64,000 nt of DNA from Haladaptatus sp. R4 (GTDB lineage Archaea > Halobacteriota > Halobacteria > Halobacteriales > Haladaptataceae): assembly GCF_001625445.1 (NCBI RefSeq), contig NZ_LWHG01000028.1:434001-498000 (forward strand). The letters are read 5' to 3'. A model generated the notes under the pieces. It ran no database searches and was not told the DNA's origin. It saw nothing but the letters and a program-made list of their open reading frames with translations. A program made the translations under genes and the position numbers. Positions 1 through 64,000 of the stretch are shown piece after piece (within the stretch, counting starts at the first letter, position 1; the number at the start of each line of letters is the position of its first letter).

Positions 1-1172
1 TCCTCGCGGAGTTCCTCGACTTCGACTTCGTCGAGAACGGGGACGAAGAACCCTTCCACGAGCATGTTCTTGGCCAGTTCGTCCGGCACGCCGCGCGATC
101 CCATGTAGAACAGGTCCTCCTCGTCGACCTGTCCGACCGTCGCGGAGTGGCTGGCTTCGGTGTCGTGGTTGTTGATGATGAGTTTCGGCGAGGCGTCGGC
201 TTCGCTCTGGTCCGAGAGCATCAGCGTGTTCTCACGCTGGTAGGAACTCGTGTCCCACGCGTCCTTGCCGACGTCCTGCACGCCCTCGTAGACGGAGCGT
301 GCTTCGTCGTCGAGCACGCCGCGAGTGACGAGGTCGGCCGTCGTGTGTTCGTTCTTGTGCCAGACGCGAGCAGCGACGTCGAAGTGCTGGTCGTCGTGGC
401 CGAAGAACGCGCCGACGGTCTTCGTCTCCGAACCCTCGCCGTCGAGCAGCGTCTCGACGGAGGACTTGGTGAGTCGCGAACCGACGTTTCCTTCGACCCA
501 ATTGACGGTGGCGTGGTCGGCGGCGGTGCCGCGCTTCAGCGTGTAGGTGTACGTCTCCTCGTCGACGTCCTGTAGGGAACCGTACTGGACGTGGCTGTTC
601 TCGCCAGCCGAGATTTCGACCAAGCCGCTGTAGTAGCGTTCGCCCTCCAACTCCTCGCTCTCCTGGCGTTCCAGGATGGTCACCGAGCTCGATTTCTCGG
701 TGACGACGAGCGTGTAGTTGAACAGCGACTGACTCTGCATCGTCGTCCGAATCGTCACGTCCTCCGCGTCGACGCTTTCGGGGACGTAGACGAGCGTACC
801 GGACGTGAACAGCGCCGTCGAAAGCGCCGTCAGGTAGTTGTCTTTCGGGTCGATGACGGAGCCGAAGTACTCCTCGACGATGTCTTCGTGCTCGTCCAGC
901 GCGTCGGACAGCGAGAGGACGGAGACGCCTTCGGGTTCGACGCGTTCTTTTTCCTCTGCGGCCGACAGCGGGTCGACGAACTCGTCGTAGTCGAGCGCAT
1001 CGAGGTTCGTCCAGTCGCGTCCCGGCGTTCGGATGACGTCGGGCATGTCGATGTCGTCCAGCGCTTCGAGAGCGTCGAGACGAGTTTCGAGCAGCCACTC
1101 GGGCTCGCCGAGGTCGCTCGAAATCTCGCGGACGGTCTCCTCCGAGAGGGTGCTGTGAACCTGCGTGCTCAT
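1..1172 (-). CDS. sufD: SufD, Fe-S cluster assembly scaffold subunit (partial, C-terminus off window)
   Basis: SufD is the SufB-like partner in the cytoplasmic SufBCD scaffold that builds iron-sulfur clusters. The frame is open from an ATG at 1172 to the left edge (about 390 codons), starting MSTQVHSTLS. It contains the family's beta-helix core (NSHVQYGSLQD, VNWVEGNVGSR) and a C-terminal segment EEDLFYMGSRG followed by EGFFVPVLDEVEVEEL, as in SufB/SufD proteins. The ATG overlaps the sufB stop (ATGA), which indicates translational coupling. Only about ten residues should be missing at the left edge, judged from usual family length. It lacks the SufB-type cysteine motif EGCSAP, as expected for SufD. 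Confidence 0.95.
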   Translation of the reverse strand, partial: MSTQVHSTLSEETVREISSDLGEPEWLLETRLDALEALDDIDMPDVIRTPGRDWTNLDALDYDEFVDPLSAAEEKERVEPEGVSVLSLSDALDEHEDIVEEYFGSVIDPKDNYLTALSTALFTSGTLVYVPESVDAEDVTIRTTMQSQSLFNYTLVVTEKSSSVTILERQESEELEGERYYSGLVEISAGENSHVQYGSLQDVDEETYTYTLKRGTAADHATVNWVEGNVGSRLTKSSVETLLDGEGSETKTVGAFFGHDDQHFDVAARVWHKNEHTTADLVTRGVLDDEARSVYEGVQDVGKDAWDTSSYQRENTLMLSDQSEADASPKLIINNHDTEASHSATVGQVDEEDLFYMGSRGVPDELAKNMLVEGFFVPVLDEVEVEELRE

Positions 1173-2599
1173 CCGAGGCTGCCCTCCATTTCGAGTTCGA
1201 TGAGGCGGTTGAGTTCGACCGCGTACTCGATGGGGAGTTCTTCCGTGATGGGTTCGATGAACCCGCTCACGATCATCTGTTTTGCGTCGTCGTCGTCGAG
1301 ACCGCGGCTCTGGAGGTAGAAAACGTCCTCGTCACCGATTTTCCCGACGGTCGCCTCGTGGGCGACGTTGACGCGGTTTTCGTTGATCTCCATGTACGGC
1401 ATGGTGTCCGACGTGGACTCGTTGTCGAACATCAGCGCGTCACACTCGACGGACGTTGACGAGTCCACCGCACCTTCGCTGATGTGAACGAGGCCGCGGT
1501 AGTTCGTGCGGCCGCCGTCCTTGCTGATGGACTTCGACTCGATGGTCGAGTTGGTGTTCGGCGCGTTGTGGTACACCTTCGCGCCGGTGTCGATGTTCTG
1601 TCCCTCGCCCGCGAAGGCGATGGAAATCTGGTTCGCGGACGCGCCGCGACCCTTGAGGATCGAACACGGGTAGAGCATGGTGGATTTCGACCCCATGCTT
1701 CCGGAGACCCACTCCATGCGGCCACCGGCTTCGACGATGGCGCGCTTGGTGTTGAGGTTGTACGTGTTCTTCGACCAGTTCTGCACGGTCGAGTACTGGA
1801 CGTGAGCGTCCTCGCCGACGAAGACCTCGACGCCGCCGGAGTGGAGGTTGAACGCGGAGTATTTCGGTGCCGAACAGCCCTCGATGTAGTGGACTTCGCT
1901 GCCCTCTTCCGCGATGATGAGCGTGTGTTCGAACTGGCCCATTCCTTCGGAGTTCATGCGGAAGTACGCCTGCACCGGCATCTGGACGGTCACGTCCTCG
2001 GGGACGTAGACGAACGACCCTCCGGACCAGACCGCGCCGTGGAGCGCCGCGAACTTGTTGTCGCTCGGCGGCACGCACTTCGTCATGAAGTACTCTCGGA
2101 CGAGGTCTTCGTGCTCCTGGACCGCCTGGTCCATGTTGCAGAAGATGACGCCCTTCTCCTCCCACTGTTCCTGCATGTTCTGGTAGACGACCTCGGACTC
2201 GTACTGGGCACCGACGCCGGAGAGCGCGTTGCGCTCCGCCTCCGGGATACCGAGTTTGTCGAAGGTGTCCTTGATGTCGTCCGGGAGATCGTCCCAGTCG
2301 TCTGCGCCGCCGCGTTTGTCGACGTCGGGGCGGATGTAGGGGACGATCTCCTCGACATCGAGTCCCGAGAGGTCGGGCTGGCCGGGCCAGTCCGTCGGCA
2401 TGGGCATGTTCTGGTAATGTTCCAGTGCGCGGAGACGCCGCTGGAGCATCCATTCGGGTTCGTCCTTGTCCTCGCTGATGAGGCGGACGACCTCCTCGGT
2501 AAGCCCCTTGTCGGACTTGACCGCGGCTCGCTGTTCCTTCTTGAACTCGAACCGTTCTTCCGTATCTGTCTCTTTCAAGTGGTCCTGATCTGAACTCAT
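1169..2599 (-). CDS. sufB: SufB, Fe-S cluster assembly scaffold protein
   Basis: SufB is the scaffold on which the SUF system assembles iron-sulfur clusters, with SufC (ATPase) and SufD. The 476-residue protein has the motif YIEGCSAPKYS (Cys242), which corresponds to the conserved cysteine implicated in sulfur transfer, a second conserved cysteine in VECDALMFD (Cys386) and the VAHEATVGKI segment (His414, Glu415). The acidic N-terminus (residues 1-50) is typical of haloarchaeal versions. It starts 9 bp after the sufC stop and overlaps the sufD start by four bases, so sufC-sufB-sufD form one operon on the minus strand. Full length; no oddities. Confidence 0.97.
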   Translation of the reverse strand: MSSDQDHLKETDTEERFEFKKEQRAAVKSDKGLTEEVVRLISEDKDEPEWMLQRRLRALEHYQNMPMPTDWPGQPDLSGLDVEEIVPYIRPDVDKRGGADDWDDLPDDIKDTFDKLGIPEAERNALSGVGAQYESEVVYQNMQEQWEEKGVIFCNMDQAVQEHEDLVREYFMTKCVPPSDNKFAALHGAVWSGGSFVYVPEDVTVQMPVQAYFRMNSEGMGQFEHTLIIAEEGSEVHYIEGCSAPKYSAFNLHSGGVEVFVGEDAHVQYSTVQNWSKNTYNLNTKRAIVEAGGRMEWVSGSMGSKSTMLYPCSILKGRGASANQISIAFAGEGQNIDTGAKVYHNAPNTNSTIESKSISKDGGRTNYRGLVHISEGAVDSSTSVECDALMFDNESTSDTMPYMEINENRVNVAHEATVGKIGDEDVFYLQSRGLDDDDAKQMIVSGFIEPITEELPIEYAVELNRLIELEMEGSLG

Positions 2600-2608
2600 G
2601 ATATCACC

Positions 2609-3514
2609 TTATGCGGTCTCGTAGACCTGGTCGCGGACCCAGTCGTACCCCTTGTCTTCGAGTTCTTCGGCGAGTTCCGGGCCGCCTTCCTTGACGATTT
2701 CGCCGTCGAGCATGATGTGGACCGTGTCGGGTTCCACGTAGTCGAGGATACGCTGGTAGTGGGTAATCTGGAGGATGCCAGTTCCCTGCTCGTCGCGGAG
2801 TGCGTTGATTCCTTTCGATACGTCCTGCAGACGGTCGATGTCCAGCCCCGAGTCGATCTCGTCCAGCACCGCGATGGACGGTTCGAGGATGGCGGCCTGC
2901 AGCACTTCGTTCTGCTTTTTCTCACCGCCGGAGAACCCGGCGTTGAGGTAGCGCATGGCGAACTTCTCGTCCATGTCGAGCAGTTCCATCTTCTCCTTGA
3001 GGAGTTCCTGGAACTCGGCGACGCCGACTTCACCGTCGTCGGCCGGGCCTTCCATCGGACTGGTGTCGTAGCCGGACTCTTCGTCTTCGTCTTCGACTTC
3101 GTCCTCTTCACTGAAGAGGTCTTCGCGCTCTTCGAGCTTCGCGTTGAGTGCGGTGCGGAGGAAGTTGGACATCGTGACCCCTTCGATTTCCGCGGGGTAC
3201 TGGAACGCGAGGAAGATGCCGAGCGCCGCGCGCTCGTTCGGTTCCAGTTCGAGAAGGTTCCACGTTCGCATGTCCTCGGGAATCTCGATGTCGCCGAACT
3301 CACCTTCTTCGATGTGAAGGAGTACTTCTCCCTCGGTGACTTCGTACGCGGGGTGGCCCGCGATGACTTTCGACGTCGTCGATTTTCCGCTGCCGTTCGG
3401 TCCCATCAACGCGTGGATCTCGCCGGACTTGACTTCGAGATCGACGCCGTTGAGGATCTTTTCGCCTTCTTCCACGACCTCTGCGTGGAGATTTTTCAGT
3501 TCGAGCGTTGCCAT
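2609..3514 (-). CDS. sufC: SufC, ABC-type ATPase of the SUF Fe-S assembly system
   Basis: SufC is the soluble ABC ATPase that drives the SufBCD scaffold. Walker A GPNGSGKST is at residues 38-46, the ABC signature FSGGEKKQ at 194-201 and Walker B IAVLDEID at 214-221, followed by SGLDID and the H-loop ITHYQRIL. The ATG at 3514 (MATLELKNLH) is preferred over a GTG 12 bases upstream because AGGTGA lies 7 bases before it. An acidic insertion at about residues 132-163 (EEDEVEDEDEE) lengthens it to 301 residues against roughly 250 in bacteria. It is the first gene of the suf operon; about 180 bp separate it from polB upstream. Confidence 0.97.
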   Translation of the reverse strand: MATLELKNLHAEVVEEGEKILNGVDLEVKSGEIHALMGPNGSGKSTTSKVIAGHPAYEVTEGEVLLHIEEGEFGDIEIPEDMRTWNLLELEPNERAALGIFLAFQYPAEIEGVTMSNFLRTALNAKLEEREDLFSEEDEVEDEDEESGYDTSPMEGPADDGEVGVAEFQELLKEKMELLDMDEKFAMRYLNAGFSGGEKKQNEVLQAAILEPSIAVLDEIDSGLDIDRLQDVSKGINALRDEQGTGILQITHYQRILDYVEPDTVHIMLDGEIVKEGGPELAEELEDKGYDWVRDQVYETA

Positions 3515-3698
3515 TGTTAGGTTCACCTAAGTCATTTGGAGCAAGGGTAGGTCCGCCCATAACCGTTTCGCATTCCTGTGCAATCGATTTTCGTAAAGGA
3601 AAAAATTGTTTCCCAGATCGGAAAATGGGTGCGTCCCATCGCGGGCGGAACGGGAAATAAAAACGGAACTGACCAGATAAAAGACGGAATCGACCCGA

Positions 3699-6380
3699 TT
3701 ACATGAAGCTGCTGAGGCCGGTCTGCTGTTGGCCCGTCTTCACTTCCTCCCACGAGACGTCGAGCGCCTCCAGCACGCGCTCGATGGGACCCTTGAGCGT
3801 CTTATCGAGCATCTTGTCCCAGTCGATTTCGAACTCTTCCGGAATCTGGTCCGCGTACTCGAAGCAGATGACGTCCTGTTCGTGTTTGAACTCCCCGTAC
3901 AACGTATCCGGGCGAGCGTCGAAATCACCTTCGCGTTCGATTTGCTCGAAGTACGCCGGATGTACCTTCTTCAGATACAGTCGTTTCGGCTTGCTTCCGC
4001 GCTGGAAGTTGGTTCCGAGCAGGAGGTTCGCGTACTTCGCGCCGCGAACCTGTGCCGTGTCCGTGTCGTAGTTGTCGAGTCGTTTGCCGATACCACCCGG
4101 GATGGCGACCTCGTTCAAATCGACGTTTCCGTCCTGGAAATCCACGATGATGTCGTGGACGTACTCCTCCACGTCGTCCAAATCTTCCCCGGTCACGATC
4201 ATCTCGATGACCTGCCGCTGGACCTCCTTCGTGATGGGCGCGATGTCCGAGCGTTTGTACTCGAACCCGGTGATGTCGATGTCGTCTACGTCCTTGCCCT
4301 CCTTCCAGACGATGTACCCCGCGTACCGCTTTTTCTTGCCCGCTTGGAAGAACCGCCGGTACAGTTTCTCGAACTCGATCTGGAAGCGGTGTTCGTTCGC
4401 GTTCAGTTCCTCGCGCGCGAACTCGTCGTACCTCGAATTGATGTGCTCCTCGATGCCGAAGGATTGTTCGAGGGCCTCGTCCTTCGCGATATCGCCGCCG
4501 AGTTCGAGCATCACGGAGTCGGTGTCCCCGTATGCCACTTCGTAGTCGATTTCGTTCGCCGCCGTTTCGGTGAACTCGATGACTTCCCGACCGGTGGCGG
4601 TAATCGCCGCACCCATCTCCTTGTCGTAGAGACGGAACCGGTCCCATCCCAGCACGCCGTACAGCGAATTCATGATGACCTTCACCGCGGCTTGCTGCCG
4701 GTCGTAAATCCCGTACTCCGCACTGCTTGGGTCGTGTTGGTTCCGCAGTCCCTTTTTCTCCTCACGCTCGGCCAGCGTTTCCGTGATGATGTCGCGGATG
4801 ATGCCGTCCTCGTCCTTCCGGAAGTGGGTGCCGTTCGGCGCGACGTAGGTATCCCCGTCGAACGTTTCCGGGTCCACCTTCGTCTCGGGGGACGCGTTGA
4901 TGGTCGCCATCGACATCGGATACAGGGATTTCAGGTCCAGCACCGTGACGTTCTCCCTGACGCCTGTAATCGGGTCGAACACGGCACCGCCCTCGTAATC
5001 CTCGCTTTCGACCTGCCCCTTCGACGGGAGTGCGAACTGGCCGTGGGCTTTGTGGAGAACGTAAACGTCCACCGCGTCGCCGGGCGTCGTCGCGTCTTCG
5101 AGTTTACACCCGACGAACGAGGCGACTTCCCGCCAAAAGGTGACGATGTCCTGTTTCTTGTCGAGTTCGACGCAGAGTTCCACGTCCCGAACGTTGTATT
5201 CGAGCAGTCGGGTCGGGTTCTGTTCCCAGAGGTCACCGATGTCGCCCGCGTAGCGCTCCTTCCCGACGCCGAGTTCGACCTCGCCGACCGCGTCCAGTCG
5301 ATAGGAGTCGAGTTCGCTGAACTGCGTCCGCTTGTACGCGTACAGCAGGTCGAAGACGACGCGACCCTTGACCGTCGGGCCGCCCCAGTCGCTCCGCCAG
5401 ACCTCGTTCACGCGCGACAGTCGGTTGTAGTTGAGGTCGTAGTCGTGGTGCGGCCCCTCCAACCGTTCGAGTCTGTCGAGGAAATACGGTGCGTCGAAGT
5501 CCTCGAAGTTCCACCCCGTGAGGACGTCGGGGTCGGTGTCGTCGATGTAGTCGAGGAACGAAGCGAGCATGGCTTCTTCCGTGTCGAACGTCCGGACGTC
5601 GATGGACGGTTCCTCCCGAAGCGGTTCGTATTCCGGGAGGTCCGTCGGCAGGTCGGCCTCGCCGTCGGGCGCGTCGAACAGCCACGCGATGTACTCGTCG
5701 CGGTAGGAGTCGTGGCTCGTCAGACAGATGATCGGTTCCTCGCCGTCCTCCGGGAAGCCGGATCGGTCGTCGACTTCGATGTCGAAGGTGTGTACCCTGA
5801 GATTTGCCTGCACCTCGGCCGCTTCGACTTCGCTTTCCTGAACGACGAGGCCGCCGTCCTCCCGCCGTCTCTCGGGAATCCGAATCCCGCTGTTGATGTC
5901 CTTGTCGATGAGAAACCGGTTGGGAAAGAGGATGTCAGCCTCGAAGTGCTCGAACTCGTCTCGGATGTTACCGACGTCGCGCGGCGTCCGACCGAAGATT
6001 TTTGTCAACTGCTCGCCACGGATACTCTCGTATCCTTCCTCCGAACCCGTAATTCGGCCATCGTTCAGTTTCCCGTCGTTCAGCGTCTTCGTCGGCGCGT
6101 AGAAGTACGGTCGAAAGCCGACGACGCGGACGTGTTCCTGTTCGTCGTCCGGCGTCCGGCCGAAGACGTGGATGATGGGTTCCTCGTCGTCGCCGTTCCC
6201 GTCGATGGTGTAATCTACCTGTGTCACCGCGAGTTCGATGGTTCCCTGCGAGTCCGGGAGCCAATCGGTGTCGGCGTCCACGACGTGCGCCGTCGTGTCG
6301 TTCGCTCCTGCAACGGCGTGGGCTTCCGCTGCGGGGCGTTCCTCGCCGCCCGCAAAGTCGCCAAGCCCGGATTGAGTCAT
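3699..6380 (-). CDS. polB: DNA polymerase family B (PolB-type replicative/repair polymerase)
   Basis: An 893-residue family B DNA polymerase with a 3'-5' exonuclease domain. Exo I is FDIEVD (Asp200, Glu202), Exo II GWNFEDFDAP (about 289-298) and Exo III YNVRD (395-399). Polymerase motif A is DLKSLYP (482-488), motif B KVIMNSLYG (567-574) and motif C YGDTDS (617-622). No intein interrupts these motifs, although inteins are common in haloarchaeal polB. The C-terminus QQQTGLSSFM resembles a PCNA-interacting PIP box. It lies between the suf operon and a set of small haloarchaeal genes beside rad50-mre11. A TATA-like element 25-32 bases upstream fits a leaderless transcript. Confidence 0.97.
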   Translation of the reverse strand: MTQSGLGDFAGGEERPAAEAHAVAGANDTTAHVVDADTDWLPDSQGTIELAVTQVDYTIDGNGDDEEPIIHVFGRTPDDEQEHVRVVGFRPYFYAPTKTLNDGKLNDGRITGSEEGYESIRGEQLTKIFGRTPRDVGNIRDEFEHFEADILFPNRFLIDKDINSGIRIPERRREDGGLVVQESEVEAAEVQANLRVHTFDIEVDDRSGFPEDGEEPIICLTSHDSYRDEYIAWLFDAPDGEADLPTDLPEYEPLREEPSIDVRTFDTEEAMLASFLDYIDDTDPDVLTGWNFEDFDAPYFLDRLERLEGPHHDYDLNYNRLSRVNEVWRSDWGGPTVKGRVVFDLLYAYKRTQFSELDSYRLDAVGEVELGVGKERYAGDIGDLWEQNPTRLLEYNVRDVELCVELDKKQDIVTFWREVASFVGCKLEDATTPGDAVDVYVLHKAHGQFALPSKGQVESEDYEGGAVFDPITGVRENVTVLDLKSLYPMSMATINASPETKVDPETFDGDTYVAPNGTHFRKDEDGIIRDIITETLAEREEKKGLRNQHDPSSAEYGIYDRQQAAVKVIMNSLYGVLGWDRFRLYDKEMGAAITATGREVIEFTETAANEIDYEVAYGDTDSVMLELGGDIAKDEALEQSFGIEEHINSRYDEFAREELNANEHRFQIEFEKLYRRFFQAGKKKRYAGYIVWKEGKDVDDIDITGFEYKRSDIAPITKEVQRQVIEMIVTGEDLDDVEEYVHDIIVDFQDGNVDLNEVAIPGGIGKRLDNYDTDTAQVRGAKYANLLLGTNFQRGSKPKRLYLKKVHPAYFEQIEREGDFDARPDTLYGEFKHEQDVICFEYADQIPEEFEIDWDKMLDKTLKGPIERVLEALDVSWEEVKTGQQQTGLSSFM

Positions 6381-6404
6381 GTCGATTGTTTTTGGCGCTT
6401 CCGG

Positions 6405-6412
6405 GTAAAAAC
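6405..6412 (-). promoter_or_regulatory. TATA-like box of polB
   Basis: Read on the minus strand, TTTTTACC lies 25-32 bases before the polB ATG, the position expected for a haloarchaeal TATA box of a leaderless mRNA. This is inferred from spacing and composition only. Confidence 0.4.
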
Positions 6413-6488
6413 CCTCCCGTTTGTGCCAGTCCCGGAAGGGGAAAGAGATTTAATGTGTTAACTCATAGCACAGGTTGAGGTCAAGCCA

Positions 6489-6674
6489 ATGTCTGACCGT
6501 GCAACAGAAGACGGAACGCTGGACTGCGCAGAAACCGAACTACCGGTTCCCGACGAACCGATGAGTTCGATTGAGGCCTATGAGACGGAGGACGGTGTCG
6601 TATTCTACGACGCCAACAATCCACTCGGTTGGCTTAAGGCGTCCAGCACGGTCACGCTAGAAAAACACGTCTGA
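6489..6674 (+). CDS. small acidic haloarchaeal protein (DUF7331-like)
   Basis: A 61-residue acidic protein with a conserved-looking core SSIEAYETEDGVVFYDANNP followed by LGWLKAS. I recall this core from small haloarchaeal proteins grouped as DUF7331, but the family name is from memory. No catalytic motif or membrane segment is visible. It is divergent from polB, with start codons about 110 bp apart, and an AT-rich stretch TTTAATGTGTTAA sits upstream of its ATG. The same small gene occurs next to polB in other haloarchaea as I recall, which suggests it is real despite its length. Function unknown. Confidence 0.75.
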   Translation: MSDRATEDGTLDCAETELPVPDEPMSSIEAYETEDGVVFYDANNPLGWLKASSTVTLEKHV

Positions 6675-6720
6675 ATCGACTCCGAACGCTTTTCCCTTTT
6701 ATCCACCAACGTTCGACACC

Positions 6721-7071
6721 GTGTCCGACGACTTCGGCGATGACGATGAATCCTCGGAACCTGATGAGGCTTCGGAAGGGGGTCTATTCCCGAAAAACCC
6801 GGCCGACTGGTTTCAGGTTGGTGGGGTGAACGACAGTGATTACAACGGGCCGACCGTCCGCGATTACAGCGAGGTGGACGCACCTTCCGAGATCAAAAAC
6901 GAGTTCTGGAGACAAGTGCTGTTGTTCAATATCGCCATCTTCTGTCTCGCTCTCGGTGTCTTGCTCATCGCTTTCGAGCAACGATGGGCCTTCGGCGGCG
7001 GATTGCTCGCCGTCGGCATCGTGGCGTTCGTACGCGGCTACCGCCGTTATCAGGCGTTCCAGAAGGACTAA
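6721..7071 (+). CDS. haloarchaeal two-helix membrane protein (DUF7322-like)
   Basis: A 116-residue protein starting at GTG. The N-terminal 60 residues are acidic and probably cytoplasmic or disordered. Two hydrophobic helices follow: VLLFNIAIFCLALGVLLIAF (about 66-85) and GGGLLAVGIVAFVRGY (about 91-107). The short link between them indicates a hairpin topology. It resembles haloarchaeal DUF7322 proteins, a name given from memory. It follows the DUF7331-like gene by 46 bp and precedes the wHTH-like gene by 27 bp, so the three may be cotranscribed. Function unknown; the link to rad50-mre11 is positional only. Confidence 0.75.
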   Translation: MSDDFGDDDESSEPDEASEGGLFPKNPADWFQVGGVNDSDYNGPTVRDYSEVDAPSEIKNEFWRQVLLFNIAIFCLALGVLLIAFEQRWAFGGGLLAVGIVAFVRGYRRYQAFQKD

Positions 7072-7098
7072 CCCGCCCGCCGCCGCTAGAACGACCGT

Positions 7099-7533
7099 AT
7101 GCGAACCGTGCGCGACGAATCGGGGAAGTCGTATCTGCTGGTCAAACGGTCGAGCGAGTCGAGCCTCGTCCGCGACCCGAAAACCGGAGAGGAGCGATAC
7201 CTCGAAAACGATAGTCTCGACCCCGTCGAGGGGGAACCCCCGCTGGAAACCGCTGCACGCCGAGTACACCCACCGGTCAGACGAATACTCACCGCCGTCC
7301 CGAACGAACGCGCGCTCGGCCTGTTGGTCGAGTTATTCGATCGGGGGGCGGTTCCGGCACGAACCCTCGTCTCGTCGTACGACCTCTGTGAAAGCGATCT
7401 GCACGGCTTGCTCGCCGAATTTCGTGCGGCAGGGCTCGTGGAGGAACGCAAAATCGTGGGTGAACGTGGATACGGATTGACCGATATCGCACGGGAGGGA
7501 CTGGAACTGTTAGTCGGCGACGCCGAGCAGTGA
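7099..7533 (+). CDS. haloarchaeal winged-helix-like protein (DUF7346-like)
   Basis: A 144-residue protein. The N-terminal part (KSYLLVKRSSESSLVRDPKTGEERY) looks like a small beta domain. The C-terminal half (RALGLLVELFDRG, LVSSYDLCESDLHGLLAEFRAAGLVEERK, GYGLTDIAREGLELL) has the alternation of a winged helix-turn-helix, ending with the wing GERGYGLTD typical of PadR/MarR-like folds. Its last 24 bases overlap the 3' end of rad50, which is convergent. I recall a homologue in this position beside rad50 in other haloarchaea. It may be a regulator or accessory DNA-binding protein; the role is inferred from fold only. Confidence 0.78.
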   Translation: MRTVRDESGKSYLLVKRSSESSLVRDPKTGEERYLENDSLDPVEGEPPLETAARRVHPPVRRILTAVPNERALGLLVELFDRGAVPARTLVSSYDLCESDLHGLLAEFRAAGLVEERKIVGERGYGLTDIAREGLELLVGDAEQ

Positions 7534-10176
7534 ATCGAGTTCCTCGACGTGCGATCGATTCGTGGTCGAATCCTTCTCCACGCGCACGAGGTTATCCGCG
7601 CCGCCGACCAACTCGTCGTCGTGGCTGACGACGATGATCTGTTCGACGCCCAACTCTCGCATCGATTCCACGAGTTCGACCAACTGCGAGACGTGTCCCG
7701 AGTCGAGGAACACCGTCGGTTCGTCCAGAATGAGCGGGGGCATCGGCGCGCTTCCTTCGATCCCCTCCGCGAGCAACCGATAGATGGCACAGCGCAGGCT
7801 CAGGTTGAACAGCGCCCGTTCCCCTCCTGAAAGCTGTTGTGGGTCGAGCGGTTCCCCGTCCTTCTGATAGATCGTGAGACGGTACTCGCCGTCGAGAGCG
7901 ATACGCGCGTACGAGTCGTTCTGGTACACCAGATCGAACACTTCGTTCAGCATCCGTTCGAGGCTCCGAACGTTTCGCTGGCGGAGTTCCGACCGGAGAT
8001 CGCCGTACATCGACTGGAGGTCGGCGGCCTCGTCGTACAGCGATTCCAGCGCCGAAACGCGGGCTTCGATGTCTTCACGCCGATCCCGAAGCGCCTCCAA
8101 CTCCTCGATTTCGCCACGAACGCCGCCGATTCGGTCCATGAGGTCGTCCCGCCGCTCGCGGAGCGAAGACAGTTTATCCGTAACCTGTTCGAGGTAGTTC
8201 TCCGCCCGTTCCTCGTCGTCACGGGCTTTTTCGACCGCCGACTCGTCGTACGCTTCGCGGAGCTCCGACTGCCGCGTCCGTTTGTCCGAGAGGCTCTCGC
8301 GGCGCTGATCGTTGAGTTCCTCCAGATGGCTTCGCGTTTCCGCTAGCCGTTCGAGCTCCGATTCCGCGTCCGAGATTTTCCCCTGTATGGTTTGTATCCG
8401 CTCGATTCGCGCCTCGCGCTCGGCTATCGCCTCGCGCTTCGTTTCGAGCGTTTCGGCTTCTTCCCGGTGGGTCGCCGCCTTCGCTTCGAGTTCGTCCACG
8501 TCCGAACGGCGCTCTTCTGCATCCGATCCGAGCGCTTCGGCTTCCTCCCGAAGCTTCTCGGCCTCTTCGCGCTTTTCCTCGACGGTTTGCGCCCGACTTT
8601 CGACCAACTGTTCGACGCTCTCCCGGTTGTCCTGCTGTTGTTGCACGCGGTTCTCGGCGGTGACGAGTTCCTCCGCACGCTCGATTTTCGTCTCCAGTTC
8701 CGTGCGCGTTTCCCGAAGCGACTCCACTTTCGCTTCCAGTTCCGCTACCCTGGATCGGTCCTCGTCCACGGTATCGACGTGCGGGGATTCCTCCACGGGT
8801 TGCCCACACTCCGGGCATTTCCCGGCATCGAGGAGGCGCTCCGCTTCCGCGACTCGCTCCTTCGCGGTTTGTAGTTTCGCCCGAACGTCCGTCTCTTCCT
8901 CGCGGCAGTCCGCGAGGTCCGAGCGAAGCGATTCGAGGTGGTCCTTCGCCTCGCCGAACTCTATGGGGGTATCCGTGAACCGCTCCCGATACGACTGTAT
9001 TTTATCCTCCAACTCCGCCAATTGCTCGCGGCTGGTTTCGAGTTGTTCGGTCGTCTCCTCGACTTCCGCGTCGAGTCGCTCCGCTCGCTGGCGCTTTTCG
9101 TCCGCTCGCGATTCGAGGTCGTCCGCGCGCTCGCCGAGGTTCGACGCCTGGTTGTCGAACATCTGGGCTTTCATGCGGTGGTCTTCCAACTCCTCCGCGA
9201 CGGATTCGTCCTCGGAATCGAGTTCCGCCAATCGCGCGTCGAGCACGTCCTCGTCGGCCGTTTCGAGGGTCGTCTCGGCGAGCAGTTCGTCGGCGTTCGA
9301 TTCCAACTCCGAGAGTTTCTCCCGAATCTCGCTCGCCCGCGTTCGGCAGTTCTCGCGTTTCCCTTCCGTCTCGGTTATTTCGGCTCGTAGCGATTCGATG
9401 TCCTCGGAAATCGATTCCAGTTCCTCCCGTTTTTCCTCGGACGTTTCGAGCGTCTCCCGTGCACCTTCGAGCGTCTTCCGCGCCTCGTCGCGGTTCCCTT
9501 CGAACCGCTCGATTTCCGACTCCATCTCGTTGCGCTTCGATTCGAGGTCGTTCAGCAGGTCGTGGAGGTTCTTCTCCTCCTTGCTCTCGATTTGGGATTC
9601 GAGTTCCGACAGACTCCCGCTCCGGTCGTCGAGGACGCTTTTCACCCCGAGGCGGGCGTCGCTCGCACGCTCCCGGTACTCCTCCAGTTTCCCGAGTTGG
9701 AGGAGGTCGTCGATCATATCCTGTCGCTGTGACGGCGTCGCGTTGATGAGTTTGTTCACCTCTCCCTGTCGGACGTAGGCGCAGTTGACGAACGCCTCCG
9801 CGTCCATCCGGAACAGGCCGACGATGTGGTCGCGGACGTCGCGGGCACCGTCGAACGTCGCGTCGGGGGTTTCGAGTACGCATTTCGCGGTCTGGGCGTT
9901 CTCCCCCGTCGCACGGATTCGGCGGTGGATGTGGTAGTTCCCGCCAGCGTGCTGGAACCAGAGTTCGACTTCCGCGTCCTCCGCACCGATGGTGACGACG
10001 TCTTCGAGCGTTCTGTCGAGCGCTCGCGCGCCGTACAGCGCGAAGAAGCACGCTTCGAGCAGGGAGGATTTGCCGCTCCCGTTGAGACCGTGGATGACCG
10101 TGATTCCGGAATCGAGAGTGAGGTCGGCATCCTCGTAGCATTTGAAGTTCGACAGCCGAACGCGTTCGAACTTCAC
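7510..10176 (-). CDS. rad50: Rad50, SMC-like ATPase of the Mre11-Rad50 complex
   Basis: Rad50 binds and tethers DNA ends and controls the Mre11 nuclease during double-strand break repair. Walker A GLNGSGKSS is at residues 30-38. A long heptad-rich coiled coil runs from about 160 to 740, interrupted near residue 453 by the zinc hook CPECGQP. The ABC signature LSGGERALFNL is near 785, Walker B LILDEP near 815 and the H-loop VVSHDDEL near 845. At 888 residues it has family length. Its ATG overlaps the mre11 stop by four bases, so the two subunits are translationally coupled. The 3' end overlaps the convergent wHTH-like gene by 24 bp. Confidence 0.97.
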   Translation of the reverse strand: MKFERVRLSNFKCYEDADLTLDSGITVIHGLNGSGKSSLLEACFFALYGARALDRTLEDVVTIGAEDAEVELWFQHAGGNYHIHRRIRATGENAQTAKCVLETPDATFDGARDVRDHIVGLFRMDAEAFVNCAYVRQGEVNKLINATPSQRQDMIDDLLQLGKLEEYRERASDARLGVKSVLDDRSGSLSELESQIESKEEKNLHDLLNDLESKRNEMESEIERFEGNRDEARKTLEGARETLETSEEKREELESISEDIESLRAEITETEGKRENCRTRASEIREKLSELESNADELLAETTLETADEDVLDARLAELDSEDESVAEELEDHRMKAQMFDNQASNLGERADDLESRADEKRQRAERLDAEVEETTEQLETSREQLAELEDKIQSYRERFTDTPIEFGEAKDHLESLRSDLADCREEETDVRAKLQTAKERVAEAERLLDAGKCPECGQPVEESPHVDTVDEDRSRVAELEAKVESLRETRTELETKIERAEELVTAENRVQQQQDNRESVEQLVESRAQTVEEKREEAEKLREEAEALGSDAEERRSDVDELEAKAATHREEAETLETKREAIAEREARIERIQTIQGKISDAESELERLAETRSHLEELNDQRRESLSDKRTRQSELREAYDESAVEKARDDEERAENYLEQVTDKLSSLRERRDDLMDRIGGVRGEIEELEALRDRREDIEARVSALESLYDEAADLQSMYGDLRSELRQRNVRSLERMLNEVFDLVYQNDSYARIALDGEYRLTIYQKDGEPLDPQQLSGGERALFNLSLRCAIYRLLAEGIEGSAPMPPLILDEPTVFLDSGHVSQLVELVESMRELGVEQIIVVSHDDELVGGADNLVRVEKDSTTNRSHVEELDSLLGVAD

Positions 10177-11633
10177 AGGTAGTCCTCCATCGAAACCTGC
10201 CCATCCGTTCCGTCAGCAGCGTCGGCGGCGTCAGCCTCGGCCTCGGCGTCACCGGTGTCGTCAGCGCTCGCCGTATCTGCCGTACTTTCCGTTTCGGCCG
10301 TACCTTCCGCATCCGCGGTGGACTCCACGGGTTGAGATTCTGCGATCGATCCTTCGGCCGAATCCTGCGACCCTGCTTCGGACCCGTCGTCGGTCGAGGA
10401 GTCGGAGGTCGATTTCACCGCGACAGCCGTTCCATCTTCGGGATCCGAACTCACCGAAACGGAAATATCGGACCCGTCCGTCTCGGATTCCTCGTCCGTC
10501 GATTCCGATCCTTCGCCTTCCATCGGTTCGAACGCCCCGACGTCGTCCGCGATGCGGGTCGAAACGTGATCTTCGACGGCCGCCCGGACGTTCGAATCCG
10601 CGACTTTGCTCGCGCGAACGAGTTCGTCCAGTTCGTGTGCGGCCTCGCTGAGTCCCATCTCACGGACGCGCTGCCGCACGGCGTCGTCCGGGTCGGCGAA
10701 CGAAACCGACAGTTCGTCGGCTTCGGCTTCGATCTCCCGCCGGTCGGTGATGCGGGCGACGAGCGCCCCCGCCTCCAGCGCGAACTCCTCCACGCGGGCG
10801 GGCGTGACGTCCTTCCCTTCGCCCTCGATCGAGATCAGGACGACCGAATCTTCCACGTCGTACTCCCGAATCGCGTCACGCACGCGGTCGATACCATCGT
10901 CCTCGCCGAGCGTCACCGAGACATACACGAAATCGCGAGTCTGAATGCCGCGCCGAGTGATGGTCACGTCGTCCGAAAACTGGACGATGTTGTATCCTCG
11001 GTCGTCGCGCTCGCTCGCGCTGGCGCGCTCGGTCGAACCGCAGTAGGTGACCCACGCGTCGGCGACCTCCTCCCGTTGTGGTTTGTGGTTGTCGCCGAGC
11101 AACATCGCGTCGAACTCGACGGACGCCTCGGTCAGCACTTCCTCCGCGTCCCAGTTGCCGAACTCGAACGGCTGAAACAGGCCGTGAGCGACGAGTGCGG
11201 CGGCATTCGCGTCGTGTTCGTCGAACTCGTATTCGAGTTCGTCGCGTTTCGAGAGCGGAACGTGGTCTAAGCCGTAGAAGGCGGTGTCGCCGACGATGGT
11301 CGGCGACGGTCCGAGTCGCGTCGCAAGCCCGAGCGTCTCGAAGAGGTCGAGCCACTGTTGGCCGTGCGTGCTCTCGTGGTTCCCGACGATTGCGAGAAAC
11401 GGGATGTCCGCCCGATTGAGTTTCCGAAGGACGGAAATCGTCCCGTGGAGGTCGATGAGTCCCGGTCGGCGGTCGTGAAACAGGTCACCGGCGTGGACCA
11501 CGGCGTCGACGTTGTCCTCGATGGCGTCCTCGACGACCCTGTCGAAGGCGGCAAGAAAATCGTCCCGTCGCTCGGGCGAATGGTACTGGCGATACCCGAT
11601 GTGAGTGTCGCCCGTGTGAATCACCCGTGTCAT
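10173..11633 (-). CDS. mre11: Mre11, DNA double-strand break repair nuclease
   Basis: Mre11 is the Mn-dependent exo/endonuclease of the Mre11-Rad50 complex. The phosphoesterase motifs are all present: GDTHIGYRQYH (8-18), HAGDLFHDR (about 47-55), GNHEST (about 85) and LLGDNHKPQ (about 180). Residues after about 350 form a long low-complexity acidic, Ser/Thr/Ala-rich tail (ESTDEESETDGSD and ADAADAADGTDG) ending QVSMEDYL; this tail is longer than in most archaea and may be disordered or protein-binding. The start MTRVIHTGDTH places the first motif at the usual position. It is upstream of and coupled to rad50, and divergent from the aldehyde dehydrogenase with only about 60 bp between them. Confidence 0.97.
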   Translation of the reverse strand: MTRVIHTGDTHIGYRQYHSPERRDDFLAAFDRVVEDAIEDNVDAVVHAGDLFHDRRPGLIDLHGTISVLRKLNRADIPFLAIVGNHESTHGQQWLDLFETLGLATRLGPSPTIVGDTAFYGLDHVPLSKRDELEYEFDEHDANAAALVAHGLFQPFEFGNWDAEEVLTEASVEFDAMLLGDNHKPQREEVADAWVTYCGSTERASASERDDRGYNIVQFSDDVTITRRGIQTRDFVYVSVTLGEDDGIDRVRDAIREYDVEDSVVLISIEGEGKDVTPARVEEFALEAGALVARITDRREIEAEADELSVSFADPDDAVRQRVREMGLSEAAHELDELVRASKVADSNVRAAVEDHVSTRIADDVGAFEPMEGEGSESTDEESETDGSDISVSVSSDPEDGTAVAVKSTSDSSTDDGSEAGSQDSAEGSIAESQPVESTADAEGTAETESTADTASADDTGDAEAEADAADAADGTDGQVSMEDYL

Positions 11634-11692
11634 TGCTTTCGGTAGGTTCCCTTCTCATAAATTGTTTCCGTGACGGTCGCGTTGAGAGGTGC

Positions 11693-13261
11693 ATGACGTT
11701 TCAGACGGCTCACATTCGAGCCGACCTGCTCGCCGACCTCGACGGAACGGTCGCCGTCGCTGACAGCGGTTCCGACGATTCGATCCCCGTCCATTTCCCG
11801 TTCACCGGCGAACAAATCGGCAGCGTTCCGGCGGCGACCGAGCGGGACGTTTCCGAGGCGGTTTCGCGTGCGCGGGCGGCCCAACGCGAGTGGTCGTCGT
11901 GGTCGGTCGAACGACGGGCGAGCGTTCTGTCCCGATTTCACGACCTCGTGCTCGACAGGCAGAACGAACTGCTCGACGTGATGGGGTTGGAAAGCGGAAA
12001 AGCACGGCAGCACTCCTTTGAAGAAGTCCTCGACGTGGCGACCAACGCCCGGTACTACGCGAACCGTGGGGCGGACTTCCTGCGCCCACGTCGGCGAGAT
12101 GGAGCGATTCCGCTCGCGACGAAGACGAAGGAGTACAGAACTCCCGTCGGCGTCGTCGGGATTATCGCGCCGTGGAACTACCCGCTCACGCTCGCCGTCT
12201 CGGACGCGATTCCAGCGCTGTTGGCCGGAAATTCGGTCGTCCTGAAACCGGCAGAGGAGACGCCGTTTACCGCACTGTTCGCCGCGAAACTGCTTCGGGA
12301 GGCTGGAGTGCCGGAGACGGTCTTCCAGGTAGTGACCGGTCGTGGGGGTGAGGTCGGCCCGGCGCTCATCGACGGCGTGGATTTCGTGGGGTTCACCGGC
12401 AGCACCGAGTCGGGGCGGACGGTGGCGAAGCGCGCAGGGGAAAACCTCGTGAAGTGCTCGCTTGAACTCGGCGGAAAAAATCCCATGCTCGTTCTCGACG
12501 ATGCGGACGTGAGCGAAGCGGTCGAGGGCGCGATTCGTGGCTGTTTCACCAACGCCGGACAGCTCTGTCTCTCCTTCGAGCGACTGTACGTCCAGGACGG
12601 CGTGTACGACGCGTTCCTGCGTCGATTCGCGGAACGAACCCGGAACCTCACGATGGCCCCATCGCTCGACTACGATATCGAGGTCGGATCGCTCGTCTCC
12701 GAAGGGCAGTTCGAGAAAGTACGGACACACGTCGATGACGCCGTGGAGAAGGGAGCGACGCTCGTGACGGGCGGAAACGCGCGGCCGGACCTCGGGCCGT
12801 ACTTCTTCGAGCCGACGATTTTGGAGGGGGTGACGGACGGGATGGTTATCGCCCGCGAGGAGACGTTCGGACCGGTCGTCTCCGTCACCCGGTTCTCGAA
12901 TGCGGCGGAGGCGATTCGACTCGCCAACGACTCCGAACACGGTCTGAACGCGAGCGTCTGGACGACCGATTCCGAGCGAGGATGGAACGTCGCCCGGCAA
13001 ATCGACTGTGGGACGGTAGGGATCAACGACCCGTATCACGCGACGTGGGCGTCGGTCGACGCACCGATGGGCGGCATGAAGGCTTCGGGTGTCGGTCGAC
13101 GTCACGGCCGCGAGGGGATTGTGAAGTACACCGAATCGCAGACGGTCGCCGAACAGCGGTTCGCCTCGCTCGCGCCACCGCGACGGATTCCGACGGAGTG
13201 GTACACACGAGCGATGACTGGCGTGATGCGTGCGTTCAAGTGGATCGAGGGTGGTCGATAG
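11693..13261 (+). CDS. NAD(P)-dependent aldehyde dehydrogenase (succinate-semialdehyde dehydrogenase-like)
   Basis: A 522-residue aldehyde dehydrogenase superfamily enzyme oxidising an aldehyde to an acid with NAD(P). It has the cofactor motif FTGSTESGRTVAKRAG, the general base Glu in LELGGKNPM (about 257), the catalytic Cys in NAGQLC (about 290) and EETFGPVVSV near the C-terminus. The start at 11693 (MTFQTAHIRAD) has GAGAGG just upstream and is preferred to in-frame codons upstream that read into the mre11 promoter. About 40 residues beyond the usual end (APPRRIPTEWYTRAM) form a C-terminal extension. The next gene starts on the base after its stop, so they form an operon. The substrate cannot be told from sequence. 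Confidence 0.9.
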   Translation: MTFQTAHIRADLLADLDGTVAVADSGSDDSIPVHFPFTGEQIGSVPAATERDVSEAVSRARAAQREWSSWSVERRASVLSRFHDLVLDRQNELLDVMGLESGKARQHSFEEVLDVATNARYYANRGADFLRPRRRDGAIPLATKTKEYRTPVGVVGIIAPWNYPLTLAVSDAIPALLAGNSVVLKPAEETPFTALFAAKLLREAGVPETVFQVVTGRGGEVGPALIDGVDFVGFTGSTESGRTVAKRAGENLVKCSLELGGKNPMLVLDDADVSEAVEGAIRGCFTNAGQLCLSFERLYVQDGVYDAFLRRFAERTRNLTMAPSLDYDIEVGSLVSEGQFEKVRTHVDDAVEKGATLVTGGNARPDLGPYFFEPTILEGVTDGMVIAREETFGPVVSVTRFSNAAEAIRLANDSEHGLNASVWTTDSERGWNVARQIDCGTVGINDPYHATWASVDAPMGGMKASGVGRRHGREGIVKYTESQTVAEQRFASLAPPRRIPTEWYTRAMTGVMRAFKWIEGGR

Positions 13262-14341
13262 ATGTCCGTCTTTCTCACCGGATTTCCGGGATTCCTCGGG
13301 TCGGCGCTGACAGAGCGGTTGGTCGCCCGTGGGCGTTCGGTTACCTGCCTCGTGCAGCCGAAATACCGGCGGAAAGCCGAGCGACGGGCACGGAAAATCG
13401 AACGCGAGTCGATGGGGAACGAGTCGGGAGGCATCGAACTCCTCGCGGGGGACATCACCGAATCGGACCTCGGTCTCGGCGAAGAGATGGATCCGTTGCA
13501 GTCCGATACCGACGCCGTCTACCATCTCGCGGCCACGTACGACCTCGCCGTGAGTCGGGAGGTCGGAATGGCAGTCAACGTCGACGGGACGAAAAACGTC
13601 CTCGATTTCGCGGACGGTTGTGGAGACCTCCGGCGGTTCCAGTACGTGAGCACCTGTTACGTGAGCGGGCGCTACGACGGGACGTTCACGGAGGACCACC
13701 TCGTGGAGGGGCAGCAGTTCAACAACTACTACGAGACGACGAAGTATCTCGCCGAGGTGGCGGTACAGGAGCGGATGGCCGACGGGTTGCCCGCGACCAT
13801 TTACCGCCCGGGAATCGTCGTCGGGAATAGCGAAACCGGCGAGACACAGAAGTACGACGGTCCGTACTACCTGCTTCGGTGGCTTCTGCGTCAACCCTCG
13901 GTGGCCGTCGCCCCGGTCCTCGGAAACCCGGCGGCGTACGAGGTCAACGTCGTCCCACGGAACTTCGTGATCGATGCGATAGCCGAACTGAGCAGAGTGG
14001 ACGAATCGGTCGGAGAGGTGTACCAGCTCTGTGATCCGAATCCCCTCACGGTGGACGAGATGCTTCGAGTCTTCGGACGGGCGACGGGGAAACGGGTCGT
14101 CCGGGTGCCGGTTCCGAAGAGCGCCCTGAAACGGGTGCTTTCCAGCCTGCCGGAGTTGGGTATCGAACCGGCAACACTCGATTACTTCGACCAGCCGACG
14201 AGCTATGCCTGTGAGAACGCGCTTGCCGCGCTCGAAACGATCGACGAACCGGTTCGCTGTCCGGCGTTCGGGTCGTACGTCGGGAATCTGGTGTCGTTCG
14301 TCCGCGAACACCCGGAAATTACGCCCGACGCGATGGTGTGA
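13262..14341 (+). CDS. extended SDR family NAD(P)-dependent oxidoreductase (NAD_binding_4/epimerase type)
   Basis: A 359-residue short-chain dehydrogenase/reductase of the extended class. The nucleotide-binding motif TGFPGFLG is at residues 6-13, and the catalytic YYETTK (Tyr about 156, Lys about 160) follows the active-site segment YVSTCYVSG. YRPGIVVG after the catalytic site is typical of the NAD_binding_4 and male-sterility-like branch, which includes fatty acyl reductases and sugar epimerases. It starts immediately after the aldehyde dehydrogenase stop (TAG|ATG). The pairing suggests linked aldehyde or alcohol metabolism, for instance of lipid-derived substrates; this is inference. Full length and intact. 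Confidence 0.85.
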   Translation: MSVFLTGFPGFLGSALTERLVARGRSVTCLVQPKYRRKAERRARKIERESMGNESGGIELLAGDITESDLGLGEEMDPLQSDTDAVYHLAATYDLAVSREVGMAVNVDGTKNVLDFADGCGDLRRFQYVSTCYVSGRYDGTFTEDHLVEGQQFNNYYETTKYLAEVAVQERMADGLPATIYRPGIVVGNSETGETQKYDGPYYLLRWLLRQPSVAVAPVLGNPAAYEVNVVPRNFVIDAIAELSRVDESVGEVYQLCDPNPLTVDEMLRVFGRATGKRVVRVPVPKSALKRVLSSLPELGIEPATLDYFDQPTSYACENALAALETIDEPVRCPAFGSYVGNLVSFVREHPEITPDAMV

Positions 14342-14410
14342 CCGTGGAGCAACGGAAGCGGGAATTGGTAAGATAGCTACCGTTGTAAACGGCGAAGTGA
14401 GCAAAACAGA

Positions 14411-14580
14411 GTGAGTAGACGGAGTGGTGGAGGCAGGGTGAGTGGAGGGGGTGAGGGGAGTGGTGGAGGCAGGGTGAGTGGAGGGAGTGAGGGAAGTGGT
14501 GGAGGCGGGCAGGGTGGAAGGAGTGGGGAAAGTGGAGGAAGCGAGGGGAGTAGAGGGAGTGAATCGAGTGGATGGCGTCA
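14411..14580 (+). repeat. polypurine minisatellite, 36-bp tandem repeat
   Basis: The 328-bp gap 14342-14669 between the SDR gene and the HTH gene holds no convincing gene. Its centre is an almost pure purine, G-rich strand. A 36-bp unit beginning AGTGGTGGAGGC is tandemly repeated at 14423-14458 and 14459-14494, with a decayed third copy from 14495 to about 14529, and further GGAGTGRGG-type sequence continues to about 14580. A Gly/Ser-rich reading frame crosses it but has the composition expected from the repeat alone. Such a tract could form triplex or G-rich structures and may slow or end transcription between the two convergent genes. Confidence 0.85.
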
Positions 14581-14669
14581 GTCGATCGAGAGGCGTATGG
14601 TCTGGTTGTGCCACGGGTGGCTACCGTTGGCCGCGCCATGAGATATAAACCCTCAGGTGGGTCGGGGAG

Positions 14670-14942
14670 TTAGAGGTCGAGCGTGTAGAGGCGCTTGCGG
14701 GCGTCGGAGAACGAAAACCGTGAATCCACGAGGTCTTCGTCTTCGAGACGGGTCAGGGCGTAGCGAACGGTTCGCGGGGGCAGTAGCGTCTCGTCCGCGA
14801 GTTCGCTCTGGGTCATCGTCTCGTTGTATTCCAGCACCTTTGCGACTAACTTTGCGCTCGGAGGGAGGTCGCGGATGGTGGCGGTCGAATCCACGTCCTG
14901 AAGCCGAGTATCGGTCGTTCGTGATAGCTCTGGGGCACTCAT
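14670..14942 (-). CDS. MarR-like winged-helix regulator
   Basis: A 90-residue protein consisting of little more than one winged helix-turn-helix: LPPSAKLVAKVLEYNETMTQSELADETLLPPRTVRY (split here: LPPSAKLVAKVLEYN then MTQSELADETLLPPRTVRY) with the wing LVDSRFSFSDARKRLYTL. The start MSAPELSR at 14942 is chosen because a TATA-like TAATAATATTT at 14967-14977 lies 25-35 bases upstream. It is divergent from pan, with about 140 bp between starts, and a similar small regulator sits beside pan in other haloarchaea as I recall. Its targets are unknown; regulation of itself or pan is possible from position only. Confidence 0.85.
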   Translation of the reverse strand: MSAPELSRTTDTRLQDVDSTATIRDLPPSAKLVAKVLEYNETMTQSELADETLLPPRTVRYALTRLEDEDLVDSRFSFSDARKRLYTLDL

Positions 14943-15085
14943 CAATCGTCCATTTCGGATACAGCGTAATAATATTTCCCATTCGTTTTTATTACCTTCA
15001 GGAATTAAAATGCAGGGATGGTCCGCGTGTACCAACAGGTCGGTCACCCGAAGCCTCTTAAGATGCAGGCTCTTATCCGGAACTG

Positions 15086-16303
15086 ATGACCGATACTGTG
15101 GATGACGTAGAACTCCCATACGACGAGGAGAGTACGTCACAACAGGAACAAATAGAGGCTCTCCAAGAGCGTCTCGACGTCCTCGAATCCCAGAACGAGG
15201 AAATGCGGGACAAGCTTCTCGACGCGAACGCAGAGAACAACAAGTATCAGCAGAAACTCGAACGGCTCACTCACGAGAACAAGAAGCTGAAGCAGTCACC
15301 GCTGTTCGTCGCCACGGTACAGGAGATTACCGACGAAGGCGTCATCATCAAACAACACGGCAACAACCAGGAAGCGGTCACCGAAGTGACCGAGGAAATG
15401 CGCGAGGACCTCGACCCCGACGCACGCGTCGCCGTGAACAACTCCCTCTCTATCGTGAAGACGCTAGACGACGAGACTGACGTGCGCGCTCGCGTGATGC
15501 AGGTCACGAAGAGTCCCGAGGTCACCTACGCCGACATCGGCGGACTCGAAGAGCAGATGAACGAGGTTCGGGAGACCGTCGAGATGCCGCTCGAACACCC
15601 CGAGATGTTCGAAGAGGTCGGTATCGAACCACCGAGCGGTGTGCTCCTCTACGGCCCACCGGGAACCGGGAAGACGATGCTGGCCAAGGCCGTCGCCAAC
15701 CAGACCGACGCCACGTTCATCAAGATGGCCGGGTCGGAACTCGTCCACAAGTTCATCGGCGAGGGTGCGAAACTCGTCCGCGACCTGTTCCAAGTCGCAC
15801 GCGACCACGAGCCAGCGGTCCTCTTCATCGACGAAATCGACGCCATCGCGTCGAAGCGTACCGACTCGAAGACGTCGGGCGACGCCGAAGTCCAGCGGAC
15901 GATGATGCAACTGCTCTCGGAGATGGACGGCTTCGAGGACCGCGGTGAAATCCGCATCATCGCGGCCACCAACCGCTTCGACATGCTCGACCGCGCCATC
16001 CTCCGCCCCGGTCGCTTCGACCGCCTCATCGAAGTGCCCAACCCCGGCGAGGAAGGCCGCGAGCAGATCTTCAAGATCCACACCCGCGACATGAACGTCG
16101 CCGACGACGTGGACTTCGCACACCTCTCGGAGGAGACGGGTGACGCCAGCGGTGCCGACATCAAGGCCATCTGTACCGAGGCCGGGATGTTCGCTATCCG
16201 CGACGACCGCACCGAAATCCGGATGCAGGACTTCCTCGACGCACAGGAGAAGATCGAGCAGGAAGAAGAGGAGAACGACGAAGTCTCCAAGACGTTCGCG
16301 TAA
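15086..16303 (+). CDS. pan: PAN, proteasome-activating nucleotidase (AAA+ ATPase)
   Basis: PAN is the hexameric AAA+ unfoldase that feeds substrates into the archaeal 20S proteasome. The 405-residue protein has an N-terminal coiled coil (about 18-72), an OB domain (about 75-140), Walker A GPPGTGKT (190-197), Walker B LFIDEIDA (about 246-253), the second region of homology AATNRFDMLDRAILRPGRFDR and an AAA lid. The C-terminus is SKTFA, with Phe where the proteasome-docking HbYX motif has Tyr. The upstream CTTAAG about 29 bases before the ATG fits a leaderless promoter. A GC-rich hairpin followed by eight T lies just downstream. Single complete copy in this window. Confidence 0.96.
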   Translation: MTDTVDDVELPYDEESTSQQEQIEALQERLDVLESQNEEMRDKLLDANAENNKYQQKLERLTHENKKLKQSPLFVATVQEITDEGVIIKQHGNNQEAVTEVTEEMREDLDPDARVAVNNSLSIVKTLDDETDVRARVMQVTKSPEVTYADIGGLEEQMNEVRETVEMPLEHPEMFEEVGIEPPSGVLLYGPPGTGKTMLAKAVANQTDATFIKMAGSELVHKFIGEGAKLVRDLFQVARDHEPAVLFIDEIDAIASKRTDSKTSGDAEVQRTMMQLLSEMDGFEDRGEIRIIAATNRFDMLDRAILRPGRFDRLIEVPNPGEEGREQIFKIHTRDMNVADDVDFAHLSEETGDASGADIKAICTEAGMFAIRDDRTEIRMQDFLDAQEKIEQEEEENDEVSKTFA

Positions 16304-16324
16304 TCCCGTTTAAACAATTCTGGG

Positions 16325-16375
16325 CCGCCCGCAGCACCCGCTTCGGGCGGATTTCGTTTCGATACAGTTTTTTTT
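16325..16375 (+). terminator. hairpin plus T-tract downstream of pan
   Basis: CCGCCCG at 16325-16331 pairs with CGGGCGG at 16344-16350, and a run of eight T follows at 16368-16375. Archaeal termination relies mainly on T-tracts, so the tract may end pan transcription just before the convergent small gene. Confidence 0.45.
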
Positions 16376-16379
16376 CGAT

Positions 16380-16523
16380 CTACAGGAATGTGAAAATCAG
16401 GTAGGGAATCCCGAACAGCAGGACAGTCATCGACACGAGGATGAGCAGGTACGATCCGACCGTGCTCGCCGCGGTCTTCCACGCGGGGTGGTCGAAGCCA
16501 GCGGCTTCAGCGGTTTCGGTCAT
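16380..16523 (-). CDS. 47-residue single-helix membrane protein
   Basis: A short gene of 47 residues beginning MTETAEAAGFDHPAWKTAAS and ending YLIFTFL. After a polar N-terminus it has one hydrophobic stretch, YLLILVSMTVLLFGIPYLIF, long enough to cross the membrane once or to form a tight hairpin at the Gly-Ile-Pro. ATG start and TAG stop are in clean frame. It is convergent with pan and lies on the same strand as the DUF5800-like gene about 50 bp upstream. I recall similar tiny proteins downstream of haloarchaeal pan genes, but no function is known. Confidence 0.65.
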   Translation of the reverse strand: MTETAEAAGFDHPAWKTAASTVGSYLLILVSMTVLLFGIPYLIFTFL

Positions 16524-16577
16524 ACCCGACGTTTCGTGTCTCTCACCTAAACGCTATCGGACTGTCAGGGGGTTCGA

Positions 16578-16775
16578 TTACCGCAGGATATCTCCGATTC
16601 GCCGCGCTTGTCCACCCGTCGCCGGGTCCTTCTCCACGATGTGCAGCACTTGGTGGTCCGTCACGTCGTAGTAGGACTTCCCCGTCGCCTCCTCTATGAG
16701 GTCCTTCGAGAGCCGAAATTCCGTCCCTTCGTACACGACATCGACGCCATCATCATCGAACGAGAGCGTAGTCAT
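16578..16775 (-). CDS. small haloarchaeal protein (DUF5800-like)
   Basis: A 65-residue protein starting MTTLSFDDDGVDVVYEG and containing FRLSKDLIEEATGKSYYDV and HQVLHIVEKDPATGG. This pattern matches my memory of haloarchaeal DUF5800 proteins. The start at 16775 is preferred over upstream in-frame codons because it gives the family-like N-terminus and lies just after an AT-rich stretch (TTTTTTATC on the coding strand). No membrane segment or catalytic motif is visible. It precedes the 47-residue membrane protein on the same strand. Function unknown. Confidence 0.78.
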   Translation of the reverse strand: MTTLSFDDDGVDVVYEGTEFRLSKDLIEEATGKSYYDVTDHQVLHIVEKDPATGGQARRIGDILR

Positions 16776-16928
16776 GCCCACTCGTTGGCCACGGTCGGAT
16801 AAAAAAGCTACAAATCGGAGACGGGAAACGAAGCCCTTCGAGAACACATCTCATATCGAACGAATGACGGCAGACGGGCGTCAGACGACTCGGGAGGATT
16901 TATTACGAGCGACCCGGTGGTAGGATGT

Positions 16929-17741
16929 GTGCCGCTCCGTTCCGACCCTCTGGATGAACTCTCGATTCCCGACGGGACGACCGTCGAAGAACACGACCTC
17001 GTGACCGACGGTGACATCATCGTCGGCGCGCAGAGTACCGTCGAGTTCGGCGTACGGGGAAACAACGTCGTTGCGGGCGAACGGGCGACGTTCGGGGGAC
17101 ACATCGAAGCCGAGGCCGATTGCCGACTGGACCTCTGGTGTGACGTGGACGGGGACGTGCTCGTCGGACAGGACGCCTACCTGGGCGAGCGCGTCCACGT
17201 CACCGGCCAACTGATGGTCAGCGGCGATTTGGATATCGGCGACGACGTGGAAATCGACGAAGGGTTCGAAGCCAACGGCTGGATCGTCATTCGCAACCCG
17301 ATGCCGACCGTGGTTTTCCTCTTCGTCTACCTCTCGCAACTCCTCCGACTCGGCGAGGAGGAGGCCGCTCAGGGCATCATCGACGATGTGCTGGACGAGA
17401 GCGACGCGGAACCGATCACGATTCCGCGAAACGCCCACGTCAGCGACGACGCGTGGCGCGTCTCCACCCCTGCCGCCGTCGGCGACGGTTGTCGCCTCCA
17501 CGGCAACATCCGGGCTGAGGAGATTACGGTCGGCGCGGACAACGAAGTGTTCGGAAGCCTGCGCGGCCGCGGCGATATCGTGGTCGGCGAACGAACGCGA
17601 ATTCACGGCGACGTGACGACTCGCAACGGGACCGTCGTGCTCGAAAACGGTGCCGAAGTGCTTGGCGACGTTTCCTGTACGGACCTCGAATTCCACGAGA
17701 ACGCGACGGCGACGGGACCATGCGAGCACGCGGGGAGATGA
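16929..17741 (+). CDS. bactofilin-like polymer-forming protein (possible 3' frameshift)
   Basis: About 270 residues of short Gly/Val/Asp-rich turns (GDIIVGAQSTVEFGVRG, GDVLVGQDAYLGERVHV, GDLDIGDDVEIDEG, HGDVTTRNGTVVLENG), the pattern of a right-handed beta helix as in bactofilins and polymer-forming cytoskeletal proteins. In the middle is NPMPTVVFLFVYLSQLLRLG, a hydrophobic stretch that could dock to the membrane. The GTG at 16929 is chosen because TTTATTA at 16899-16905 lies about 27 bases upstream, giving a leaderless mRNA. The last residues (PCEHAGR) look foreign to the fold; one extra G in the run at 17714-17716 would give GTMRARGEMTMV and join it to the following reading frame. Confidence 0.75.
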   Translation: MPLRSDPLDELSIPDGTTVEEHDLVTDGDIIVGAQSTVEFGVRGNNVVAGERATFGGHIEAEADCRLDLWCDVDGDVLVGQDAYLGERVHVTGQLMVSGDLDIGDDVEIDEGFEANGWIVIRNPMPTVVFLFVYLSQLLRLGEEEAAQGIIDDVLDESDAEPITIPRNAHVSDDAWRVSTPAAVGDGCRLHGNIRAEEITVGADNEVFGSLRGRGDIVVGERTRIHGDVTTRNGTVVLENGAEVLGDVSCTDLEFHENATATGPCEHAGR

Positions 17742-17893
17742 CGATGGTGCGCGCCGAAACGCGAAAACCGACCGACGAGGAGGAATCGGAGAGCGAACCC
17801 GAAGAGGAAGAAAACGCGGAAGACGCCGCCGAAGCGGTCGAGACGGCCCATCGTGACCGAAGCGGTTCCGACGGCCCAGCACCACAGGCCTGA
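17738..17893 (+). CDS. 51-codon acidic reading frame, probable displaced C-terminus of the bactofilin-like gene
   Basis: As written this is a 51-residue acidic peptide (MTMVRAETRKPTDEEE, EEEENAEDAAEAVE, PAPQA end) whose ATG overlaps the upstream stop. Its reading frame continues upstream through GTMRARGE to meet the bactofilin-like frame at 17714-17716. I therefore think it is the natural C-terminal tail of that protein, separated by one missing G. It could alternatively be a genuine coupled small gene. No known domain is visible. Confidence 0.4.
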   Translation: MTMVRAETRKPTDEEESESEPEEEENAEDAAEAVETAHRDRSGSDGPAPQA

Positions 17894-17974
17894 GCAGTGA
17901 CACGTTTTCGCCGTCATTTCGTCTGAGCGACAGCCATCAATCTCCCATTGAATCCGGTAAGTATGTCAGATTAT

Positions 17975-18059
17975 TGTTAGACGTCCGACAGTATAATAAC
18001 GACTGAGGGAATTGGTAATGATTGACGTATGCAAACTAAACACACTCACGGTAGGAGGT
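17975..18059 (+). promoter_or_regulatory. promoter region of the fixABC operon: palindrome, TATA box, Shine-Dalgarno
   Basis: A 16-bp near-palindrome with centre GACGTC (TGTTAGACGTCCGACA, 17975-17990) abuts a TATA-like GTATAATAAC at 17991-18000. The mRNA would have a leader of about 40 bases with a strong Shine-Dalgarno GGAGGT at 18054-18059, five bases before the fixA ATG. The palindrome lies where a regulator would overlap the TFB recognition element; that role is inferred. Confidence 0.5.
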
Positions 18060-18063
18060 ACCG

Positions 18064-18912
18064 ATGCACTCGGTCGTGTTGACCAAGGGCGTTCCGGACT
18101 TCCGCGAGGGGCAGGTGTCGTTCAACGAGGACGGCCACCTCGAACGTGGGAAAACGCCGACGGTGATGAACCCGAACGACCGGTTTGCACTTCAAGCCGC
18201 CCTCCAGACGAAGGTGAAACACGGTGGAACGGTGAGTGCGATGAGCATGGGGCCACCCGGTTACGCCGACGTGCTGGGCGAGGCGATGTCGGTGTACGCC
18301 GACGACCTCTACCTGCTCTCCGACCGCGCGATGGCCGCCGCCGACACGTGGTCCACATCGATCACCCTCTCCGCGGGTATCGAGAAACTCGACCACCCCG
18401 ACCTCGTTTTCGCGGGATTCAAAACGGCTGACGGAGAGACGGGACAGACCGGCCCACAGACCGCGTGGTGTCTCGACTATTCCATCATCACGCACGTCAT
18501 CGCCATGGAGGTGGACGAGGACGAGGGCCGCGTTCGCGCGAAGCGACTCGTGGAAGGAGACGTGGACGAAATCGAGACGGTCGAATCCCCGCTTCCGGCG
18601 TTCATCGTCACGGACCCCGAGTACGAGGCGAGCTATCGGAAGGCCGCACATCGGCTTCGACGCAAACAGCTACAGGCCGAAACCGAGGAGCGCGCCGCGG
18701 AGTACGAGGAGTATCTCACGACGTGGGATCACGAGGACCTCAACCTCGACCCGGATTACATCGGACTGGACGGGTCGCCGACCATCGTCTCGTCCGTGGA
18801 CCCGATCCCGAAAGCACCGGCCGAGCGCGAAGCCACGATGGCGACGTTGGACGACGAGGAGGCGATGTCCGACGTGCTCGAAACGATCCAGCCGTTCGCG
18901 GCAGGTGACTGA
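18064..18912 (+). CDS. fixA: electron transfer flavoprotein beta subunit (FixA/EtfB)
   Basis: The 282-residue beta subunit of an electron transfer flavoprotein. It has the family's N-terminal VVLTKGVPD, the segment MNPNDRFALQAALQTK, and VSAMSMGPPGYADVLGEAMS, the loop region that binds the nucleotide in EtfB proteins. DTWSTSITLSAGIEKL and TGQTGPQTAWCLDY match the region contacting the alpha subunit's FAD. It is first in fixA-fixB-fixC and is read from a promoter with a strong Shine-Dalgarno. With a FixC/FixX partner the complex should pass electrons to quinone and may bifurcate to a low-potential acceptor; this is known of the family and inferred here. Confidence 0.92.
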   Translation: MHSVVLTKGVPDFREGQVSFNEDGHLERGKTPTVMNPNDRFALQAALQTKVKHGGTVSAMSMGPPGYADVLGEAMSVYADDLYLLSDRAMAAADTWSTSITLSAGIEKLDHPDLVFAGFKTADGETGQTGPQTAWCLDYSIITHVIAMEVDEDEGRVRAKRLVEGDVDEIETVESPLPAFIVTDPEYEASYRKAAHRLRRKQLQAETEERAAEYEEYLTTWDHEDLNLDPDYIGLDGSPTIVSSVDPIPKAPAEREATMATLDDEEAMSDVLETIQPFAAGD

Positions 18913-18914
18913 TC

Positions 18915-20486
18915 ATGGCCGAAATCACCCCCGGCGAGCGAACCGTCTCGGAAATCGAGGACGAGGTTCGAACCATCGAGGATCCCGGTGCGCTCTCCGA
19001 ACTACTCACCGAAGAGGAGGACGGAAAGGACCGCAAGACGGCGAAGAAAGCGATTCAGGAGCGGATCGACGAAGTCGCCGACGAGTCGCCGGTCAGCGAG
19101 GCCGACGGCGGGACGGATACCGACGACACGGAAACCGAAGGCGAGTACGAGGAGACCGAGGAAGACGTGGAAAGCCCGGACGAAGCGGAAGCGACGGCGG
19201 AAGAGCCGGAGTCGGACGAATCCGAGTCCGAGGAGAGCGAATCGACGGACGGCGAGGAAGCAGAGGAAGACGACGGCCTCTCCGAACCGACCGTGGACAA
19301 AAAGCACGTTCGAGCGCTCGAAGACGGCGTCTACCGCGACATGTGGGTGTACTGCGAGACGCAGGGCGGTGAACTCCTCGACGTGTCGAAGGAGATGCTC
19401 GGCAAGGCCCGCGAGTTGATGGACGGCTACGCCGGGGACTACGGCGACGAGGAACGGGTCGACGCCGTCCTCGTCGGCGACGACATGGAGGAACTCGCCG
19501 AGGAGTGTATCACCCTCGGCGCGGACGTGGCGGTGTACCACGACGACGAGCGACTGGAGCGGTTCCGCCACAAACCGTACACCGAAATCGTCGCGGACAT
19601 GGCCCGCTCGAAGACGGACTGGAAGGAGTACGACAAACCGCGCTACTTCCTCTTCCCGGCGACGAACAACGGCCGCGACCTCTCGGCACAGACGCAGGCC
19701 GAACTCGACTCCGGACTGGCGAGCGACTGTTCCGGCCTGACCATCACGGACGAACTCATCTCGAACCCCGTGAAGACCGGCGAACCCGGAGAGAAAATCG
19801 AGTTCGAGCGCATCCTCCACATGCAACGCCCGGACTTCTCCGGGTTCGAATACTCGACCATCCTCTGTATCGACAACCCCGACCGGGAGTTCCACCCGCA
19901 GGGCTGTTCGGTGATTCCGGGGAGTTTCGATCAGATGGACCCCGACGCGAGTCGTGAGGGCGAAGTCGTTTCGCACGACGCCGAACTTCCGGACGACTGG
20001 TTCCGCGTCGAGATGTCCGAGTGGGACACCCTCGACACCGGCGTGGACCTGACCGACCGTGACGTCATCGTCGCGGTCGGCCGCGGTATCGGCGACGACC
20101 CGACGGAAGGGATCGAACTCGCGCTCGACCTCGTGGACGCCTTCGAGGACGCAGACCTCGGACTCTCGCGCGGCGTGGTCACGGCCTCCTACAGCGTGGA
20201 GGGACACGTAGAGCAGTACGTCTCCGAGGAGCGACAGATCGGCGAGACTGGACAGGTCGTCCAGCCACCGCTGTACATCGCGGCGGGTATCAGCGGCGCG
20301 ATTCAGCACAAGGTCGGGATGGACGAGTCCGAAACCATAATCGCCATCAACACCGACACTGACGCCGACATTCGGGACTTCAGCGATTTCTTCATCGAGG
20401 GGGACCTGTTCGAAGTGTTGCCCCGCCTGACGGACGCGGTAGAGGCGGGCGAACTGGACGCGGTCGCAGCGGAGGACGATGACTGA
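18915..20486 (+). CDS. fixB: electron transfer flavoprotein alpha subunit with acidic N-terminal extension (FixB/EtfA)
   Basis: A 523-residue EtfA. Residues from about 135 on carry the ETF fold, including SGLASDCSGLTITD, the C-terminal FAD domain with VAVGRGIGDD, SRGVVTASYSVEG, IGETGQVVQPPLYIAAGISGA (split: IGETGQVVQPPLYIAAG, ISGAIQHKVGM) and IAINTDTDADI. The first 130 residues are extra: a helical segment ALSELLTEEEDGKDRKTAKK of a type seen in many haloarchaeal proteins, then an almost pure Glu/Asp/Ser linker. It follows fixA by two bases and precedes fixC by three, so the operon is tight. Complete and intact. Confidence 0.92.
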   Translation: MAEITPGERTVSEIEDEVRTIEDPGALSELLTEEEDGKDRKTAKKAIQERIDEVADESPVSEADGGTDTDDTETEGEYEETEEDVESPDEAEATAEEPESDESESEESESTDGEEAEEDDGLSEPTVDKKHVRALEDGVYRDMWVYCETQGGELLDVSKEMLGKARELMDGYAGDYGDEERVDAVLVGDDMEELAEECITLGADVAVYHDDERLERFRHKPYTEIVADMARSKTDWKEYDKPRYFLFPATNNGRDLSAQTQAELDSGLASDCSGLTITDELISNPVKTGEPGEKIEFERILHMQRPDFSGFEYSTILCIDNPDREFHPQGCSVIPGSFDQMDPDASREGEVVSHDAELPDDWFRVEMSEWDTLDTGVDLTDRDVIVAVGRGIGDDPTEGIELALDLVDAFEDADLGLSRGVVTASYSVEGHVEQYVSEERQIGETGQVVQPPLYIAAGISGAIQHKVGMDESETIIAINTDTDADIRDFSDFFIEGDLFEVLPRLTDAVEAGELDAVAAEDDD

Positions 20487-20489
20487 ACG

Positions 20490-22162
20490 ATGAGCGAGGA
20501 ATACGAACACTACGAAGCCGTCGTGGTCGGTGCCGGTCCCGGTGGGCCGCCGCCGCCGCGACGCTCGCACGCAACGGAATCGAAACGCTCGTCCTCGAAC
20601 GCGGTGTCGAGGCCGGGTCGAAGAACGTCTCCGGTGGGTTGCTGTACGCCGAGGAGTCGGCTCCCTACACCATCGACTCGCTGTTCCCCGACTTCCGCGA
20701 GGAAGCGACCGAACGGCCCATCACGGACTACAACATCCACAACGTGGCCGGGAACAAGGTGAAGTCGTTCGATATCACCCGACTCCACGAACACGACACG
20801 GAGTGGTCGGACGCGGTCCTCCGGCGGAAGATGGACTCGTGGCTCGCCGACCAGGTCCACGAGATGACCCACGAGACGGGCGGCGGTCTGCTGACCGGCG
20901 TGCACGTCAACGGTCTCCTCCGCGAGAACGGGAAAATCGTGGGCGTCACCAGCGACGAACTCGACCCGATAAAGGCCGACTTCATCGTCGCGGCGGACGG
21001 CGTGAACAGCGAACTCGCCCGACAGGCGGGGTTGATGGACTGGGACGAACCGGAGGAGTGGTTCCAAGGCGTCAAAGCGGTCATCGAGATGCCCGAGGAT
21101 GTCATCCAGGAACGGTTCGACGTCGGCGAGGGAACGGGCGCGGCCCACCTCTTCTCGGGCAACCTCTTCGACGACGTTCGCGGCGGCGGATTCCTCTACA
21201 CGAACGAGGACTCGCTCTCCATCGGGTCGGTCTTCCACCTCGACAGCCTCGTCGAGGAGGAGGCGGAACCGCACGAACTGCTGAACAACCTGCTCACACA
21301 CCCGCTGCTCGGCCAGTGGCTCAACGGCCACTACAACGAGATAGAGTACTCCGCGAAACTCGTTCCCGACTCGAAGAAGGTCGCACACCCGGCACCGCAC
21401 CGCGGACGGCTCGTCCTCGTCGGCGACGCGGGCGGGCAGATGCAGGCCCAAGGCCCCATCATCAAGGGCATGAACCACGCCGTGAGCGCGGGCGCGCTCG
21501 CGGCGGAAGCCTTCGCCGAGGCGCGCATGCGCGGCGACCCCGAGGAGGCGGGCCGACTGTACGAAAAGAAACTCAAGGACGAGGGCGTGATGGGCAAACT
21601 CCGCCCCCGCCAGTATCGGGCGACGCGCGGCGTCGCCGAGAACGACCGGATGAGCGAACTCGTAGATGGGGTTCTCTCGTCGTCGCTCGGCCGGGTCGCG
21701 CTCCGCTCCGGTCTCCTGTCGGGACAGCTCGAACGGCTGTACGGTTCTCCCCTCCTCTCCACGATGATTCCGGACACGCGGACGCCGTACGTCACGCTGC
21801 CGACGGTCATCGCGGAGGAACTCGGCACCGAAATCACGGACACGAACGAGGTCGAACCCAAGAGCCTCGCCGACCGTATCGGCGACCTGACCTACGACAC
21901 CGACGTCGGCAACCCGCACATCGAACTGCGGGACAACTCCTACGAAGCCAGCGGGGCGGCCGTATCGGCCTGCCCGGTCAGCGCGGAGGGCTTCGGCGGC
22001 GGCTGTTACCGCGAGGAAACGGTTGCGACGAACGGCAGCGAGGAGACAATCGTCAGCCTCGACACGCAACCCTGCGTCGAGTGTGGGACGTGTGCCATCG
22101 TCGCCGATACGAAGTGGGAACACCCCCGCGGCGGCAAGGGCGTCGAGTTCCGAGAGGGATAA
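20490..22162 (+). CDS. fixC: ETF:quinone oxidoreductase FixC fused to ferredoxin FixX (frameshifted)
   Basis: FixC is the FAD-containing dehydrogenase that takes electrons from the ETF. The gene opens with MSEEYEHYEAVVVGAGPGG, a Rossmann FAD motif, then the frame breaks near 20545. Adding one G restores AAAAATLARNGIETLVLERG and joins the frame that runs from 20639 to 22162. Further on are FIVAADGVNSELARQ and LVLVGDAGGQMQAQGPI (FAD contacts). The C-terminal 90 residues are a FixX-like ferredoxin with ACPVSAEG, CVECGTC and WEHPRGGKGV, giving four cysteines for a 4Fe-4S cluster. So FixC and FixX are one chain. The break is probably a sequence error. Confidence 0.88.
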
Positions 22163-22168
22163 GCAGGA

Positions 22169-22545
22169 ATGAGCGAGTACCGCGACCGAATCACGTCCCT
22201 CGCGGAACGGGCGCAGGACGACCGCGAATCGTTCGACCCCCCCGCCGACCCGCCGGACGAGGAACTGGCGGTGGCGTATTTACGAAACGGGGTCGGCGAC
22301 GTCGTCTCGGTCTACATCGACGCCGAACCGGCGAGTTCGCGCGGTTCGACGCGGACGAGATGGCGACGATGGAGCGAGCGCTCAACGAGTGGGTCGCGCT
22401 GTACGCCCGCTGTTACGGCTACGACATCGAGACGGAGTTCACGGTGCGGGAGGTCGCCGAGATGGTGTTGAAGACGTACGACCTGCGCGACACAGTGCAG
22501 TTGCTGACGCGAATTCCCGACCCGAAAGCGGAACGGGTACGGTGA
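22169..22545 (+). CDS. conserved small protein cotranscribed with fixABC (frameshifted)
   Basis: It starts MSEYRDRITSLAERAQDDRE at 22169, seven bases after fixC, and reads to VYIDAE near 22327 where the frame breaks. One additional A there restores TGEFARFDADEMATMERALN and the rest (EWVALYARCYGYDIETEFTV, VAEMVLKTYDLRDTVQLL) to a TGA at 22545, about 125 residues in all. The protein looks cytoplasmic with no recognised motif; the C-terminal half is helical. Its position suggests a role linked to the ETF complex, which is inference. I do not recognise the family. Confidence 0.65.
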
Positions 22546-22583
22546 AGAAGGGACGGCACGGAGTTTGCTGAATTGCAGACACT

Positions 22584-22632
22584 AAGCCCCGTCCTCGACG
22601 CACGAAGCGCGTAGGGCGGGGTAATTTACTGA
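22584..22632 (+). mobile_element. orphan IS200/IS605 (TnpB)-type right end
   Basis: The stretch beginning AAGCCCCGTCCTC and ending AGGGCGGGGTAATTTACTGA folds into a stem of CCCCGTCCT (22587-22595) with AGGGCGGGG (22613-22621, one G-U pair), with an inner ACGC/GCGT pairing. It closely resembles what I remember as the right end of haloarchaeal IS605/IS1341-type elements, the region that gives the 3' scaffold of the TnpB guide RNA. No tnpA or tnpB is nearby, so this would be a relic or a solo end. It could also act as a terminator for the fix operon. Confidence 0.5.
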
Positions 22633-22678
22633 GGGAGAGTACAGAAAACTTATTCTATTTCGCCAAGGATTGTGCTAT

Positions 22679-23812
22679 ATGCCCTGTTCACGACGAACCC
22701 TCCTCAAGACGACTGGCCTCGCAGTTAGTAGCGGAACGCTCGCGTCGATCGCCGGGTGTCTCGGCGATTCGTCCGATGGTGGAAGCGGCTCGGGCGAACA
22801 ATCCACGGCCGACCCGACCACATCGGACGAGTCCACGACGGACCAGTCGGCGAAAACCTCACCGCCGGATTTTGCCAAGTGGCTTCCGGACCCGACGAAG
22901 ACCCCACTGAGAGATGGCTATGGGATCCTGTATTTCGACATCGCAGGAATCCGTGACCAGCAGGATACCATGCACGAGAACGCCTACGCCAGGCTCAAAA
23001 AAGAGATGTTGCGCCCCGTTCCCAGCAACTACATCGATGTGGCTGACGTCCACACCTCGATAAAGATCGACTTCTTCGGAGGAGCGAAGTTGGCCCTCGG
23101 GTCGTTCGATCCGGAGACAGTCGGAGAGAAATTCACCGGCAGCGGGAAATCGTCCGCAACAACGTCAGGGAGTTCCACGACAACCCGAGCAACGACGATG
23201 CAAACCAGTACGACCGCGACGGGACCGACTTGGTCGGACCCGGTACAGTACCACGGGTTCGATCTCTACGGAGATTCGATGATTTACGCGGTTTCGGAAG
23301 ACGTGATGATGAAGGTGTATCCTCCGACGAACCAGGATGGAACGACGGGTGATACGGTCGAACTCACAAAAATGATCATCGACGCGGCGACGACGGAGAC
23401 GAGTCACTACGTCGACAGTAACGAGTACGTGTCGTCGATGCTCGGAGTCGTCGACAATCCCGACGCACTCTGGTGCTATCCGGAGGCGATGGACGGGTCT
23501 GATTCCCGTGGCTTCCGAAAGGACGTCATCACGGGAGAACTCAAATCGTGGCGATTCGGGAGCGAGACGACCCACCTCACGTTTGCGGACACGTATCCCG
23601 ACGAAGAGACGGCAAAGAACGGTGAACTGGCGAACCACATCGAATCGCAGTCCCGCCGATTCGGTTCGTACGACGGACTCGACGTCGAAGTAGATGGCCT
23701 GATGGCGTGGGCTGACGGCACCATCCCGACGAACGAGTTCGACCATCTGTCGGCCGGTGGCCCGAGCGATGGCGTCCACACCACGTACAACTCCCACCGT
23801 AGTCCCTTCTGA
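22679..23812 (+). CDS. Tat-exported lipoprotein of unknown function
   Basis: A 377-residue secreted lipoprotein. The signal has a twin arginine SRRTLLKTTG, a hydrophobic stretch and the lipobox SIAGC (Cys about 24). A low-complexity Ser/Gly/Thr linker (GDSSDGGSGSGEQ, SDESTTDQSAK) follows, typical of haloarchaeal surface lipoproteins. The mature domain has DGYGILYFDIAGIRDQQD and an inserted Thr/Ser-rich segment around residues 160-182. No catalytic motif is recognised. The ATG at 22679 is chosen because it gives the standard Tat signal and an ACTTATTCT box lies about 30 bases upstream. Ending at 23812, it stands alone, convergent with the DUF2267 gene. Confidence 0.8.
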   Translation: MPCSRRTLLKTTGLAVSSGTLASIAGCLGDSSDGGSGSGEQSTADPTTSDESTTDQSAKTSPPDFAKWLPDPTKTPLRDGYGILYFDIAGIRDQQDTMHENAYARLKKEMLRPVPSNYIDVADVHTSIKIDFFGGAKLALGSFDPETVGEKFTGSGKSSATTSGSSTTTRATTMQTSTTATGPTWSDPVQYHGFDLYGDSMIYAVSEDVMMKVYPPTNQDGTTGDTVELTKMIIDAATTETSHYVDSNEYVSSMLGVVDNPDALWCYPEAMDGSDSRGFRKDVITGELKSWRFGSETTHLTFADTYPDEETAKNGELANHIESQSRRFGSYDGLDVEVDGLMAWADGTIPTNEFDHLSAGGPSDGVHTTYNSHRSPF

Positions 23813-23873
23813 CGGCTTCCGGAACTACCTGCGGTCTGGCCCCCATTCGGGCACAGTACTTACTGGAATGGAG

Positions 23874-24269
23874 TTAACTGAACGCCTCTTTGTTCCCCAC
23901 CAATTCGAACAGCGGGTCGTACTCCTCGGGCAGTTGCCCGCGAATCTGTTCGAACTCCCCTTCCGGAACGACTTCCGCGACGAGCGACATCACGCCCTTC
24001 GCGTGAAAGAGCGCATCACCGTCGTCTATCCCCTCGCGCTCGGCGACGCGGGAGACGAACTCGTCGAAGTGAAACCGTTCCCCCGACTCGGCGTGGATGA
24101 GATACCAGTCGATTTCCATCGGGAGTGGCCCCGCGAGGTCTTTGGCCTCTCCTGCCTGTAAGCGCTCGCCGAGCGTCATCAACGTGGCCCGAATCGCGCG
24201 TACCGCTTGACCCTGTTTTCCCAATTTGAGACGATGCTGTACCTGTCCGATGAACTCGCTGTAGTCCAT
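23874..24269 (-). CDS. DUF2267 domain protein
   Basis: A 131-residue protein starting MDYSEFIGQVQHRLKLG, the hallmark N-terminus of DUF2267, followed by QGQAVRAIRATLMTLGERLQ and AKDLAGPLPMEIDWYLIHAE and then FHFDEFVSRVAEREGIDDGD. DUF2267 proteins are short all-helical proteins, often made under stress in bacteria and haloarchaea; their biochemical role is unknown. The start at 24269 is preferred to an upstream in-frame ATG because the family begins here. It is divergent from the HTH-GNAT gene, with about 140 bp between starts, and convergent with the lipoprotein gene. Confidence 0.85.
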   Translation of the reverse strand: MDYSEFIGQVQHRLKLGKQGQAVRAIRATLMTLGERLQAGEAKDLAGPLPMEIDWYLIHAESGERFHFDEFVSRVAEREGIDDGDALFHAKGVMSLVAEVVPEGEFEQIRGQLPEEYDPLFELVGNKEAFS

Positions 24270-24411
24270 GATTCCCCCACGCCCATCACGACGGGGTACT
24301 ACAAGAATCGAGTGGCGCGGTTCGACGGGGGATTTCGACAATTCCGAGACCTCTCACCATGGTTTCAAAACCATCGTTAATAATAAGTATAGATAGATGG
24401 TAACAGTGTAC

Positions 24412-25143
24412 ATGGAGTTCTCCGAGAAACTCGAATTCGGTCACGACGACCGCCGACGAATCTACGAGTATGTCGAACGCCACGGGACGGCGAACGTAAA
24501 CGACGTACAGGATTCGCTCCGCATCGACCCCAGCGGGTTCCGTCATCACATCGCCATCCTTCGCCGTGACGGCTACCTCACGGAGGAGGACGATGCCCTC
24601 TCCGTCGCACTCGAAACCGGCGCGGAGGAGGAGTTCAACGACGAGGACGTCGAGTTCGTCATCCGCCCTGCCCGCCAGGAGGACCTCTCGGGGATCGTCG
24701 GCGCGATTCGACAAGTCGCCCAGGAAGGGTCGTACATCGTCGCCGAGACCGTCGCCGACGAGATCGATCATCAGGAAGCCCTGCTCCGGCACAACGACCT
24801 CGAATCGCGGATGTTCTTCGTCGCGACCGTCGGCGACGAAGTCGTCGGCTGGGTTCACCTCCACGCCCCCGAACTGGACAAACTCAGTCACACCGCCGAA
24901 CTGACCGTCGGCGTGCTGGACGAATATCAGGGCCACGGCATCGGGAGCCACCTTCTCGAACGCGGACTGGAGTGGGCGGGTGCCAACGGCTACGAAAAGG
25001 TGTACCAGAGCGCCCCCTCGACCAACGAGAACGCCATCGACTTCCTCGAAGCCCACGGCTGGGAGACCGAAGCCGTGCGGAAGAACCACTACAAGATCGA
25101 CGGCGAGTACGTCGACGAAGTGATGATGGCCGTGAAGTTGTAG
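24412..25143 (+). CDS. winged-helix plus GNAT N-acetyltransferase fusion
   Basis: A 243-residue protein in two parts. Residues 1-70 are a winged helix-turn-helix (RRRIYEYVERHGTANVNDVQ, HIAILRRDGYLTEEDD). Residues 85-243 are a GNAT acetyltransferase with acetyl-CoA motif ELTVGVLDEYQGHGIGSHLL and ANGYEKVYQSAPSTNENAID. The ATG at 24412 is supported by a TATA-like TTAATAATAAG at 24377-24387, 25-35 bases upstream. Linking a DNA-binding domain to an acetyltransferase suggests either a sensor that regulates transcription through acyl-CoA or a nucleoid-protein acetylase. Such fusions occur in haloarchaea, but I know of no defined substrate. Confidence 0.85.
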   Translation: MEFSEKLEFGHDDRRRIYEYVERHGTANVNDVQDSLRIDPSGFRHHIAILRRDGYLTEEDDALSVALETGAEEEFNDEDVEFVIRPARQEDLSGIVGAIRQVAQEGSYIVAETVADEIDHQEALLRHNDLESRMFFVATVGDEVVGWVHLHAPELDKLSHTAELTVGVLDEYQGHGIGSHLLERGLEWAGANGYEKVYQSAPSTNENAIDFLEAHGWETEAVRKNHYKIDGEYVDEVMMAVKL

Positions 25144-25448
25144 GCGAGTCCGACCGGCACCGATACGTTTCGTTTTACGAGTGTTTCTCTAACGCCGTGA
25201 GCGACCACTTCGTGAGTAACCGCTCCGTGAGCAACTATCGAACCGCATCACGACCGCACAGTACCTCGTGCTCGCGGTTACACCGCTCCCAGTTCGAGGC
25301 GCGCGAGGTAAAACCGAGCGCGCGTTTCCCGCACGCGCCGGAGATTACTCCGGCAGTCCTCGGATAAAACAGCGATTCTGATACCCCACCGACATCCTGA
25401 CGACGAAAAATCTGAAGACTCATTTCGGTTCGGCCACGACAACTCCCT
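25144..25448. other. intergenic region without recognised gene
   Basis: This 305-bp gap between the HTH-GNAT gene and deoxyhypusine synthase contains GC-rich sequence with no convincing reading frame. The last 70 bases, which include CGAAAAATCTGAAG, are the likely promoter of the downstream gene. A short run of GTGAGCAACY/GTGAGTAACC-type repeats is visible near 25197-25235 (GTGAGCGACC, GTGAGTAACC, GTGAGCAACT). Confidence 0.5.
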
Positions 25449-26423
25449 ATGAGCGACGAAAGCCACGACAACGTCGTCCCCGGGAGCGAGGAGGAAATCG
25501 CTTCCCCCGACGTTGCAGGCTACGATTTCAAGGGCGAGTTCGACTTCTTCGACATGCTGTCGTCGTACGAGACGACTGGATTCCAAGCGAGCCACCTGTA
25601 CGAGGCGATCGAGCTGATTCGAGCGATGCGCGAGGAGGGCGCGGAGATTTATCTCACCTTCACCTCGAACATCGTCTCGTCGGGGCTTCGGGAGGCCGTC
25701 GCCTACCTCGCCCGGGAGGACCTCATCGACGTGATGATCACCACTTCGGGATCGATCACCGAGGACGTCATCAAGACCGAAAAGCCGTTCAAGATGGGCG
25801 AGTGGGACGTGGACGAGGCCGAAATGCGCGAGCGGGGTATCAACCGCCTCGGCAACATCTTCGTCCCCTCCGACCGCTACGTCTGGTTGGAGTCCTACCT
25901 CAACGACTTCTTCGAGGACTTCTTCGCCGAGGAGAAGGTCCGCACGCCGACGGCGTTCTCCCGCGAACTCGGCGAGACGCTGGACGACGAGGACTCCATC
26001 CTCTCGAACGCGGCGGACAACGACATCCCCATCTTTTGTCCCGCCCTGACCGACGCGGAGGTCGGTAACTTCCTCTACTACTACCGACAGGGCTACGACT
26101 CGGACGTCGGCATCGAGATTCTGGACGACTACGACAGCCTCATCGAGAAGGGCCTGCTCGCGGACAAGACCGGCCTCATCGTCCTCGGTGGCGGCGTCCC
26201 CAAGCACCACGCCATCATGACCAACCTCTTCCGCGGCGGCGCGGACTACGCGGTGTACGTTTCGACCGGCATGGAAGGCGACGGGTCGCTCTCCGGTGCC
26301 CCACCGCACGAGGCCGTCTCGTGGGGGAAGATCAAGGAGGAAGCGACGAACTACGTGCAGGTCGAAGCCGAGGCGACGCTCGTGGTTCCGATGATGCTCG
26401 CTGGCGGGTTCAAAGTCGATTAG
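25449..26423 (+). CDS. dys: deoxyhypusine synthase
   Basis: Deoxyhypusine synthase modifies one lysine of translation factor aIF5A, the first step of hypusine formation. The 324-residue protein has LTFTSNIVSSGLREAVAYL (NAD-binding part), TTSGSITEDVIK and the C-terminal STGMEGDGSLSGAPPHEAVS followed by WGKI, where Lys294 corresponds to the enzyme-intermediate lysine. ANYVQVEAEAT-like sequence (TNYVQVEAEATLVVP) completes the active site. Some haloarchaea reportedly use agmatine rather than spermidine as the donor; the sequence does not decide this. It is a single gene with no operon partners and is followed by a repeat-rich gap. Confidence 0.93.
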   Translation: MSDESHDNVVPGSEEEIASPDVAGYDFKGEFDFFDMLSSYETTGFQASHLYEAIELIRAMREEGAEIYLTFTSNIVSSGLREAVAYLAREDLIDVMITTSGSITEDVIKTEKPFKMGEWDVDEAEMRERGINRLGNIFVPSDRYVWLESYLNDFFEDFFAEEKVRTPTAFSRELGETLDDEDSILSNAADNDIPIFCPALTDAEVGNFLYYYRQGYDSDVGIEILDDYDSLIEKGLLADKTGLIVLGGGVPKHHAIMTNLFRGGADYAVYVSTGMEGDGSLSGAPPHEAVSWGKIKEEATNYVQVEAEATLVVPMMLAGGFKVD

Positions 26424-26439
26424 AAGGCGAGCAGCAAAG

Positions 26440-26895
26440 ACGATTTTTGGAAATCTTGTGAGCGACGCTCTGACGAGCCATTCGTTCGCTCGTTGCACTT
26501 GCTCACGAAGACCTCGCGCGGGCGCACTACCGTGTGTGCTTTCGCACCGTGTGGTTTCCCAGTAGCGCACAGTCCGTCCAACCGGGTGGCGCGCGCTGAC
26601 GAGAGGGTTCGACCAGCGGTTCGGTCGAACCCTCTCGGAAAATCCGTGCGAGGGATGACGGAGGGACCGCTAGGGACCGGAGGAATCGGTGGGGAGGGTG
26701 TGGCTGTCGCGGTGCGGTTTGGGGTGGGACTGAAAGGGGCCACCCGCTCACGCAACGCATGGTCGTCTCAGTGACCCCTCGCGGCGAACCGAACGGAGTG
26801 AGGTGAGCCGGGATGTCGCTGAGCGGCCGCGAGCGGGCGGGGGCTTTCGAGGTGGTCTTCTCGGTTACTGTATTCGCAATCTAAGCGAAATCCTT
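26440..26895 (+). repeat. dispersed intergenic structured element, copy 1
   Basis: The gap 26424-26984 has no convincing gene but contains a structured sequence shared with 49500-49905. Shared blocks are CTCGCGCGGGCGCACT (26513-26528) and a 30-bp right block GGGCTTTCG...TCTTCTCGGTTACTG (26841-26870), which agrees at 24 of 30 positions with the other copy. Between them lies a perfect 14-bp inverted repeat, GAGAGGGTTCGACC (26601-26614) and GGTCGAACCCTCTC (26623-26636). The remaining ~90 bases lead into the YchF promoter. It may be an untranslated RNA, a decayed mobile element or a recombination-prone spacer. Confidence 0.6.
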
Positions 26896-26984
26896 TCGTC
26901 GTGAACGATTCGAGCAGTTCCCTCGAACCACCTCTCGCCACAAAAATCGAAAGACAGTTCCGACCCTCTGTGGTACCACAAAGC

Positions 26985-28166
26985 ATGATTTCTATCGCGC
27001 TCGCGGGCAAACCGAACGCCGGGAAGTCCACCTTCTACAAGGCGGCCACGCTGGCCGACGTGGACGTGGCGAACTACCCGTTCACGACCATCGACGCGAA
27101 TCGCGGTGTGAGCTACGTCCGAACCGATTGTCCCTGTCTCGAACGGGACGAGCGCTGTGACAACGACAACTGTCACGACGGGAAGCGCTACGTTCCCATC
27201 GAACTACTGGACGTGGCCGGATTGGTTCCGGGGGCACACGAGGGCCGCGGACTGGGCAACCAGTTCCTCGACGCGCTGACGAACGCGGACGCCATCGTCA
27301 ACGTCGTGGACGCCTCCGGCGGGACGAACGAGGAGGGCGAACCCGTCGAAATAGGGGAGTACGACCCCGTCGAAGAGGTCGATTTCATCGAGGAGGAGAT
27401 GGACCAGTGGCTCACTGGCATCATCGACCGCAACTGGGAGAGCGTGGTGCGCCAATCGCGCTCGCCGGGATTCGACATCGACGAGGCGCTCGCGGACATG
27501 CTGACGGGGTTCGGAGCGACGGAACACGACGTGACGACGAGTCTCCGCGGCTTGGAGTATCCCGGCGACCCGCAGAAGTGGACGGACGAACACCGCGTGG
27601 CACTGGCCCGCGACATCCGCGCCCGGACGAAGCCCATCATCCTCGTGGCGAACAAGGCCGACATCGCACCCGAGGAGAACATCGAGCGACTCCGCGAAAC
27701 TGGCAAGATGGTCATCCCCGCGACCGCCGAGGGTGAACTCGCGCTCAGGCAGGGTGTCGAGGCGGGCGTGGTGGACTACGACCCCGGCGACGAGGATTTC
27801 GAGGTGGTCGGCGACCTGAGCGATCAACAGCAAGCCGGACTGGAACAGATTCGCGACGTCATGCACGAGTGGGGCGGGACGGGCGTCCAGGAGAGCCTCG
27901 ACGCCGCCGTGTACGACCTGCTCGACCGGATCACGGCGTTCCCCGTGCAGAACGATTCGAAGTGGACGGACGGACAGGGCAACGTCCTCCCGGACGCCTT
28001 CCTGCTCCCGAGGGGGTCCACGCCGCCGGACCTCGCCTACGCCGTCCACAGCGACATCGGCGACGGCTATCTTCACGCCGTGAACGCCAAGACGAAACGC
28101 GACATCAGCGACTCCTACGAACTGGAAGAGGGAGACGTGATAAAAATCGTCAGCACGGCGAAGTAA
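26985..28166 (+). CDS. ychF: YchF/OBG-family GTP-binding protein
   Basis: A 393-residue translation-factor GTPase of the YchF group. G1 GKPNAGKST is at residues 8-16, the switch/G3 region is DVAGLVPGAHEGRGLGNQFL, and VANKAD is G4. The C-terminal TGS domain is LPDAFLLPRGSTPPDLAYAV through YELEEGDVIKIV. A cysteine-rich insertion CPCLERDERCDNDNCHDG (about 48-65) after the switch is characteristic of archaeal members. The ATG at 26985 puts the P-loop at the standard position; upstream in-frame codons are unlikely. YchF proteins associate with ribosomes; some hydrolyse ATP. It is monocistronic and followed by a minisatellite. Confidence 0.93.
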   Translation: MISIALAGKPNAGKSTFYKAATLADVDVANYPFTTIDANRGVSYVRTDCPCLERDERCDNDNCHDGKRYVPIELLDVAGLVPGAHEGRGLGNQFLDALTNADAIVNVVDASGGTNEEGEPVEIGEYDPVEEVDFIEEEMDQWLTGIIDRNWESVVRQSRSPGFDIDEALADMLTGFGATEHDVTTSLRGLEYPGDPQKWTDEHRVALARDIRARTKPIILVANKADIAPEENIERLRETGKMVIPATAEGELALRQGVEAGVVDYDPGDEDFEVVGDLSDQQQAGLEQIRDVMHEWGGTGVQESLDAAVYDLLDRITAFPVQNDSKWTDGQGNVLPDAFLLPRGSTPPDLAYAVHSDIGDGYLHAVNAKTKRDISDSYELEEGDVIKIVSTAK

Positions 28167-28176
28167 GCCGCTCGTC

Positions 28177-28341
28177 CGCTCATCGTCTTTCCTGCACACT
28201 GTCTTTCCCGTTCATCATTTTCCCGCTCATCGTCTTTCCTGCACACTGTCTTTCCCGTTCATCATTTTCCCGCTCACCGTCTTTCCTGCACACTGTCTTT
28301 CCCGTTCATCATTTTCCCGCTCACCGTCTTTCCTGCACACC
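28177..28341 (+). repeat. 47-bp minisatellite, 3.5 copies
   Basis: Three consecutive 47-bp units starting CGCTCAYCGTCTTTCCTGCA occur at 28177-28223, 28224-28270 and 28271-28317, and a partial fourth runs from 28318 to about 28341. Units 1 and 2 are identical and unit 3 differs at one base. The strand is pyrimidine-rich. It starts ten bases after the ychF stop and ends about 110 bases before the Nudix gene. The near-identity of units points to recent expansion or strong homogenisation. Confidence 0.95.
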
Positions 28342-28452
28342 GTTTCTCCCGCAGCACGTTTCGATCACCCTATTGACCCATTGATTGATATTGATTCGAC
28401 CTCTTTCATAAGACGATTATGGCACGCAATCGCACGAACAACGGAGAGTTCG

Positions 28453-29055
28453 ATGTCTGAATCGGCGGGGGGCGACCTCCCATCCCTCCTCGACGAACTC
28501 CGGATCATGGCACAGGTGGGCCTCGAATACGCGGACGACCCGTACGACGAGGAGCGCTACGAGCGGATTTTGACCCTCGTAAGCGAATGGTACGGTCGGT
28601 CGTACGACCTGCCGCCGGAGGAAGTCCGACAGCGGTTCGCCGAGGAGGTCGGCTACGTCACGCCGAAGGTGTGTGCGGAGGCCGTCATCTTCGATTCGGA
28701 CGGACGGCTTCTCCTCCAAAAGCGAACGGACGACGGAACGTGGTGCTTTCCGTGCGGATACACCGACCCCGACGAATCACCGGCGGAAACCGCCGTGCGG
28801 GAAACGCGAGAGGAGACGGGTCTCACCGTCGAAGTGGACGAGCTAGCCGGAATTCACACGAGAAAGCCCGGAGAGCACGGCCCGCACTGTCTGGTTCGTC
28901 ACTCCTACATCTGTTCCGTCACGGGCGGCGAACTCCGGGTCTCCCACGAGGGCGAGGACGTACGGTACTGGCACATCAACGACGTCCCGGTTTGGCACAA
29001 GGACCACGAGCCATCGGCACGCGCGGCGGCCAGGAAGCGGCGGAACTCGGAGTAA
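28453..29055 (+). CDS. Nudix hydrolase with N-terminal helical domain
   Basis: A 200-residue Nudix hydrolase that cleaves a nucleoside diphosphate linked to another moiety. The Nudix box runs from GYTDPDESPAETAV to RETREETGL (about 102-124) with the conserved G, E, RE and EE residues. Residues 1-65 (LLDELRIMAQVGLEYADDPY, YERILTLVSEWYGRSYDLPP) form the small N-terminal domain seen in ADP-ribose pyrophosphatase-like members. The ATG at 28453 is chosen over upstream codons because it gives a normal family N-terminus and a CATAAG element lies upstream. Substrate unknown; NADH, ADP-ribose or ADP-glucose type compounds are possible. Confidence 0.88.
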   Translation: MSESAGGDLPSLLDELRIMAQVGLEYADDPYDEERYERILTLVSEWYGRSYDLPPEEVRQRFAEEVGYVTPKVCAEAVIFDSDGRLLLQKRTDDGTWCFPCGYTDPDESPAETAVRETREETGLTVEVDELAGIHTRKPGEHGPHCLVRHSYICSVTGGELRVSHEGEDVRYWHINDVPVWHKDHEPSARAAARKRRNSE

Positions 29056-29088
29056 CCGCCGAAAGTCGAAGGTCGGAGTCGAGTCGCC

Positions 29089-29727
29089 CTATCCGTCGTC
29101 CACCAATCTCGCGAAGTTTTCGAGCACCCGTTCCCCGCTCGCGTCCGCAAACGACAACTCGTTCTCCTGCCAGCCGAAGTCCTCCGCGATTCGCGGGCGC
29201 AACTCGTCCGTGAACTCCGGGTGGAACTGCGTCGTCCACAGCGGTGCGTCCCGATGACGGCTGGCGAAATACTCGTTGTACGCCGTCGAGCCGATGGCCT
29301 CCATTCCGGCACCCAGTTCGACGACATGGTCGCCGTGTACCGCCGGAACGACCGACGAAACGCCCTCGAACAGCGGGTCGTCCGCCAACTCGGCCCGAAC
29401 GAGTCGGTTCGTGAGGCCGCGATGTTCGACCGATCCACCGAGGGCGTCGTTCACCAACTGGTGGCCGAAACAGATTCCCAGCGTCGGAATTTCCCGTTCG
29501 ATCAGTTCGCGGACCAGTTCGGCCTCCTCCTCCATCCACGGGTACTCGTCGCGCTCGTACACCCCCGCCGTGCTCCCGGCGACGATGACGCCGTCGACGC
29601 CCGACAGGGACGGCCGCCCGCCCGCCGTCACGTAGTCGTACACCTCGTGATCCGGCAGTAACGACTCCATCGTGCGGACGAAGTAACGATAGTCCGGGTT
29701 CACCTCGTTCTCCAGTACGAGCAGCAT
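29089..29727 (-). CDS. class I glutamine amidotransferase-like protein (GMP synthase amidotransferase type)
   Basis: A 212-residue class I glutamine amidotransferase domain. The nucleophile elbow is TLGICFGHQLVN with the catalytic Cys, and the His-Glu pair is in WTTQFHPEF. GVIVAGSTAGVYERDEYPW corresponds to the oxyanion region. It stands alone without a synthase domain, as in GuaA-like amidotransferases that act in trans or have drifted to peptidase or gamma-glutamyl hydrolase activity. The start MLLVLENEVNPDYRYF at 29727 is preferred to the upstream ATG because the beta strand begins here. Convergent with the Nudix gene and 51 bp downstream of msrB on the same strand. Confidence 0.87.
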   Translation of the reverse strand: MLLVLENEVNPDYRYFVRTMESLLPDHEVYDYVTAGGRPSLSGVDGVIVAGSTAGVYERDEYPWMEEEAELVRELIEREIPTLGICFGHQLVNDALGGSVEHRGLTNRLVRAELADDPLFEGVSSVVPAVHGDHVVELGAGMEAIGSTAYNEYFASRHRDAPLWTTQFHPEFTDELRPRIAEDFGWQENELSFADASGERVLENFARLVDDG

Positions 29728-29778
29728 GGGTGAGATTCGGTTTGGGGGTGATAAAAAGCTACGCGAGTACGTCAAACC

Positions 29779-30183
29779 TTACTCGTCGGCGAAGTCGAGC
29801 GAGACGCTGTTGATGCAGTATCGTTTGCCGGTCGGTTCCGGGCCGTCGTCGAAGACGTGGCCGAGGTGGCCGCCGCAGTTCGCACAGACGACTTCAGTCC
29901 GGACCATTCCCTGGCTGGTGTCCTGTCGTGTCTCGACGTTGTCCTTGGGAACGTCGTAGAAACTCGGCCAACCGCAGTGTGAGTCGTACTTCGTGTCCGA
30001 ATCGAACAGTTCCGCGCCGCACCCGGCACAGACGTAGGTACCGTCGTCCGTTCTATCGAGGTGTTCGCCGGTATGGGGGCGTTCGGTACCCTGCTCGCGG
30101 AGGACGCGGTACTCCTCGTCGGTCAGTCGTTCGCGCCACTCCTCGTCGCTCTCCGGTAGGTCGGTGGACGGTTGTTCGCTCAT
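29779..30183 (-). CDS. msrB: peptide methionine-R-sulfoxide reductase MsrB
   Basis: MsrB reduces the R form of methionine sulfoxide in damaged proteins. The 134-residue protein has the zinc cysteines CAGC (about 53) and CANC (about 99), [21 protein letters not shown] and the catalytic cysteine in [11 protein letters not shown] (Cys123). The start at 30183 ([16 protein letters not shown]) has AGGTGA about five bases upstream and is chosen over longer in-frame options. The gene probably shares a transcript with the amidotransferase that follows. Msr proteins are important against oxidative stress. Complete and intact. Confidence 0.95.
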
Positions 30184-30270
30184 GGTCTCACCTAGTTCCT
30201 GCGGCGGGATAAACTGCCTGCACAGGGGGCCAGCAAATTCATGTTTTGAGCGATTGACAATGCGGACGAT

Positions 30271-30423
30271 ATGAGTTTGACTACCGAGAAAGGCATCATC
30301 GGACATCTCGTGGGGGAAAACTGTCAATGGTGCGACGACGGCACACTCGTTCACGACACGTACAAAGGAAACGAAGCGGCGATTTGCGACAACTGCGAGA
30401 CGCCTACCGCACAGCTTTGGTAG
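30271..30423 (+). CDS. small zinc-finger protein (HVO_A0556-type)
   Basis: A 50-residue protein starting [17 protein letters not shown] with two CxxC knuckles, CQWC (18-21) and CDNC (39-42), separated by [15 protein letters not shown], and ending TPTAQLW. The pattern CxWC-x17-CDxC with terminal QLW or RLW matches my memory of the haloarchaeal HVO_A0556 family of small zinc-binding proteins. The gene is short, but ATG and TAG frame and composition support it. It is divergent from msrB by about 90 bp. Such proteins are thought to bind zinc; function unknown. Confidence 0.8.
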
Positions 30424-30563
30424 GGATCCGCGGGCGATCTCTCCTACCGAATTCACTTTTTCGTCCCGAACAAGAAGACGAAACTCCGCGAGCGGTGCCA
30501 GCGGAACCGTACGCGAACGAGGGAACGGCTTTCGTGAACGGGAGTACGGCTTTCGTGGTGTTC

Positions 30564-31541
30564 TCAGCGAACCGCGTTTCGAAGGTCGTCGTACGACCCC
30601 GTCTCGGTCACGTGTTCGACGTTCTCGGCCAGGATGTCCGCGAGGCGGGCGAAGTATTTCGGCGTGTGGCCCGCCATGTGCGGCGTGATGAGCACGTTAT
30701 CGAAGTTCCACAGCGAGTGATCCTCCGGCAACGGCTCCGGGTCGGTAACGTCTAGCGCCGCGCCGCGAATCGCGTTGCCGCGGAGCGCCGAAACGAGCGC
30801 GTCCGTCTCGACCACTTTTCCGCGTGCGATGTTCACCAGGACGGCGTTCGGCGGGAGGGTGCTGAACTCCGCGGTCCCGATCAACCCGCGCGTCTCCGGC
30901 GTCAGCGGACAGGCCAGCACGAGGTACTCCGTTCGGGAGAGCGCGTCGTGTAGACCGTCGAAGCCGACCACTTCGTCCGTCGGGCCGCCCTTCTCCGGCG
31001 AGTACCGAACGCCGATGGTCTCGACGCCGAACCCGTCCAACCGCTCGGCGATGGCCCGTCCGATGGCACCGAGTCCGACGATGGTTACGGTGCTCCCCTG
31101 CAGTTCGTGTGCCTGAAAGTGCCGCCATTCGCCGTGTTCCTGTTGTCGTTCCGCGCGGAGGAAGTTCCGGGTGAACGTGAGTATCGCGCCGATGACGTGC
31201 TCCGCGATGTTCGGCCCGTGAACGCCGGAGGCGTTCGTCACCGCCACGCCCCGCGATTCGAGCGCGTCGAGCGGGAGGTGTCCCGTTCCGGCGGACGCGG
31301 CGGCGAACAACTGGAGGTTTTCGGCGCAGGAAATCAGGGCCTCGTCGATTTCGAGGCCGGTCACGATTTCCGCATCGACGATGTACTCGCGTTCCTCCTC
31401 GGGGGTTCTCGCTCGAACGATTTCGTGGTTCGGCAGTCGCTCACGAAGTTCGGCAACGTAATCGGACATCGGCATGCCGTGCGTTCCTCTGCTCAGTACG
31501 AGCACGGTCGGTGCCTCGGATCCGGTTTCGGCGTCGGTCAT
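30564..31541 (-). CDS. D-2-hydroxyacid dehydrogenase
   Basis: A 325-residue NAD(P)-dependent dehydrogenase interconverting 2-oxoacids and D-2-hydroxyacids. It has the cofactor motif GLGAIG (about 153-158), the substrate-binding Arg in [10 protein letters not shown], the acidic partner in [12 protein letters not shown] and the catalytic His in TPHMAG. The catalytic-domain segment [20 protein letters not shown] matches the family. Haloferax D2-HDHs are biochemically known; this protein looks like them. It is single, convergent with the zinc-finger gene and upstream of the esterase and 19-bp repeats. The exact oxoacid cannot be predicted. Confidence 0.92.
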
Positions 31542-31622
31542 ACACCCGGTTTCTCGCCGGAAGGAAATAGAAGTAGGTGTCCCGGAACATCATACCTCCG
31601 TCCTGGCGTTCGAGCATCACAC

Positions 31623-31698
31623 GACGGTCGAATTGCAGACTGACGGTCGAATCACGGATGGACGGTCGAATCACGGATGGACGGTCGAATCACGATGT
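31623..31698. repeat. 19-bp tandem repeat overlapping the end of the esterase gene
   Basis: Four 19-bp units beginning GACGGTCGAAT occupy 31623-31641, 31642-31660, 31661-31679 and 31680-31698. The central two are identical (GACGGTCGAATCACGGATG); the first diverges in its second half and the last lacks one base. The array spans the last codons and stop of the esterase and the start of the intergenic gap, so its copy number would change the esterase C-terminus in some frames. Confidence 0.9.
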
Positions 31699-32656
31699 GG
31701 TGGCGAGAGGTGGTCTGCCAGAAAGTCGTACACTCGCTGTCGGGAATCCCGGGCGAATCGCGATTCGTTGAGTTCGAAGTCGTGACCGCCGGGAGCGTCG
31801 TCGTAACACTCGTATTCGAACTCCGCGCCGACGTCGCGCAGGGATTCGACGAGCGACTCGACTTCGGAGTGATGGACGTCGCCGTCGTGGTCGTCGCGTT
31901 GATCCGGAGCGGGGTTCCCGTGGCGACTGCTTGATGGGCGGGCGAACGCTTGCGGTACCGGTCCGGGTCGGCGTCCGGCGTGGTACCGAGGTGATAGTTC
32001 GCCGTGTACAGGCGGTGGTATCCCTCGTCCTTGTACTTCCAGCGCTCCAGCAAGTCGGAGACGGGTGCGCCAGCGTAGGCGACGGCGTAGGAATCGGGAT
32101 ACCGAAACACGGACAACAGGGCGTGTAACCCGCCGTGGCTCCACCCCACGACGCCGATCCGTTCGTCGTCGACCTCCGCTCGGTCGGCGGCCCAGTTGCG
32201 CGCGGCGAGCGTGTCGGCGATCTCGTGGCCGCCGTAGTCGATGGCTTCGTAGTGTTCGCGGCCGTATCCGGTGCTTCCACGATACTCAGGAGAAACGACG
32301 ACGTACCCCTCGTCGAGCAGTTCCCGAACGACGCTCACGTACTTCGTCGAGAAGTTGTCGTGAATCCCACCGTGGACGAGGACGATTGCGGGGCGCGACG
32401 AAGCGGTATCGTCGTCCGAGGAACTGTCGCCCGGGAAAAACGCGTACGTCGGAATTTCGAGTTCGACATCGGTGTTCGGAATCGGGGGACCGAGCAGGGT
32501 GAACTTCCGAACGCGAGCGTCGGGGAGTTCGTGATACCAGCGGTTATCGTCCGTCTTCTGCTGGAGGATGTCGAGTCGATGGTCGAGTCGGTTATCGAAC
32601 TCGTTGCCGTCGGTCCCGCCAAGCCATCGGTGTACGTCATCGGCGTGATCGTCCAT
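31671..32656 (-). CDS. alpha/beta-hydrolase (prolyl oligopeptidase-type esterase/peptidase; frameshifted)
   Basis: A serine hydrolase of the S9/acetylxylan esterase type. Before the break it has the oxyanion element IVLVHGGIHDNFS and nucleophile elbow GVVGWSHGGLHAL (catalytic Ser). Near 31897 one base is missing; restoring a G gives RINADDHDGDVHHSEVESLV, which supplies the catalytic Asp region, then GGHDF with the His and an end at SPPHRDSTVHP. As it stands the upstream frame instead runs into unrelated residues. The start at 32656 (MDDHADDVHRW) is about 30 bases from TATTTATCA; an ATG four codons earlier is possible. About 328 residues. Confidence 0.82.
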
Positions 32657-32785
32657 TATCGAGACCATGACCGCCCGGATGATAAATACAGGGTGGATAT
32701 GGGTAGAAATATATATGTTTTCCGGTTTGGGTAATTAGCCCCACGAAATCGACCACCGGTCGCCGTTCACGGGATCGAGTCGGTC

Positions 32786-32905
32786 TTATTCTCGTTCGCT
32801 TCGCTGTCGACGGACTTCCCGAACCAGTGCGCCGACTCCGATCGCGAGGACGCCGAGGGCCAACACCCACGGCCCTGTCTGTCGGTCTCCCGGTTGCTTG
32901 GACAC
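32786..32905 (-). CDS. 39-residue single-helix membrane protein
   Basis: A GTG-started reading frame of 39 residues, SKQPGDRQTGPWVLALGVLAI then GVGALVREVRRQRSERE. One hydrophobic helix (about 13-28) is followed by a basic tail, the topology of a small inner-membrane protein with cytoplasmic C-terminus. It starts one base after the HEWD gene stop, so the two are probably cotranscribed. No family is recognised. The length makes it tentative, but the operon spacing and clean amphipathic layout support it. Confidence 0.5.
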   Translation of the reverse strand: MSKQPGDRQTGPWVLALGVLAIGVGALVREVRRQRSERE

Positions 32906-32906
32906 G

Positions 32907-33071
32907 CTATTCTCTAATCGGGCTGTGGGATCCGTTGATGTCCCACTCGTGAATACAGAAGGGTCGTCCTTCGTTCCCCGTGATCTTCCAGTTGTGGTCC
33001 GATTCGTCCCACGAGTCCTCCCGTCCGCACGCCACGCACTGCCGTCGGTTGGGTCGGTTGAGTTCAGCCAT
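32907..33071 (-). CDS. HEWD family small protein
   Basis: A 54-residue protein starting MAELNRPNRRQCVACGREDS. It has a CVACGRED knuckle, then FCIHEWDINGSHSPI with the HEWD signature that names this haloarchaeal family. The cysteines in CVAC and FC suggest zinc or structural roles, as in related small proteins. The start at 33071 is preferred; a second ATG lies one codon upstream. It is divergent from the PEBP gene, with about 80 bp between starts, and followed by the small membrane protein. Function unknown. Confidence 0.8.
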   Translation of the reverse strand: MAELNRPNRRQCVACGREDSWDESDHNWKITGNEGRPFCIHEWDINGSHSPIRE

Positions 33072-33149
33072 CATACCCGAGAAACGACGTGCAGGCACTT
33101 AAGCAGACGGCAACAGGGCATTTTACCGCGGGCGTCGAACGTCCCATCG

Positions 33150-33743
33150 ATGCTCCGAAGACGGACCTTCCTCGTCGGCGTCGCTGGGGGAGGCGTGGCC
33201 CTGTCGGGGTGCACAGGCGTTCGCCACGATGGGAACGACCGGACGACGCGAACGGAATCGAGGCCGAACACCATGACGGAATTCAAAACGACCGCGTTCG
33301 AGGACGGCGGCCGCGTGCCGACCGAGTTCACCTGTAGCGGAAAGGACCGCTCGCCACCGCTCGAAATCTCGTCGGTCCCGAACGACACGGAATCGCTCGC
33401 CATCATCGTCGACGACCCCGACGCACCGAGCGGAATCTTCACCCACTGGTTGCTGTGGAACCTCCCGCCGAACACCCACCGGATCGGGGGCGGCGTTCCG
33501 GGATCGAAGACGGTCGATTCGCTCGGCGGGGCACGACAGGGGACGAACGGATTCGACGAAATCGGTTACCGCGGTCCCTGCCCGCCGAAGGGCGACGGCC
33601 CGCACACCTACCGATTCACGCTGTACCTGCTCGACGAGAAACTCGGACTCGACGCGGGTGCGAAACGCGACGTCCTATTGAACGCGATGGACGGGAAACG
33701 ACAGGGTAGCACCCGATTCACGGCGAAATTCGGACGGGGATAG
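33150..33743 (+). CDS. YbhB/YbcL-type PEBP family lipoprotein
   Basis: A 197-residue phosphatidylethanolamine-binding-protein-like protein. The N-terminus RRRTFLVGVAGGGVALSGC is a twin-arginine signal with lipobox, predicting a lipid-anchored surface protein. The PEBP fold motifs follow: DRSPPLEISSVPNDTESLAI, VDDPDAPSGIFTHWLLWNLP and YRGPCPPKGDGPHTYRFTLY. TTTTACC at 33121-33127 lies about 27 bases before the ATG, supporting a leaderless start at 33150. YbhB-type proteins bind small anionic ligands; the ligand here is unknown. Intact. Confidence 0.9.
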   Translation: MLRRRTFLVGVAGGGVALSGCTGVRHDGNDRTTRTESRPNTMTEFKTTAFEDGGRVPTEFTCSGKDRSPPLEISSVPNDTESLAIIVDDPDAPSGIFTHWLLWNLPPNTHRIGGGVPGSKTVDSLGGARQGTNGFDEIGYRGPCPPKGDGPHTYRFTLYLLDEKLGLDAGAKRDVLLNAMDGKRQGSTRFTAKFGRG

Positions 33744-33779
33744 TGAACTTATTTCGTCCCACGACGGTGACGACCAGTA

Positions 33780-34318
33780 ATGAACGATTTCTCTGTACGC
33801 CAAGAGCAGGCGACCGAGATCGATGAAATCAGCGACGTCGTCGCCGCGGCGTTCGGCCGCCGCGACGAGGCGGACATCGTTGCGGCACTCCGCGAGTCGT
33901 CCGAATTTCGTCCTGCGTTGTCGCTCGTCGCTCACCGTGACGACGAAATCGTCGGCCACGTCATGTTCACGGACGCCACGCTCGATGACGACGAAGAACG
34001 AGGGGCGCTCGTGCTCGCGCCGCTCGCCGTCGCGCCCGACCACCAGCGTTCGGGCGTCGGGAGCCGACTCGTCCGAATCGGCCTCGACGCGCCCGGACGG
34101 CGGGTGACGACCTCGTCTTTCTCCACGGAGATCCGAACTACTACGGACGGTTCGGATTCACGGCGGCCGTCGCCGCCGGGTTCGAGAATCCGCTCGACTC
34201 GTCCGACGAAGCGTTTCAGGTGTTCGACCTGGCGGGCGATGGGTCGGATGAAACCTCGGGGATTGCCACGGATGAAACCATAAGGACGCTTACCTATCCG
34301 GCTCCGCTCCGGGAGTGA
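33780..34318 (+). CDS. GNAT family N-acetyltransferase (frameshifted)
   Basis: A GNAT acetyltransferase similar to YhbS-type proteins. It begins MNDFSVRQEQATEIDEISDV and carries the acetyl-CoA loop LAPLAVAPDHQRSGVGSRLV. At about 34090 one G is missing; restoring it gives RIGLDAARTAGDDLVFLHG and the conserved DPNYYGRFGFTAAVAAGFEN, continuing to a TGA at 34318. Without it the frame stays open to 34283 but in nonsense sequence. The corrected length is about 179 residues. The break is probably a sequence error. It is a single gene between the PEBP and EthD genes. Confidence 0.8.
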
Positions 34319-34434
34319 AATCTCATTTCTCTTCTCGGTTCTCGGTTCCTGATTCCCGATTCCCCGTTCCCCATTCCCGATTTTCGGCCGCCAGTCGATA
34401 CAGCGAAGTTACCGGGGAAACGATTTCACATTCC

Positions 34435-34758
34435 ATGATAAAGATGGTCGATTTGCTGGTCCGCAAGGACGGCATGAGCCACGAGGAGTTCGAGGAGTAC
34501 TGGCTGGACGAACACTCCGAACTGGCGAAGGAACTCCCCAACGTCAAGAAGTACGTTACCTCCGTCTCGAAGGACCCCGAGAAGGCGGGCTACGACGGCG
34601 TCCTCGAACTCTACTTCGACTCGACGGCGGACATGAAGGCCGCGTTCGACTCCGAGAAGGGAAAGGAAGTCATGGCCGACGCCGCGGAGTTCATCGACAT
34701 GGAACAGGGTCCGACGCTCATCCTCGACGAGACGGTACAGTTGGACGAACTAAACTAG
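34435..34758 (+). CDS. EthD family small protein
   Basis: A 107-residue dimeric alpha-beta barrel protein of the EthD type. It starts MIKMVDLLVRKDGMSHEEFE and has EYWLDEHSELAKELPNVKKY, the characteristic EthD segment, then YDGVLELYFDSTADMKAAFD. The family includes a protein linked to ethyl tert-butyl ether use in bacteria, but most members have unknown roles, perhaps removing peroxides or small quinones. The ATG at 34435 is chosen because upstream residues are low-complexity from a pyrimidine-rich leader (TTCCTGATTCCCGATTCCCC-like). Intact. Confidence 0.87.
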   Translation: MIKMVDLLVRKDGMSHEEFEEYWLDEHSELAKELPNVKKYVTSVSKDPEKAGYDGVLELYFDSTADMKAAFDSEKGKEVMADAAEFIDMEQGPTLILDETVQLDELN

Positions 34759-34813
34759 TCGAACCAACGTAGTTCGGGGAAAGGGACACCCTTTTTCGTG
34801 TCGTAGCGAACGC

Positions 34814-35302
34814 ATGGAGATAGTCCGCCGTCAATCGTTCTCGTGGCGCGAAGTGCCTGCCCTGCTCGTGAGCATCGTCGTCTGTGAACTGGCGGGAATC
34901 GTTCCCTCGATACTGACCGCAACCTCGGTGGCGACGTGGTACACGACGCTTCAAAAACCCGGATTCACACCGCCGAGTTGGGTGTTCGGACCGTTGTGGA
35001 CGACGCTGTATCTCTTGATGGGAATCGCGCTCTATCTCGTCTGGCGACGAGGTGACAACCGATTCGCGCTGGGTGTTTTCGCCGTTCAACTCGTCCTGAA
35101 CGCGAGTTGGACGCTCGTCTTCTTCGGCATGCAGTGGCCCGCGGGAGGACTGGCCGTCATCCTCGCCCTGCTCGTCGCCATCGTCGCGACGATGGTCGCG
35201 TTCGCTCGCATCGACCGGCGGGCGGCCGCGCTGCTCGTCCCCTACCTCTGTTGGGTCAGCTTCGCCACCCTGCTGAACTACGAACTTTGGCGGCTGAACT
35301 GA
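34814..35302 (+). CDS. tspO: TspO/MBR family membrane protein
   Basis: A 162-residue five-helix membrane protein of the TspO/translocator family, which bind tetrapyrroles and cholesterol-like ligands. The family signature is present: TWYTTLQKPGFTPPSWVFGP followed by LWTTLYLLMGIALYLV, and NASWTLVFFGMQWPAGGLAV in the fourth helix. The last helix ends YLCWVSFATLLNYELWRLN, as in other TspO proteins. In bacteria TspO is connected with porphyrin levels and stress; a role with bacteriochlorophyll or haem is possible here but not shown. Intact and monocistronic. Confidence 0.92.
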   Translation: MEIVRRQSFSWREVPALLVSIVVCELAGIVPSILTATSVATWYTTLQKPGFTPPSWVFGPLWTTLYLLMGIALYLVWRRGDNRFALGVFAVQLVLNASWTLVFFGMQWPAGGLAVILALLVAIVATMVAFARIDRRAAALLVPYLCWVSFATLLNYELWRLN

Positions 35303-35362
35303 GCGAGGAGGGAGAAACCGGGAACGTCGGGGTTAAAAGTTCTCGGCCGCAAGGGAGGTGTA

Positions 35363-36400
35363 ATGAGCGAACAGAGCGAGTACAGCGAGGGAGACCTCCG
35401 AAACACCGGGATGGCTCTCAAACACGACCGGGAATGGGATTACGAACTCGAACGCATCATCGAAGCGGTCGAGGAGCGCGACGCCGAAAAAGTGGGACTG
35501 CAGTTCCCCGAGGGACTCAAACGCCGCGGCCCGCAGGTGGCCGACGACCTCCGCGAACTGCTCCCCGACGACGTGACGATTCTTCTCTCGGGGCAACCCT
35601 GTTACGGAGCCTGTGACCTGGACACCTACCTGATGAAGCGCACCGACGTGTTCGTCCACTTCGGCCACTCGCCGATGAAGAACACGGACAAGGTCATCTA
35701 CGTCCCGCTGTTCTCGAACGTGGACGTCTTCCCCATCATGGAGGAGTCGATGGAGGAACTCGAAGTCGGCGATATCGGCCTCGTCACGACCGCTCAGCAC
35801 ATGAACCAGTTCGAGCGGATGCGGGAATGGCTCGAAGAGCGCGGCTTCGACGTGCACACGCGGCGCGGCGACGACCGACTCACCCACGAGGGACAGGTTC
35901 TCGGCTGCAACTACGCCTCGGCGGACATCGACGCCGACCAAGTGCTGTACGTCGGCGGCGGGAAGTTCCACCCGCTCGGACTGGCGATGGAGCATCCCGA
36001 CAAGACGGTCGTCATCGCCGACCCCGTGAACAACGTCGTCACCGTGGCGGACACGGAAAAATTCCTCAAACAGCGCTACGGCGCGGTCCACCGCGCGATG
36101 GACGCCGAGAAGTGGGGCGTCATCTTCTGCACGAAAATCGGACAGGGTCGCTGGGACGTCGCACAGGACATCCTCGACGGGAACGAGAACGCCTACCTCA
36201 TCACGATGGACGAGGTGACGCCGGATAGGTTGAGAAACTTCGACATGGACGCCTTCGTCAACACCGGGTGCCCGCGCATCACCACCGACGACGGTCCGCG
36301 ATTCCACAAGCCCATGCTCACGCCCGGCGAGTACGAAATCGCCGTCGGCAACGAACCGTTAGATTCCCTCGAATTCGACACCTTCCACGGCACGTGGTAG
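35363..36400 (+). CDS. dph2: Dph2, diphthamide biosynthesis enzyme
   Basis: Dph2 is an unusual [4Fe-4S] enzyme that transfers the 3-amino-3-carboxypropyl group of SAM to a histidine of elongation factor 2, the first step of diphthamide synthesis. The 345-residue protein has the three widely spaced cluster cysteines at Cys80 (QPCYGAC), Cys182 (LGCNYAS) and Cys303 (TGCPRI). VGLQFPEGLKRRGPQVADDL and YVGGGKFHPLGLAMEHPDK match the family. No neighbouring diphthamide gene is present. The start MSEQSEYSEGDLRNTG is 60 bp after tspO. Complete. Confidence 0.95.
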   Translation: MSEQSEYSEGDLRNTGMALKHDREWDYELERIIEAVEERDAEKVGLQFPEGLKRRGPQVADDLRELLPDDVTILLSGQPCYGACDLDTYLMKRTDVFVHFGHSPMKNTDKVIYVPLFSNVDVFPIMEESMEELEVGDIGLVTTAQHMNQFERMREWLEERGFDVHTRRGDDRLTHEGQVLGCNYASADIDADQVLYVGGGKFHPLGLAMEHPDKTVVIADPVNNVVTVADTEKFLKQRYGAVHRAMDAEKWGVIFCTKIGQGRWDVAQDILDGNENAYLITMDEVTPDRLRNFDMDAFVNTGCPRITTDDGPRFHKPMLTPGEYEIAVGNEPLDSLEFDTFHGTW

Positions 36401-36542
36401 GAAAATATTTGTAGCGCTTTTCTCTCCTTTCTCGCCGCAACTCCGTCCAGGATATCTCTCCCTTCGTTTCGATGACACTCGAATTCTCGATTCGCGGACC
36501 GAACTCCCCGCTCTCATACTCGTCCAGTGCCGACCACAAAAG

Positions 36543-36570
36543 CGTTGCATTCCAAAGTCTTAATGCAACG
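36543..36570. promoter_or_regulatory. perfect 9-bp inverted repeat over the promoter of a winged-helix gene
   Basis: CGTTGCATT (36543-36551) and AATGCAACG (36562-36570) are perfect inverted arms separated by ten bases. The right arm overlaps the TATA-like CTTAATGC at 36560-36567, 23-30 bases before the ATG of the winged-helix gene at 36590. A dimeric repressor, likely the gene's own product, would be well placed here to block transcription. Confidence 0.65.
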
Positions 36571-36589
36571 GAAATGCGTACCATTTAGT

Positions 36590-37123
36590 ATGGTAGAAAA
36601 CACGGAATCTGCCGAAGCTGAAGAACAACCCATGACGGAGCAACCGCTGACCAGCGGCCACGTCGAACGAACCATCCTGAACCATATGGTCGGCGACGAC
36701 TCCGAACGCTCAACGCCGACGACCGTCGGCGGCGTGTTGGACGACATCGCGGCGGTCATCAGGCGAGGCGAATACGGCAACATCGGCCCGCGGACAGCCG
36801 AAAGCGGCACGGTCCGCCAATCGACCATCCGACGGACGTTCACGCAACTCCGCGAGAAAGGGCTCGTCCGGCGCGTCGAGGAACTCTCCGAGTCGGAACT
36901 ACGGGAGGATCGATTCGATTTGGGAACCTCAAATGGCGACCGCGCCGACCCGAACGCCTACTCCGAAACTTCGGACGACTCCCGCGTCACCGACTGGATT
37001 CTCACCGACAACGGCCGTCAGGAGGTCGAACGCCTCGACGCGCGCTACGCCGCCGAACTGGACGAACTCGCCGCGCGGTACGGCCGCCCGCGCGGCGAGA
37101 CAACCGATAGAATCGACGCGTAA
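36590..37123 (+). CDS. winged-helix DNA-binding protein, probable autoregulated repressor
   Basis: A 177-residue protein. After an acidic N-terminus (about 1-25) come TSGHVERTILNHMVGDDSER and a domain with DDIAAVIRRGEYGNIGPRT, then SGTVRQSTIRRTFTQLREKG (recognition helix type) and LVRRVEELSESEL. VTDWILTDNGRQEVERLDAR looks like a winged-helix wing and C-terminal helix for dimerisation, as in PadR-like proteins. The start at 36590 agrees with the TATA box and the palindrome over it, so it probably represses itself. The target genes beyond itself are unknown. Confidence 0.75.
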   Translation: MVENTESAEAEEQPMTEQPLTSGHVERTILNHMVGDDSERSTPTTVGGVLDDIAAVIRRGEYGNIGPRTAESGTVRQSTIRRTFTQLREKGLVRRVEELSESELREDRFDLGTSNGDRADPNAYSETSDDSRVTDWILTDNGRQEVERLDARYAAELDELAARYGRPRGETTDRIDA

Positions 37124-37228
37124 ATCCGGTTCCGTGTTTCGTGCTCTGATTCACTCCTTCGTCGTTCGTCAGAACTGCGTCGGAACGGGTTCTGACTGGG
37201 TCCAGTTCGCTACGCTCACTGAAACTGC

Positions 37229-37247
37229 GAAAAAGCGGAGCTTTTTC
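37229..37247 (+). terminator. perfect hairpin between convergent genes
   Basis: GAAAAAGC (37229-37236) and GCTTTTTC (37240-37247) form a perfect 8-bp stem around the loop GGA in the 143-bp gap between the winged-helix gene and the convergent hydrolase. The T-rich arm on each strand could stop transcription from either side. Confidence 0.5.
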
Positions 37248-37266
37248 TGGCTCTCCTTCGCTTCGC

Positions 37267-38184
37267 TCATCGAAACTCCCCAACGACCGCAGGCATACAC
37301 CCGTCGCCGGGTTCGTGATACGAGAAGTGGTCGGGGACGTAATCGACGTTGTGGTCCTCGTAGTTCTCCGGCGGCGTCCCTTCACATCCCGATTCCCCGA
37401 CGGCGGAGTCGAACTCGGCGGTTCCATAGGCCCACGTGAGCACCTGATCGTCGGATTTCCAGAAGTTGTCGAACTCGCCGACGACGTTGGCGATGGCGGG
37501 ACCGTACTCGCCGTCGACGGCCACCGATTCGTCGTCGGCGGCCCCGCCCAGCAGGGTCGCCGATTCGACGTAATCGCTGTAGCCGAGCGAGTCGAGCGCC
37601 CCGATGGTCGATGGGACGACCCGCCCGCCGAGCGAGTGGCCGATGAGGCGGACGCGAGCGCCGGTTCGGGCGCGGTAGTCGGTGATGAAGTTGGCGAGTT
37701 TCGCGCCGTTTCGCTCCGCGATGTCCGTCGCGGGCCACCACTGGTCGATGCGCGTGTCCGAGTCGTAACTGAACCCGATGACCGGATGGGTGTAGCCGTT
37801 GTTCCGGAGTGAGGTTTTGACTGTCTCGAAGTGGTCGGGCGCCTCGTCCGGCGCGACCAACCACCCGTGAACCGAGATGACGACTTCCTCCGGATTCGCG
37901 CTCCCGTAGCCCGGTATGTCCCCGACGGTGCTGTAATCCCACTTCGTGTGCCCGTCGGTCAACTCCTCCTCGTACAGCCAGTTGATGTCGAAATGACCGC
38001 GCGTCGTCGCGCGGGGGAAATCCGCGGGTCCGGTGATGTCCCCGTCGTCGCCTTCGAACCCGGCGGCGGTTCCGGTGACGCCGACCAGTCCGACCGCCGC
38101 CGCGGCCGTCCCTTTCAGCATGGTCCGACGGGTTATCTCGGTCGTTTCGGTCGCCTCTGAGTTTCTGTCGGTGTCGCGCGGCAT
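37267..38184 (-). CDS. Tat-exported alpha/beta-hydrolase (lipase-like)
   Basis: A 305-residue secreted hydrolase. The signal is EITRRTMLKGTAAAAVGLVG with a likely cleavage site near TAAG|FEG; there is no lipobox, so it is probably released or wall-bound. The mature part has VVISVHGWLVAPDEAPDHF (oxyanion), the lipase elbow LIGHSLGGRVVPS with catalytic Ser and the His in VPDHFSYHEP. It looks like a lipase or esterase with an extracellular substrate. The start at 38184 (MPRDTDRNSEAT) gives the normal Tat position; an upstream in-frame ATG is unlikely. It is divergent from the next gene by about 276 bp. Confidence 0.88.
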   Translation of the reverse strand: MPRDTDRNSEATETTEITRRTMLKGTAAAAVGLVGVTGTAAGFEGDDGDITGPADFPRATTRGHFDINWLYEEELTDGHTKWDYSTVGDIPGYGSANPEEVVISVHGWLVAPDEAPDHFETVKTSLRNNGYTHPVIGFSYDSDTRIDQWWPATDIAERNGAKLANFITDYRARTGARVRLIGHSLGGRVVPSTIGALDSLGYSDYVESATLLGGAADDESVAVDGEYGPAIANVVGEFDNFWKSDDQVLTWAYGTAEFDSAVGESGCEGTPPENYEDHNVDYVPDHFSYHEPGDGCMPAVVGEFR

Positions 38185-38460
38185 GAATTCATAGAGCCCA
38201 TTCCAGATATTAAATCTGTTGCAAAATTCGTTAGGGTTTCTGTTCGCGAGATCGAATACATCCATCCGAGCGGTTTCACGCGTCCTTACGCCCGATTCGA
38301 TATATCCGTCCCTCGTACTCGATGACCCGCGACTCCGACACGGAAATCGCCGTTCGGTTCACGTCGAGGGTGACCCGGCGAACAGCCGTTTGACCAACCG
38401 AGATTACTACTAGACATACACAAACCTTTTTGTATTCCCAGTAGGTATTGTGTGGTAACC

Positions 38461-38859
38461 ATGAGCGTAACTCGTCCATCCACGATCGAAACCGCAATCG
38501 AAGGCTGCCGACCCACCGACAAAACCCCGGTAACGCTCGAAGCGACTGCGCTTCCGTCCTCGCGCGACGACCTGCGCGACCTGCAAACGGAACTCGCCGC
38601 GAACGATTTCGTCCCGGCCGGTGTGACGGTCGAAGCCTGTTTCGACGCCGACTGCTCGTTCGCCACGCAGGACGAGGCCGACCGGATTCGGGAGTACATC
38701 CGAACCGCCGCGTTCATCGGCGCGGGTACCGTCACCGTCGAATTCGATACCGTCGAAGACGAGTCGAAAGTCCGCCCATCCCTCGCCGCGCTGAAGGAGC
38801 GTGCCCGCCGCGAAGGCGTCACGCTCGAACTGGACGGACCGCTGACGCTGAACGCCTGA
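38461..38859 (+). CDS. conserved haloarchaeal protein of unknown function
   Basis: A 132-residue acidic cytoplasmic protein starting MSVTRPSTIETAIEGCRPTD. It contains DLRDLQTELAANDFVPAGVT, VEACFDADCSFATQDEADRI and REYIRTAAFIGAGTVTVEFD, and ends RREGVTLELDGPLTLNA. The pair CFDADC is the only notable cysteine motif. CCTTTTTGTATTCC about 30 bases upstream is a likely TATA element. I do not recognise a family with confidence; I think homologues occur in many haloarchaea. It is followed 49 bp later by the methyltransferase gene. Confidence 0.75.
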   Translation: MSVTRPSTIETAIEGCRPTDKTPVTLEATALPSSRDDLRDLQTELAANDFVPAGVTVEACFDADCSFATQDEADRIREYIRTAAFIGAGTVTVEFDTVEDESKVRPSLAALKERARREGVTLELDGPLTLNA

Positions 38860-38908
38860 TCCGATCTAAAACCTGTCTCTTACGTCGTCCCACCGCGTCC
38901 ACCCGATC

Positions 38909-39538
38909 ATGGGAAAACGCGCGCTGGAACGACGTCTCTCTGCCGTCTCCACGTTCGACCAGCCACGCGTCGAGTTGGAGCAGTACCCGACACCCGCGGA
39001 CCTCGCGGCCCACCTCGTCCATCTCGCGGACATCCATCACGATATCGCGGGGAAAATCGTCCTCGACCTCGGAACCGGAACCGGAATGCTCGCCATCGGC
39101 GCGGCGACTCGTTTGCCAGCGCGCGTCGTCGGTCTCGACTGCGATCCGACCGCGTTGGCACAAGCGCGGGAGAACGAGCGTCGAGTCGAACCGTCCGCTT
39201 CCATCGACTGGCTACTGGGCGATGCGACCCGTGTACCGCTCTACACCGCCGAGTCCGACTCCCCCGTCACCGTCCTGATGAACCCACCGTTTGGGGCACA
39301 GGAAGGCAACGAACACGCTGACCGGGCATTTCTCGAAACGACCGCTGACATCGCGGACGTGTCCTACTCGATTCACAACGAGGGAAGTGTGGAGTTCGTC
39401 GAATCCTTCGCCGACGACGCCGACGCCGAAGTGACACACGCGTATCGTGCGGAACTGCCGCTCTCGCGGCAGTTCGAGTTCCAGCAACGGGAGCGGACGG
39501 TTCTCGACGCCGAGGTTTTCAGAATCGAGTGGCGTTAG
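38909..39538 (+). CDS. METTL5-type N6-adenine methyltransferase
   Basis: A 209-residue SAM-dependent methyltransferase. The SAM site is IVLDLGTGTGMLAIGAA (about 51-67), the second acidic residue is in VVGLDCDP, and the catalytic motif is MNPPFGAQ, the NPPF type of N6-adenine methylases. It starts MGKRALERRLSAVSTFDQPR with VELEQYPTPADLAAHLVH, as in METTL5/PRMT-like archaeal RNA methylases. Human METTL5 methylates 18S rRNA; an archaeal rRNA target is likely but not proven. Its stop overlaps the end of the convergent rhomboid gene by four bases. Intact. Confidence 0.9.
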   Translation: MGKRALERRLSAVSTFDQPRVELEQYPTPADLAAHLVHLADIHHDIAGKIVLDLGTGTGMLAIGAATRLPARVVGLDCDPTALAQARENERRVEPSASIDWLLGDATRVPLYTAESDSPVTVLMNPPFGAQEGNEHADRAFLETTADIADVSYSIHNEGSVEFVESFADDADAEVTHAYRAELPLSRQFEFQQRERTVLDAEVFRIEWR

Positions 39539-41174
39539 CCGCCGTACTGTTCCTTTTTGGCGACTTCGATGCGCGTATCGTTGACGGCGGCGATGACGTG
39601 GTTGTTCTTCTTCCGGGTGAACCTGATACCGTCGATGGTCACCGTCGAGTTTTTCCCCGGCATCGGTGCTGTGCCGACGGTGGAGTTGTTCTTCGACAAT
39701 CGCAGGACGAACCGCCCCTTCCGTGGGACGACCGACACGTTGTTCCCGGCGAGGATTGGGTTCGCCGTCACCGAGTCGGACGAGAAGACGTGCTTCCATC
39801 GCCCCTTCGGCGACCGAATCCACACCTGATACGCCGCACCGCCGCCGGTGACCGTCCATCCGGTGCGTCGCACCGTCACCGCTTTCGCCCACCCGACGCC
39901 GCCGACCCTGACCGTCGCCACACCGTCGTACGCGAGTTGCCCCTTCGACACCTCACGGGACCATATCTCCCGATCCGGGTTGATGACGATGACGCCGCTA
40001 GTGTTCACGTCTGTCGTCTCGCCGCCGACCGACACGTCGATGACGGACACCTTGCGGTTCGGCACGTTCTCGGCGTACGTCACGGTGTAATCCCCGACCG
40101 TCACACCCGTATCGAGGGCGTCCGCCCTGTTTCGATGGACCGTCGTGAGGTTCAACGGGGCGGCGACACCGGCCATGATGATGATCGGAATCAACAGCAG
40201 GACCGTTCCGACCTGTCGCGCGCTCGGCGAGAACGTCCGTTGGTCCGTCGTGCGGACCGCGACGGCGACCAGCGTCGCCAACGTGAGGACGAACAGGACG
40301 CCCAGCGCGCGAAAGAGGACGAACGTCTCCATGCCGCGATACCACCAGAGCGCCCACAACGACGATGAGACGAGAACGACGAACCCACCCGCCCACACTC
40401 GAAGCGCGCTCGGCCGAACGCCGCGCGACCGGAGGAGATAGACGCCCGCGACCGCGCCGAGGAAGAAACCCATCGTGTGACCCTGAATGGCGATGCCGTA
40501 CCACCACGGCCGGGAGAAACTCGTCGTCGCGTGTGCGATCGTTTGCGGGTCGTGAAACGCCGAATAGAGTGTCGAAACGACGGTCTGCACCGAGAGCGCG
40601 ATGACCGTTCCGAGCGGATAGCGGACCAGTGCGAACCCGACGAACGCGAAGAAAACGCCGGAGAAGCCGATGACGGGACCCCACGAGAAGATGCTGGTGA
40701 GGAGTCCGATGGCGACGACACCGAGCGGGAACAGGACGAACGCCCGGACCCACGGGTTCGTCCGCCACGAGGAAAACGACGTTTCGCCGTCGTTCGGCGG
40801 ATAGTGGCCGAAGTAGTACTCGGCCAGCGGCGCGACGGCCAGCGTGCTCGTCATGTTACCGAGCAAGTGGCTCGGTCCGACGTGAGAGAACGGTCCCGTC
40901 AGCATGCCGAGCGGGTAGAGATACGACCACGACGCGAACGCGACGGTTACGGGATTGTACCAGTGGTTCCAGCCGTCCTGTACGAACAGGTACACCGCGA
41001 TGACCCCCGAAACGCTGACGACCGTCCCCCACGGAATTCCGAAGAGAAACCGTTTCCGGAGCGTTCTCCCCCACCGTCCGCGCGGAGGTCCAATCCCCAG
41101 ACGACGACCATGGAAACCAACAGGCCGAGCAACAGGCCGAGTTGCATCGGCCACCCAGCGAACGGCGACACCAT
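39535..41174 (-). CDS. rhomboid family intramembrane serine protease (frameshifted near its N-terminus)
   Basis: A rhomboid protease with six or more membrane helices and an extracytoplasmic C-terminal domain of about 200 residues. It has PLGMLTGPFSHVGPSHLLGN (loop L1), GFSGVFFAFVGFAL with the catalytic Ser and GIAIQGHTMGFFLGA with the His. A C-run at 41068-41072 appears one base short: adding it joins the helix MQLGLLLGLLVSMVVVWGLD (minus-strand frame) to GRTLRKRFLFGIPWGTVVSV. Without it a different N-terminus, MADATRPVARP, would be read, which looks artificial. The start at 41174 (MVSPFAGW) is about 30 bases from TTTTATGG; 41201 is an alternative. Confidence 0.82.
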
Positions 41175-41286
41175 GTTCGGACCGTGTAACCGCGATACCA
41201 TAAAACGAACACGTCCGCGGTCGCCGCGACTACCGGCCGGTCGCGTCCGCGGAAAACGTTAGGTCGGTTCGTGAGAACATCGAGGT

Positions 41287-41664
41287 ATGACAACGACGCC
41301 GACAGAGGGCGAGACGAGGACTTTCTCGCGGACGTTCACGAACGAAGAGGTCGCCGCGTTCGCCGACCTCTCGGGTGACCGGGGACAGCATCACGTTGAA
41401 GGGGAGACGCCGATGGTCCACGGCCTGCTGACGGCGACGCTCCCCACGAAAATCGGCGGCGACATGGACTTCATCGCGCGGGAGATGACGTTCCAGTTTC
41501 GACGGCCGGTGTACGTCGGCGAGGAAATCACCTGCGAGACGACGGTCGAAGATGTCGTTTCGAGTCCGGAACGCCACGAGATGGTCGTCTCGTTCGCCTG
41601 TAAGAACGAGGACGACGAGGTCGTCCTCGCGGGCGACATCGACGGCGTTATCTTCAGAAATTAG
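41287..41664 (+). CDS. MaoC/hot-dog-fold dehydratase-like protein
   Basis: A 125-residue single hot-dog protein of the MaoC type. It has TFTNEEVAAFADLSGDRGQH (MaoC N-terminus; the usual hydratase motif is altered from TGDxNPxH to SGDRGQHH), PMVHGLLTATLPTKIGGDMD, the MaoC helix, and FQFRRPVYVGEEITCETTVE. The family hydrates enoyl-CoA or acts as thioesterases. The changed active-site motif retains an Asp and a His, so activity is uncertain. It is divergent from the rhomboid and overlaps the convergent next gene by four bases. Confidence 0.85.
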   Translation: MTTTPTEGETRTFSRTFTNEEVAAFADLSGDRGQHHVEGETPMVHGLLTATLPTKIGGDMDFIAREMTFQFRRPVYVGEEITCETTVEDVVSSPERHEMVVSFACKNEDDEVVLAGDIDGVIFRN

Positions 41665-42119
41665 AAGTCCGGCAAGTCGTCGGGCGCTTCGAACTCCGCT
41701 TCCCAGTCCACGTAGTTCTCCGCGAGGACGTCACAGACGACCTGTCCGAGTTCGGTCAGCGATGCGTTGATAGACGAGACGGCGTTCCACGAGTCGATGT
41801 CCGGGTGGATGTCCCTGACCTTCCAGTCCTCGGGGATGCCCGGCGCGTGGTAGCCAACGCGGTTCGCGAAGTCGTCCCAGAAGAAGTCGAACTCCGAAAA
41901 GAGGTCCAACTCCAGCGCGGTTTCGAACTCGCGTTCCTCCAGGTCGGTGTGTTCGGCCCACTGGTCGAACGATTCCTCCCACGCACCCTCGCGGAGGAAG
42001 TCTTCCAGTTCGTCGCGGTGGTAGTCCCGCTCGCCCGCGACCGACACGTCATCGTACTCCTGAACGTCCGTCTCGGCCTGAAGCGTCGGCGGATCAGGGG
42101 CAGGTACGTCGAGTCCCAT
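41661..42119 (-). CDS. conserved haloarchaeal acidic protein
   Basis: A 152-residue very acidic protein beginning MGLDVPAPDPPTLQAETDVQ. It is rich in aromatic and acidic residues (EDFLREGAWEESFDQWAEHT, ELDLFSEFDFFWDDFANRVG) with a helical C-terminal part (NASLTELGQVVCDVLAENYV) ending EFEAPDDLPDF. The many Trp and Phe positions suggest a folded helical protein rather than a disordered one. No known motif or membrane segment. I recall homologues in haloarchaea without a function. It overlaps the MaoC gene end by four bases. Confidence 0.72.
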   Translation of the reverse strand: MGLDVPAPDPPTLQAETDVQEYDDVSVAGERDYHRDELEDFLREGAWEESFDQWAEHTDLEEREFETALELDLFSEFDFFWDDFANRVGYHAPGIPEDWKVRDIHPDIDSWNAVSSINASLTELGQVVCDVLAENYVDWEAEFEAPDDLPDF

Positions 42120-42292
42120 GAATCCGGATAGAACGGGTGCTCGGATAAGCGTTCCTTCAGGGCAGGCACGGTAGGTGTGGATTTCGACCGCGACGAATCG
42201 CCGGAAATCGAAGTTACGTTCCCGAAAACAGCCGTTACACGCGTGGACGGTCGGGGAGGTTTATCCACGTTCTGGCCGACGAACGATCCGGA

Positions 42293-43483
42293 ATGAGGGA
42301 CACGACACGTACACTCGGAGTCACGCTCGTCGCAGCGCTACTCGCCGTCGGTGCCGGGTTCGCCGGTATCGGGGCGATGGCCAGCGGCGGCGGTACGACG
42401 ACGAGTCAAACGACGATGGGGAATGGAACGACGTACGCAACGACAACCAATACGACGACCGCGATGGGCGGAACGACCACGGCGGCAGCGACGTCCACGA
42501 CGGCCAACGAGACGATGACGACTGCCGCGAACCGGACCACGAGTCGGACGACGTCGAACGGAACGACCGCCACGAATCGAACGACGACGTCGAACGGAAC
42601 GGGGAACGCACAGGTTCGTGTCGCGCACATGTCGCCGGACGCGCCGCCGGTCGATGTCCTCGTGGACAACGAGACGGCCGTCTCCAACCTGTCCTACGGG
42701 AACGTGACCGACTACACGAGTCTCCCGGCGGGCGAGCACAACGTGACGATCACCGCCGCGGGCGACCCGAGCACCGTCGTCTCATCGAACAACGTGACGT
42801 TCGACGCGGGCACGAACTACACCGTCGCGGCGACCGGATTGCTCTCGGGAAGCGGTGATAACGCGTTCGAGTCGGTGGTGTACGAGGACAACTTCACCGC
42901 GCCCGGACAGGGGAACGCCTCCGTCCGTCTCGTCCACGAAGCCATCGGAGCGGGACCGGTGGACGTGACTGTCAAGGGGACCAACACCACGTTGTTCGAC
43001 GACGTGTCGTTCCGCAACGCGACGGCGTACAAGGAAGTTCCGGCAGGTGACTACACGCTTGAGGTCCGTCGCGCGACCGCGAACGACGACGGAACGGTGC
43101 TCAAGACGTTCGACGTCACGCTGAACGAGAGCACCGCCTACTCCGCGTTCGCGGCGGGATACGTCGACCACGATCTCGTCCCGCAGGGGACGCCGGACAG
43201 GCCGTTCGACCTCATCCTCGTTACCGACTTCACGGCAGCAGGGAACGTGACGACCACGCCGCCGACGGCTACAGCGACGACGACCGCAACGACCTCGACG
43301 ACCGCAACGGCCACATCCACGACGCCACGAACGACGAGTTCGATGGGCACGATGACGACCACGTCGACGAACGCGACGACTGAAACACCAGCAACGAACG
43401 CGACGGCCACCTCGACGCAAGCGACGACGATGACGGAGAACACGACCACCTCGTCCACTACAACTACCACGACCAGCAAGTAG
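42293..43483 (+). CDS. DUF4397 surface protein with Thr-rich tails
   Basis: A 396-residue exported protein. An N-terminal hydrophobic segment (GVTLVAALLAVGAGFAGIGA) acts as a signal. Thr-rich linkers (about 34-105 and 325-395) carry many N-x-T/S sequons and are probably glycosylated. Between them are two DUF4397 repeats: AQVRVAHMSPDAPPVDVLVD, with VTDYTSLPAGEHNVTI, and VRLVHEAIGAGPVDVTVKGT, with KEVPAGDYTLEVRRAT. DUF4397 folds are cell-surface beta domains in bacteria and haloarchaea. No C-terminal sorting helix is seen, so the protein may be loosely wall-bound or secreted. Intact. Confidence 0.87.
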   Translation: MRDTTRTLGVTLVAALLAVGAGFAGIGAMASGGGTTTSQTTMGNGTTYATTTNTTTAMGGTTTAAATSTTANETMTTAANRTTSRTTSNGTTATNRTTTSNGTGNAQVRVAHMSPDAPPVDVLVDNETAVSNLSYGNVTDYTSLPAGEHNVTITAAGDPSTVVSSNNVTFDAGTNYTVAATGLLSGSGDNAFESVVYEDNFTAPGQGNASVRLVHEAIGAGPVDVTVKGTNTTLFDDVSFRNATAYKEVPAGDYTLEVRRATANDDGTVLKTFDVTLNESTAYSAFAAGYVDHDLVPQGTPDRPFDLILVTDFTAAGNVTTTPPTATATTTATTSTTATATSTTPRTTSSMGTMTTTSTNATTETPATNATATSTQATTMTENTTTSSTTTTTTSK

Positions 43484-43562
43484 ACCACCCGCCGTTTTTT
43501 TGAATTCGTGAGCGTCAGACTCGTGGATAATAATAAGTGTGTTGAGTAATACTAGTTGACAA

Positions 43563-44012
43563 ATGAACGGACGTCGAGCGATCGAATACGGCCCGTACGC
43601 TGTCGCGGCGGGTATCGCATTGACTGCCGCTCTCGTAACCGGGGTGTTCGACTTCGTTCCCGGTTTGGGGTGGTTCTTGCGAGCAGTCGCGTCGATTCTC
43701 CCGGTTCGTGGACCGAACTTGTCGCTGTTGTTCGTCGGGCTTCCGCTACTACTCGCGCTTTCGCTCGTCCTTCGAGCCGCGTGCGTCACCGCGCCCGTCA
43801 ATGTGATGCTCGCGGTTGCCGCCGTCCCCTGTTTGCTCGTCTGCCTGTGGGCGTTGTATTCGGCCGTTTTCACCAGTTCTGGCGTCTATTTCGGAGGTCT
43901 CTTCGCCATGGTTGCGGAGACGTTGTTGGCCATCGCCGTCCTCGTCGACGGACTCCTCTCACGGGTCGGTGCGTTAGCCTCGGTTCGTCGGCGAACCCGG
44001 TTCCCCGACTGA
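43563..44012 (+). CDS. four-helix membrane protein of unknown function
   Basis: A 149-residue integral membrane protein starting MNGRRAIEYGPYAVAAGIAL. Four hydrophobic helices are visible (AVAAGIALTAALVTGVFDFV, LSLLFVGLPLLLALSLVLRA, VMLAVAAVPCLLVCLWALY, YFGGLFAMVAETLLAIAVLV), followed by a short basic C-terminus. AATAATAAGTG about 30 bases upstream is a likely TATA box. The GC content is a little lower than its neighbours. No family recognised; no transport motif or conserved charged residue inside the helices is seen. Confidence 0.7.
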   Translation: MNGRRAIEYGPYAVAAGIALTAALVTGVFDFVPGLGWFLRAVASILPVRGPNLSLLFVGLPLLLALSLVLRAACVTAPVNVMLAVAAVPCLLVCLWALYSAVFTSSGVYFGGLFAMVAETLLAIAVLVDGLLSRVGALASVRRRTRFPD

Positions 44013-44066
44013 GTCACCGGTTCCGTGCCCCTCACTCCTATCGCGGCGCTCGACCGAAACCACGCC

Positions 44067-44546
44067 TCAGTCGATTCGTTCGACGAGTCTCTGGAGTTGT
44101 TCGATACGCTCCTCGCGGGCGGTGTCACGAAGCGCCTGCTGGTTTTCGTCGGGACATTCGAGTTCGGGAACGGGCGTCGGCTTGCCGTCGTCGTCCAGCG
44201 CGACGAAGGTGAAATACGACGTCGTCGTCTCGCGGTTGATTCCCTTGCGCGGGTCCTCCGCGTGCACGTCCACCTTCACGTCGATGCTCGTCCGGCCGGT
44301 GTCGAAGACGAACGCCTCCACGACGGCGACCTCGCCGCGGTCGATGGGCGAGATGAAATCCACGTGGTCCATCGACGCCGTGACACATTGGTTCCCGCAG
44401 AATCGCATCGCCGAGATCGCGCCACAGATGTCCATCCAGTGGAGCACCGCTCCCCCGAGTGCCCGGTCGAGGTTGTTGGTATCGTTCGGCAGGAGCAGTT
44501 CGGTCATCTCGGTGTACGAATCCATCAACGTCGCCGTGTCTGCCAT
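44067..44546 (-). CDS. acyl-CoA thioesterase, hot-dog fold (BACH/YciA type)
   Basis: A 159-residue acyl-CoA thioesterase of the cytosolic hot-dog type. It has TEMTELLLPNDTNNLDRALG, the characteristic N-terminus with the catalytic Asn-Asp region, GGAVLHWMDICGAISAMRFC, MDHVDFISPIDRGEVAVVEA and YFTFVALDDDGKPTPVPELE. These enzymes hydrolyse medium or long acyl-CoAs; the chain length is unknown. It is convergent with the four-helix membrane protein gene and divergent from the Bat-like regulator, with about 83 bp between starts. Intact. Confidence 0.9.
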   Translation of the reverse strand: MADTATLMDSYTEMTELLLPNDTNNLDRALGGAVLHWMDICGAISAMRFCGNQCVTASMDHVDFISPIDRGEVAVVEAFVFDTGRTSIDVKVDVHAEDPRKGINRETTTSYFTFVALDDDGKPTPVPELECPDENQQALRDTAREERIEQLQRLVERID

Positions 44547-44629
44547 ACGTCCACTTCTCGGGCGTCGTACTTAGTTCGTCCCAGTTTTGCGCGCCAGAGT
44601 TATGCGCGTCGCCGACCGCTAGTACCCCA

Positions 44630-46240
44630 ATGAGTCGGGAGCGGACGAAGCCGGAATCGAAACTATTGGCGACCGAGAAAGTCGTGTCAGCGATCGGCGA
44701 TGGGATCTATCAACTCGACCCCGACGGCCGCTTCGTCGCGGTCAACGACGCAGTCACCGAAACGACCGGTTACGACCGCGAGGAACTGCTCGGCGAACAC
44801 GTTTCGCTTCTCGTGGACGGTGCCGACGTGCGACGCCTCGAAGACGAAATCGCGGATCTGCTGTCGAGCGACCCGGACGGGGTTCGAACGACCGAGTTGT
44901 TGCTTCAGGGAGCGACCGGGGAGGAAGTCCAGTGTGAGATCCGTTTTTCGGTGGTGCTGTCCGACGGGGAGTTCCTCGGCACGGTCGGCGTCACCCGCGA
45001 CACCTCGTGGAAAAAGCGACGGGACGCCGCGCTGAAGGCACAGCGCGACGAACTGACACAACTCCGCCACATCAACGCCGTCGTTCGAAGCATCGACCGC
45101 GCCGTCGTCCGCGCGGACACGGTCGAAGGGATCGAACAAGCCGTGTGTGACCGCATCGCGGCCGCCGAACCGTATCGGTTTGCGCTCATCTCCCGTTTCG
45201 ACCCCGAACTCGAAACCCTCACGCCCGAGGTATGGGCAGGTATCGGGGAGGAATACGCCGAGAACCTGCGAGAGGCCGACTTCATCGATTCCGACGGTGA
45301 AGCCGTGGAAGCGACCAGAACGCGCTCGGTGCAGGTCGTACGAGACGCCACGACGGAAGTGCACGACTGGAAGGGTCCCGTTTCGGACACCGGTCGTTGG
45401 TCGATGGCGTTCGTTCCGCTGGTCCACGACCGGACCGTTTACGGCGTCCTCGGCGTGTACTCCGACCGCCCGTTCGCGTTCGAGGGGCCGGAGCGTGACG
45501 TGTTGGACGAACTCGGCGAGATGGTCGGCTACGCGCTCTCGGCGGTCAAAACCCGATTGGCGCTCGTTGGTGACCGAACCATCGAACTGACGTTCCAGTT
45601 CTCCGACGACGAGTACCTCTTCACCGTTATTTCGGAGGAGTTGGACTGCGTCGCTCGGTTCGAGGACGCGATACTGCATCCCGACGGAGCCATGCTGTTG
45701 TACGTCTCGATAGAGGGTGCCGATCCCGAGCACGTCCTCGACTTCTGTCGGGAGTTCGGCGTCACGCATCTTCGAGGGATCAGCGAGCGGGAGGACGAAT
45801 GCCTGCTGGAGATACGCTACGACGAGCCGATGGCATTTTCGGTGCTGACGAACCACGGCGGTATCATCCGGTCGGCAACTGCGGAGGACGGGGTCGCACG
45901 CGTTACCGTCGACATGCCGGAGACGGGCAACGTCCGCGAAGTCGTCAAAGCCATGACTGGTGTGTTCGAGAATTCCGAACTCATCTCCCGACAGACGATC
46001 GAACAACCGACGGAAACGCGCGCCCGGTTCCGCGACACGCTCGAAGACCGACTCACCGAGCGTCAACGAACGGTTCTCACGACGGCGTATCGAGCCGGAT
46101 ACTACGACTGGCCACGCGGGAGCACCGGAGAGGAACTCGCAGAATCGCTCGACATCGCTCCGCCCACCTTGCACAAACACCTCAGACTCGCCGAGCGAAA
46201 GGTGCTATCGGGAATCTTCGACGAGCGGGATCGGGACTAA
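44630..46240 (+). CDS. PAS-GAF-HTH (Bat-type) transcriptional regulator
   Basis: A 536-residue bacterio-opsin-activator-like regulator. Residues 10-135 form a PAS domain (AIGDGIYQLDPDGRFVAVND, ETTGYDREELLGEHVSLLVD), about 150-310 a GAF domain (ALISRFDPELETLTPEVWAG and MAFVPLVHDRTVYGVLGVYS), about 315-465 the Bat region, and the end is an HTH_10 DNA-binding domain (TERQRTVLTTAYRAGYYDWP, ELAESLDIAPPTLHKHLRLA). Such proteins sense light, redox or small ligands and activate transcription. The target is unknown; no opsin gene is in the window. The ATG at 44630 gives the normal PAS start. Intact. Confidence 0.9.
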   Translation: MSRERTKPESKLLATEKVVSAIGDGIYQLDPDGRFVAVNDAVTETTGYDREELLGEHVSLLVDGADVRRLEDEIADLLSSDPDGVRTTELLLQGATGEEVQCEIRFSVVLSDGEFLGTVGVTRDTSWKKRRDAALKAQRDELTQLRHINAVVRSIDRAVVRADTVEGIEQAVCDRIAAAEPYRFALISRFDPELETLTPEVWAGIGEEYAENLREADFIDSDGEAVEATRTRSVQVVRDATTEVHDWKGPVSDTGRWSMAFVPLVHDRTVYGVLGVYSDRPFAFEGPERDVLDELGEMVGYALSAVKTRLALVGDRTIELTFQFSDDEYLFTVISEELDCVARFEDAILHPDGAMLLYVSIEGADPEHVLDFCREFGVTHLRGISEREDECLLEIRYDEPMAFSVLTNHGGIIRSATAEDGVARVTVDMPETGNVREVVKAMTGVFENSELISRQTIEQPTETRARFRDTLEDRLTERQRTVLTTAYRAGYYDWPRGSTGEELAESLDIAPPTLHKHLRLAERKVLSGIFDERDRD

Positions 46241-46286
46241 TCGTTTAGCCTTCCTACTCAATGCCGTTCGGTGGTTGGTCTCTGGT

Positions 46287-46631
46287 ATGACAATCGATAC
46301 TCTGCCGAGGAAAAACGACGGTGTACGATTGGACGAGACGTCCCCATCCTCTCTCGACACGCTCTTCAAGGTGTTCTCGGAACCGACTCGGCGCGAAGCG
46401 GTCGTTCTCCTGCGACGTGAAGACGACCCCCTCTCCGTGATGGACCTCGTCGACCGTCTCGACGGCGATGCCGACCGCATACGGATCGCGCTCGTCCACG
46501 TTCATCTCCCGTTGTTGGATCGTGTCGGAATCGTCGACTGGGACCAAGCGAGGGAGTCGGTCGAATTCGTGGACTTCCCCGACGAGTACGACGAACTGTT
46601 GAACGTCGTCGAGCGAGATGTCCAACAGTAA
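46287..46631 (+). CDS. DUF7344 winged-helix protein
   Basis: A 114-residue ArsR-like winged-helix protein. It has SLDTLFKVFSEPTRREAVVL, the DUF7344 pattern, then EDDPLSVMDLVDRLDGDADR and IALVHVHLPLLDRVGIVDWD with the wing SVEFVDFPDEY. DUF7344 genes are abundant in haloarchaea and often lie beside HalOD1 genes, as here. They are thought to be regulators; no ligand or target is known. The ATG at 46287 follows the Bat-like gene by 46 bp, so cotranscription is possible. Intact. Confidence 0.86.
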   Translation: MTIDTLPRKNDGVRLDETSPSSLDTLFKVFSEPTRREAVVLLRREDDPLSVMDLVDRLDGDADRIRIALVHVHLPLLDRVGIVDWDQARESVEFVDFPDEYDELLNVVERDVQQ

Positions 46632-46683
46632 TCACCTACTATCGAACCCCTCTTAAAAACTCAACTATTGAACGCATAATCGC

Positions 46684-47010
46684 ATGCGAGTCGATATAAT
46701 ATGTTCACGAGTGAATCAATCCGTGTTGAAAGGAACATCCGAACCGGTCGCGTCGGCCCAGTACTCGTGGGGTAGCGACATGACGCTCGTCCAGACTATC
46801 GTCGAGACGATGTCGTCGGCGAGCGGTCGATCACCTGAAGAGCTACCGCCGCTTCATCACGTCGTCGATGTCGACGCCCTCGAATCCGTCTTCGGTCCCC
46901 GTGGTAACGGCCAGCACCGGTCCGTTACAGGCGAAATCTCGTTCATGTACGAGGAGTACGAAGTCGTGGTCGAGAGCCAGGGCCGCGTCCTCGTCCACGT
47001 CGCCGATTAG
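46684..47010 (+). CDS. HalOD1 output-domain protein
   Basis: A 108-residue protein with the HalOD1 output domain found at the end of haloarchaeal signalling proteins or alone: LVQTIVETMSSASGRSPEEL, PPLHHVVDVDALESVFGPRG and GEISFMYEEYEVVVESQGRV. It starts MRVDIICSRVNQSVLKG; TCTTAAAAAC at 46651-46660 lies 24-33 bases upstream, so the mRNA is leaderless. It follows the DUF7344 gene by about 50 bp. Probably part of a regulatory pair; partner unknown. Intact. Confidence 0.85.
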   Translation: MRVDIICSRVNQSVLKGTSEPVASAQYSWGSDMTLVQTIVETMSSASGRSPEELPPLHHVVDVDALESVFGPRGNGQHRSVTGEISFMYEEYEVVVESQGRVLVHVAD

Positions 47011-47089
47011 TTCAATTCGCCGTCGAGATGCGTAGAAAAATTGCCTTATCATCGATACTGGTAAAAATAGCGAGAGAGTACGGAGAGTG

Positions 47090-48806
47090 ATGACCGACCA
47101 GCGCCCGCCGTCATCCGGAGGCGGCGAGGGAAACATACGAGTAGTCGGAACGGCCCACGTCTCTGAAAAAAGCGTCGAACGAGTCGAAGAAGCCATCGAG
47201 GAGGACCAACCGGAGATTGTCGCCGTCGAACTCGACGAAGGACGGTACCGGCAGATGCAGGGCGAGGTCGCGGAGGACCTCGACCCATCGGATTTACTCC
47301 ACGGAAACACCGTCTTTCAGTTTTTGGCGTACTGGATGCTATCTTACGTGCAGGCACGGATGGGTGAGGAGTTCGACATCCAACCCGGCGCGGACATGAA
47401 AGCCGCTATCGAGGCCGCGGAACGGCACGGTAGCGGCGTTGCACTCGTGGACCGCGACATTCAGATGACGATTCAGCGCTTCTGGGCGCGGATGAGCGTC
47501 CGCGAGAAGCTACGAATGGTGGGCAGTCTCGCCCTCGGGGTGACCGACCCGCTCACCATCGGCCTCGTCGGCGGTGCCGTCTTCGGCGTCTTCTTCGCCA
47601 TGATATTCGGCGTCTTCCTCTCGCCGCTTCTCGGGTTGAACGGGGCACTGACCTTCGGCGCGGGAACCGGCGCGTTCCAACTCGTCGGTGGCCTCGCGGG
47701 TGGCGCGTTCGCCGGACTGGTGCTCGGAAGTCTCGCGCTCTCCATGGGGATGACGCGACGTATCGACCTCGCGCTCGGCGGCGGACTGGTGCTCGGAATC
47801 GTCGTCGGTGCGGCGGCGGGCGTCGGCGCTATCAGCCTCGTCGGTGCGGGCACACTTGTCGGAATCGGCGCAGTCGTGCTCCGAATCCTGACGTCGCTCG
47901 TCGTCGGCGTCGGTATCGGCATGGTCCTCGGGATGCTCGGCGGATTCCTCCTCGGGAGCGCCCCCGTCGAAGAGGAGGAACTCGACGAGGAGTTCGACAT
48001 CGAGGACCTGACCGACGGTGACGTGATCACGGCGATGATGGAGGAGTTCCGCCGGTTTTCACCCGGCGCGCGGAAGCCCTCATCGACGAGCGTGACGCGT
48101 TCATCGCACACAAACTCGTCGCGCTCCGGGAGGCGGGCCACGACGTCATCGCCGTCGTCGCGCGGGTCACCGCGCCGGGATTCAGGGGTATCTGGACAAC
48201 CCGAGTACGCTCCCGCCGATGGAGTCGCTGGTCGGTACCGAGAAAGGCAATCGATTCTCGCTGTTCAAACTGCTCGGCTACTTCATTACCGTCGCGTTCT
48301 TCGCCTTCTTCATCCTGCTGGCGATGGCGGGCGTGCGACACACGTTCCTCATCGAGGTGTTCGCGGCGTGGTTCCTGTTCAACGGCATCTTCGCCTTCGG
48401 ACTGGCGAAACTCGCCGGTGCACACTGGGTCAGCGCGCTCGTCGGCGGCGCAATCGCGTGGCTGACCAGCATCAACCCGCTGCTCGCGCCCGGTTGGTTC
48501 TCGGGCTACATGGAGCTGAAATACACGCAAGTCAACATCGCCGACATCGCCACACTCAACGAGATCATGAGCGACGAGGAGTTGCCCCTCGGGGACATCA
48601 TGAACCAGATGCTTGAGGTACCGCTGTTCCGACTCATCGCCATCGTGGCGATGACGAACATCGGGAGCATGGTTGCGACGTTCCTCTTCCCGTTCGTCGT
48701 CCTGCCGTTCCTCGGCCCGCAGGTCGGCGGCGTCGCCGAAATCACGCGGCTGATGGTCGAGGGCGCGCACAACAGCGCCGACATCATCTGGGGTGTGCTG
48801 TCGTGA
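47090..48806 (+). CDS. TraB family membrane protein (two frameshifts)
   Basis: A TraB-domain protein with a long C-terminal membrane region. The N-terminal part has IRVVGTAHVSEKSVERVEEA, VAVELDEGRYRQM and GVALVDRDIQMTIQRFWARM, matching TraB (related to TIKI-type metalloproteases). From about 145 on there are Gly-rich helices (GLVGGAVFGVFFAMIFGVFL and others). One G is missing near 48070 and another near 48160; restoring both gives FSPGGAEALIDERDAFIAHK, VIAVVGAGHRAGIQGYLDNP and the continuous membrane C-terminus to 48806. The stop overlaps the GTG of the next gene. Corrected length is about 573 residues. Confidence 0.85.
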
Positions 48807-49447
48807 GCGGCGGCGTGAATAGTACCGGCGGAGGCGTTCGGTTCAGCACGATAGAAATCCGCGACCTGTTGGTCGCGTGGGTCGCGCTCGGCGTCGCGTT
48901 CACGCTGTTTCTCGACCCCGAATTCGGGCAGTCGCTACTCCGTCCCGGCGTGTCCTTTTCGACGTCGGTGTTCGTGAAGGCGTTCGGCGTCTCGCTGCTC
49001 ACGGCGGGAGTCGGCTTCCTGCTCCACGAGTTGGCGCACAAGGTGGTGGCGATTCGATTCGGTCAGTTGGCCGAGTTCCGCGCCGATTACCGAATGCTGG
49101 CGTTCGCCATCGTCGGCGCGCTCGCGGGCTTCCTGTTCGCCGCACCCGGCGCGGTGTACCACACCGGCGGGGTCACGGAGCGCGAAAACGGCCTCATCGC
49201 GCTGGCCGGACCGATGACGAACATCGTCCTCGGCGTGTGCTTCTTCCCGCTCATCTTCGTCGGGCCGGACATCGTCACACGCATCGGCTACCGCGGCGCA
49301 CAGATCAACTTCATCCTCGCAGGGTTCAACATGCTCCCGTGGGGGCCGCTCGACGGAAAGTCGGTGCAACGCTGGAGCACGACGGTTTTCGTCGCGGCGC
49401 TGATTCCGAGCGTGTTGCTGGCGCTGTTCGGACTCTTCGTGATGTGA
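48803..49447 (+). CDS. M50-like zinc metalloprotease membrane protein
   Basis: A 214-residue intramembrane metalloprotease-like protein of the site-2 protease type. The zinc motif HELAHK (HExxH) is at about 75-80, and the C-terminal NMLPWGPLDGKSV supplies the NPxPxxPLDG-like second motif with a metal-binding Asp. Five or so helices surround these. It begins at a GTG overlapping the TraB stop (GTGA), which implies translational coupling. TraB-related proteins and M50 proteases together suggest a membrane proteolysis or quality-control unit; inference only. Followed by a repeat-rich gap. Confidence 0.87.
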   Translation: MSGGVNSTGGGVRFSTIEIRDLLVAWVALGVAFTLFLDPEFGQSLLRPGVSFSTSVFVKAFGVSLLTAGVGFLLHELAHKVVAIRFGQLAEFRADYRMLAFAIVGALAGFLFAAPGAVYHTGGVTERENGLIALAGPMTNIVLGVCFFPLIFVGPDIVTRIGYRGAQINFILAGFNMLPWGPLDGKSVQRWSTTVFVAALIPSVLLALFGLFVM

Positions 49448-49499
49448 CGCGGTTCGTTATGACGGGATGGATTTGGTGGGTTTGCAGTTAGCAAGAATG

Positions 49500-49905
49500 C
49501 GACCTCGAAAACCCCCGCCCACTCACGACGACGTGACTATTCTGGTTTTGCGACCGCAGCGACGACGAAGAAGGCCCAGAAAGCCCCCGCCCGCTCGCTA
49601 CGACGAGACGTGTTTGATGGGTTTGTGATTTCCGCAACGGCGAACATGACCTCGAAAGCCCTCGCCCGTTCGGTCACTCGTCCCTCGCGCGGGCGCACTG
49701 GGGTGCGCCTTCACGCGCCGTGTGATCCACAAGCAACTATTCTGGCCGGGCTGTGTCGCCGCGAGCGAAGCGAGGGGCGGCTCGGGAGAGCAAAGCTCTC
49801 CCGGCGTGGAGAGGCCAGAATATCTCGTGGAGCGACCGCGACCAGACGGGGGGCTTTCGGGATCTGCTTCTCGGTAACTGCACTCACAAAACCATCAAAT
49901 ACATC
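49500..49905 (+). repeat. dispersed intergenic structured element, copy 2
   Basis: The gap 49448-49991 holds no convincing gene. It contains three imperfect copies, spaced about 73 bp apart, of CCTCGAAAGCCCCCGCCCGC-type sequence (about 49503, 49576, 49649). The block CTCGCGCGGGCGCACT (49684-49699) follows, then an 81-bp inverted structure with outer arms TTCTGGCC (49740-49747) and GGCCAGAA (49813-49820) around a perfect hairpin CGGGAGAGC-AAA-GCTCTCCCG (49783-49803), then the right block GGGCTTTCG...TCGGTAACTG (49851-49880). Left and right blocks match copy 1 at 26440-26895 in the same order and strand. Confidence 0.65.
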
Positions 49906-49991
49906 TCAAAGTGGCTAGCTTCATCGAAACCGTCCGTGTGAGCGAACCCGCGAACAGCAAACCTTTACTCACCCGGGACACGCGTTCCACC

Positions 49992-50966
49992 ATGAGCGAG
50001 GACGAGGAACTCACCTATTCTGACGCGGGGGTAGACATCGACGCGAGCGAGGCGGCGACGGCGGCCCTCGTCGGTGCGGTTTCGGACATCGACAACACGA
50101 CCGACTACGCTGGACTGCTCGACATCGGCGACCAGTATCTCGCGTTGGCGACCGACGGCGTCGGGACGAAACTGCTCGTCGCGGAGGCGCTGGGCGACTA
50201 CTCGACGGTCGGCATCGACTGCATCGCCATGAACGCGAACGACCTCGTGGCCAGCGGCGTCGAACCCGTCGCGTTCGTGGACTACCTCGCCGTGGACGAA
50301 CCCACGGAGGAGTTCTCCGAACAGGTCGGCAAAGGACTCGCGGCGGGTGCCGAAGAGGCGGGCGTGGCCCTCGTCGGCGGCGAAACCGCCGTCATGCCCG
50401 AGGTCATCTCCGGCCTCGACTTGGCGGGTGCCTGTGCCGGACTCGCGCCGAAGGACGCCATCTTTCCCGGCGAGGCCGAGGTCGGCGACGTCGTCGTCGG
50501 CTTCGAATCCGACGGCATCCACTCGAACGGCCTGACCTTGGCCCGCAAAGCCGCGACGAAGAATCACGACTACGACGACGAGTTCCCGGACGGCGAGGGC
50601 ACCGTCGGCGAACAGCTTCTCACTCCGACACGGCTGTACACCTACCTGCTTCCCGCGCTCCGCGAACGCGACGTGCACGCCGCCGCGCACGTCACCGGCG
50701 GCGGATGGACGAACCTCCTGCGGATGGGCGAACACGAGTACGAAATCACCGATCCGTTCCCGGTCCAACCGGTGTTCGACTTCGTCCAGGAGGAGGGCAA
50801 CGTCTCCGACGAGGAGATGCACCGGACGTTCAACATGGGCACCGGCTTCGTCGTCGCGCTTCCCGAAGACGACGCCGAATCGCTGGTCGAAGAGACGGAC
50901 GGTCGGATCATCGGTTCCGTCGAAGCGGGCGAGAGCGTCGAGATTCGTGGCCTGAGCCTGAACTGA
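49992..50966 (+). CDS. purM: PurM, phosphoribosylformylglycinamidine cyclo-ligase (AIR synthetase)
   Basis: PurM closes the imidazole ring in purine synthesis, making 5-aminoimidazole ribotide from FGAM with ATP. The 324-residue protein has DQYLALATDGVGTKLLVAEA, CIAMNANDLVASGVEPVAFV, the ATP site VGGETAVMPEVISGLDLAGA, FESDGIHSNGLTLARKA, and VTGGGWTNLLRMG. The C-terminus is VVALPEDDAESLVEETDGRI then VRGLSLN-type residues (EIRGLSLN). The ATG at 49992 gives the normal family N-terminus. A truncated second copy of its 3' half lies 590 bp downstream. Intact. Confidence 0.95.
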   Translation: MSEDEELTYSDAGVDIDASEAATAALVGAVSDIDNTTDYAGLLDIGDQYLALATDGVGTKLLVAEALGDYSTVGIDCIAMNANDLVASGVEPVAFVDYLAVDEPTEEFSEQVGKGLAAGAEEAGVALVGGETAVMPEVISGLDLAGACAGLAPKDAIFPGEAEVGDVVVGFESDGIHSNGLTLARKAATKNHDYDDEFPDGEGTVGEQLLTPTRLYTYLLPALRERDVHAAAHVTGGGWTNLLRMGEHEYEITDPFPVQPVFDFVQEEGNVSDEEMHRTFNMGTGFVVALPEDDAESLVEETDGRIIGSVEAGESVEIRGLSLN

Positions 50967-51135
50967 CGTCCGGAAGCGGTTCGTTCTGCGGGGATCCGGT
51001 CGGGTCGAACTTACAGGTGGAAGGACTCGAAACCAGCTGAATCGCTGCTAAGTCGTATCCTCACGGCGCGAAACTGCTACGTCTTCGAACGGGTATTACC
51101 AGAATATTTATTTAATTTGGGTGTGGGGTTTTGTC

Positions 51136-51552
51136 ATGCCCAACCTGTCCCGTCGCGCTCTGCTCGGTTCCGCCGGTACGTTCGCTATTTCGGGGTGTGT
51201 GATGGGTTCCGGGGTACAATCGTTCGATTCGGACCACACCATCTGGCTCGAAAACAGGTACGACGAGGAGCGGACGATTCACGTCTGGGTCGTCCGGAAG
51301 GCGGCCGACGAAACCGTTTTCTCGACCACTCGACAGGTCGGGCCGGGAGACACGGCCGCGCTGTACAACCTCGAACAGGCCGAGACGACGGACGTGGAGA
51401 CGTTCCGCGTCTGCGCCCAGATTCTCGATGCCAGTTCGAGCGACACGGGGTACAAACAGTGTACGACGGCCAAGACGAACGCGTGCTACGGGAACGTCGA
51501 TATACAGATACAGAAGGACGGGTCGGTCGGCATCACCTACGCCATCTGTTGA
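51136..51552 (+). CDS. small Tat lipoprotein, paralogue 1 of 3
   Basis: A 138-residue lipoprotein: signal NLSRRALLGSAGTFAISGC with twin Arg and lipobox, then a compact domain with HTIWLENRYDEERTIHVWVV, ALYNLEQAETTDVETFRVCA, NACYGNVDIQIQKDGSV and a terminal YAIC. The conserved cysteines (VCAQI, QCTTAK, ACYGN, terminal IC) suggest two disulfides in a small immunoglobulin-like or copper-protein-like beta fold. It closely resembles two genes at 52367 and 52849, so the three form a tandem family. Function unknown. The purM relic abuts its stop. Confidence 0.8.
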   Translation: MPNLSRRALLGSAGTFAISGCVMGSGVQSFDSDHTIWLENRYDEERTIHVWVVRKAADETVFSTTRQVGPGDTAALYNLEQAETTDVETFRVCAQILDASSSDTGYKQCTTAKTNACYGNVDIQIQKDGSVGITYAIC

Positions 51553-51556
51553 TTCC

Positions 51557-51772
51557 GCCACGAAGATCCACGACTACGACGACGAGTTCCCGGACGGCGA
51601 GGGCAACGTCTTCGACGAGGAGATGCACTGCACCTTCTACATGGGAACCGGGTTCGTCGTCGCACTCCCTGAAGACAATGTCGAATCGCAGGTTGAAGAG
51701 ACGGACGGAGAAATCATCGGCGCCGTGGCCGAAGGCGAAATCGTCGAGGTCCACGGACTGAGTCTATCGTAA
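51557..51772 (+). pseudogene. truncated purM copy with internal in-frame deletion
   Basis: This 216-bp stretch matches the 3' half of purM: KIHDYDDEFPDGEG continues directly into NVFDEEMHCTFYMGTGFVVA and ends VEVHGLSLS with a TAA. Relative to purM, 198 bp are missing between two copies of GAGGGCA (50595-50601 and 50793-50799 in the parent), exactly 66 codons, so the frame is kept. There is no start codon of its own or promoter, so it is a relic. Many codons differ from purM while the protein is similar, so the copy is not recent or came from a related genome. Confidence 0.9.
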
Positions 51773-51829
51773 TTCGTCTCACCACTTTTTCAACCGAAAG
51801 CATTTGTCGTGAAAGTCGCGAGAGTATGT

Positions 51830-52270
51830 ATGAAAGACATTTCTCTCGCAACGCAGCCGCTCACGGATGCAGACGAGAAACTCATTGACCACGCTACGGA
51901 GGTGACAAAAACCGCGTTCGACCCTGAAAAGTGGGGTGGCGCGCACATTGTCGGTGCTGCACTCCGCACCGATTCCGGCGAAGTGTACACCGGCGTCAGC
52001 ATGCCCGCGAGCGTCGGCCGTGTCTCCATGTGTGCCGAGCCAGTCGCACTCGGGAGCGCAATCGCGGATGGTAAAACCGAATTTGCAACCTCCGTCGCGG
52101 TGCGCCACCCGCTCCCCGACGAGAACCGCGATTTCGAAGTCGTTCCCGCGTGCGGTGTCTGTCGGGAACTGCTCGCGGATTACGGTTCGGATATCGAGAT
52201 TATCGTCCCGCACGACGGCGAACTGCGGAAAGCCGATGCGCTCGCGCTCCTTCCGACGCGGAACTGGTGA
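51830..52270 (+). CDS. cdd: cytidine deaminase
   Basis: A 146-residue zinc-dependent cytidine deaminase, or blasticidin-deaminase-like relative, salvaging pyrimidines by converting cytidine to uridine. The zinc ligands are in RVSMCAEPVALGSAI (CAE, catalytic Glu) and VPACGVCRELLADYGSDIEI (CxxC). AHIVGAALRTDSGEVYTGVS is the usual substrate loop. Start MKDISLATQPLTDADEKLID at 51830; a second ATG lies upstream but gives a poor N-terminus. It lies between the lipoprotein paralogues, next to the purM relic. Intact. Confidence 0.9.
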   Translation: MKDISLATQPLTDADEKLIDHATEVTKTAFDPEKWGGAHIVGAALRTDSGEVYTGVSMPASVGRVSMCAEPVALGSAIADGKTEFATSVAVRHPLPDENRDFEVVPACGVCRELLADYGSDIEIIVPHDGELRKADALALLPTRNW

Positions 52271-52366
52271 GTCCTCCGATTTCAGAGATACAACATCTAG
52301 TCGACATATCTCTCGATCCGATCATTTCAGAAGACATATTACAGCGTGCGATCAGGATTGGCAAGT

Positions 52367-52786
52367 ATGTCGAAGGTCTCTCGTCGCGCGCTCCTCGCGT
52401 CCGTTGGCGCAAATCTCGCCCTCGCTGGGTGCGTGTTCTCCACTGATTCGGACGGTCCGGACCCGGACCACCCCATCTCGTTGAGAAACGAACACAGCAA
52501 GTCGCATCGGGTTCGCGTCTGGGTCGTCCGCAAATCGACCGGGGAACGAATTTTCAATGCGAAGCGAGTGATCTCGGTAGGAGACCACGTATCGCTGTAC
52601 AATTTGGAGCAAGCACATCCGAACGGTGTGGAGAAATTTCGCATCTGTGGGAAACTGCTCGATTCCGACCGACGAGAGACGGCGCACGAGACGTGTACGA
52701 CGGTCAAAACGAACGAATGCTACGGTAGCGTTAGCGTGCAAATCGAGAGGGACGGGACGGTCAACACGATGTATTCGATTTGCTGA
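52367..52786 (+). CDS. small Tat lipoprotein, paralogue 2 of 3
   Basis: A 139-residue lipoprotein with signal KVSRRALLASVGANLALAGC. The mature domain (HPISLRNEHSKSHRVRVWVV, SLYNLEQAHPNGVEKFRICG, NECYGSVSVQIERDGTV, terminal YSIC) is homologous to paralogue 1 along its length, with the same cysteine pattern. The two share the VWVVRK and LYNLEQA blocks. The start at 52367 (MSKVSRR) is preferred over an upstream in-frame codon. A GAGATACAACATCTAG-type AT-rich stretch upstream may hold its promoter. Function unknown; probably an extracytoplasmic binding or structural protein. Confidence 0.8.
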   Translation: MSKVSRRALLASVGANLALAGCVFSTDSDGPDPDHPISLRNEHSKSHRVRVWVVRKSTGERIFNAKRVISVGDHVSLYNLEQAHPNGVEKFRICGKLLDSDRRETAHETCTTVKTNECYGSVSVQIERDGTVNTMYSIC

Positions 52787-52848
52787 ATCACGACACACCG
52801 TCATTTCTCCTCAGAAATCTCATTCCAACAAACAGTTTCGGTCGGGAT

Positions 52849-53424
52849 ATGTCCGAACCGACCCGTCGCGCCCTCATCACTTCTGTCGGTGCCACGCTCA
52901 TTGTCGCAGGCTGTATCTCCGATTCAGGTGGTGGCGCTCCAACGGACGAACTATCGACCAATTCGACGACCGATGTCACGATTAGTACCGCCGCCCTCGT
53001 CTCTCCCGGTTTGGAAGAAACCGACCGGAGCCATTCCATCGAAGTGCAAAACGACGCGGGGAGAAACGAACCGTCCGCATCTGGGTCGTCCGCGAATCGA
53101 CCGGAAAGACCGTCTTCGACGAGACGGACACGTTCGAGGCGGACGGCGGGCTACAATCTCAAGGATGCCAACCCCGAGGGCGTCGAAGCGTTTCGCATCT
53201 GTGCCGAACTCGTGGACTCGAAGGAGACGGAAACCAGCGCTCGGACGACGAGCGATTTCGAAACGGTAACAGCGGACGGAACGACGGCCCAAACGACGAC
53301 AAAACGGAAACCGACCGCTGATACTTGGCACTACACCACGGCGGAGACGAGCGAGTGCTACGGGAATTATCGGATCACCGTGGAGAAAGACGGAGCGTTC
53401 TCTACTGCCATTTCCATGTGCTAA
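52849..53424 (+). pseudogene. small Tat lipoprotein, paralogue 3 of 3 (frame damaged)
   Basis: The signal PTRRALITSVGATLIVAGC and first part (RSHSIEVQNDAGRNE) match the family, with a longer Thr-rich linker. Near 53069 one base is missing; restoring it gives TVRIWVVRESTGKTVFDETD, which aligns with the siblings. Near 53150 a second discontinuity returns to the original frame, giving LYNLKDANPEGVEAFRICAE, and the ending SECYGNYRITVEKDGAF, terminal SMC. Between them lies an extra Thr-rich segment (about 53230-53310). As read without correction it is one open frame, so it may be either a sequence error plus divergence or a decaying gene. Confidence 0.6.
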
Positions 53425-53444
53425 CGTCTATTCCTCGCGATAAC

Positions 53445-53969
53445 TCACGACAACTCCTTCACGTACACGTACCCCGACGTGTCGATGCGCTCGTCGTAGA
53501 ACTTCTCGTCGCGGCGGTAGCCCGCCGATTCGTAGAACTCGATGGCGCGCTCGTTTTCGGCCATGACGCCGAGTCGGATTCGCTCGCCGCCGCGGTCCGC
53601 GACCGTCCGCTCGGCGTGTGAAAGCAGTCGGTCGCCGATTCCCTCGCGCCACCTGCTGGGAAGCACGTAGATGCGCCCCAAATCGAACGTCGCGGAATCG
53701 CCGTCGGTTGGACTCGCGCCGACGAACCCGACGACGGCCGCCTCCGTTTTCTCCTTCCCCGTTTTCCCGTCTTCCACTGCAACGCCGAGGATGGAATCGT
53801 CGTCCTCGAACAGCGAGCGAAACGTCGCGGCGTCGTAGTAGCGTTCGAGGAACTCATCGGTCGTCTCGGCCCCGATTATCGGGGCGTGTGCCGAATGCCA
53901 CGCCCGCTCCGCGACGTGCTGGATTCCGTCGGTGTCCTCCCGCGTCGCCGGACGGACGTCGATGCCCAT
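53445..53969 (-). CDS. GNAT family N-acetyltransferase
   Basis: A 174-residue acetyltransferase starting MGIDVRPATREDTDGIQHVA. It has DLGRIYVLPSRWREGIGDRL, the acetyl-CoA loop (GIGDRLL), HAERTVADRGGERIRLGVMA and NERAIEFYESAGYRRDEKFY, the typical GNAT C-terminal beta strand and helix. The substrate is unknown. It is convergent with the lipoprotein cluster and 70 bp downstream of the LtrA gene on the same strand. Intact; no frameshift seen, unlike the GNAT at 33780. Confidence 0.88.
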   Translation of the reverse strand: MGIDVRPATREDTDGIQHVAERAWHSAHAPIIGAETTDEFLERYYDAATFRSLFEDDDSILGVAVEDGKTGKEKTEAAVVGFVGASPTDGDSATFDLGRIYVLPSRWREGIGDRLLSHAERTVADRGGERIRLGVMAENERAIEFYESAGYRRDEKFYDERIDTSGYVYVKELS

Positions 53970-54040
53970 GCGAAAACGTCAGCGAGACCGATGAAAAAAC
54001 TATCGCGGAGTTGCGTTCTCAGTTCGTACGAAGTCGTCGT

Positions 54041-55201
54041 TCAACGCGACCGAAGCCGTCGTCGGTCCTCGGAGCGGATCGTTTCGTAGGCGGCGAGGAC
54101 GACGAGCAGCGCGGTGAGCAGGCCGAGACCGACGAAGGAGGGTACCACCATCATCACCGGAATCAACAGCACGGCGACGATTGCAACGATGGCACGCGCG
54201 ACGCTGATGGTGCCGTGGTCGCGGAACCGGTAGGCGTTGTGACCACAGAGATAGAGCGTTCCGCCGCCACAGAGCGCGACGGCGGGGATGGCGGTGAGCG
54301 GTTGGTTCGGGTGTGCCGCCGTCTGTTCGATGCCGAGCGCAATGAAAATGATGCCGCCCATCATCATGAGGTGGATGTAGCTGTAGGAATCGCGCGCCAG
54401 TATCGTCCGTTCACGGTCGGACGCCCGAGCGAACCGGCGTTCGGCGGCGAGCGTGATGTAATCGAAGTAGAGCCACCACAGCGTCGCGATGAGGGCGAAC
54501 CCGGAGAGGACGGCGAGCAGGAGTCGCGGGGTGATCGTCAACCCGGCCATGCCGACGCCGATGGCGACGATGGACTCGCCGAGCGCGATGATGATGATGA
54601 GTCGATGCCGCTCGACGAAGTGGCTCGCTTGGACGTGAAACCCTTCGACGCCTCGAAATTGCGCGATTCCGTAATCAACGACGATTGCGGCTGTCCACAG
54701 CGCCGCCTGTAGCGTCGTTCCGACGAACCCGGAGACGATGAGCAGGACGGGTGCTCCCAAAAATCCCGGTGCGAGGCGGAGTATCGCTTCCCGGGTCTCC
54801 GGCGGCGTGGTCAGTCCGTAGAGGACGACGTGCAACGCGCGAACGACGAAGTACGCGACGGCGAAGAATACCGCGTCCGTGGTGAACGCGCGCGGAATCG
54901 TCAGCGCGACGACGAGCATGGCCGCCATCGCCAACAGGATGACAAACCGCTCGGGGAGAATCTCCTCGACCGGAATGGCGTTCGTCAACCACGAGTAGCA
55001 GACCCACGCCCACCAGACGACGGCGAGTAGCGCGATTCCGCGAACGACGCCCGGCCACGACAGGTGATTCGTCAGAAAACCCGTGATCTGCGTGACGGCG
55101 AACACGAACACCAAATCGAAGAACAACTCCAGTGGCGTGACGTCCCCGTCGCGCTGTGTTTCGTCCACGGACTCGACATCTCTCGTACTCATCGTTGACA
55201 T
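54041..55201 (-). CDS. ltrA: LtrA family membrane protein (low-temperature requirement A)
   Basis: A 386-residue polytopic membrane protein of the LtrA family. The signature ELFFDLVFVFAVTQITGFLT is at about 25-45, and HFVERHRLIIIIALGESIVA near residue 196 is the characteristic central motif. About ten helices are visible, with a conserved WWAWVCYSWLTNAIPVEEI loop. LtrA was named from a Listeria low-temperature mutant; a transport role is suspected but the substrate is unknown. The start at 55201 (MSTMSTRDVES) or 55192 are both possible. Intact, and downstream of the membrane hydrolase-like gene by about 65 bp. Confidence 0.9.
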   Translation of the reverse strand: MSTMSTRDVESVDETQRDGDVTPLELFFDLVFVFAVTQITGFLTNHLSWPGVVRGIALLAVVWWAWVCYSWLTNAIPVEEILPERFVILLAMAAMLVVALTIPRAFTTDAVFFAVAYFVVRALHVVLYGLTTPPETREAILRLAPGFLGAPVLLIVSGFVGTTLQAALWTAAIVVDYGIAQFRGVEGFHVQASHFVERHRLIIIIALGESIVAIGVGMAGLTITPRLLLAVLSGFALIATLWWLYFDYITLAAERRFARASDRERTILARDSYSYIHLMMMGGIIFIALGIEQTAAHPNQPLTAIPAVALCGGGTLYLCGHNAYRFRDHGTISVARAIVAIVAVLLIPVMMVVPSFVGLGLLTALLVVLAAYETIRSEDRRRLRSR

Positions 55202-55266
55202 GCCTTACTCGTCCCGAACGAGAACCCGCGGGGGTATAATTGCGGTGGGAGAGCGACCGTTTCGAA

Positions 55267-55842
55267 CTATCGAACCGCGCGACGGACCGTCACGACTAGC
55301 TCTCGCAAGACCGGAAAGCCGTCGTACGCCCAGAGCAGAAGCGTGCACGCCGAAATCGCGCCGACGAGAACGAAGTACGACGTGAAGTCGTGATGGACGA
55401 GGTGGGCGCGGTACTCGGCGAGGAGTTGCCCGACCGTTCCGGTGAACCCCGCGTCGTGGTCGGGTGGGAGCACGACTACCGGCCAGAGCATGTGTTCTAT
55501 ACCGTACCGGATTCCCTCGTTCATGTGTTCGAGTGCGTCACCGACGTTGTGCGAGAGGAATCCGATACCGAACGCGAGTCCCAATCGCGGGCGGGTCGTT
55601 CGCCGCGCGAGCGCGTGAGCGACGGCGATCACGAGGATGCTGGTGAACAGCGAGTGACCGAGCGCGTACCCGTTTCGAAAGACGCCGTACTGCCAACTCA
55701 ACGGCTTGTCGATGAGGTCTGGGACGACCGAGGCCACGGCGGCGACGACGATCGCTGCTCCACCCGGTGGTTCGTGATGACGGACGTGAACGAACGCGGA
55801 ATAACAGAGATAGGCGAAAATCGCGGATTCCCACGGCCACAT
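55267..55842 (-). CDS. YdjM/DUF457-like membrane-bound metal-dependent hydrolase
   Basis: A 191-residue integral membrane protein starting MWPWESAIFAYLCYSAFVHV. It has VVPDLIDKPLSWQYGVFRNG, YALGHSLFTSILVIAVAHAL and GFLSHNVGDALEHMNEGIRY. The conserved His and Asp residues (PDLIDK, GHSL, SHNVGD) mark it as a membrane metal-dependent hydrolase of the YdjM/DUF457 group, possibly acting on lipids. The start at 55842 is chosen because upstream residues lack family features and begin with the transmembrane helix. LtrA follows on the same strand. Intact. Confidence 0.83.
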   Translation of the reverse strand: MWPWESAIFAYLCYSAFVHVRHHEPPGGAAIVVAAVASVVPDLIDKPLSWQYGVFRNGYALGHSLFTSILVIAVAHALARRTTRPRLGLAFGIGFLSHNVGDALEHMNEGIRYGIEHMLWPVVVLPPDHDAGFTGTVGQLLAEYRAHLVHHDFTSYFVLVGAISACTLLLWAYDGFPVLRELVVTVRRAVR

Positions 55843-55946
55843 GGTTCGTCGTACGTCCGCTTCGGAGATACGTCTGTGGTGAGAAACGGTAGCGTTCGAC
55901 ACGACCGAAAAAACGAGATTGCGACCGGAAGACACCCCAATTCGCG

Positions 55947-56486
55947 TTAGGACAGTCGAGCCGCGATATCGGCTTCGGTGACGATGCCGATGGTTTCGCC
56001 CTCTTCGGTCACCATGACTGCTTTGTAGTGGTCGAGGAGGTTGCTGATTTCGTTGAGCGTGGCCGACTTCGAGACGGTCGGGAAGCTTTCGTCCATGAAC
56101 TCACGGACGGCCTCGTCGCGGGCGTCCTCGCTGACGTGGACGAGACTGCTCTCGCTGATCGAACCGACCGGAACGCCCTCGTTGATGACGGGGAGTTGGG
56201 AGTAGCCTGCATCCTGCATCTTCTGTACCGCCTCGCTCACCGTGTCGGACGGGCCGACGTTGACGACGGATTTGTGGAGCAGGTCGTTCGCACGAACGAT
56301 GTCACCCTCGGATTCCTCCAAGGCGTTGACGATGCGTCGAAGCGTCGAGAGTCGCGGGTCAACGTCGTCGCCCTCGATCCGGGCGATGAGCGGTTGAGAG
56401 ACACCGGCCCGCTTTGCGAGTTCACTCTGCGTGAGTCCCAAATCGGTTCGGTGTTCCCGAAGGTCTTGGGGTGTCGGGAGTTCCAT
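55947..56486 (-). CDS. XRE-type HTH plus two CBS domains regulator
   Basis: A 179-residue regulator. Residues 1-60 are an XRE-type helix-turn-helix ([40 protein letters not shown]). Two CBS domains follow, [20 protein letters not shown] with [15 protein letters not shown], and [20 protein letters not shown] with [18 protein letters not shown] pairs bind adenine nucleotides or SAM, so DNA binding is likely tuned to energy or methyl-donor state. The gene is close upstream of the membrane hydrolase-like gene on the same strand. Intact. Confidence 0.92.
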
Positions 56487-56530
56487 GCCTAGAAATTACC
56501 AATGGTTATGGTATAAATCGTTCGGACCGC

Positions 56531-56905
56531 TTATTCGTCGCCGAAGTCGATTTCCTCGTCCTCGCCGAATTCGATGGTTTCGACCACCGACAGCGGGACG
56601 TCGCGGAGCGCGCCGCCGACTTCGCTCTTCGCGATTCGCTGGGCGTGTTCCTCGCCTTCGGCGTTGAACACTTTCATTTCGAGGACGAGACCGACGAGCG
56701 AGGTGTGGGCCGCGATGAACGCCGAATCGAACGGTTCGCCGCAGGCAGGACACCCCGTCGCGCCGACTTCGACTTCGACGTAGTCCATGTTCTTCTGATT
56801 TAGCCGCTTTCCTGCTTCGCTGACGGCGACGCCGATGGCGTCGTCGATGTCGTTGACATCGCGTACCAACCAAGCCGCCTCCATCGCAACGAGGTAATTG
56901 CTCAT
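56531..56905 (-). CDS. UPF0212 (DUF555) family protein
   Basis: A 124-residue archaeal protein of the UPF0212 family. It starts MSNYLVAMEAAWLVRDVNDI and has DDAIGVAVSEAGKRLNQKNM, a CPACGEPF knuckle (about 52-59) and EMKVFNAEGEEHAQRIAKSE, ending IEFGEDEEIDFGDE. The family is widespread in archaea with unknown role; the CxxC suggests zinc binding. The start at 56905 matches the family; upstream in-frame codons are not part of it. About 76 bp separate it from the GNAT gene upstream. Intact. Confidence 0.9.
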   Translation of the reverse strand: MSNYLVAMEAAWLVRDVNDIDDAIGVAVSEAGKRLNQKNMDYVEVEVGATGCPACGEPFDSAFIAAHTSLVGLVLEMKVFNAEGEEHAQRIAKSEVGGALRDVPLSVVETIEFGEDEEIDFGDE

Positions 56906-56981
56906 ACTCGAACCAAACACCGGAGGGTTTCGTGTCTTTTGGTTTGGCGGTCGAAACCGGGCAGTTCGATGACCAATCGTT

Positions 56982-57458
56982 TCACAGGTTTCGTCGCATC
57001 TCGACGCACGCGAGTTCGACGCCACCGAACACCTCGTGTTCGACCGTCTCGATCCGTTCGTACCCGTTCTCCTCGTAGAAGTCGGCCGCGTTCAGCGACG
57101 CGTGCAGGGAGAGCGAATCCAAGCCCACGTTTCGTGCCACGGATTCGAGATGCGAGAGCAGCGACGACCCGAGACCGTTCCGCGCGTACTCCGGGTGGAC
57201 GTACACCGCCGAGAGAACGCCGGTATCGAGTTCGAGACGGCCGAATCCGGCGACCTCACCGTCCTCCTCCGCGACGATAACGTACTTCGATTCGTCACGG
57301 ATCGACTCCAGATACGGTGCCACCCCGAGCGGTTGGGCGGCCCACGCGTCCACCTGTTCGTCGTGGTAGCCCTCCGGTCCGAAGGCCCGAATGGACGCCT
57401 TCCGGAGGTCGAGAATCGGTTTCGCGTCGTCCTCCGTCGCGGAGCGAATCGAAAGCAT
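56982..57458 (-). CDS. GNAT family N-acetyltransferase (ElaA/YhbS-like)
   Basis: A 158-residue acetyltransferase starting MLSIRSATEDDAKPILDLRK. It has VIVAEEDGEVAGFGRLELDT, the acetyl-CoA loop in YVHPEYARNGLGSSLLSHLE and LSLHASLNAADFYEENGYER. This is the standard GNAT layout with intact motifs. Target not known. Convergent or divergent partners are absent; the Nudix gene lies 54 bp upstream on the same strand, so it may be in one transcription unit with it and UPF0212. Confidence 0.9.
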   Translation of the reverse strand: MLSIRSATEDDAKPILDLRKASIRAFGPEGYHDEQVDAWAAQPLGVAPYLESIRDESKYVIVAEEDGEVAGFGRLELDTGVLSAVYVHPEYARNGLGSSLLSHLESVARNVGLDSLSLHASLNAADFYEENGYERIETVEHEVFGGVELACVEMRRNL

Positions 57459-57512
57459 AGAACAGGTGACAACGGACGGGACCCTAACAGTTCGGATGGA
57501 AGCGATAGAATG

Positions 57513-58049
57513 CTATTCTGAAGCGGGATACGGTCGGTCTCGAACTTCCGGATACAGCGCCGTTTCCGGCGGCGTCGAAAACCACCCGACTTCCGCGATT
57601 TCCCCTTCCTGTGGCCGAGGGTCACCGTCGAGTTTCGTCCCGTGAAAAATCACGATGAGTTCAACAATCTCGGGGCCCTCGTCCTCGGTATTCCGATTCC
57701 GTATGATGTGCACCTCGCACAGACCGGTCAGTTCGCACTCGATCCCGGTTTCCTCCCTCGTCTCACGGATCGCAGCCTCCTCGAAGGTTTCACCGACCTC
57801 TACTTTTCCTCCCGGGTCTCCCCATCCGTCGTCCCCATCGTTACGCACGAGGAGCACATCTCCGGATTCGTTCGTCACCCAGACTCCCGCCCCGCCGAGC
57901 GTTTCGTCCTCGAATCGTTCCGCGATGGCCCGGTACTGGTCCTGCGGATGCTCCCACGTCTTCTCGACGACATCGAACCTACCGTACTCGTCTTCGAGCC
58001 TTCGGAGTGACGACTCCACGGCTCGTTCGCTTCGTTTTCGGATCGACAT
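57513..58049 (-). CDS. Nudix hydrolase
   Basis: A 178-residue Nudix hydrolase. The box is GGKVEVGETFEEAAIRET with REETGIE, containing all the conserved Gly, Glu and Arg-Glu residues, and TNESGDVLLVRNDGDDGWGD precedes it. An N-terminal helical part of about 50 residues (SERAVESSLRRLEDEYGRFD) precedes the Nudix domain. The end SEVRDRPYPASE-type residues (ALYPEVRDRPYPASE) are common in haloarchaeal members. Substrate unknown; nucleotide pool cleaning is typical. Intact; close on the same strand to the zinc-finger membrane protein. Confidence 0.9.
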   Translation of the reverse strand: MSIRKRSERAVESSLRRLEDEYGRFDVVEKTWEHPQDQYRAIAERFEDETLGGAGVWVTNESGDVLLVRNDGDDGWGDPGGKVEVGETFEEAAIRETREETGIECELTGLCEVHIIRNRNTEDEGPEIVELIVIFHGTKLDGDPRPQEGEIAEVGWFSTPPETALYPEVRDRPYPASE

Positions 58050-58097
58050 ACGATAGAGCCAGTCTTCGAACTGGAATAAGCGGTTCGCCTCGTTCGA

Positions 58098-58376
58098 CTA
58101 CGACAAGCCGACGATGGCGTAGATGAACAGGAAGCCGAAGTACAGCAGGACGAGCACGCCGAGCGCCTTGAGACGGAAGTGTTTGAGTTCCTCCGTCTCC
58201 TCCTCGTAGGTGTCGTAGAACTCCTCGACTTCACCCTCGGTGAGTTCGTCCCCGTGTTGCAACCCGCGGTGGAGCACCAGATACTCCTCACTCCGAAACG
58301 GGCAGCCACAGTAGGCACACTCGTAGGCCGATTCGCCGGACGGAACGTGGTAGTCTGTCGCTATCGTCATGGTCAT
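58098..58376 (-). CDS. zinc-finger membrane protein (DUF7410-like)
   Basis: A 92-residue protein starting MTMTIATDYHVPSGESAYEC. The motif CAYCGCPF with VLHRGLQHG is a C2H2-type zinc finger (Cys20, Cys23, His about 36 and 41). A helix with ELTEGEVEEFYDTYEEETEE follows and the last 25 residues (LGVLVLLYFGFLFIYAIVGL) form one transmembrane helix. The start codon overlaps the stop of the large membrane protein (ATGA), so the two are coupled. I recall DUF7410-type proteins with this make-up in haloarchaea; function unknown. Confidence 0.83.
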   Translation of the reverse strand: MTMTIATDYHVPSGESAYECAYCGCPFRSEEYLVLHRGLQHGDELTEGEVEEFYDTYEEETEELKHFRLKALGVLVLLYFGFLFIYAIVGLS

Positions 58377-59743
58377 GGTGGTGTGATCGTCGGTTGCGAA
58401 ACGACCCACATGCTCGTCATCGTGTACAGGATCATCACGGCGACGAGCGGGTACTGGCTCCGTATCGCCTGCATCCTGCTCGGAAACACCTCGTACGCCG
58501 TGGCGTGGGCCACCCACACCGCGAGCAGGTGGCCGATCAGGATGAACGCCATGTTGACCGCACTCCACCACGGCGGAAGGACGATGATGATCGGTTGAGG
58601 CGGGTTGATCGGGTTCGACAACATTCCCAAGAGGGTGGGTGAGAGCGAGAGGAAGTAGCCCACGTAGTGGGCGAGATGATACCCGACGGCGATGGGCAGG
58701 AGCGACGGCGCGAACTTCCGGGTGATCGCCGAGGTGGTGAGGTAGGTGTCCGCCGTGTTATGGGCCAATCGCGCGGCCAGTCGATACGCGCCGAGGAAGA
58801 GCAAGAACCCGCCAAGCAGCGCCGCGAGATAGGTGACGTGTCGCGGCACTCCGGCACCGGTCACCGCCCCTTCGATGTCCGCCCAGAGCGGCGTCGAAAC
58901 GAACCCGTCGTAGGTCGTCACCCACAGGATGGCGATGATGAACGCGACTTCGTCGATTCCCGTCACGTACTTCGTCTCGGTCAACCGTGCACCCGGCAGT
59001 TGAAACTCGAATCCCGACTCGGTTCGATGGAACGGGGCGACCCGCCCGTAGTAACGAAAGACGCGAGCCACGGGATCGACGGTGCTGAACCAGCGTTCGG
59101 TGGTAAATACGACGGTTCCCGCGAGCGTGATGAGCGAGTACGCGACGATGATATCGGCCAACATCTTGGGTTCGCTGGCGAGGGGGCTGAGCACTTCGAG
59201 CCAGATGAGCGCGAGCAGTCCGACGACGCTCGGCCACGCGCCCAATCGCTCGGGATAGTGAACGTCGAGGGAGGGAAGGAGGTTTCCGATGGTTCGCCAC
59301 GGGTTCAGCGCGGGCCACGTGTTGCCGAAGATGTACACCGTTGTGGTGTACGCGGCCCACCACCCGACCCAAACGAAGATGATGGCGATGTTTTCGCGCG
59401 ACGTGGGCGGACCGTACCATCCGGCGGCGATGATTCCGAGCAGAACGAGGACGCCGATGGCTTTCGTCGCGTGAATGACCGTGTCTGCCGACCACGACGT
59501 GAACCGTTGCCAGTCGTGAATCTCACGGATGAAGCTTCTGTCGGTGATGAAACTGGCGAGGAGGAACGACGCGCTCACCACGCCGCCGCTCGTGAGGATG
59601 AACAACCAGAGGGGGACGGACAGGGATTTCGATGAGCCCTCGATACTCGCCCCGTGTGCCAGCGCGTGACCGGAGAGGGCGATGAAGAGCCACAGCGCGG
59701 CGACCGCGCGAGTCGTGTACCGAATCGGTGTTCGGCGATGCAT
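58373..59743 (-). CDS. polytopic membrane protein of unknown function
   Basis: A 456-residue protein with about 12 hydrophobic helices and a likely N-terminal signal (ALWLFIALSGHALAHGASIE). Histidines recur (SGHALAHG, IHDWQR, GYHLAHYVGY), and FGNTWPALNPWRTIGNLLPS is reminiscent of actinobacterial membrane proteins labelled fenitrothion-hydrolase-like, a label I do not trust functionally. Its stop overlaps the start of the zinc-finger membrane protein. The His pattern would suit metal or haem handling, but this is inference. Divergent or lone promoter; the upstream gap holds an AAACGTGTGAGA direct repeat near 59812. Confidence 0.7.
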   Translation of the reverse strand: MHRRTPIRYTTRAVAALWLFIALSGHALAHGASIEGSSKSLSVPLWLFILTSGGVVSASFLLASFITDRSFIREIHDWQRFTSWSADTVIHATKAIGVLVLLGIIAAGWYGPPTSRENIAIIFVWVGWWAAYTTTVYIFGNTWPALNPWRTIGNLLPSLDVHYPERLGAWPSVVGLLALIWLEVLSPLASEPKMLADIIVAYSLITLAGTVVFTTERWFSTVDPVARVFRYYGRVAPFHRTESGFEFQLPGARLTETKYVTGIDEVAFIIAILWVTTYDGFVSTPLWADIEGAVTGAGVPRHVTYLAALLGGFLLFLGAYRLAARLAHNTADTYLTTSAITRKFAPSLLPIAVGYHLAHYVGYFLSLSPTLLGMLSNPINPPQPIIIVLPPWWSAVNMAFILIGHLLAVWVAHATAYEVFPSRMQAIRSQYPLVAVMILYTMTSMWVVSQPTITPP

Positions 59744-59866
59744 CGATTGAACTAGAGTGCGTCGGTCGATAATAGTTTCCGAAAGCGGACCGCAGGCGTC
59801 AAAGAAATGAAAAACGTGTGAGATTCAAACGTGTGAGATACGAACCCGTTCGAATCGCTCCCGAAC

Positions 59867-60400
59867 TCAGTGGTTCGGTTCTTCCGTCGGCGCTTCCATC
59901 CCCTCGATCTTCAGGATGAGGATGTTCCGGGTGTCGTCCTTGCCGTCGACGCGCCCCTCCACGACGAGCTTCGAGAGCGGCGTCGGGCCGACCTTCACCG
60001 CGTCGCCTTCGTGGAAATCACGGACGGAGCCACGGAGGTGAATCTCCGCGCGGCAGAGTTCGGGGTGGTGCACGCTCGTGAGGTCGATCTCCTCGATGTT
60101 GCTCTGCTCGACTTCCTCGCCGTTGTGGGTAAGTGGCACCTCGGCGGCGGAGTCGAGTTCTTGCGTGTCGAGTGCCTCGAAGGCCGTCGCGGTCGGCTTG
60201 TAGCCGCCCTTCGGGCCGGGAACACCTTCGACGAGTTGGAGCGCTTTCAGACTCTGCATCTGATTGCGAATCGTTCCTGGGTTGCGGTCGACTTCTTCGG
60301 CGATATCCTCGCCCTTGACCGCATCTTCTGTCTCACGGTGGAGATTTACGAGTGCCGTCAGTATCGTCTCCTGACTAGGCGTCAACTCAATACTAGACAT
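59867..60400 (-). CDS. TrmB/Rrf2-like winged-helix regulator with C-terminal ligand domain
   Basis: A 177-residue regulator. The N-terminal winged helix is SQETILTALVNLHRETEDAV, GEDIAEEVDRNPGTIRNQMQ and SLKALQLVEGVPGPKGGYKP. The C-terminal half (HHPELCRAEIHLRGSVRDFH, EGDAVKVGPTPLSKLVVEGR, NILILKIEGMEAP) looks like a small beta domain, probably for ligand binding or dimerisation; I recall homologues in haloarchaea annotated as Rrf2 or TrmB family. GGATTTAAGG about 25 bases upstream is a likely TATA box. It is divergent from arginase with about 150 bp between starts; a regulatory link to arginase is possible but unproven. Confidence 0.82.
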   Translation of the reverse strand: MSSIELTPSQETILTALVNLHRETEDAVKGEDIAEEVDRNPGTIRNQMQSLKALQLVEGVPGPKGGYKPTATAFEALDTQELDSAAEVPLTHNGEEVEQSNIEEIDLTSVHHPELCRAEIHLRGSVRDFHEGDAVKVGPTPLSKLVVEGRVDGKDDTRNILILKIEGMEAPTEEPNH

Positions 60401-60483
60401 TAGAGGAATCTTGGTAATTGATTTCCTTAAATCCGCCGAATATGCCGGGAGAATCGCTGTCTGTTATCTGTCGATACTCCAAG

Positions 60484-60491
60484 TATAAATA
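60484..60491 (+). promoter_or_regulatory. strong TATA box upstream of arginase
   Basis: TATAAATA at 60484-60491 is a near-consensus archaeal TATA box. Transcription would begin about 26 bases later and leave a leader of about 30-35 bases before the ATG at 60549. Confidence 0.55.
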
Positions 60492-60548
60492 CCAATCCAT
60501 CTACCCGAAATGTTGCCTTTGAAACCCCCCCGCCTCGTTCGTTCTAGC

Positions 60549-61469
60549 ATGACGAAACCCGTCCAGATCATCGGGGCACCGGTCGACTACGGCGCGAACC
60601 GACGTGGCGTGGACATGGGGCCGTCCGCGATTCGCTACGCCGGACTGGCCGAGGAACTCGCCGACGCTGGCGTGACCGCCATCGACACCGGCGACCTGAG
60701 CGTCCCGCGCGCGGAGGAACGCGATCCGGAAACGCACGAACCGAACGAAGGCAAAGCCAAATTCCTCCGCGAAACGGCGGACGCGTGCGAAGGCCTCGCC
60801 GACAGGGTGGCGGACGCAATCGAGGACGACGCCTTCCCGCTCGTCCTCGGCGGCGACCACTCAATCGCCATGGGAACCCTCGGCGGGGCGGCCCGCGACG
60901 CAGAAATCGGTGCCATCTGGTTCGACGCGCACAGCGACTTCAACACCCCGAAGACTTCCCCGAGCGGGAACGTCCACGGCATGCCGCTCGCTGGCGCGCT
61001 CGCGGTGGACGACTTCGCGGACACCGACTGGGCGAACGCCCCCGGCCTGCGCGCCGAGAACGTCGTCCTCGTCGGCCTGCGAAGCGTGGACGACACCGAA
61101 GTCGATGCCATCCGCGAGAGCGGCGTCACGACCTTCACGATGTCCGACATCGACGAGCACGGCATCACCGAAATCGTGGAGGAAGCCCTCGACATCGCCA
61201 CCGACGGCGTGGACGGCATCCACGTTAGCTTCGACATGGACTGGCTCGACCCCAAGGAGGCCCCCGGCGTCGGGACGCCCGTCCGCGGCGGCGTCAGCTA
61301 CCGCGAAGCCCACTCCGCCCTCGAAATCGTGGCGACGCGCGACAGGGAGGACGGTATCCTCCGCTCGCTCGAATTCGTGGAAGTGAACCCGATTCTCGAC
61401 GAGCACAACGAAACCGCCGCGCTCTGCACCGAACTGGCGGCGAGCGCGCTGGGGAAGCGTATCCTGTAA
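60549..61469 (+). CDS. rocF: arginase (ureohydrolase family)
   Basis: A 306-residue binuclear manganese enzyme of the arginase family, cleaving arginine to ornithine and urea. Metal ligands are His104 (GGDHSIAMG), Asp126/His128/Asp130 (DAHSDFN) and Asp229/Asp231 (SFDMDWLDP). IIGAPVDYGANRRGVDMGPS at the start and APGVGTPVRGGVSYREAH are the arginase signature; the N-terminal RRGVDMGPSAIRYAGL favours arginase over agmatinase. Agmatinase cannot be excluded by eye. The ATG at 60549 lies after a TATAAATA box. It is divergent from a winged-helix regulator and followed by a perfect hairpin. Confidence 0.93.
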   Translation: MTKPVQIIGAPVDYGANRRGVDMGPSAIRYAGLAEELADAGVTAIDTGDLSVPRAEERDPETHEPNEGKAKFLRETADACEGLADRVADAIEDDAFPLVLGGDHSIAMGTLGGAARDAEIGAIWFDAHSDFNTPKTSPSGNVHGMPLAGALAVDDFADTDWANAPGLRAENVVLVGLRSVDDTEVDAIRESGVTTFTMSDIDEHGITEIVEEALDIATDGVDGIHVSFDMDWLDPKEAPGVGTPVRGGVSYREAHSALEIVATRDREDGILRSLEFVEVNPILDEHNETAALCTELAASALGKRIL

Positions 61470-61485
61470 CAGCACCTTTTGCTGC

Positions 61486-61628
61486 GTGAGTGCGCCGCCG
61501 GCGCACTCACTGGCAAAATCTGCACCAAAAGCGCTTCGTCACCCCCTCAGTCACGCCGACGGACTCGCAGAGCGAGTCGTCGCGTTCCTTCGAGGGTTCC
61601 TCGGCCCGGAAAATCGAAGATTTTCCGG
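61486..61628 (+). repeat. series of perfect hairpins downstream of arginase
   Basis: The 422-bp gap 61470-61891 between the convergent arginase and gyrA genes has no convincing gene. Three perfect hairpins with three-base loops lie in its first part: GTGAGTGCGCC/GGCGCACTCAC with loop GCC (61486-61510), GACTCGC/GCGAGTC with loop AGA (61562-61578) and CCGGAAAATC/GATTTTCCGG with loop GAA (61606-61628). The first is 17 bases after the arginase stop and may act in termination or RNA processing. The remainder is GC-rich without obvious signals. Confidence 0.7.
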
Positions 61629-61891
61629 AAAGCGACTGGTGACTAGTGGCCGTTTCACTGACTGTTTCTGGTGGTTGTGTAAATGCGAGTTATTGGCGGT
61701 GGTGTAGATTTCCGGTCGATCTTTCATCGAACGCTCGCGGCGGCAACGCCGCCGCGAGCGAGGGCGTCTTCGTCGGGACGAGTTCCGACCCGACGTGTTT
61801 CACGCCGACCATCGCCGCGCTTCGCTCGCTGGTTCTGAACGACTGATCCCGAGTCGAAAAATCGTCGTTTCGGCTGAAAACGTACCGACCG

Positions 61892-64000
61892 TTATTCGTC
61901 GGCCGCGTCGTCTTCTATCGGTTCAGCTTCGTCCGGCATCGCGTCCGCCGCTTCCGCGGGGATCACGTCCACGCTCGCCACGCGGTCGTCCTCGTCCACG
62001 TCCATCACGGTGACGCCCATCGTGTTCCGACCGACTTCCGAGATGTCGGCCGCGCGAATGCGCATGATCTGACCGCGCTCGCTCATCATTACGAGGTGGT
62101 CGTCCTCGATGACGGTCTTGATCTCGGTGACCGGGCCGTTTCGCTCGCCGGTCTTGATGTCGATGAGGCCCTTGCCGTTGCGCGACTGGGCGCGGTACTC
62201 GTCGAGTTTCGTCCGCTTCCCGTAGCCGCGACGGGTGACGGTGAGCAGGTCGTCCACGTCGCCGTTCGCGGCGACCATCCCGACGACTTCGTCGTCGTCG
62301 TCGAGTTTGATGCCGTGAACACCGCGGGCGCTGCGACCCATCTCGCGGGCTTCCGTCTCGTCGAAGCGGATGGTCATCCCGTTCTTCGTGGAGATGAGCA
62401 GGTCCTTCGTTCCGTCCGTGACCTTCACGTCCATGAGTTTGTCGCCGTCTTCGAGTCGCGCGGCGATCTTACCGGTCGAGCGGATGTTCTCGAACTCCTT
62501 GGCTGCTGTCCGCTTGACGTAGCCCTGTTCGGTGACCATGCTCAACGACTCGTTCTCCTCGAACTCGTCCGTCGTGATGACCGCCGTGATGTCCTCGTCC
62601 CGCCCCAAATCGAGGATGTTGACGGCGGATTTGCCGCGCGCCGTTCGGGACATCTCCGGAATCTCGTAGGTCTTCAGGCGGTAGACCTGCCCGTGATTCG
62701 TGAAGCAGAGCAGGTAGTCGTGGGTGTTCGCGCGGAACACCTTCGAGATTTTGTCGTCCTCTTTGAGGTCCGCACCGATGATACCCTTGCCGCCGCGGCC
62801 CTGCGCGTCGAACCGCTCGATGGGCATCCGTTTGACGTAATCCTGCTCGGTGACGACGACGAACACGTCCTCCTCGGCGATGAGGTCCTCGCGGGTGACC
62901 TCCGACGTGTCCTCCACGATTTTCGTCCGCCGGTCGTCGGCGTACTTCTCCTTCATCTCCAGCAGTTCGTCCTTGATGACGGCGAGCAGTTCCGACTCGT
63001 CGTCGAGGATGGTCTTCAGACGTTCGATGCGCGCCGTCACGTCCTCGTATTCGGCCTCTATCTCCTCGGATTCGAGCGAGGTCAGGCTACCGAGTTGCAT
63101 CCGGACGATGTGTTCGGCCTGCTTCTCGGAGAAGTCGAACGTCTCCTGCAAGCCCGAACGCGCGCCGTCGCGGTCCTCGGCGTTGCGGATGAGTTCGACC
63201 ACGTCGTCGATACTTTCGAGCGCTCGAAGCGACCTTCGAGGATGTGAGCGCGTTCCTCGGCTTCGCCGAGTTCGTGCTCGCTCCGCCGTCGAACCACGTC
63301 GCGCCGGTGGTCGAGGTAGTGTTCGAGCAGTTCTTTTAGCGTCAGCACTTTCGGCTGTCCGTCTACAAGCGCCAACGAGATGATGCTGAACGTGCGTTCG
63401 AGGCGGTGGTTCAGCAGTTGGTTCTCGACGACCTCCGGAATCGCGTTCTGCTTGAGTTCGACCACGACGCGGATGCCGTCGCGGTCGGACTCGTCGCGCA
63501 GGTCGCGGATTCCCTCGATGGTGCCGTCGTTGACGTGGTCGGCGATTCGTTGGATGAGTCGCGCCTTGTTCGTCTGGAACGGCAGTTCCGTGATGACGAT
63601 TCGGTCGTCCTGTACCTCGTACTCGGCGCGAACGCGGAGGCGTCCCCGTCCGGTCGTGTAGGCCTGGTGGATGTCGTTGCGTCCGACGATGTTCGCGCCG
63701 GTCGGGAAGTCCGGTCCCTTGACGTGCTCCATCAGGTCCTCTATCGTCGCGTCGGGGTTGTCGATGAGTTCGACCGTCGCGTCGATGACTTCTCCCAGGT
63801 TGTGCGGCGGGATGTTCGTGGACATCCCGACCGCGATACCGGACGACCCGTTGATGAGGAGGTTCGGGACGGCCGACGGGAGGACTTCCGGTTCCTGCAA
63901 GCGCCCGTCGTAGTTGGGCTTGAACTCCACCGTGTCCATCTCGATGTCGGCGAGCATCTCCTCGGACAGCGAGTCCATCCGAGCCTCGGTGTACCGCATC
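61892..64000 (-). CDS. gyrA: GyrA, DNA gyrase subunit A (partial; frameshifted near 63222)
   Basis: GyrA breaks and rejoins DNA for gyrase. The window opens at the catalytic region: [20 protein letters not shown], where the Tyr is the DNA-cleaving residue, so only the N-terminal part is cut off. [20 protein letters not shown] and [20 protein letters not shown] follow. At about 63222 one G is missing; restoring it gives [20 protein letters not shown]. The C-terminal beta-pinwheel repeats ([28 protein letters not shown]-like [15 protein letters not shown]) run to 61892 and end in an acidic tail ([16 protein letters not shown]). Essential gene, so the frameshift is almost surely a sequence error. 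Confidence 0.95.

Follow-up and report, generated by a model that had tools for sequence, protein, structure and literature searches.

A gene pair linked to heme-copper oxidases in haloarchaea, encoding a membrane protein with some ten helices and a tail-anchored C2H2-finger protein, as a candidate copper-handling module

YcnJ of B. subtilis, which under copper limitation requires both His24 of its CopC domain and the transmembrane His295 (available portion of PMC13344008), is by analogy the closest functional parallel to the gene pair described here. Cox11 and Caa3_CtaG are alike to the pair in proposed job (copper for oxidases) and in gene linkage to oxidase subunits, but unlike it in sequence: 25 members of the large-protein family gave no match to either Pfam profile. 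Furthermore, neither Cox11 (PF04442) nor Caa3_CtaG (PF09678) was matched in 79 haloarchaeal genomes, the one studied here included, with controls positive in known bacteria. Other copper routes exist in haloarchaea, since CopD-type proteins are found in 64 of the 79 genomes at E <= 0.001 (31 above the cut-off) and Haloferax mediterranei is reported to have SCO chaperones (available portion of PMC9240420). A CopD-type protein was not found in the genome studied here, which is 96% complete; five long matches to the COX1 family are present there, some of which may be NO reductases.

The pair is encoded by Haladaptatus sp. R4, on contig NZ_LWHG01000028.1. The stretch analysed, referred to as the window, comprises 64,000 nucleotides (positions 434,001–498,000). 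The original prediction, made from the letters alone, described a large open reading frame overlapping by ATGA one of 92 residues; this was confirmed, with both on the minus strand (Table 1). The four-base overlap is exact in 43 of 71 related loci, for which start codons were picked by script. Upstream of the pair lies an HrcA/Rrf2-type winged-helix gene (59867–60400, minus strand) that could be a local regulator, with a homologue directly upstream in L077–L079 and L081 (Haladaptatus, Halomicrococcus) too, and more distant in L099. Downstream are two ordinary genes on the minus strand, encoding an LtrA family protein (54041–55201) and a YdjM-type membrane protein (55267–55935). A gyrA-like gene (61892–63999, minus strand) occupies two frames: its N-terminal part (63082–63999, open at the window edge) covers profile positions 89–345 and its C-terminal part (61892–63202) resumes at 355, with a frameshift near 63200–63225 that is either real or an assembly error.

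Table 1. Features of the gene pair, in window coordinates.
Feature	Position	Strand	Remarks
Large membrane protein gene	58373..59743	-	456 aa; signal-like helix and about ten membrane helices; archaeal-bacterial family without description
Small C2H2-finger protein gene, tail-anchored, DUF7410	58098..58376	-	92 aa counted from ATG
ATGA stop/start overlap of large and small gene (translational coupling)	58373..58376	-	sequence
His30 codon, predicted mature N-terminus behind A-x-A	59654..59656	-	kept in 86/86 rows outside metal clade, 0/9 inside
Asp279 codon, predicted outer end of sixth membrane helix	58907..58909	-	kept or lost jointly with His30: 86 rows both, 9 neither
His359 codon, intramembrane, invariant	58667..58669	-	alignments
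His405 codon, intramembrane, invariant	58529..58531	-	alignments
His413 codon, predicted inner part of ninth membrane helix, invariant	58505..58507	-	alignments
Met437 codon, in tenth membrane helix, almost invariant	58433..58435	-	conservation 1.0 (25 rows) and 0.97 (79 rows)
C2H2 finger, residues 20-41 of small protein	58254..58319	-	DUF7410 match; C20, C23, H36 and H41 invariant in 57 rows
Membrane segment, residues 71-89 of small protein	58110..58166	-	hydropathy; within continuous helix 47-91 of AlphaFold model

An AlphaFold model of the large protein (mean pLDDT 90.8, pTM 0.87; alignment of 79 sequences) contains an N-terminal signal-like helix (residues 6–32) followed by about ten membrane helices (45–66, 87–110, 119–136, 170–185, 192–213, 263–281, 301–331, 337–376, 393–419 and 423–449), rather than the twelve first proposed. 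The earlier description of the protein as His-rich, with repeated His-containing helices, was likewise overstated: it has 13 His in 456 residues (2.9%), and H30, H356, H359, H405 and H413 alone are kept in at least 95% of 79 haloarchaeal rows. Loop charges suggest an N-out/C-out topology by the positive-inside rule. His30 is predicted to form the mature N-terminus after signal cleavage in haloarchaea; A29 is retained in rows that lack H30, as expected for a cleavage-site residue. In three actinobacterial members the chosen start codons lie 10–19 residues ahead of the conserved His (two are nearer still as annotated), an N-terminus too short for this His to become N-terminal by cleavage.

The large protein matched no Pfam or NCBIfam model, and 25 of its relatives gave scattered weak matches to these libraries (best E 0.0065, one member), so the original statement that no function has been described holds for both libraries. 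A PDB sequence search gave no match, and a profile of the protein gave weak GPCR matches in the PDB (best E 0.0043). Foldseek returned no PDB match to the model at E <= 0.001, and the best VIA-align Z was 4.9. Scans of fold libraries (PDB, viral models) gave no clear match, which does not establish a new fold. One scan with a single large protein sequence gave no viral homologues. The literature searched, with the available portions of PMC9145763 and PMC12808453 included, names the pair nowhere, and no paper was found for the term DUF7410.

The small protein carries a C-x2-C-x12-H-x4-H finger and belongs to DUF7410 (PF24166; Pfam E 8.6e-8, above the cut-off); its match to zf-C2H2 (E 0.0057) falls under the cut-off. 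Hydropathy gives a single membrane segment, and an AlphaFold model (mean pLDDT 90.5) combines a beta-beta-alpha finger with an uninterrupted helix (residues 47–91), in agreement with the finger and single helix originally predicted. The likeness to DUF7410 resides in the 22-residue finger, which is all that the Pfam model covers; the membrane helix, the partner and the gene linkage are described here. Finger spacing is 12/4 in 68 of 71 loci (11–13 and 3–5 permitted by the script). All 15 plasmid records matching the small protein are haloarchaeal. Basic residues preceding the membrane segment suggest a cytosolic finger. Outside the finger, E60, L75 and Y79 are invariant in 14 rows; in 57 rows E60 remains invariant and L75 and Y79 are kept in at least 90%. 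The C2H2 fold of the model, together with the annotation 'DNA-binding protein' in some records, would fit a DNA-binding regulator that is tethered to the membrane and signals the state of copper or of the oxidase. However, one finger alone is rarely enough for specific DNA binding, no release mechanism was seen, and the invariant E60, L75 and Y79 hint instead at a partner in the membrane. We therefore consider a regulator quite unlikely.

Of 292 haloarchaeal genomes, 208 have a homologue of the large protein (E <= 0.001) and 203 the small protein; both occur in 200, neither in 81, the large protein only in 8 and the small protein only in 3, these last three resting on weak matches (E about 0.003). 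The coupling put forward in the original prediction is conserved. Rather than being separate in most genomes, the two genes lie within 200 bases of each other in 101 of 111 genomes, counted among the matches listed (the best 150 rows per search, with these 111 genomes present in both lists). In the 101, again among matches listed, the small gene is downstream on the same strand in 92, upstream in 8 and on the opposite strand in 1. The same 111 genomes have 22 further small-gene rows with no listed large gene alongside, of which 12 are second copies and 10 come from genomes for which no adjacent pair is listed; one of these genomes (G123) is in the window's own genus. Of 80 named haloarchaeal loci, 70 have the small gene immediately downstream, a count in which locus L143 was scored as lacking an adjacent small gene that is in fact present. 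L143:7992–9602 is a metagenome-assembled large copy frameshifted into the small gene's frame; the possibility that the two genes are naturally fused there was considered and ruled out, as the large frame shifts ahead of the small gene, and L143 was accordingly excluded from data set A4. The window's genome has a second, distant large copy (G000 contig C4:65966–67144; L002, L003; 29–38% identity), with no small gene in the flank retrieved.

The pair is strongly linked to heme-copper oxidase genes, a link that the original prediction missed. A full COX3 lies within 1.1 kb directly upstream of the large gene in 45 of the 80 named loci, divergently in 41; a first neighbour clustering that placed COX3 in 70 of 80 was set aside, having probably merged open reading frames of other frames. 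Raw matches near the 80 loci include COX2 in 22, COX1 in 17 and heme O/A synthase in 14, with representatives of the neighbour families checked in Pfam. DUF7546 (L112:12267–12959) and DUF7541 (L093:1914–2375), families without known function, also recur beside oxidase genes and the pair. COX3 of any strength is present in 287 of 292 genomes, so presence alone does not separate genomes, while match strength does. With a strong COX3 match defined as E <= 1e-26, a cut picked after inspection of the data, the large gene and COX3 are both found in 190 genomes, neither in 72, COX3 only in 12 and the large gene only in 18, related species not being independent; a cut of 1e-28 gives 184, 73, 11 and 24, respectively. 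The large gene tracks strong COX3 within genera (g18, two genomes with both and three with neither; g54, one and three; g47, three with both, one with neither and one with the large gene only), with g13 and g20 contrary (two and three genomes with strong COX3 that lack the large gene). Since 12 of the 84 genomes without the large gene have strong COX3, oxidases of this kind can do without it.

A quickly built tree (90 rows; outgroup branches long; letter make-up unusual in nine rows, the window's included) placed the window copy in a 60-row clade (support 87) in which 43 copies are COX3-linked. Its nearest sister set consists of six Halorussus-type copies, three with COX1 1.3–1.9 kb downstream. 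The window's copy, though placed in the COX3-linked clade, now has no oxidase gene beside it. In a 16-row clade (support 99*), 8 of 16 rows have other COX1 or COX2 genes in their neighbourhood; these are probably ba3-type, judging from the loci of Haloferax and from the cba genes that the available portion of PMC8305020 names. The Met437 position is T in two of six rows labelled ba3.

A third, nine-row clade (support 99*) is termed the metal clade here; the label drew on neighbour genes, the clade itself on the tree. It has a P19-like gene in 9 of 9 and a Cu-type ATPase in 3 of 9 (HMA domains seen in one), with an adjacent finger gene in 2 of 9 and COX1 nearby in 1 of 9. The original suggestion of a metal role is thus backed by gene context (heme-copper oxidase, copper-protein, P19-like and Cu-type ATPase genes). 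The P19-like genes have a PF10634 Fe2+ transport domain, which raises iron or another metal, at least in this clade, as the substrate in place of copper. P19 proteins bind copper too, however, and the Cu-type ATPase as well as the cupredoxin, PCuAC, CopC and pMMO-like contexts of bacterial members (below) speak for copper, making a different metal very unlikely.

Conservation divides the large protein into two putative sites. H359, H405, H413 and T441 are invariant across all 95 aligned rows, and M437 and Q430 almost invariant. All 86 rows outside the metal clade, including 7 bacteria, retain H30 and D279, and all nine inside it have lost them; the loss is a single event in one clade, in which F60, W125, W128, W129, T276 and W287 change as well in haloarchaea. 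This pattern suggests a dispensable outer capture site (H30/D279) and an indispensable membrane core (H359, H405, H413). That P19 takes over outer capture in the metal clade is only a guess, and the distant relative L073, which also adjoins a P19-like gene yet retains H30 and D279, counts against it. The invariant core also bears on whether the pair, moving no metal, could be a scaffold for assembly or an accessory subunit that is specific to oxidases and keeps their subunits together. Tight linkage to COX3 and other oxidase genes would be expected of such a protein, as would its being dispensable in part of the class; a buried His core kept in every clade would not, nor would a clade whose neighbours are P19-like and Cu-ATPase genes and in which a single row has COX1 nearby, or bacterial copies with copper partners. 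A scaffold is, on balance, unlikely.

Bacterial relatives of the large protein were found on plasmid records (23–28% identity), and hhalign of haloarchaeal versus bacterial members gave a probability of 100% (E 1.3e-62) over an almost full-length alignment. Among the 15 records examined, of at least 21, nine, including all eight actinobacterial records, have just upstream a gene for a small protein in which an H-x-H motif is invariant. A profile of these nine proteins picks up cupredoxins, among them the CuA domain of oxidase subunit II (E 2.9e-4); one searched singly against the PDB gave no match, and Pfam Cupredoxin_1 weakly matched one of the nine. In two actinobacterial records pMMO-like genes lie no more than about 5 kb away, one bacterial record has a CsoR-type regulator, CopC and COX3 near the large gene, and one has PCuAC. 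Five of the 15, all alphaproteobacterial (two unannotated), have no copper gene in the regions examined; the alphaproteobacterial copies L067, L069, L166, L171 and L172, near which no copper gene was seen, have as neighbours ABC/TRAP transporters or genes for nicotinate-type degradation. The label 'Fenitrothion hydrolase', which we take to be in use for bacterial members, is in no annotation of the records examined, and no paper was found pairing the term with 'membrane protein'.

These contexts also weigh against heme as the cargo. Several His within membrane helices could hold heme, and the heme O/A synthase genes in 14 of 80 neighbourhoods would suit a pair that delivers or inserts heme a/b into oxidases. 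However, pMMO, whose likely relatives lie near the two actinobacterial copies, requires copper and not heme, and the cupredoxin-like bacterial partner, the CopC/CsoR cluster and the P19/Cu-ATPase clade are all copper contexts. We accord a heme factor a low probability, similar to that of the scaffold.

We give about an even chance to the pair being a copper-handling module for heme-copper oxidases, with gene context and conserved residues making copper the likely metal. In such a module, the large protein would take up copper from outside and pass it into or through the membrane to the place where oxidase sites (CuB, perhaps CuA) are loaded. Movement is presumably inward, and the model suggests a path from His30/Asp279 outside, via His359/His405/Met437 mid-membrane, to His413 further in. 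The tail-anchored small protein, first proposed as a putative regulator or metal chaperone for the large one, would lie against it, where its finger, presumably at the cytosolic side, may play a role in copper handling as acceptor, gate or sensor. The pair would then be a widespread candidate, with named residues, for copper loading of haloarchaeal oxidases without detectable Cox11/CtaG; the bacterial relatives would extend the copper role to pMMO-like hydrocarbon monooxygenases, and a finger protein in membrane metal transfer, if true, would widen the known jobs of C2H2 domains. Possible, rather than probable, is a more far-reaching version: that copper uptake dedicated to oxidases arose twice, independently, among prokaryotes, the second time in a ten-helix archaeal-bacterial family that has its own outer capture site (His30 and Asp279), a His/Met relay and, in haloarchaea, a C2H2 finger as copper acceptor, and that fills the Cox11/CtaG gap.

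Kinship of the large protein with CopD (PF05425) was considered and ruled out, as none of 25 members matched at E <= 1 and hhalign against seven haloarchaeal CopD-type sequences gave a probability of 1.3%. The likeness to CopC-CopD and YcnJ, within the available portion of PMC13344008, is one of arrangement: an extracytoplasmic His copper site combined with a transmembrane His protein, serving a heme-copper oxidase. A small extracytoplasmic partner, cupredoxin-like in bacterial members of the large family, is a further resemblance; beyond the source named, the comparison with CopC draws on general knowledge. Unlike CopC-CopD, and without sequence relation to it, the pair would have its capture site in the membrane protein itself, and haloarchaea add a C2H2 protein. 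On our best reading, the pair would be an oxidase-dedicated copper uptake or metallation module that resembles CopC-CopD in its working and is unrelated to it in sequence.
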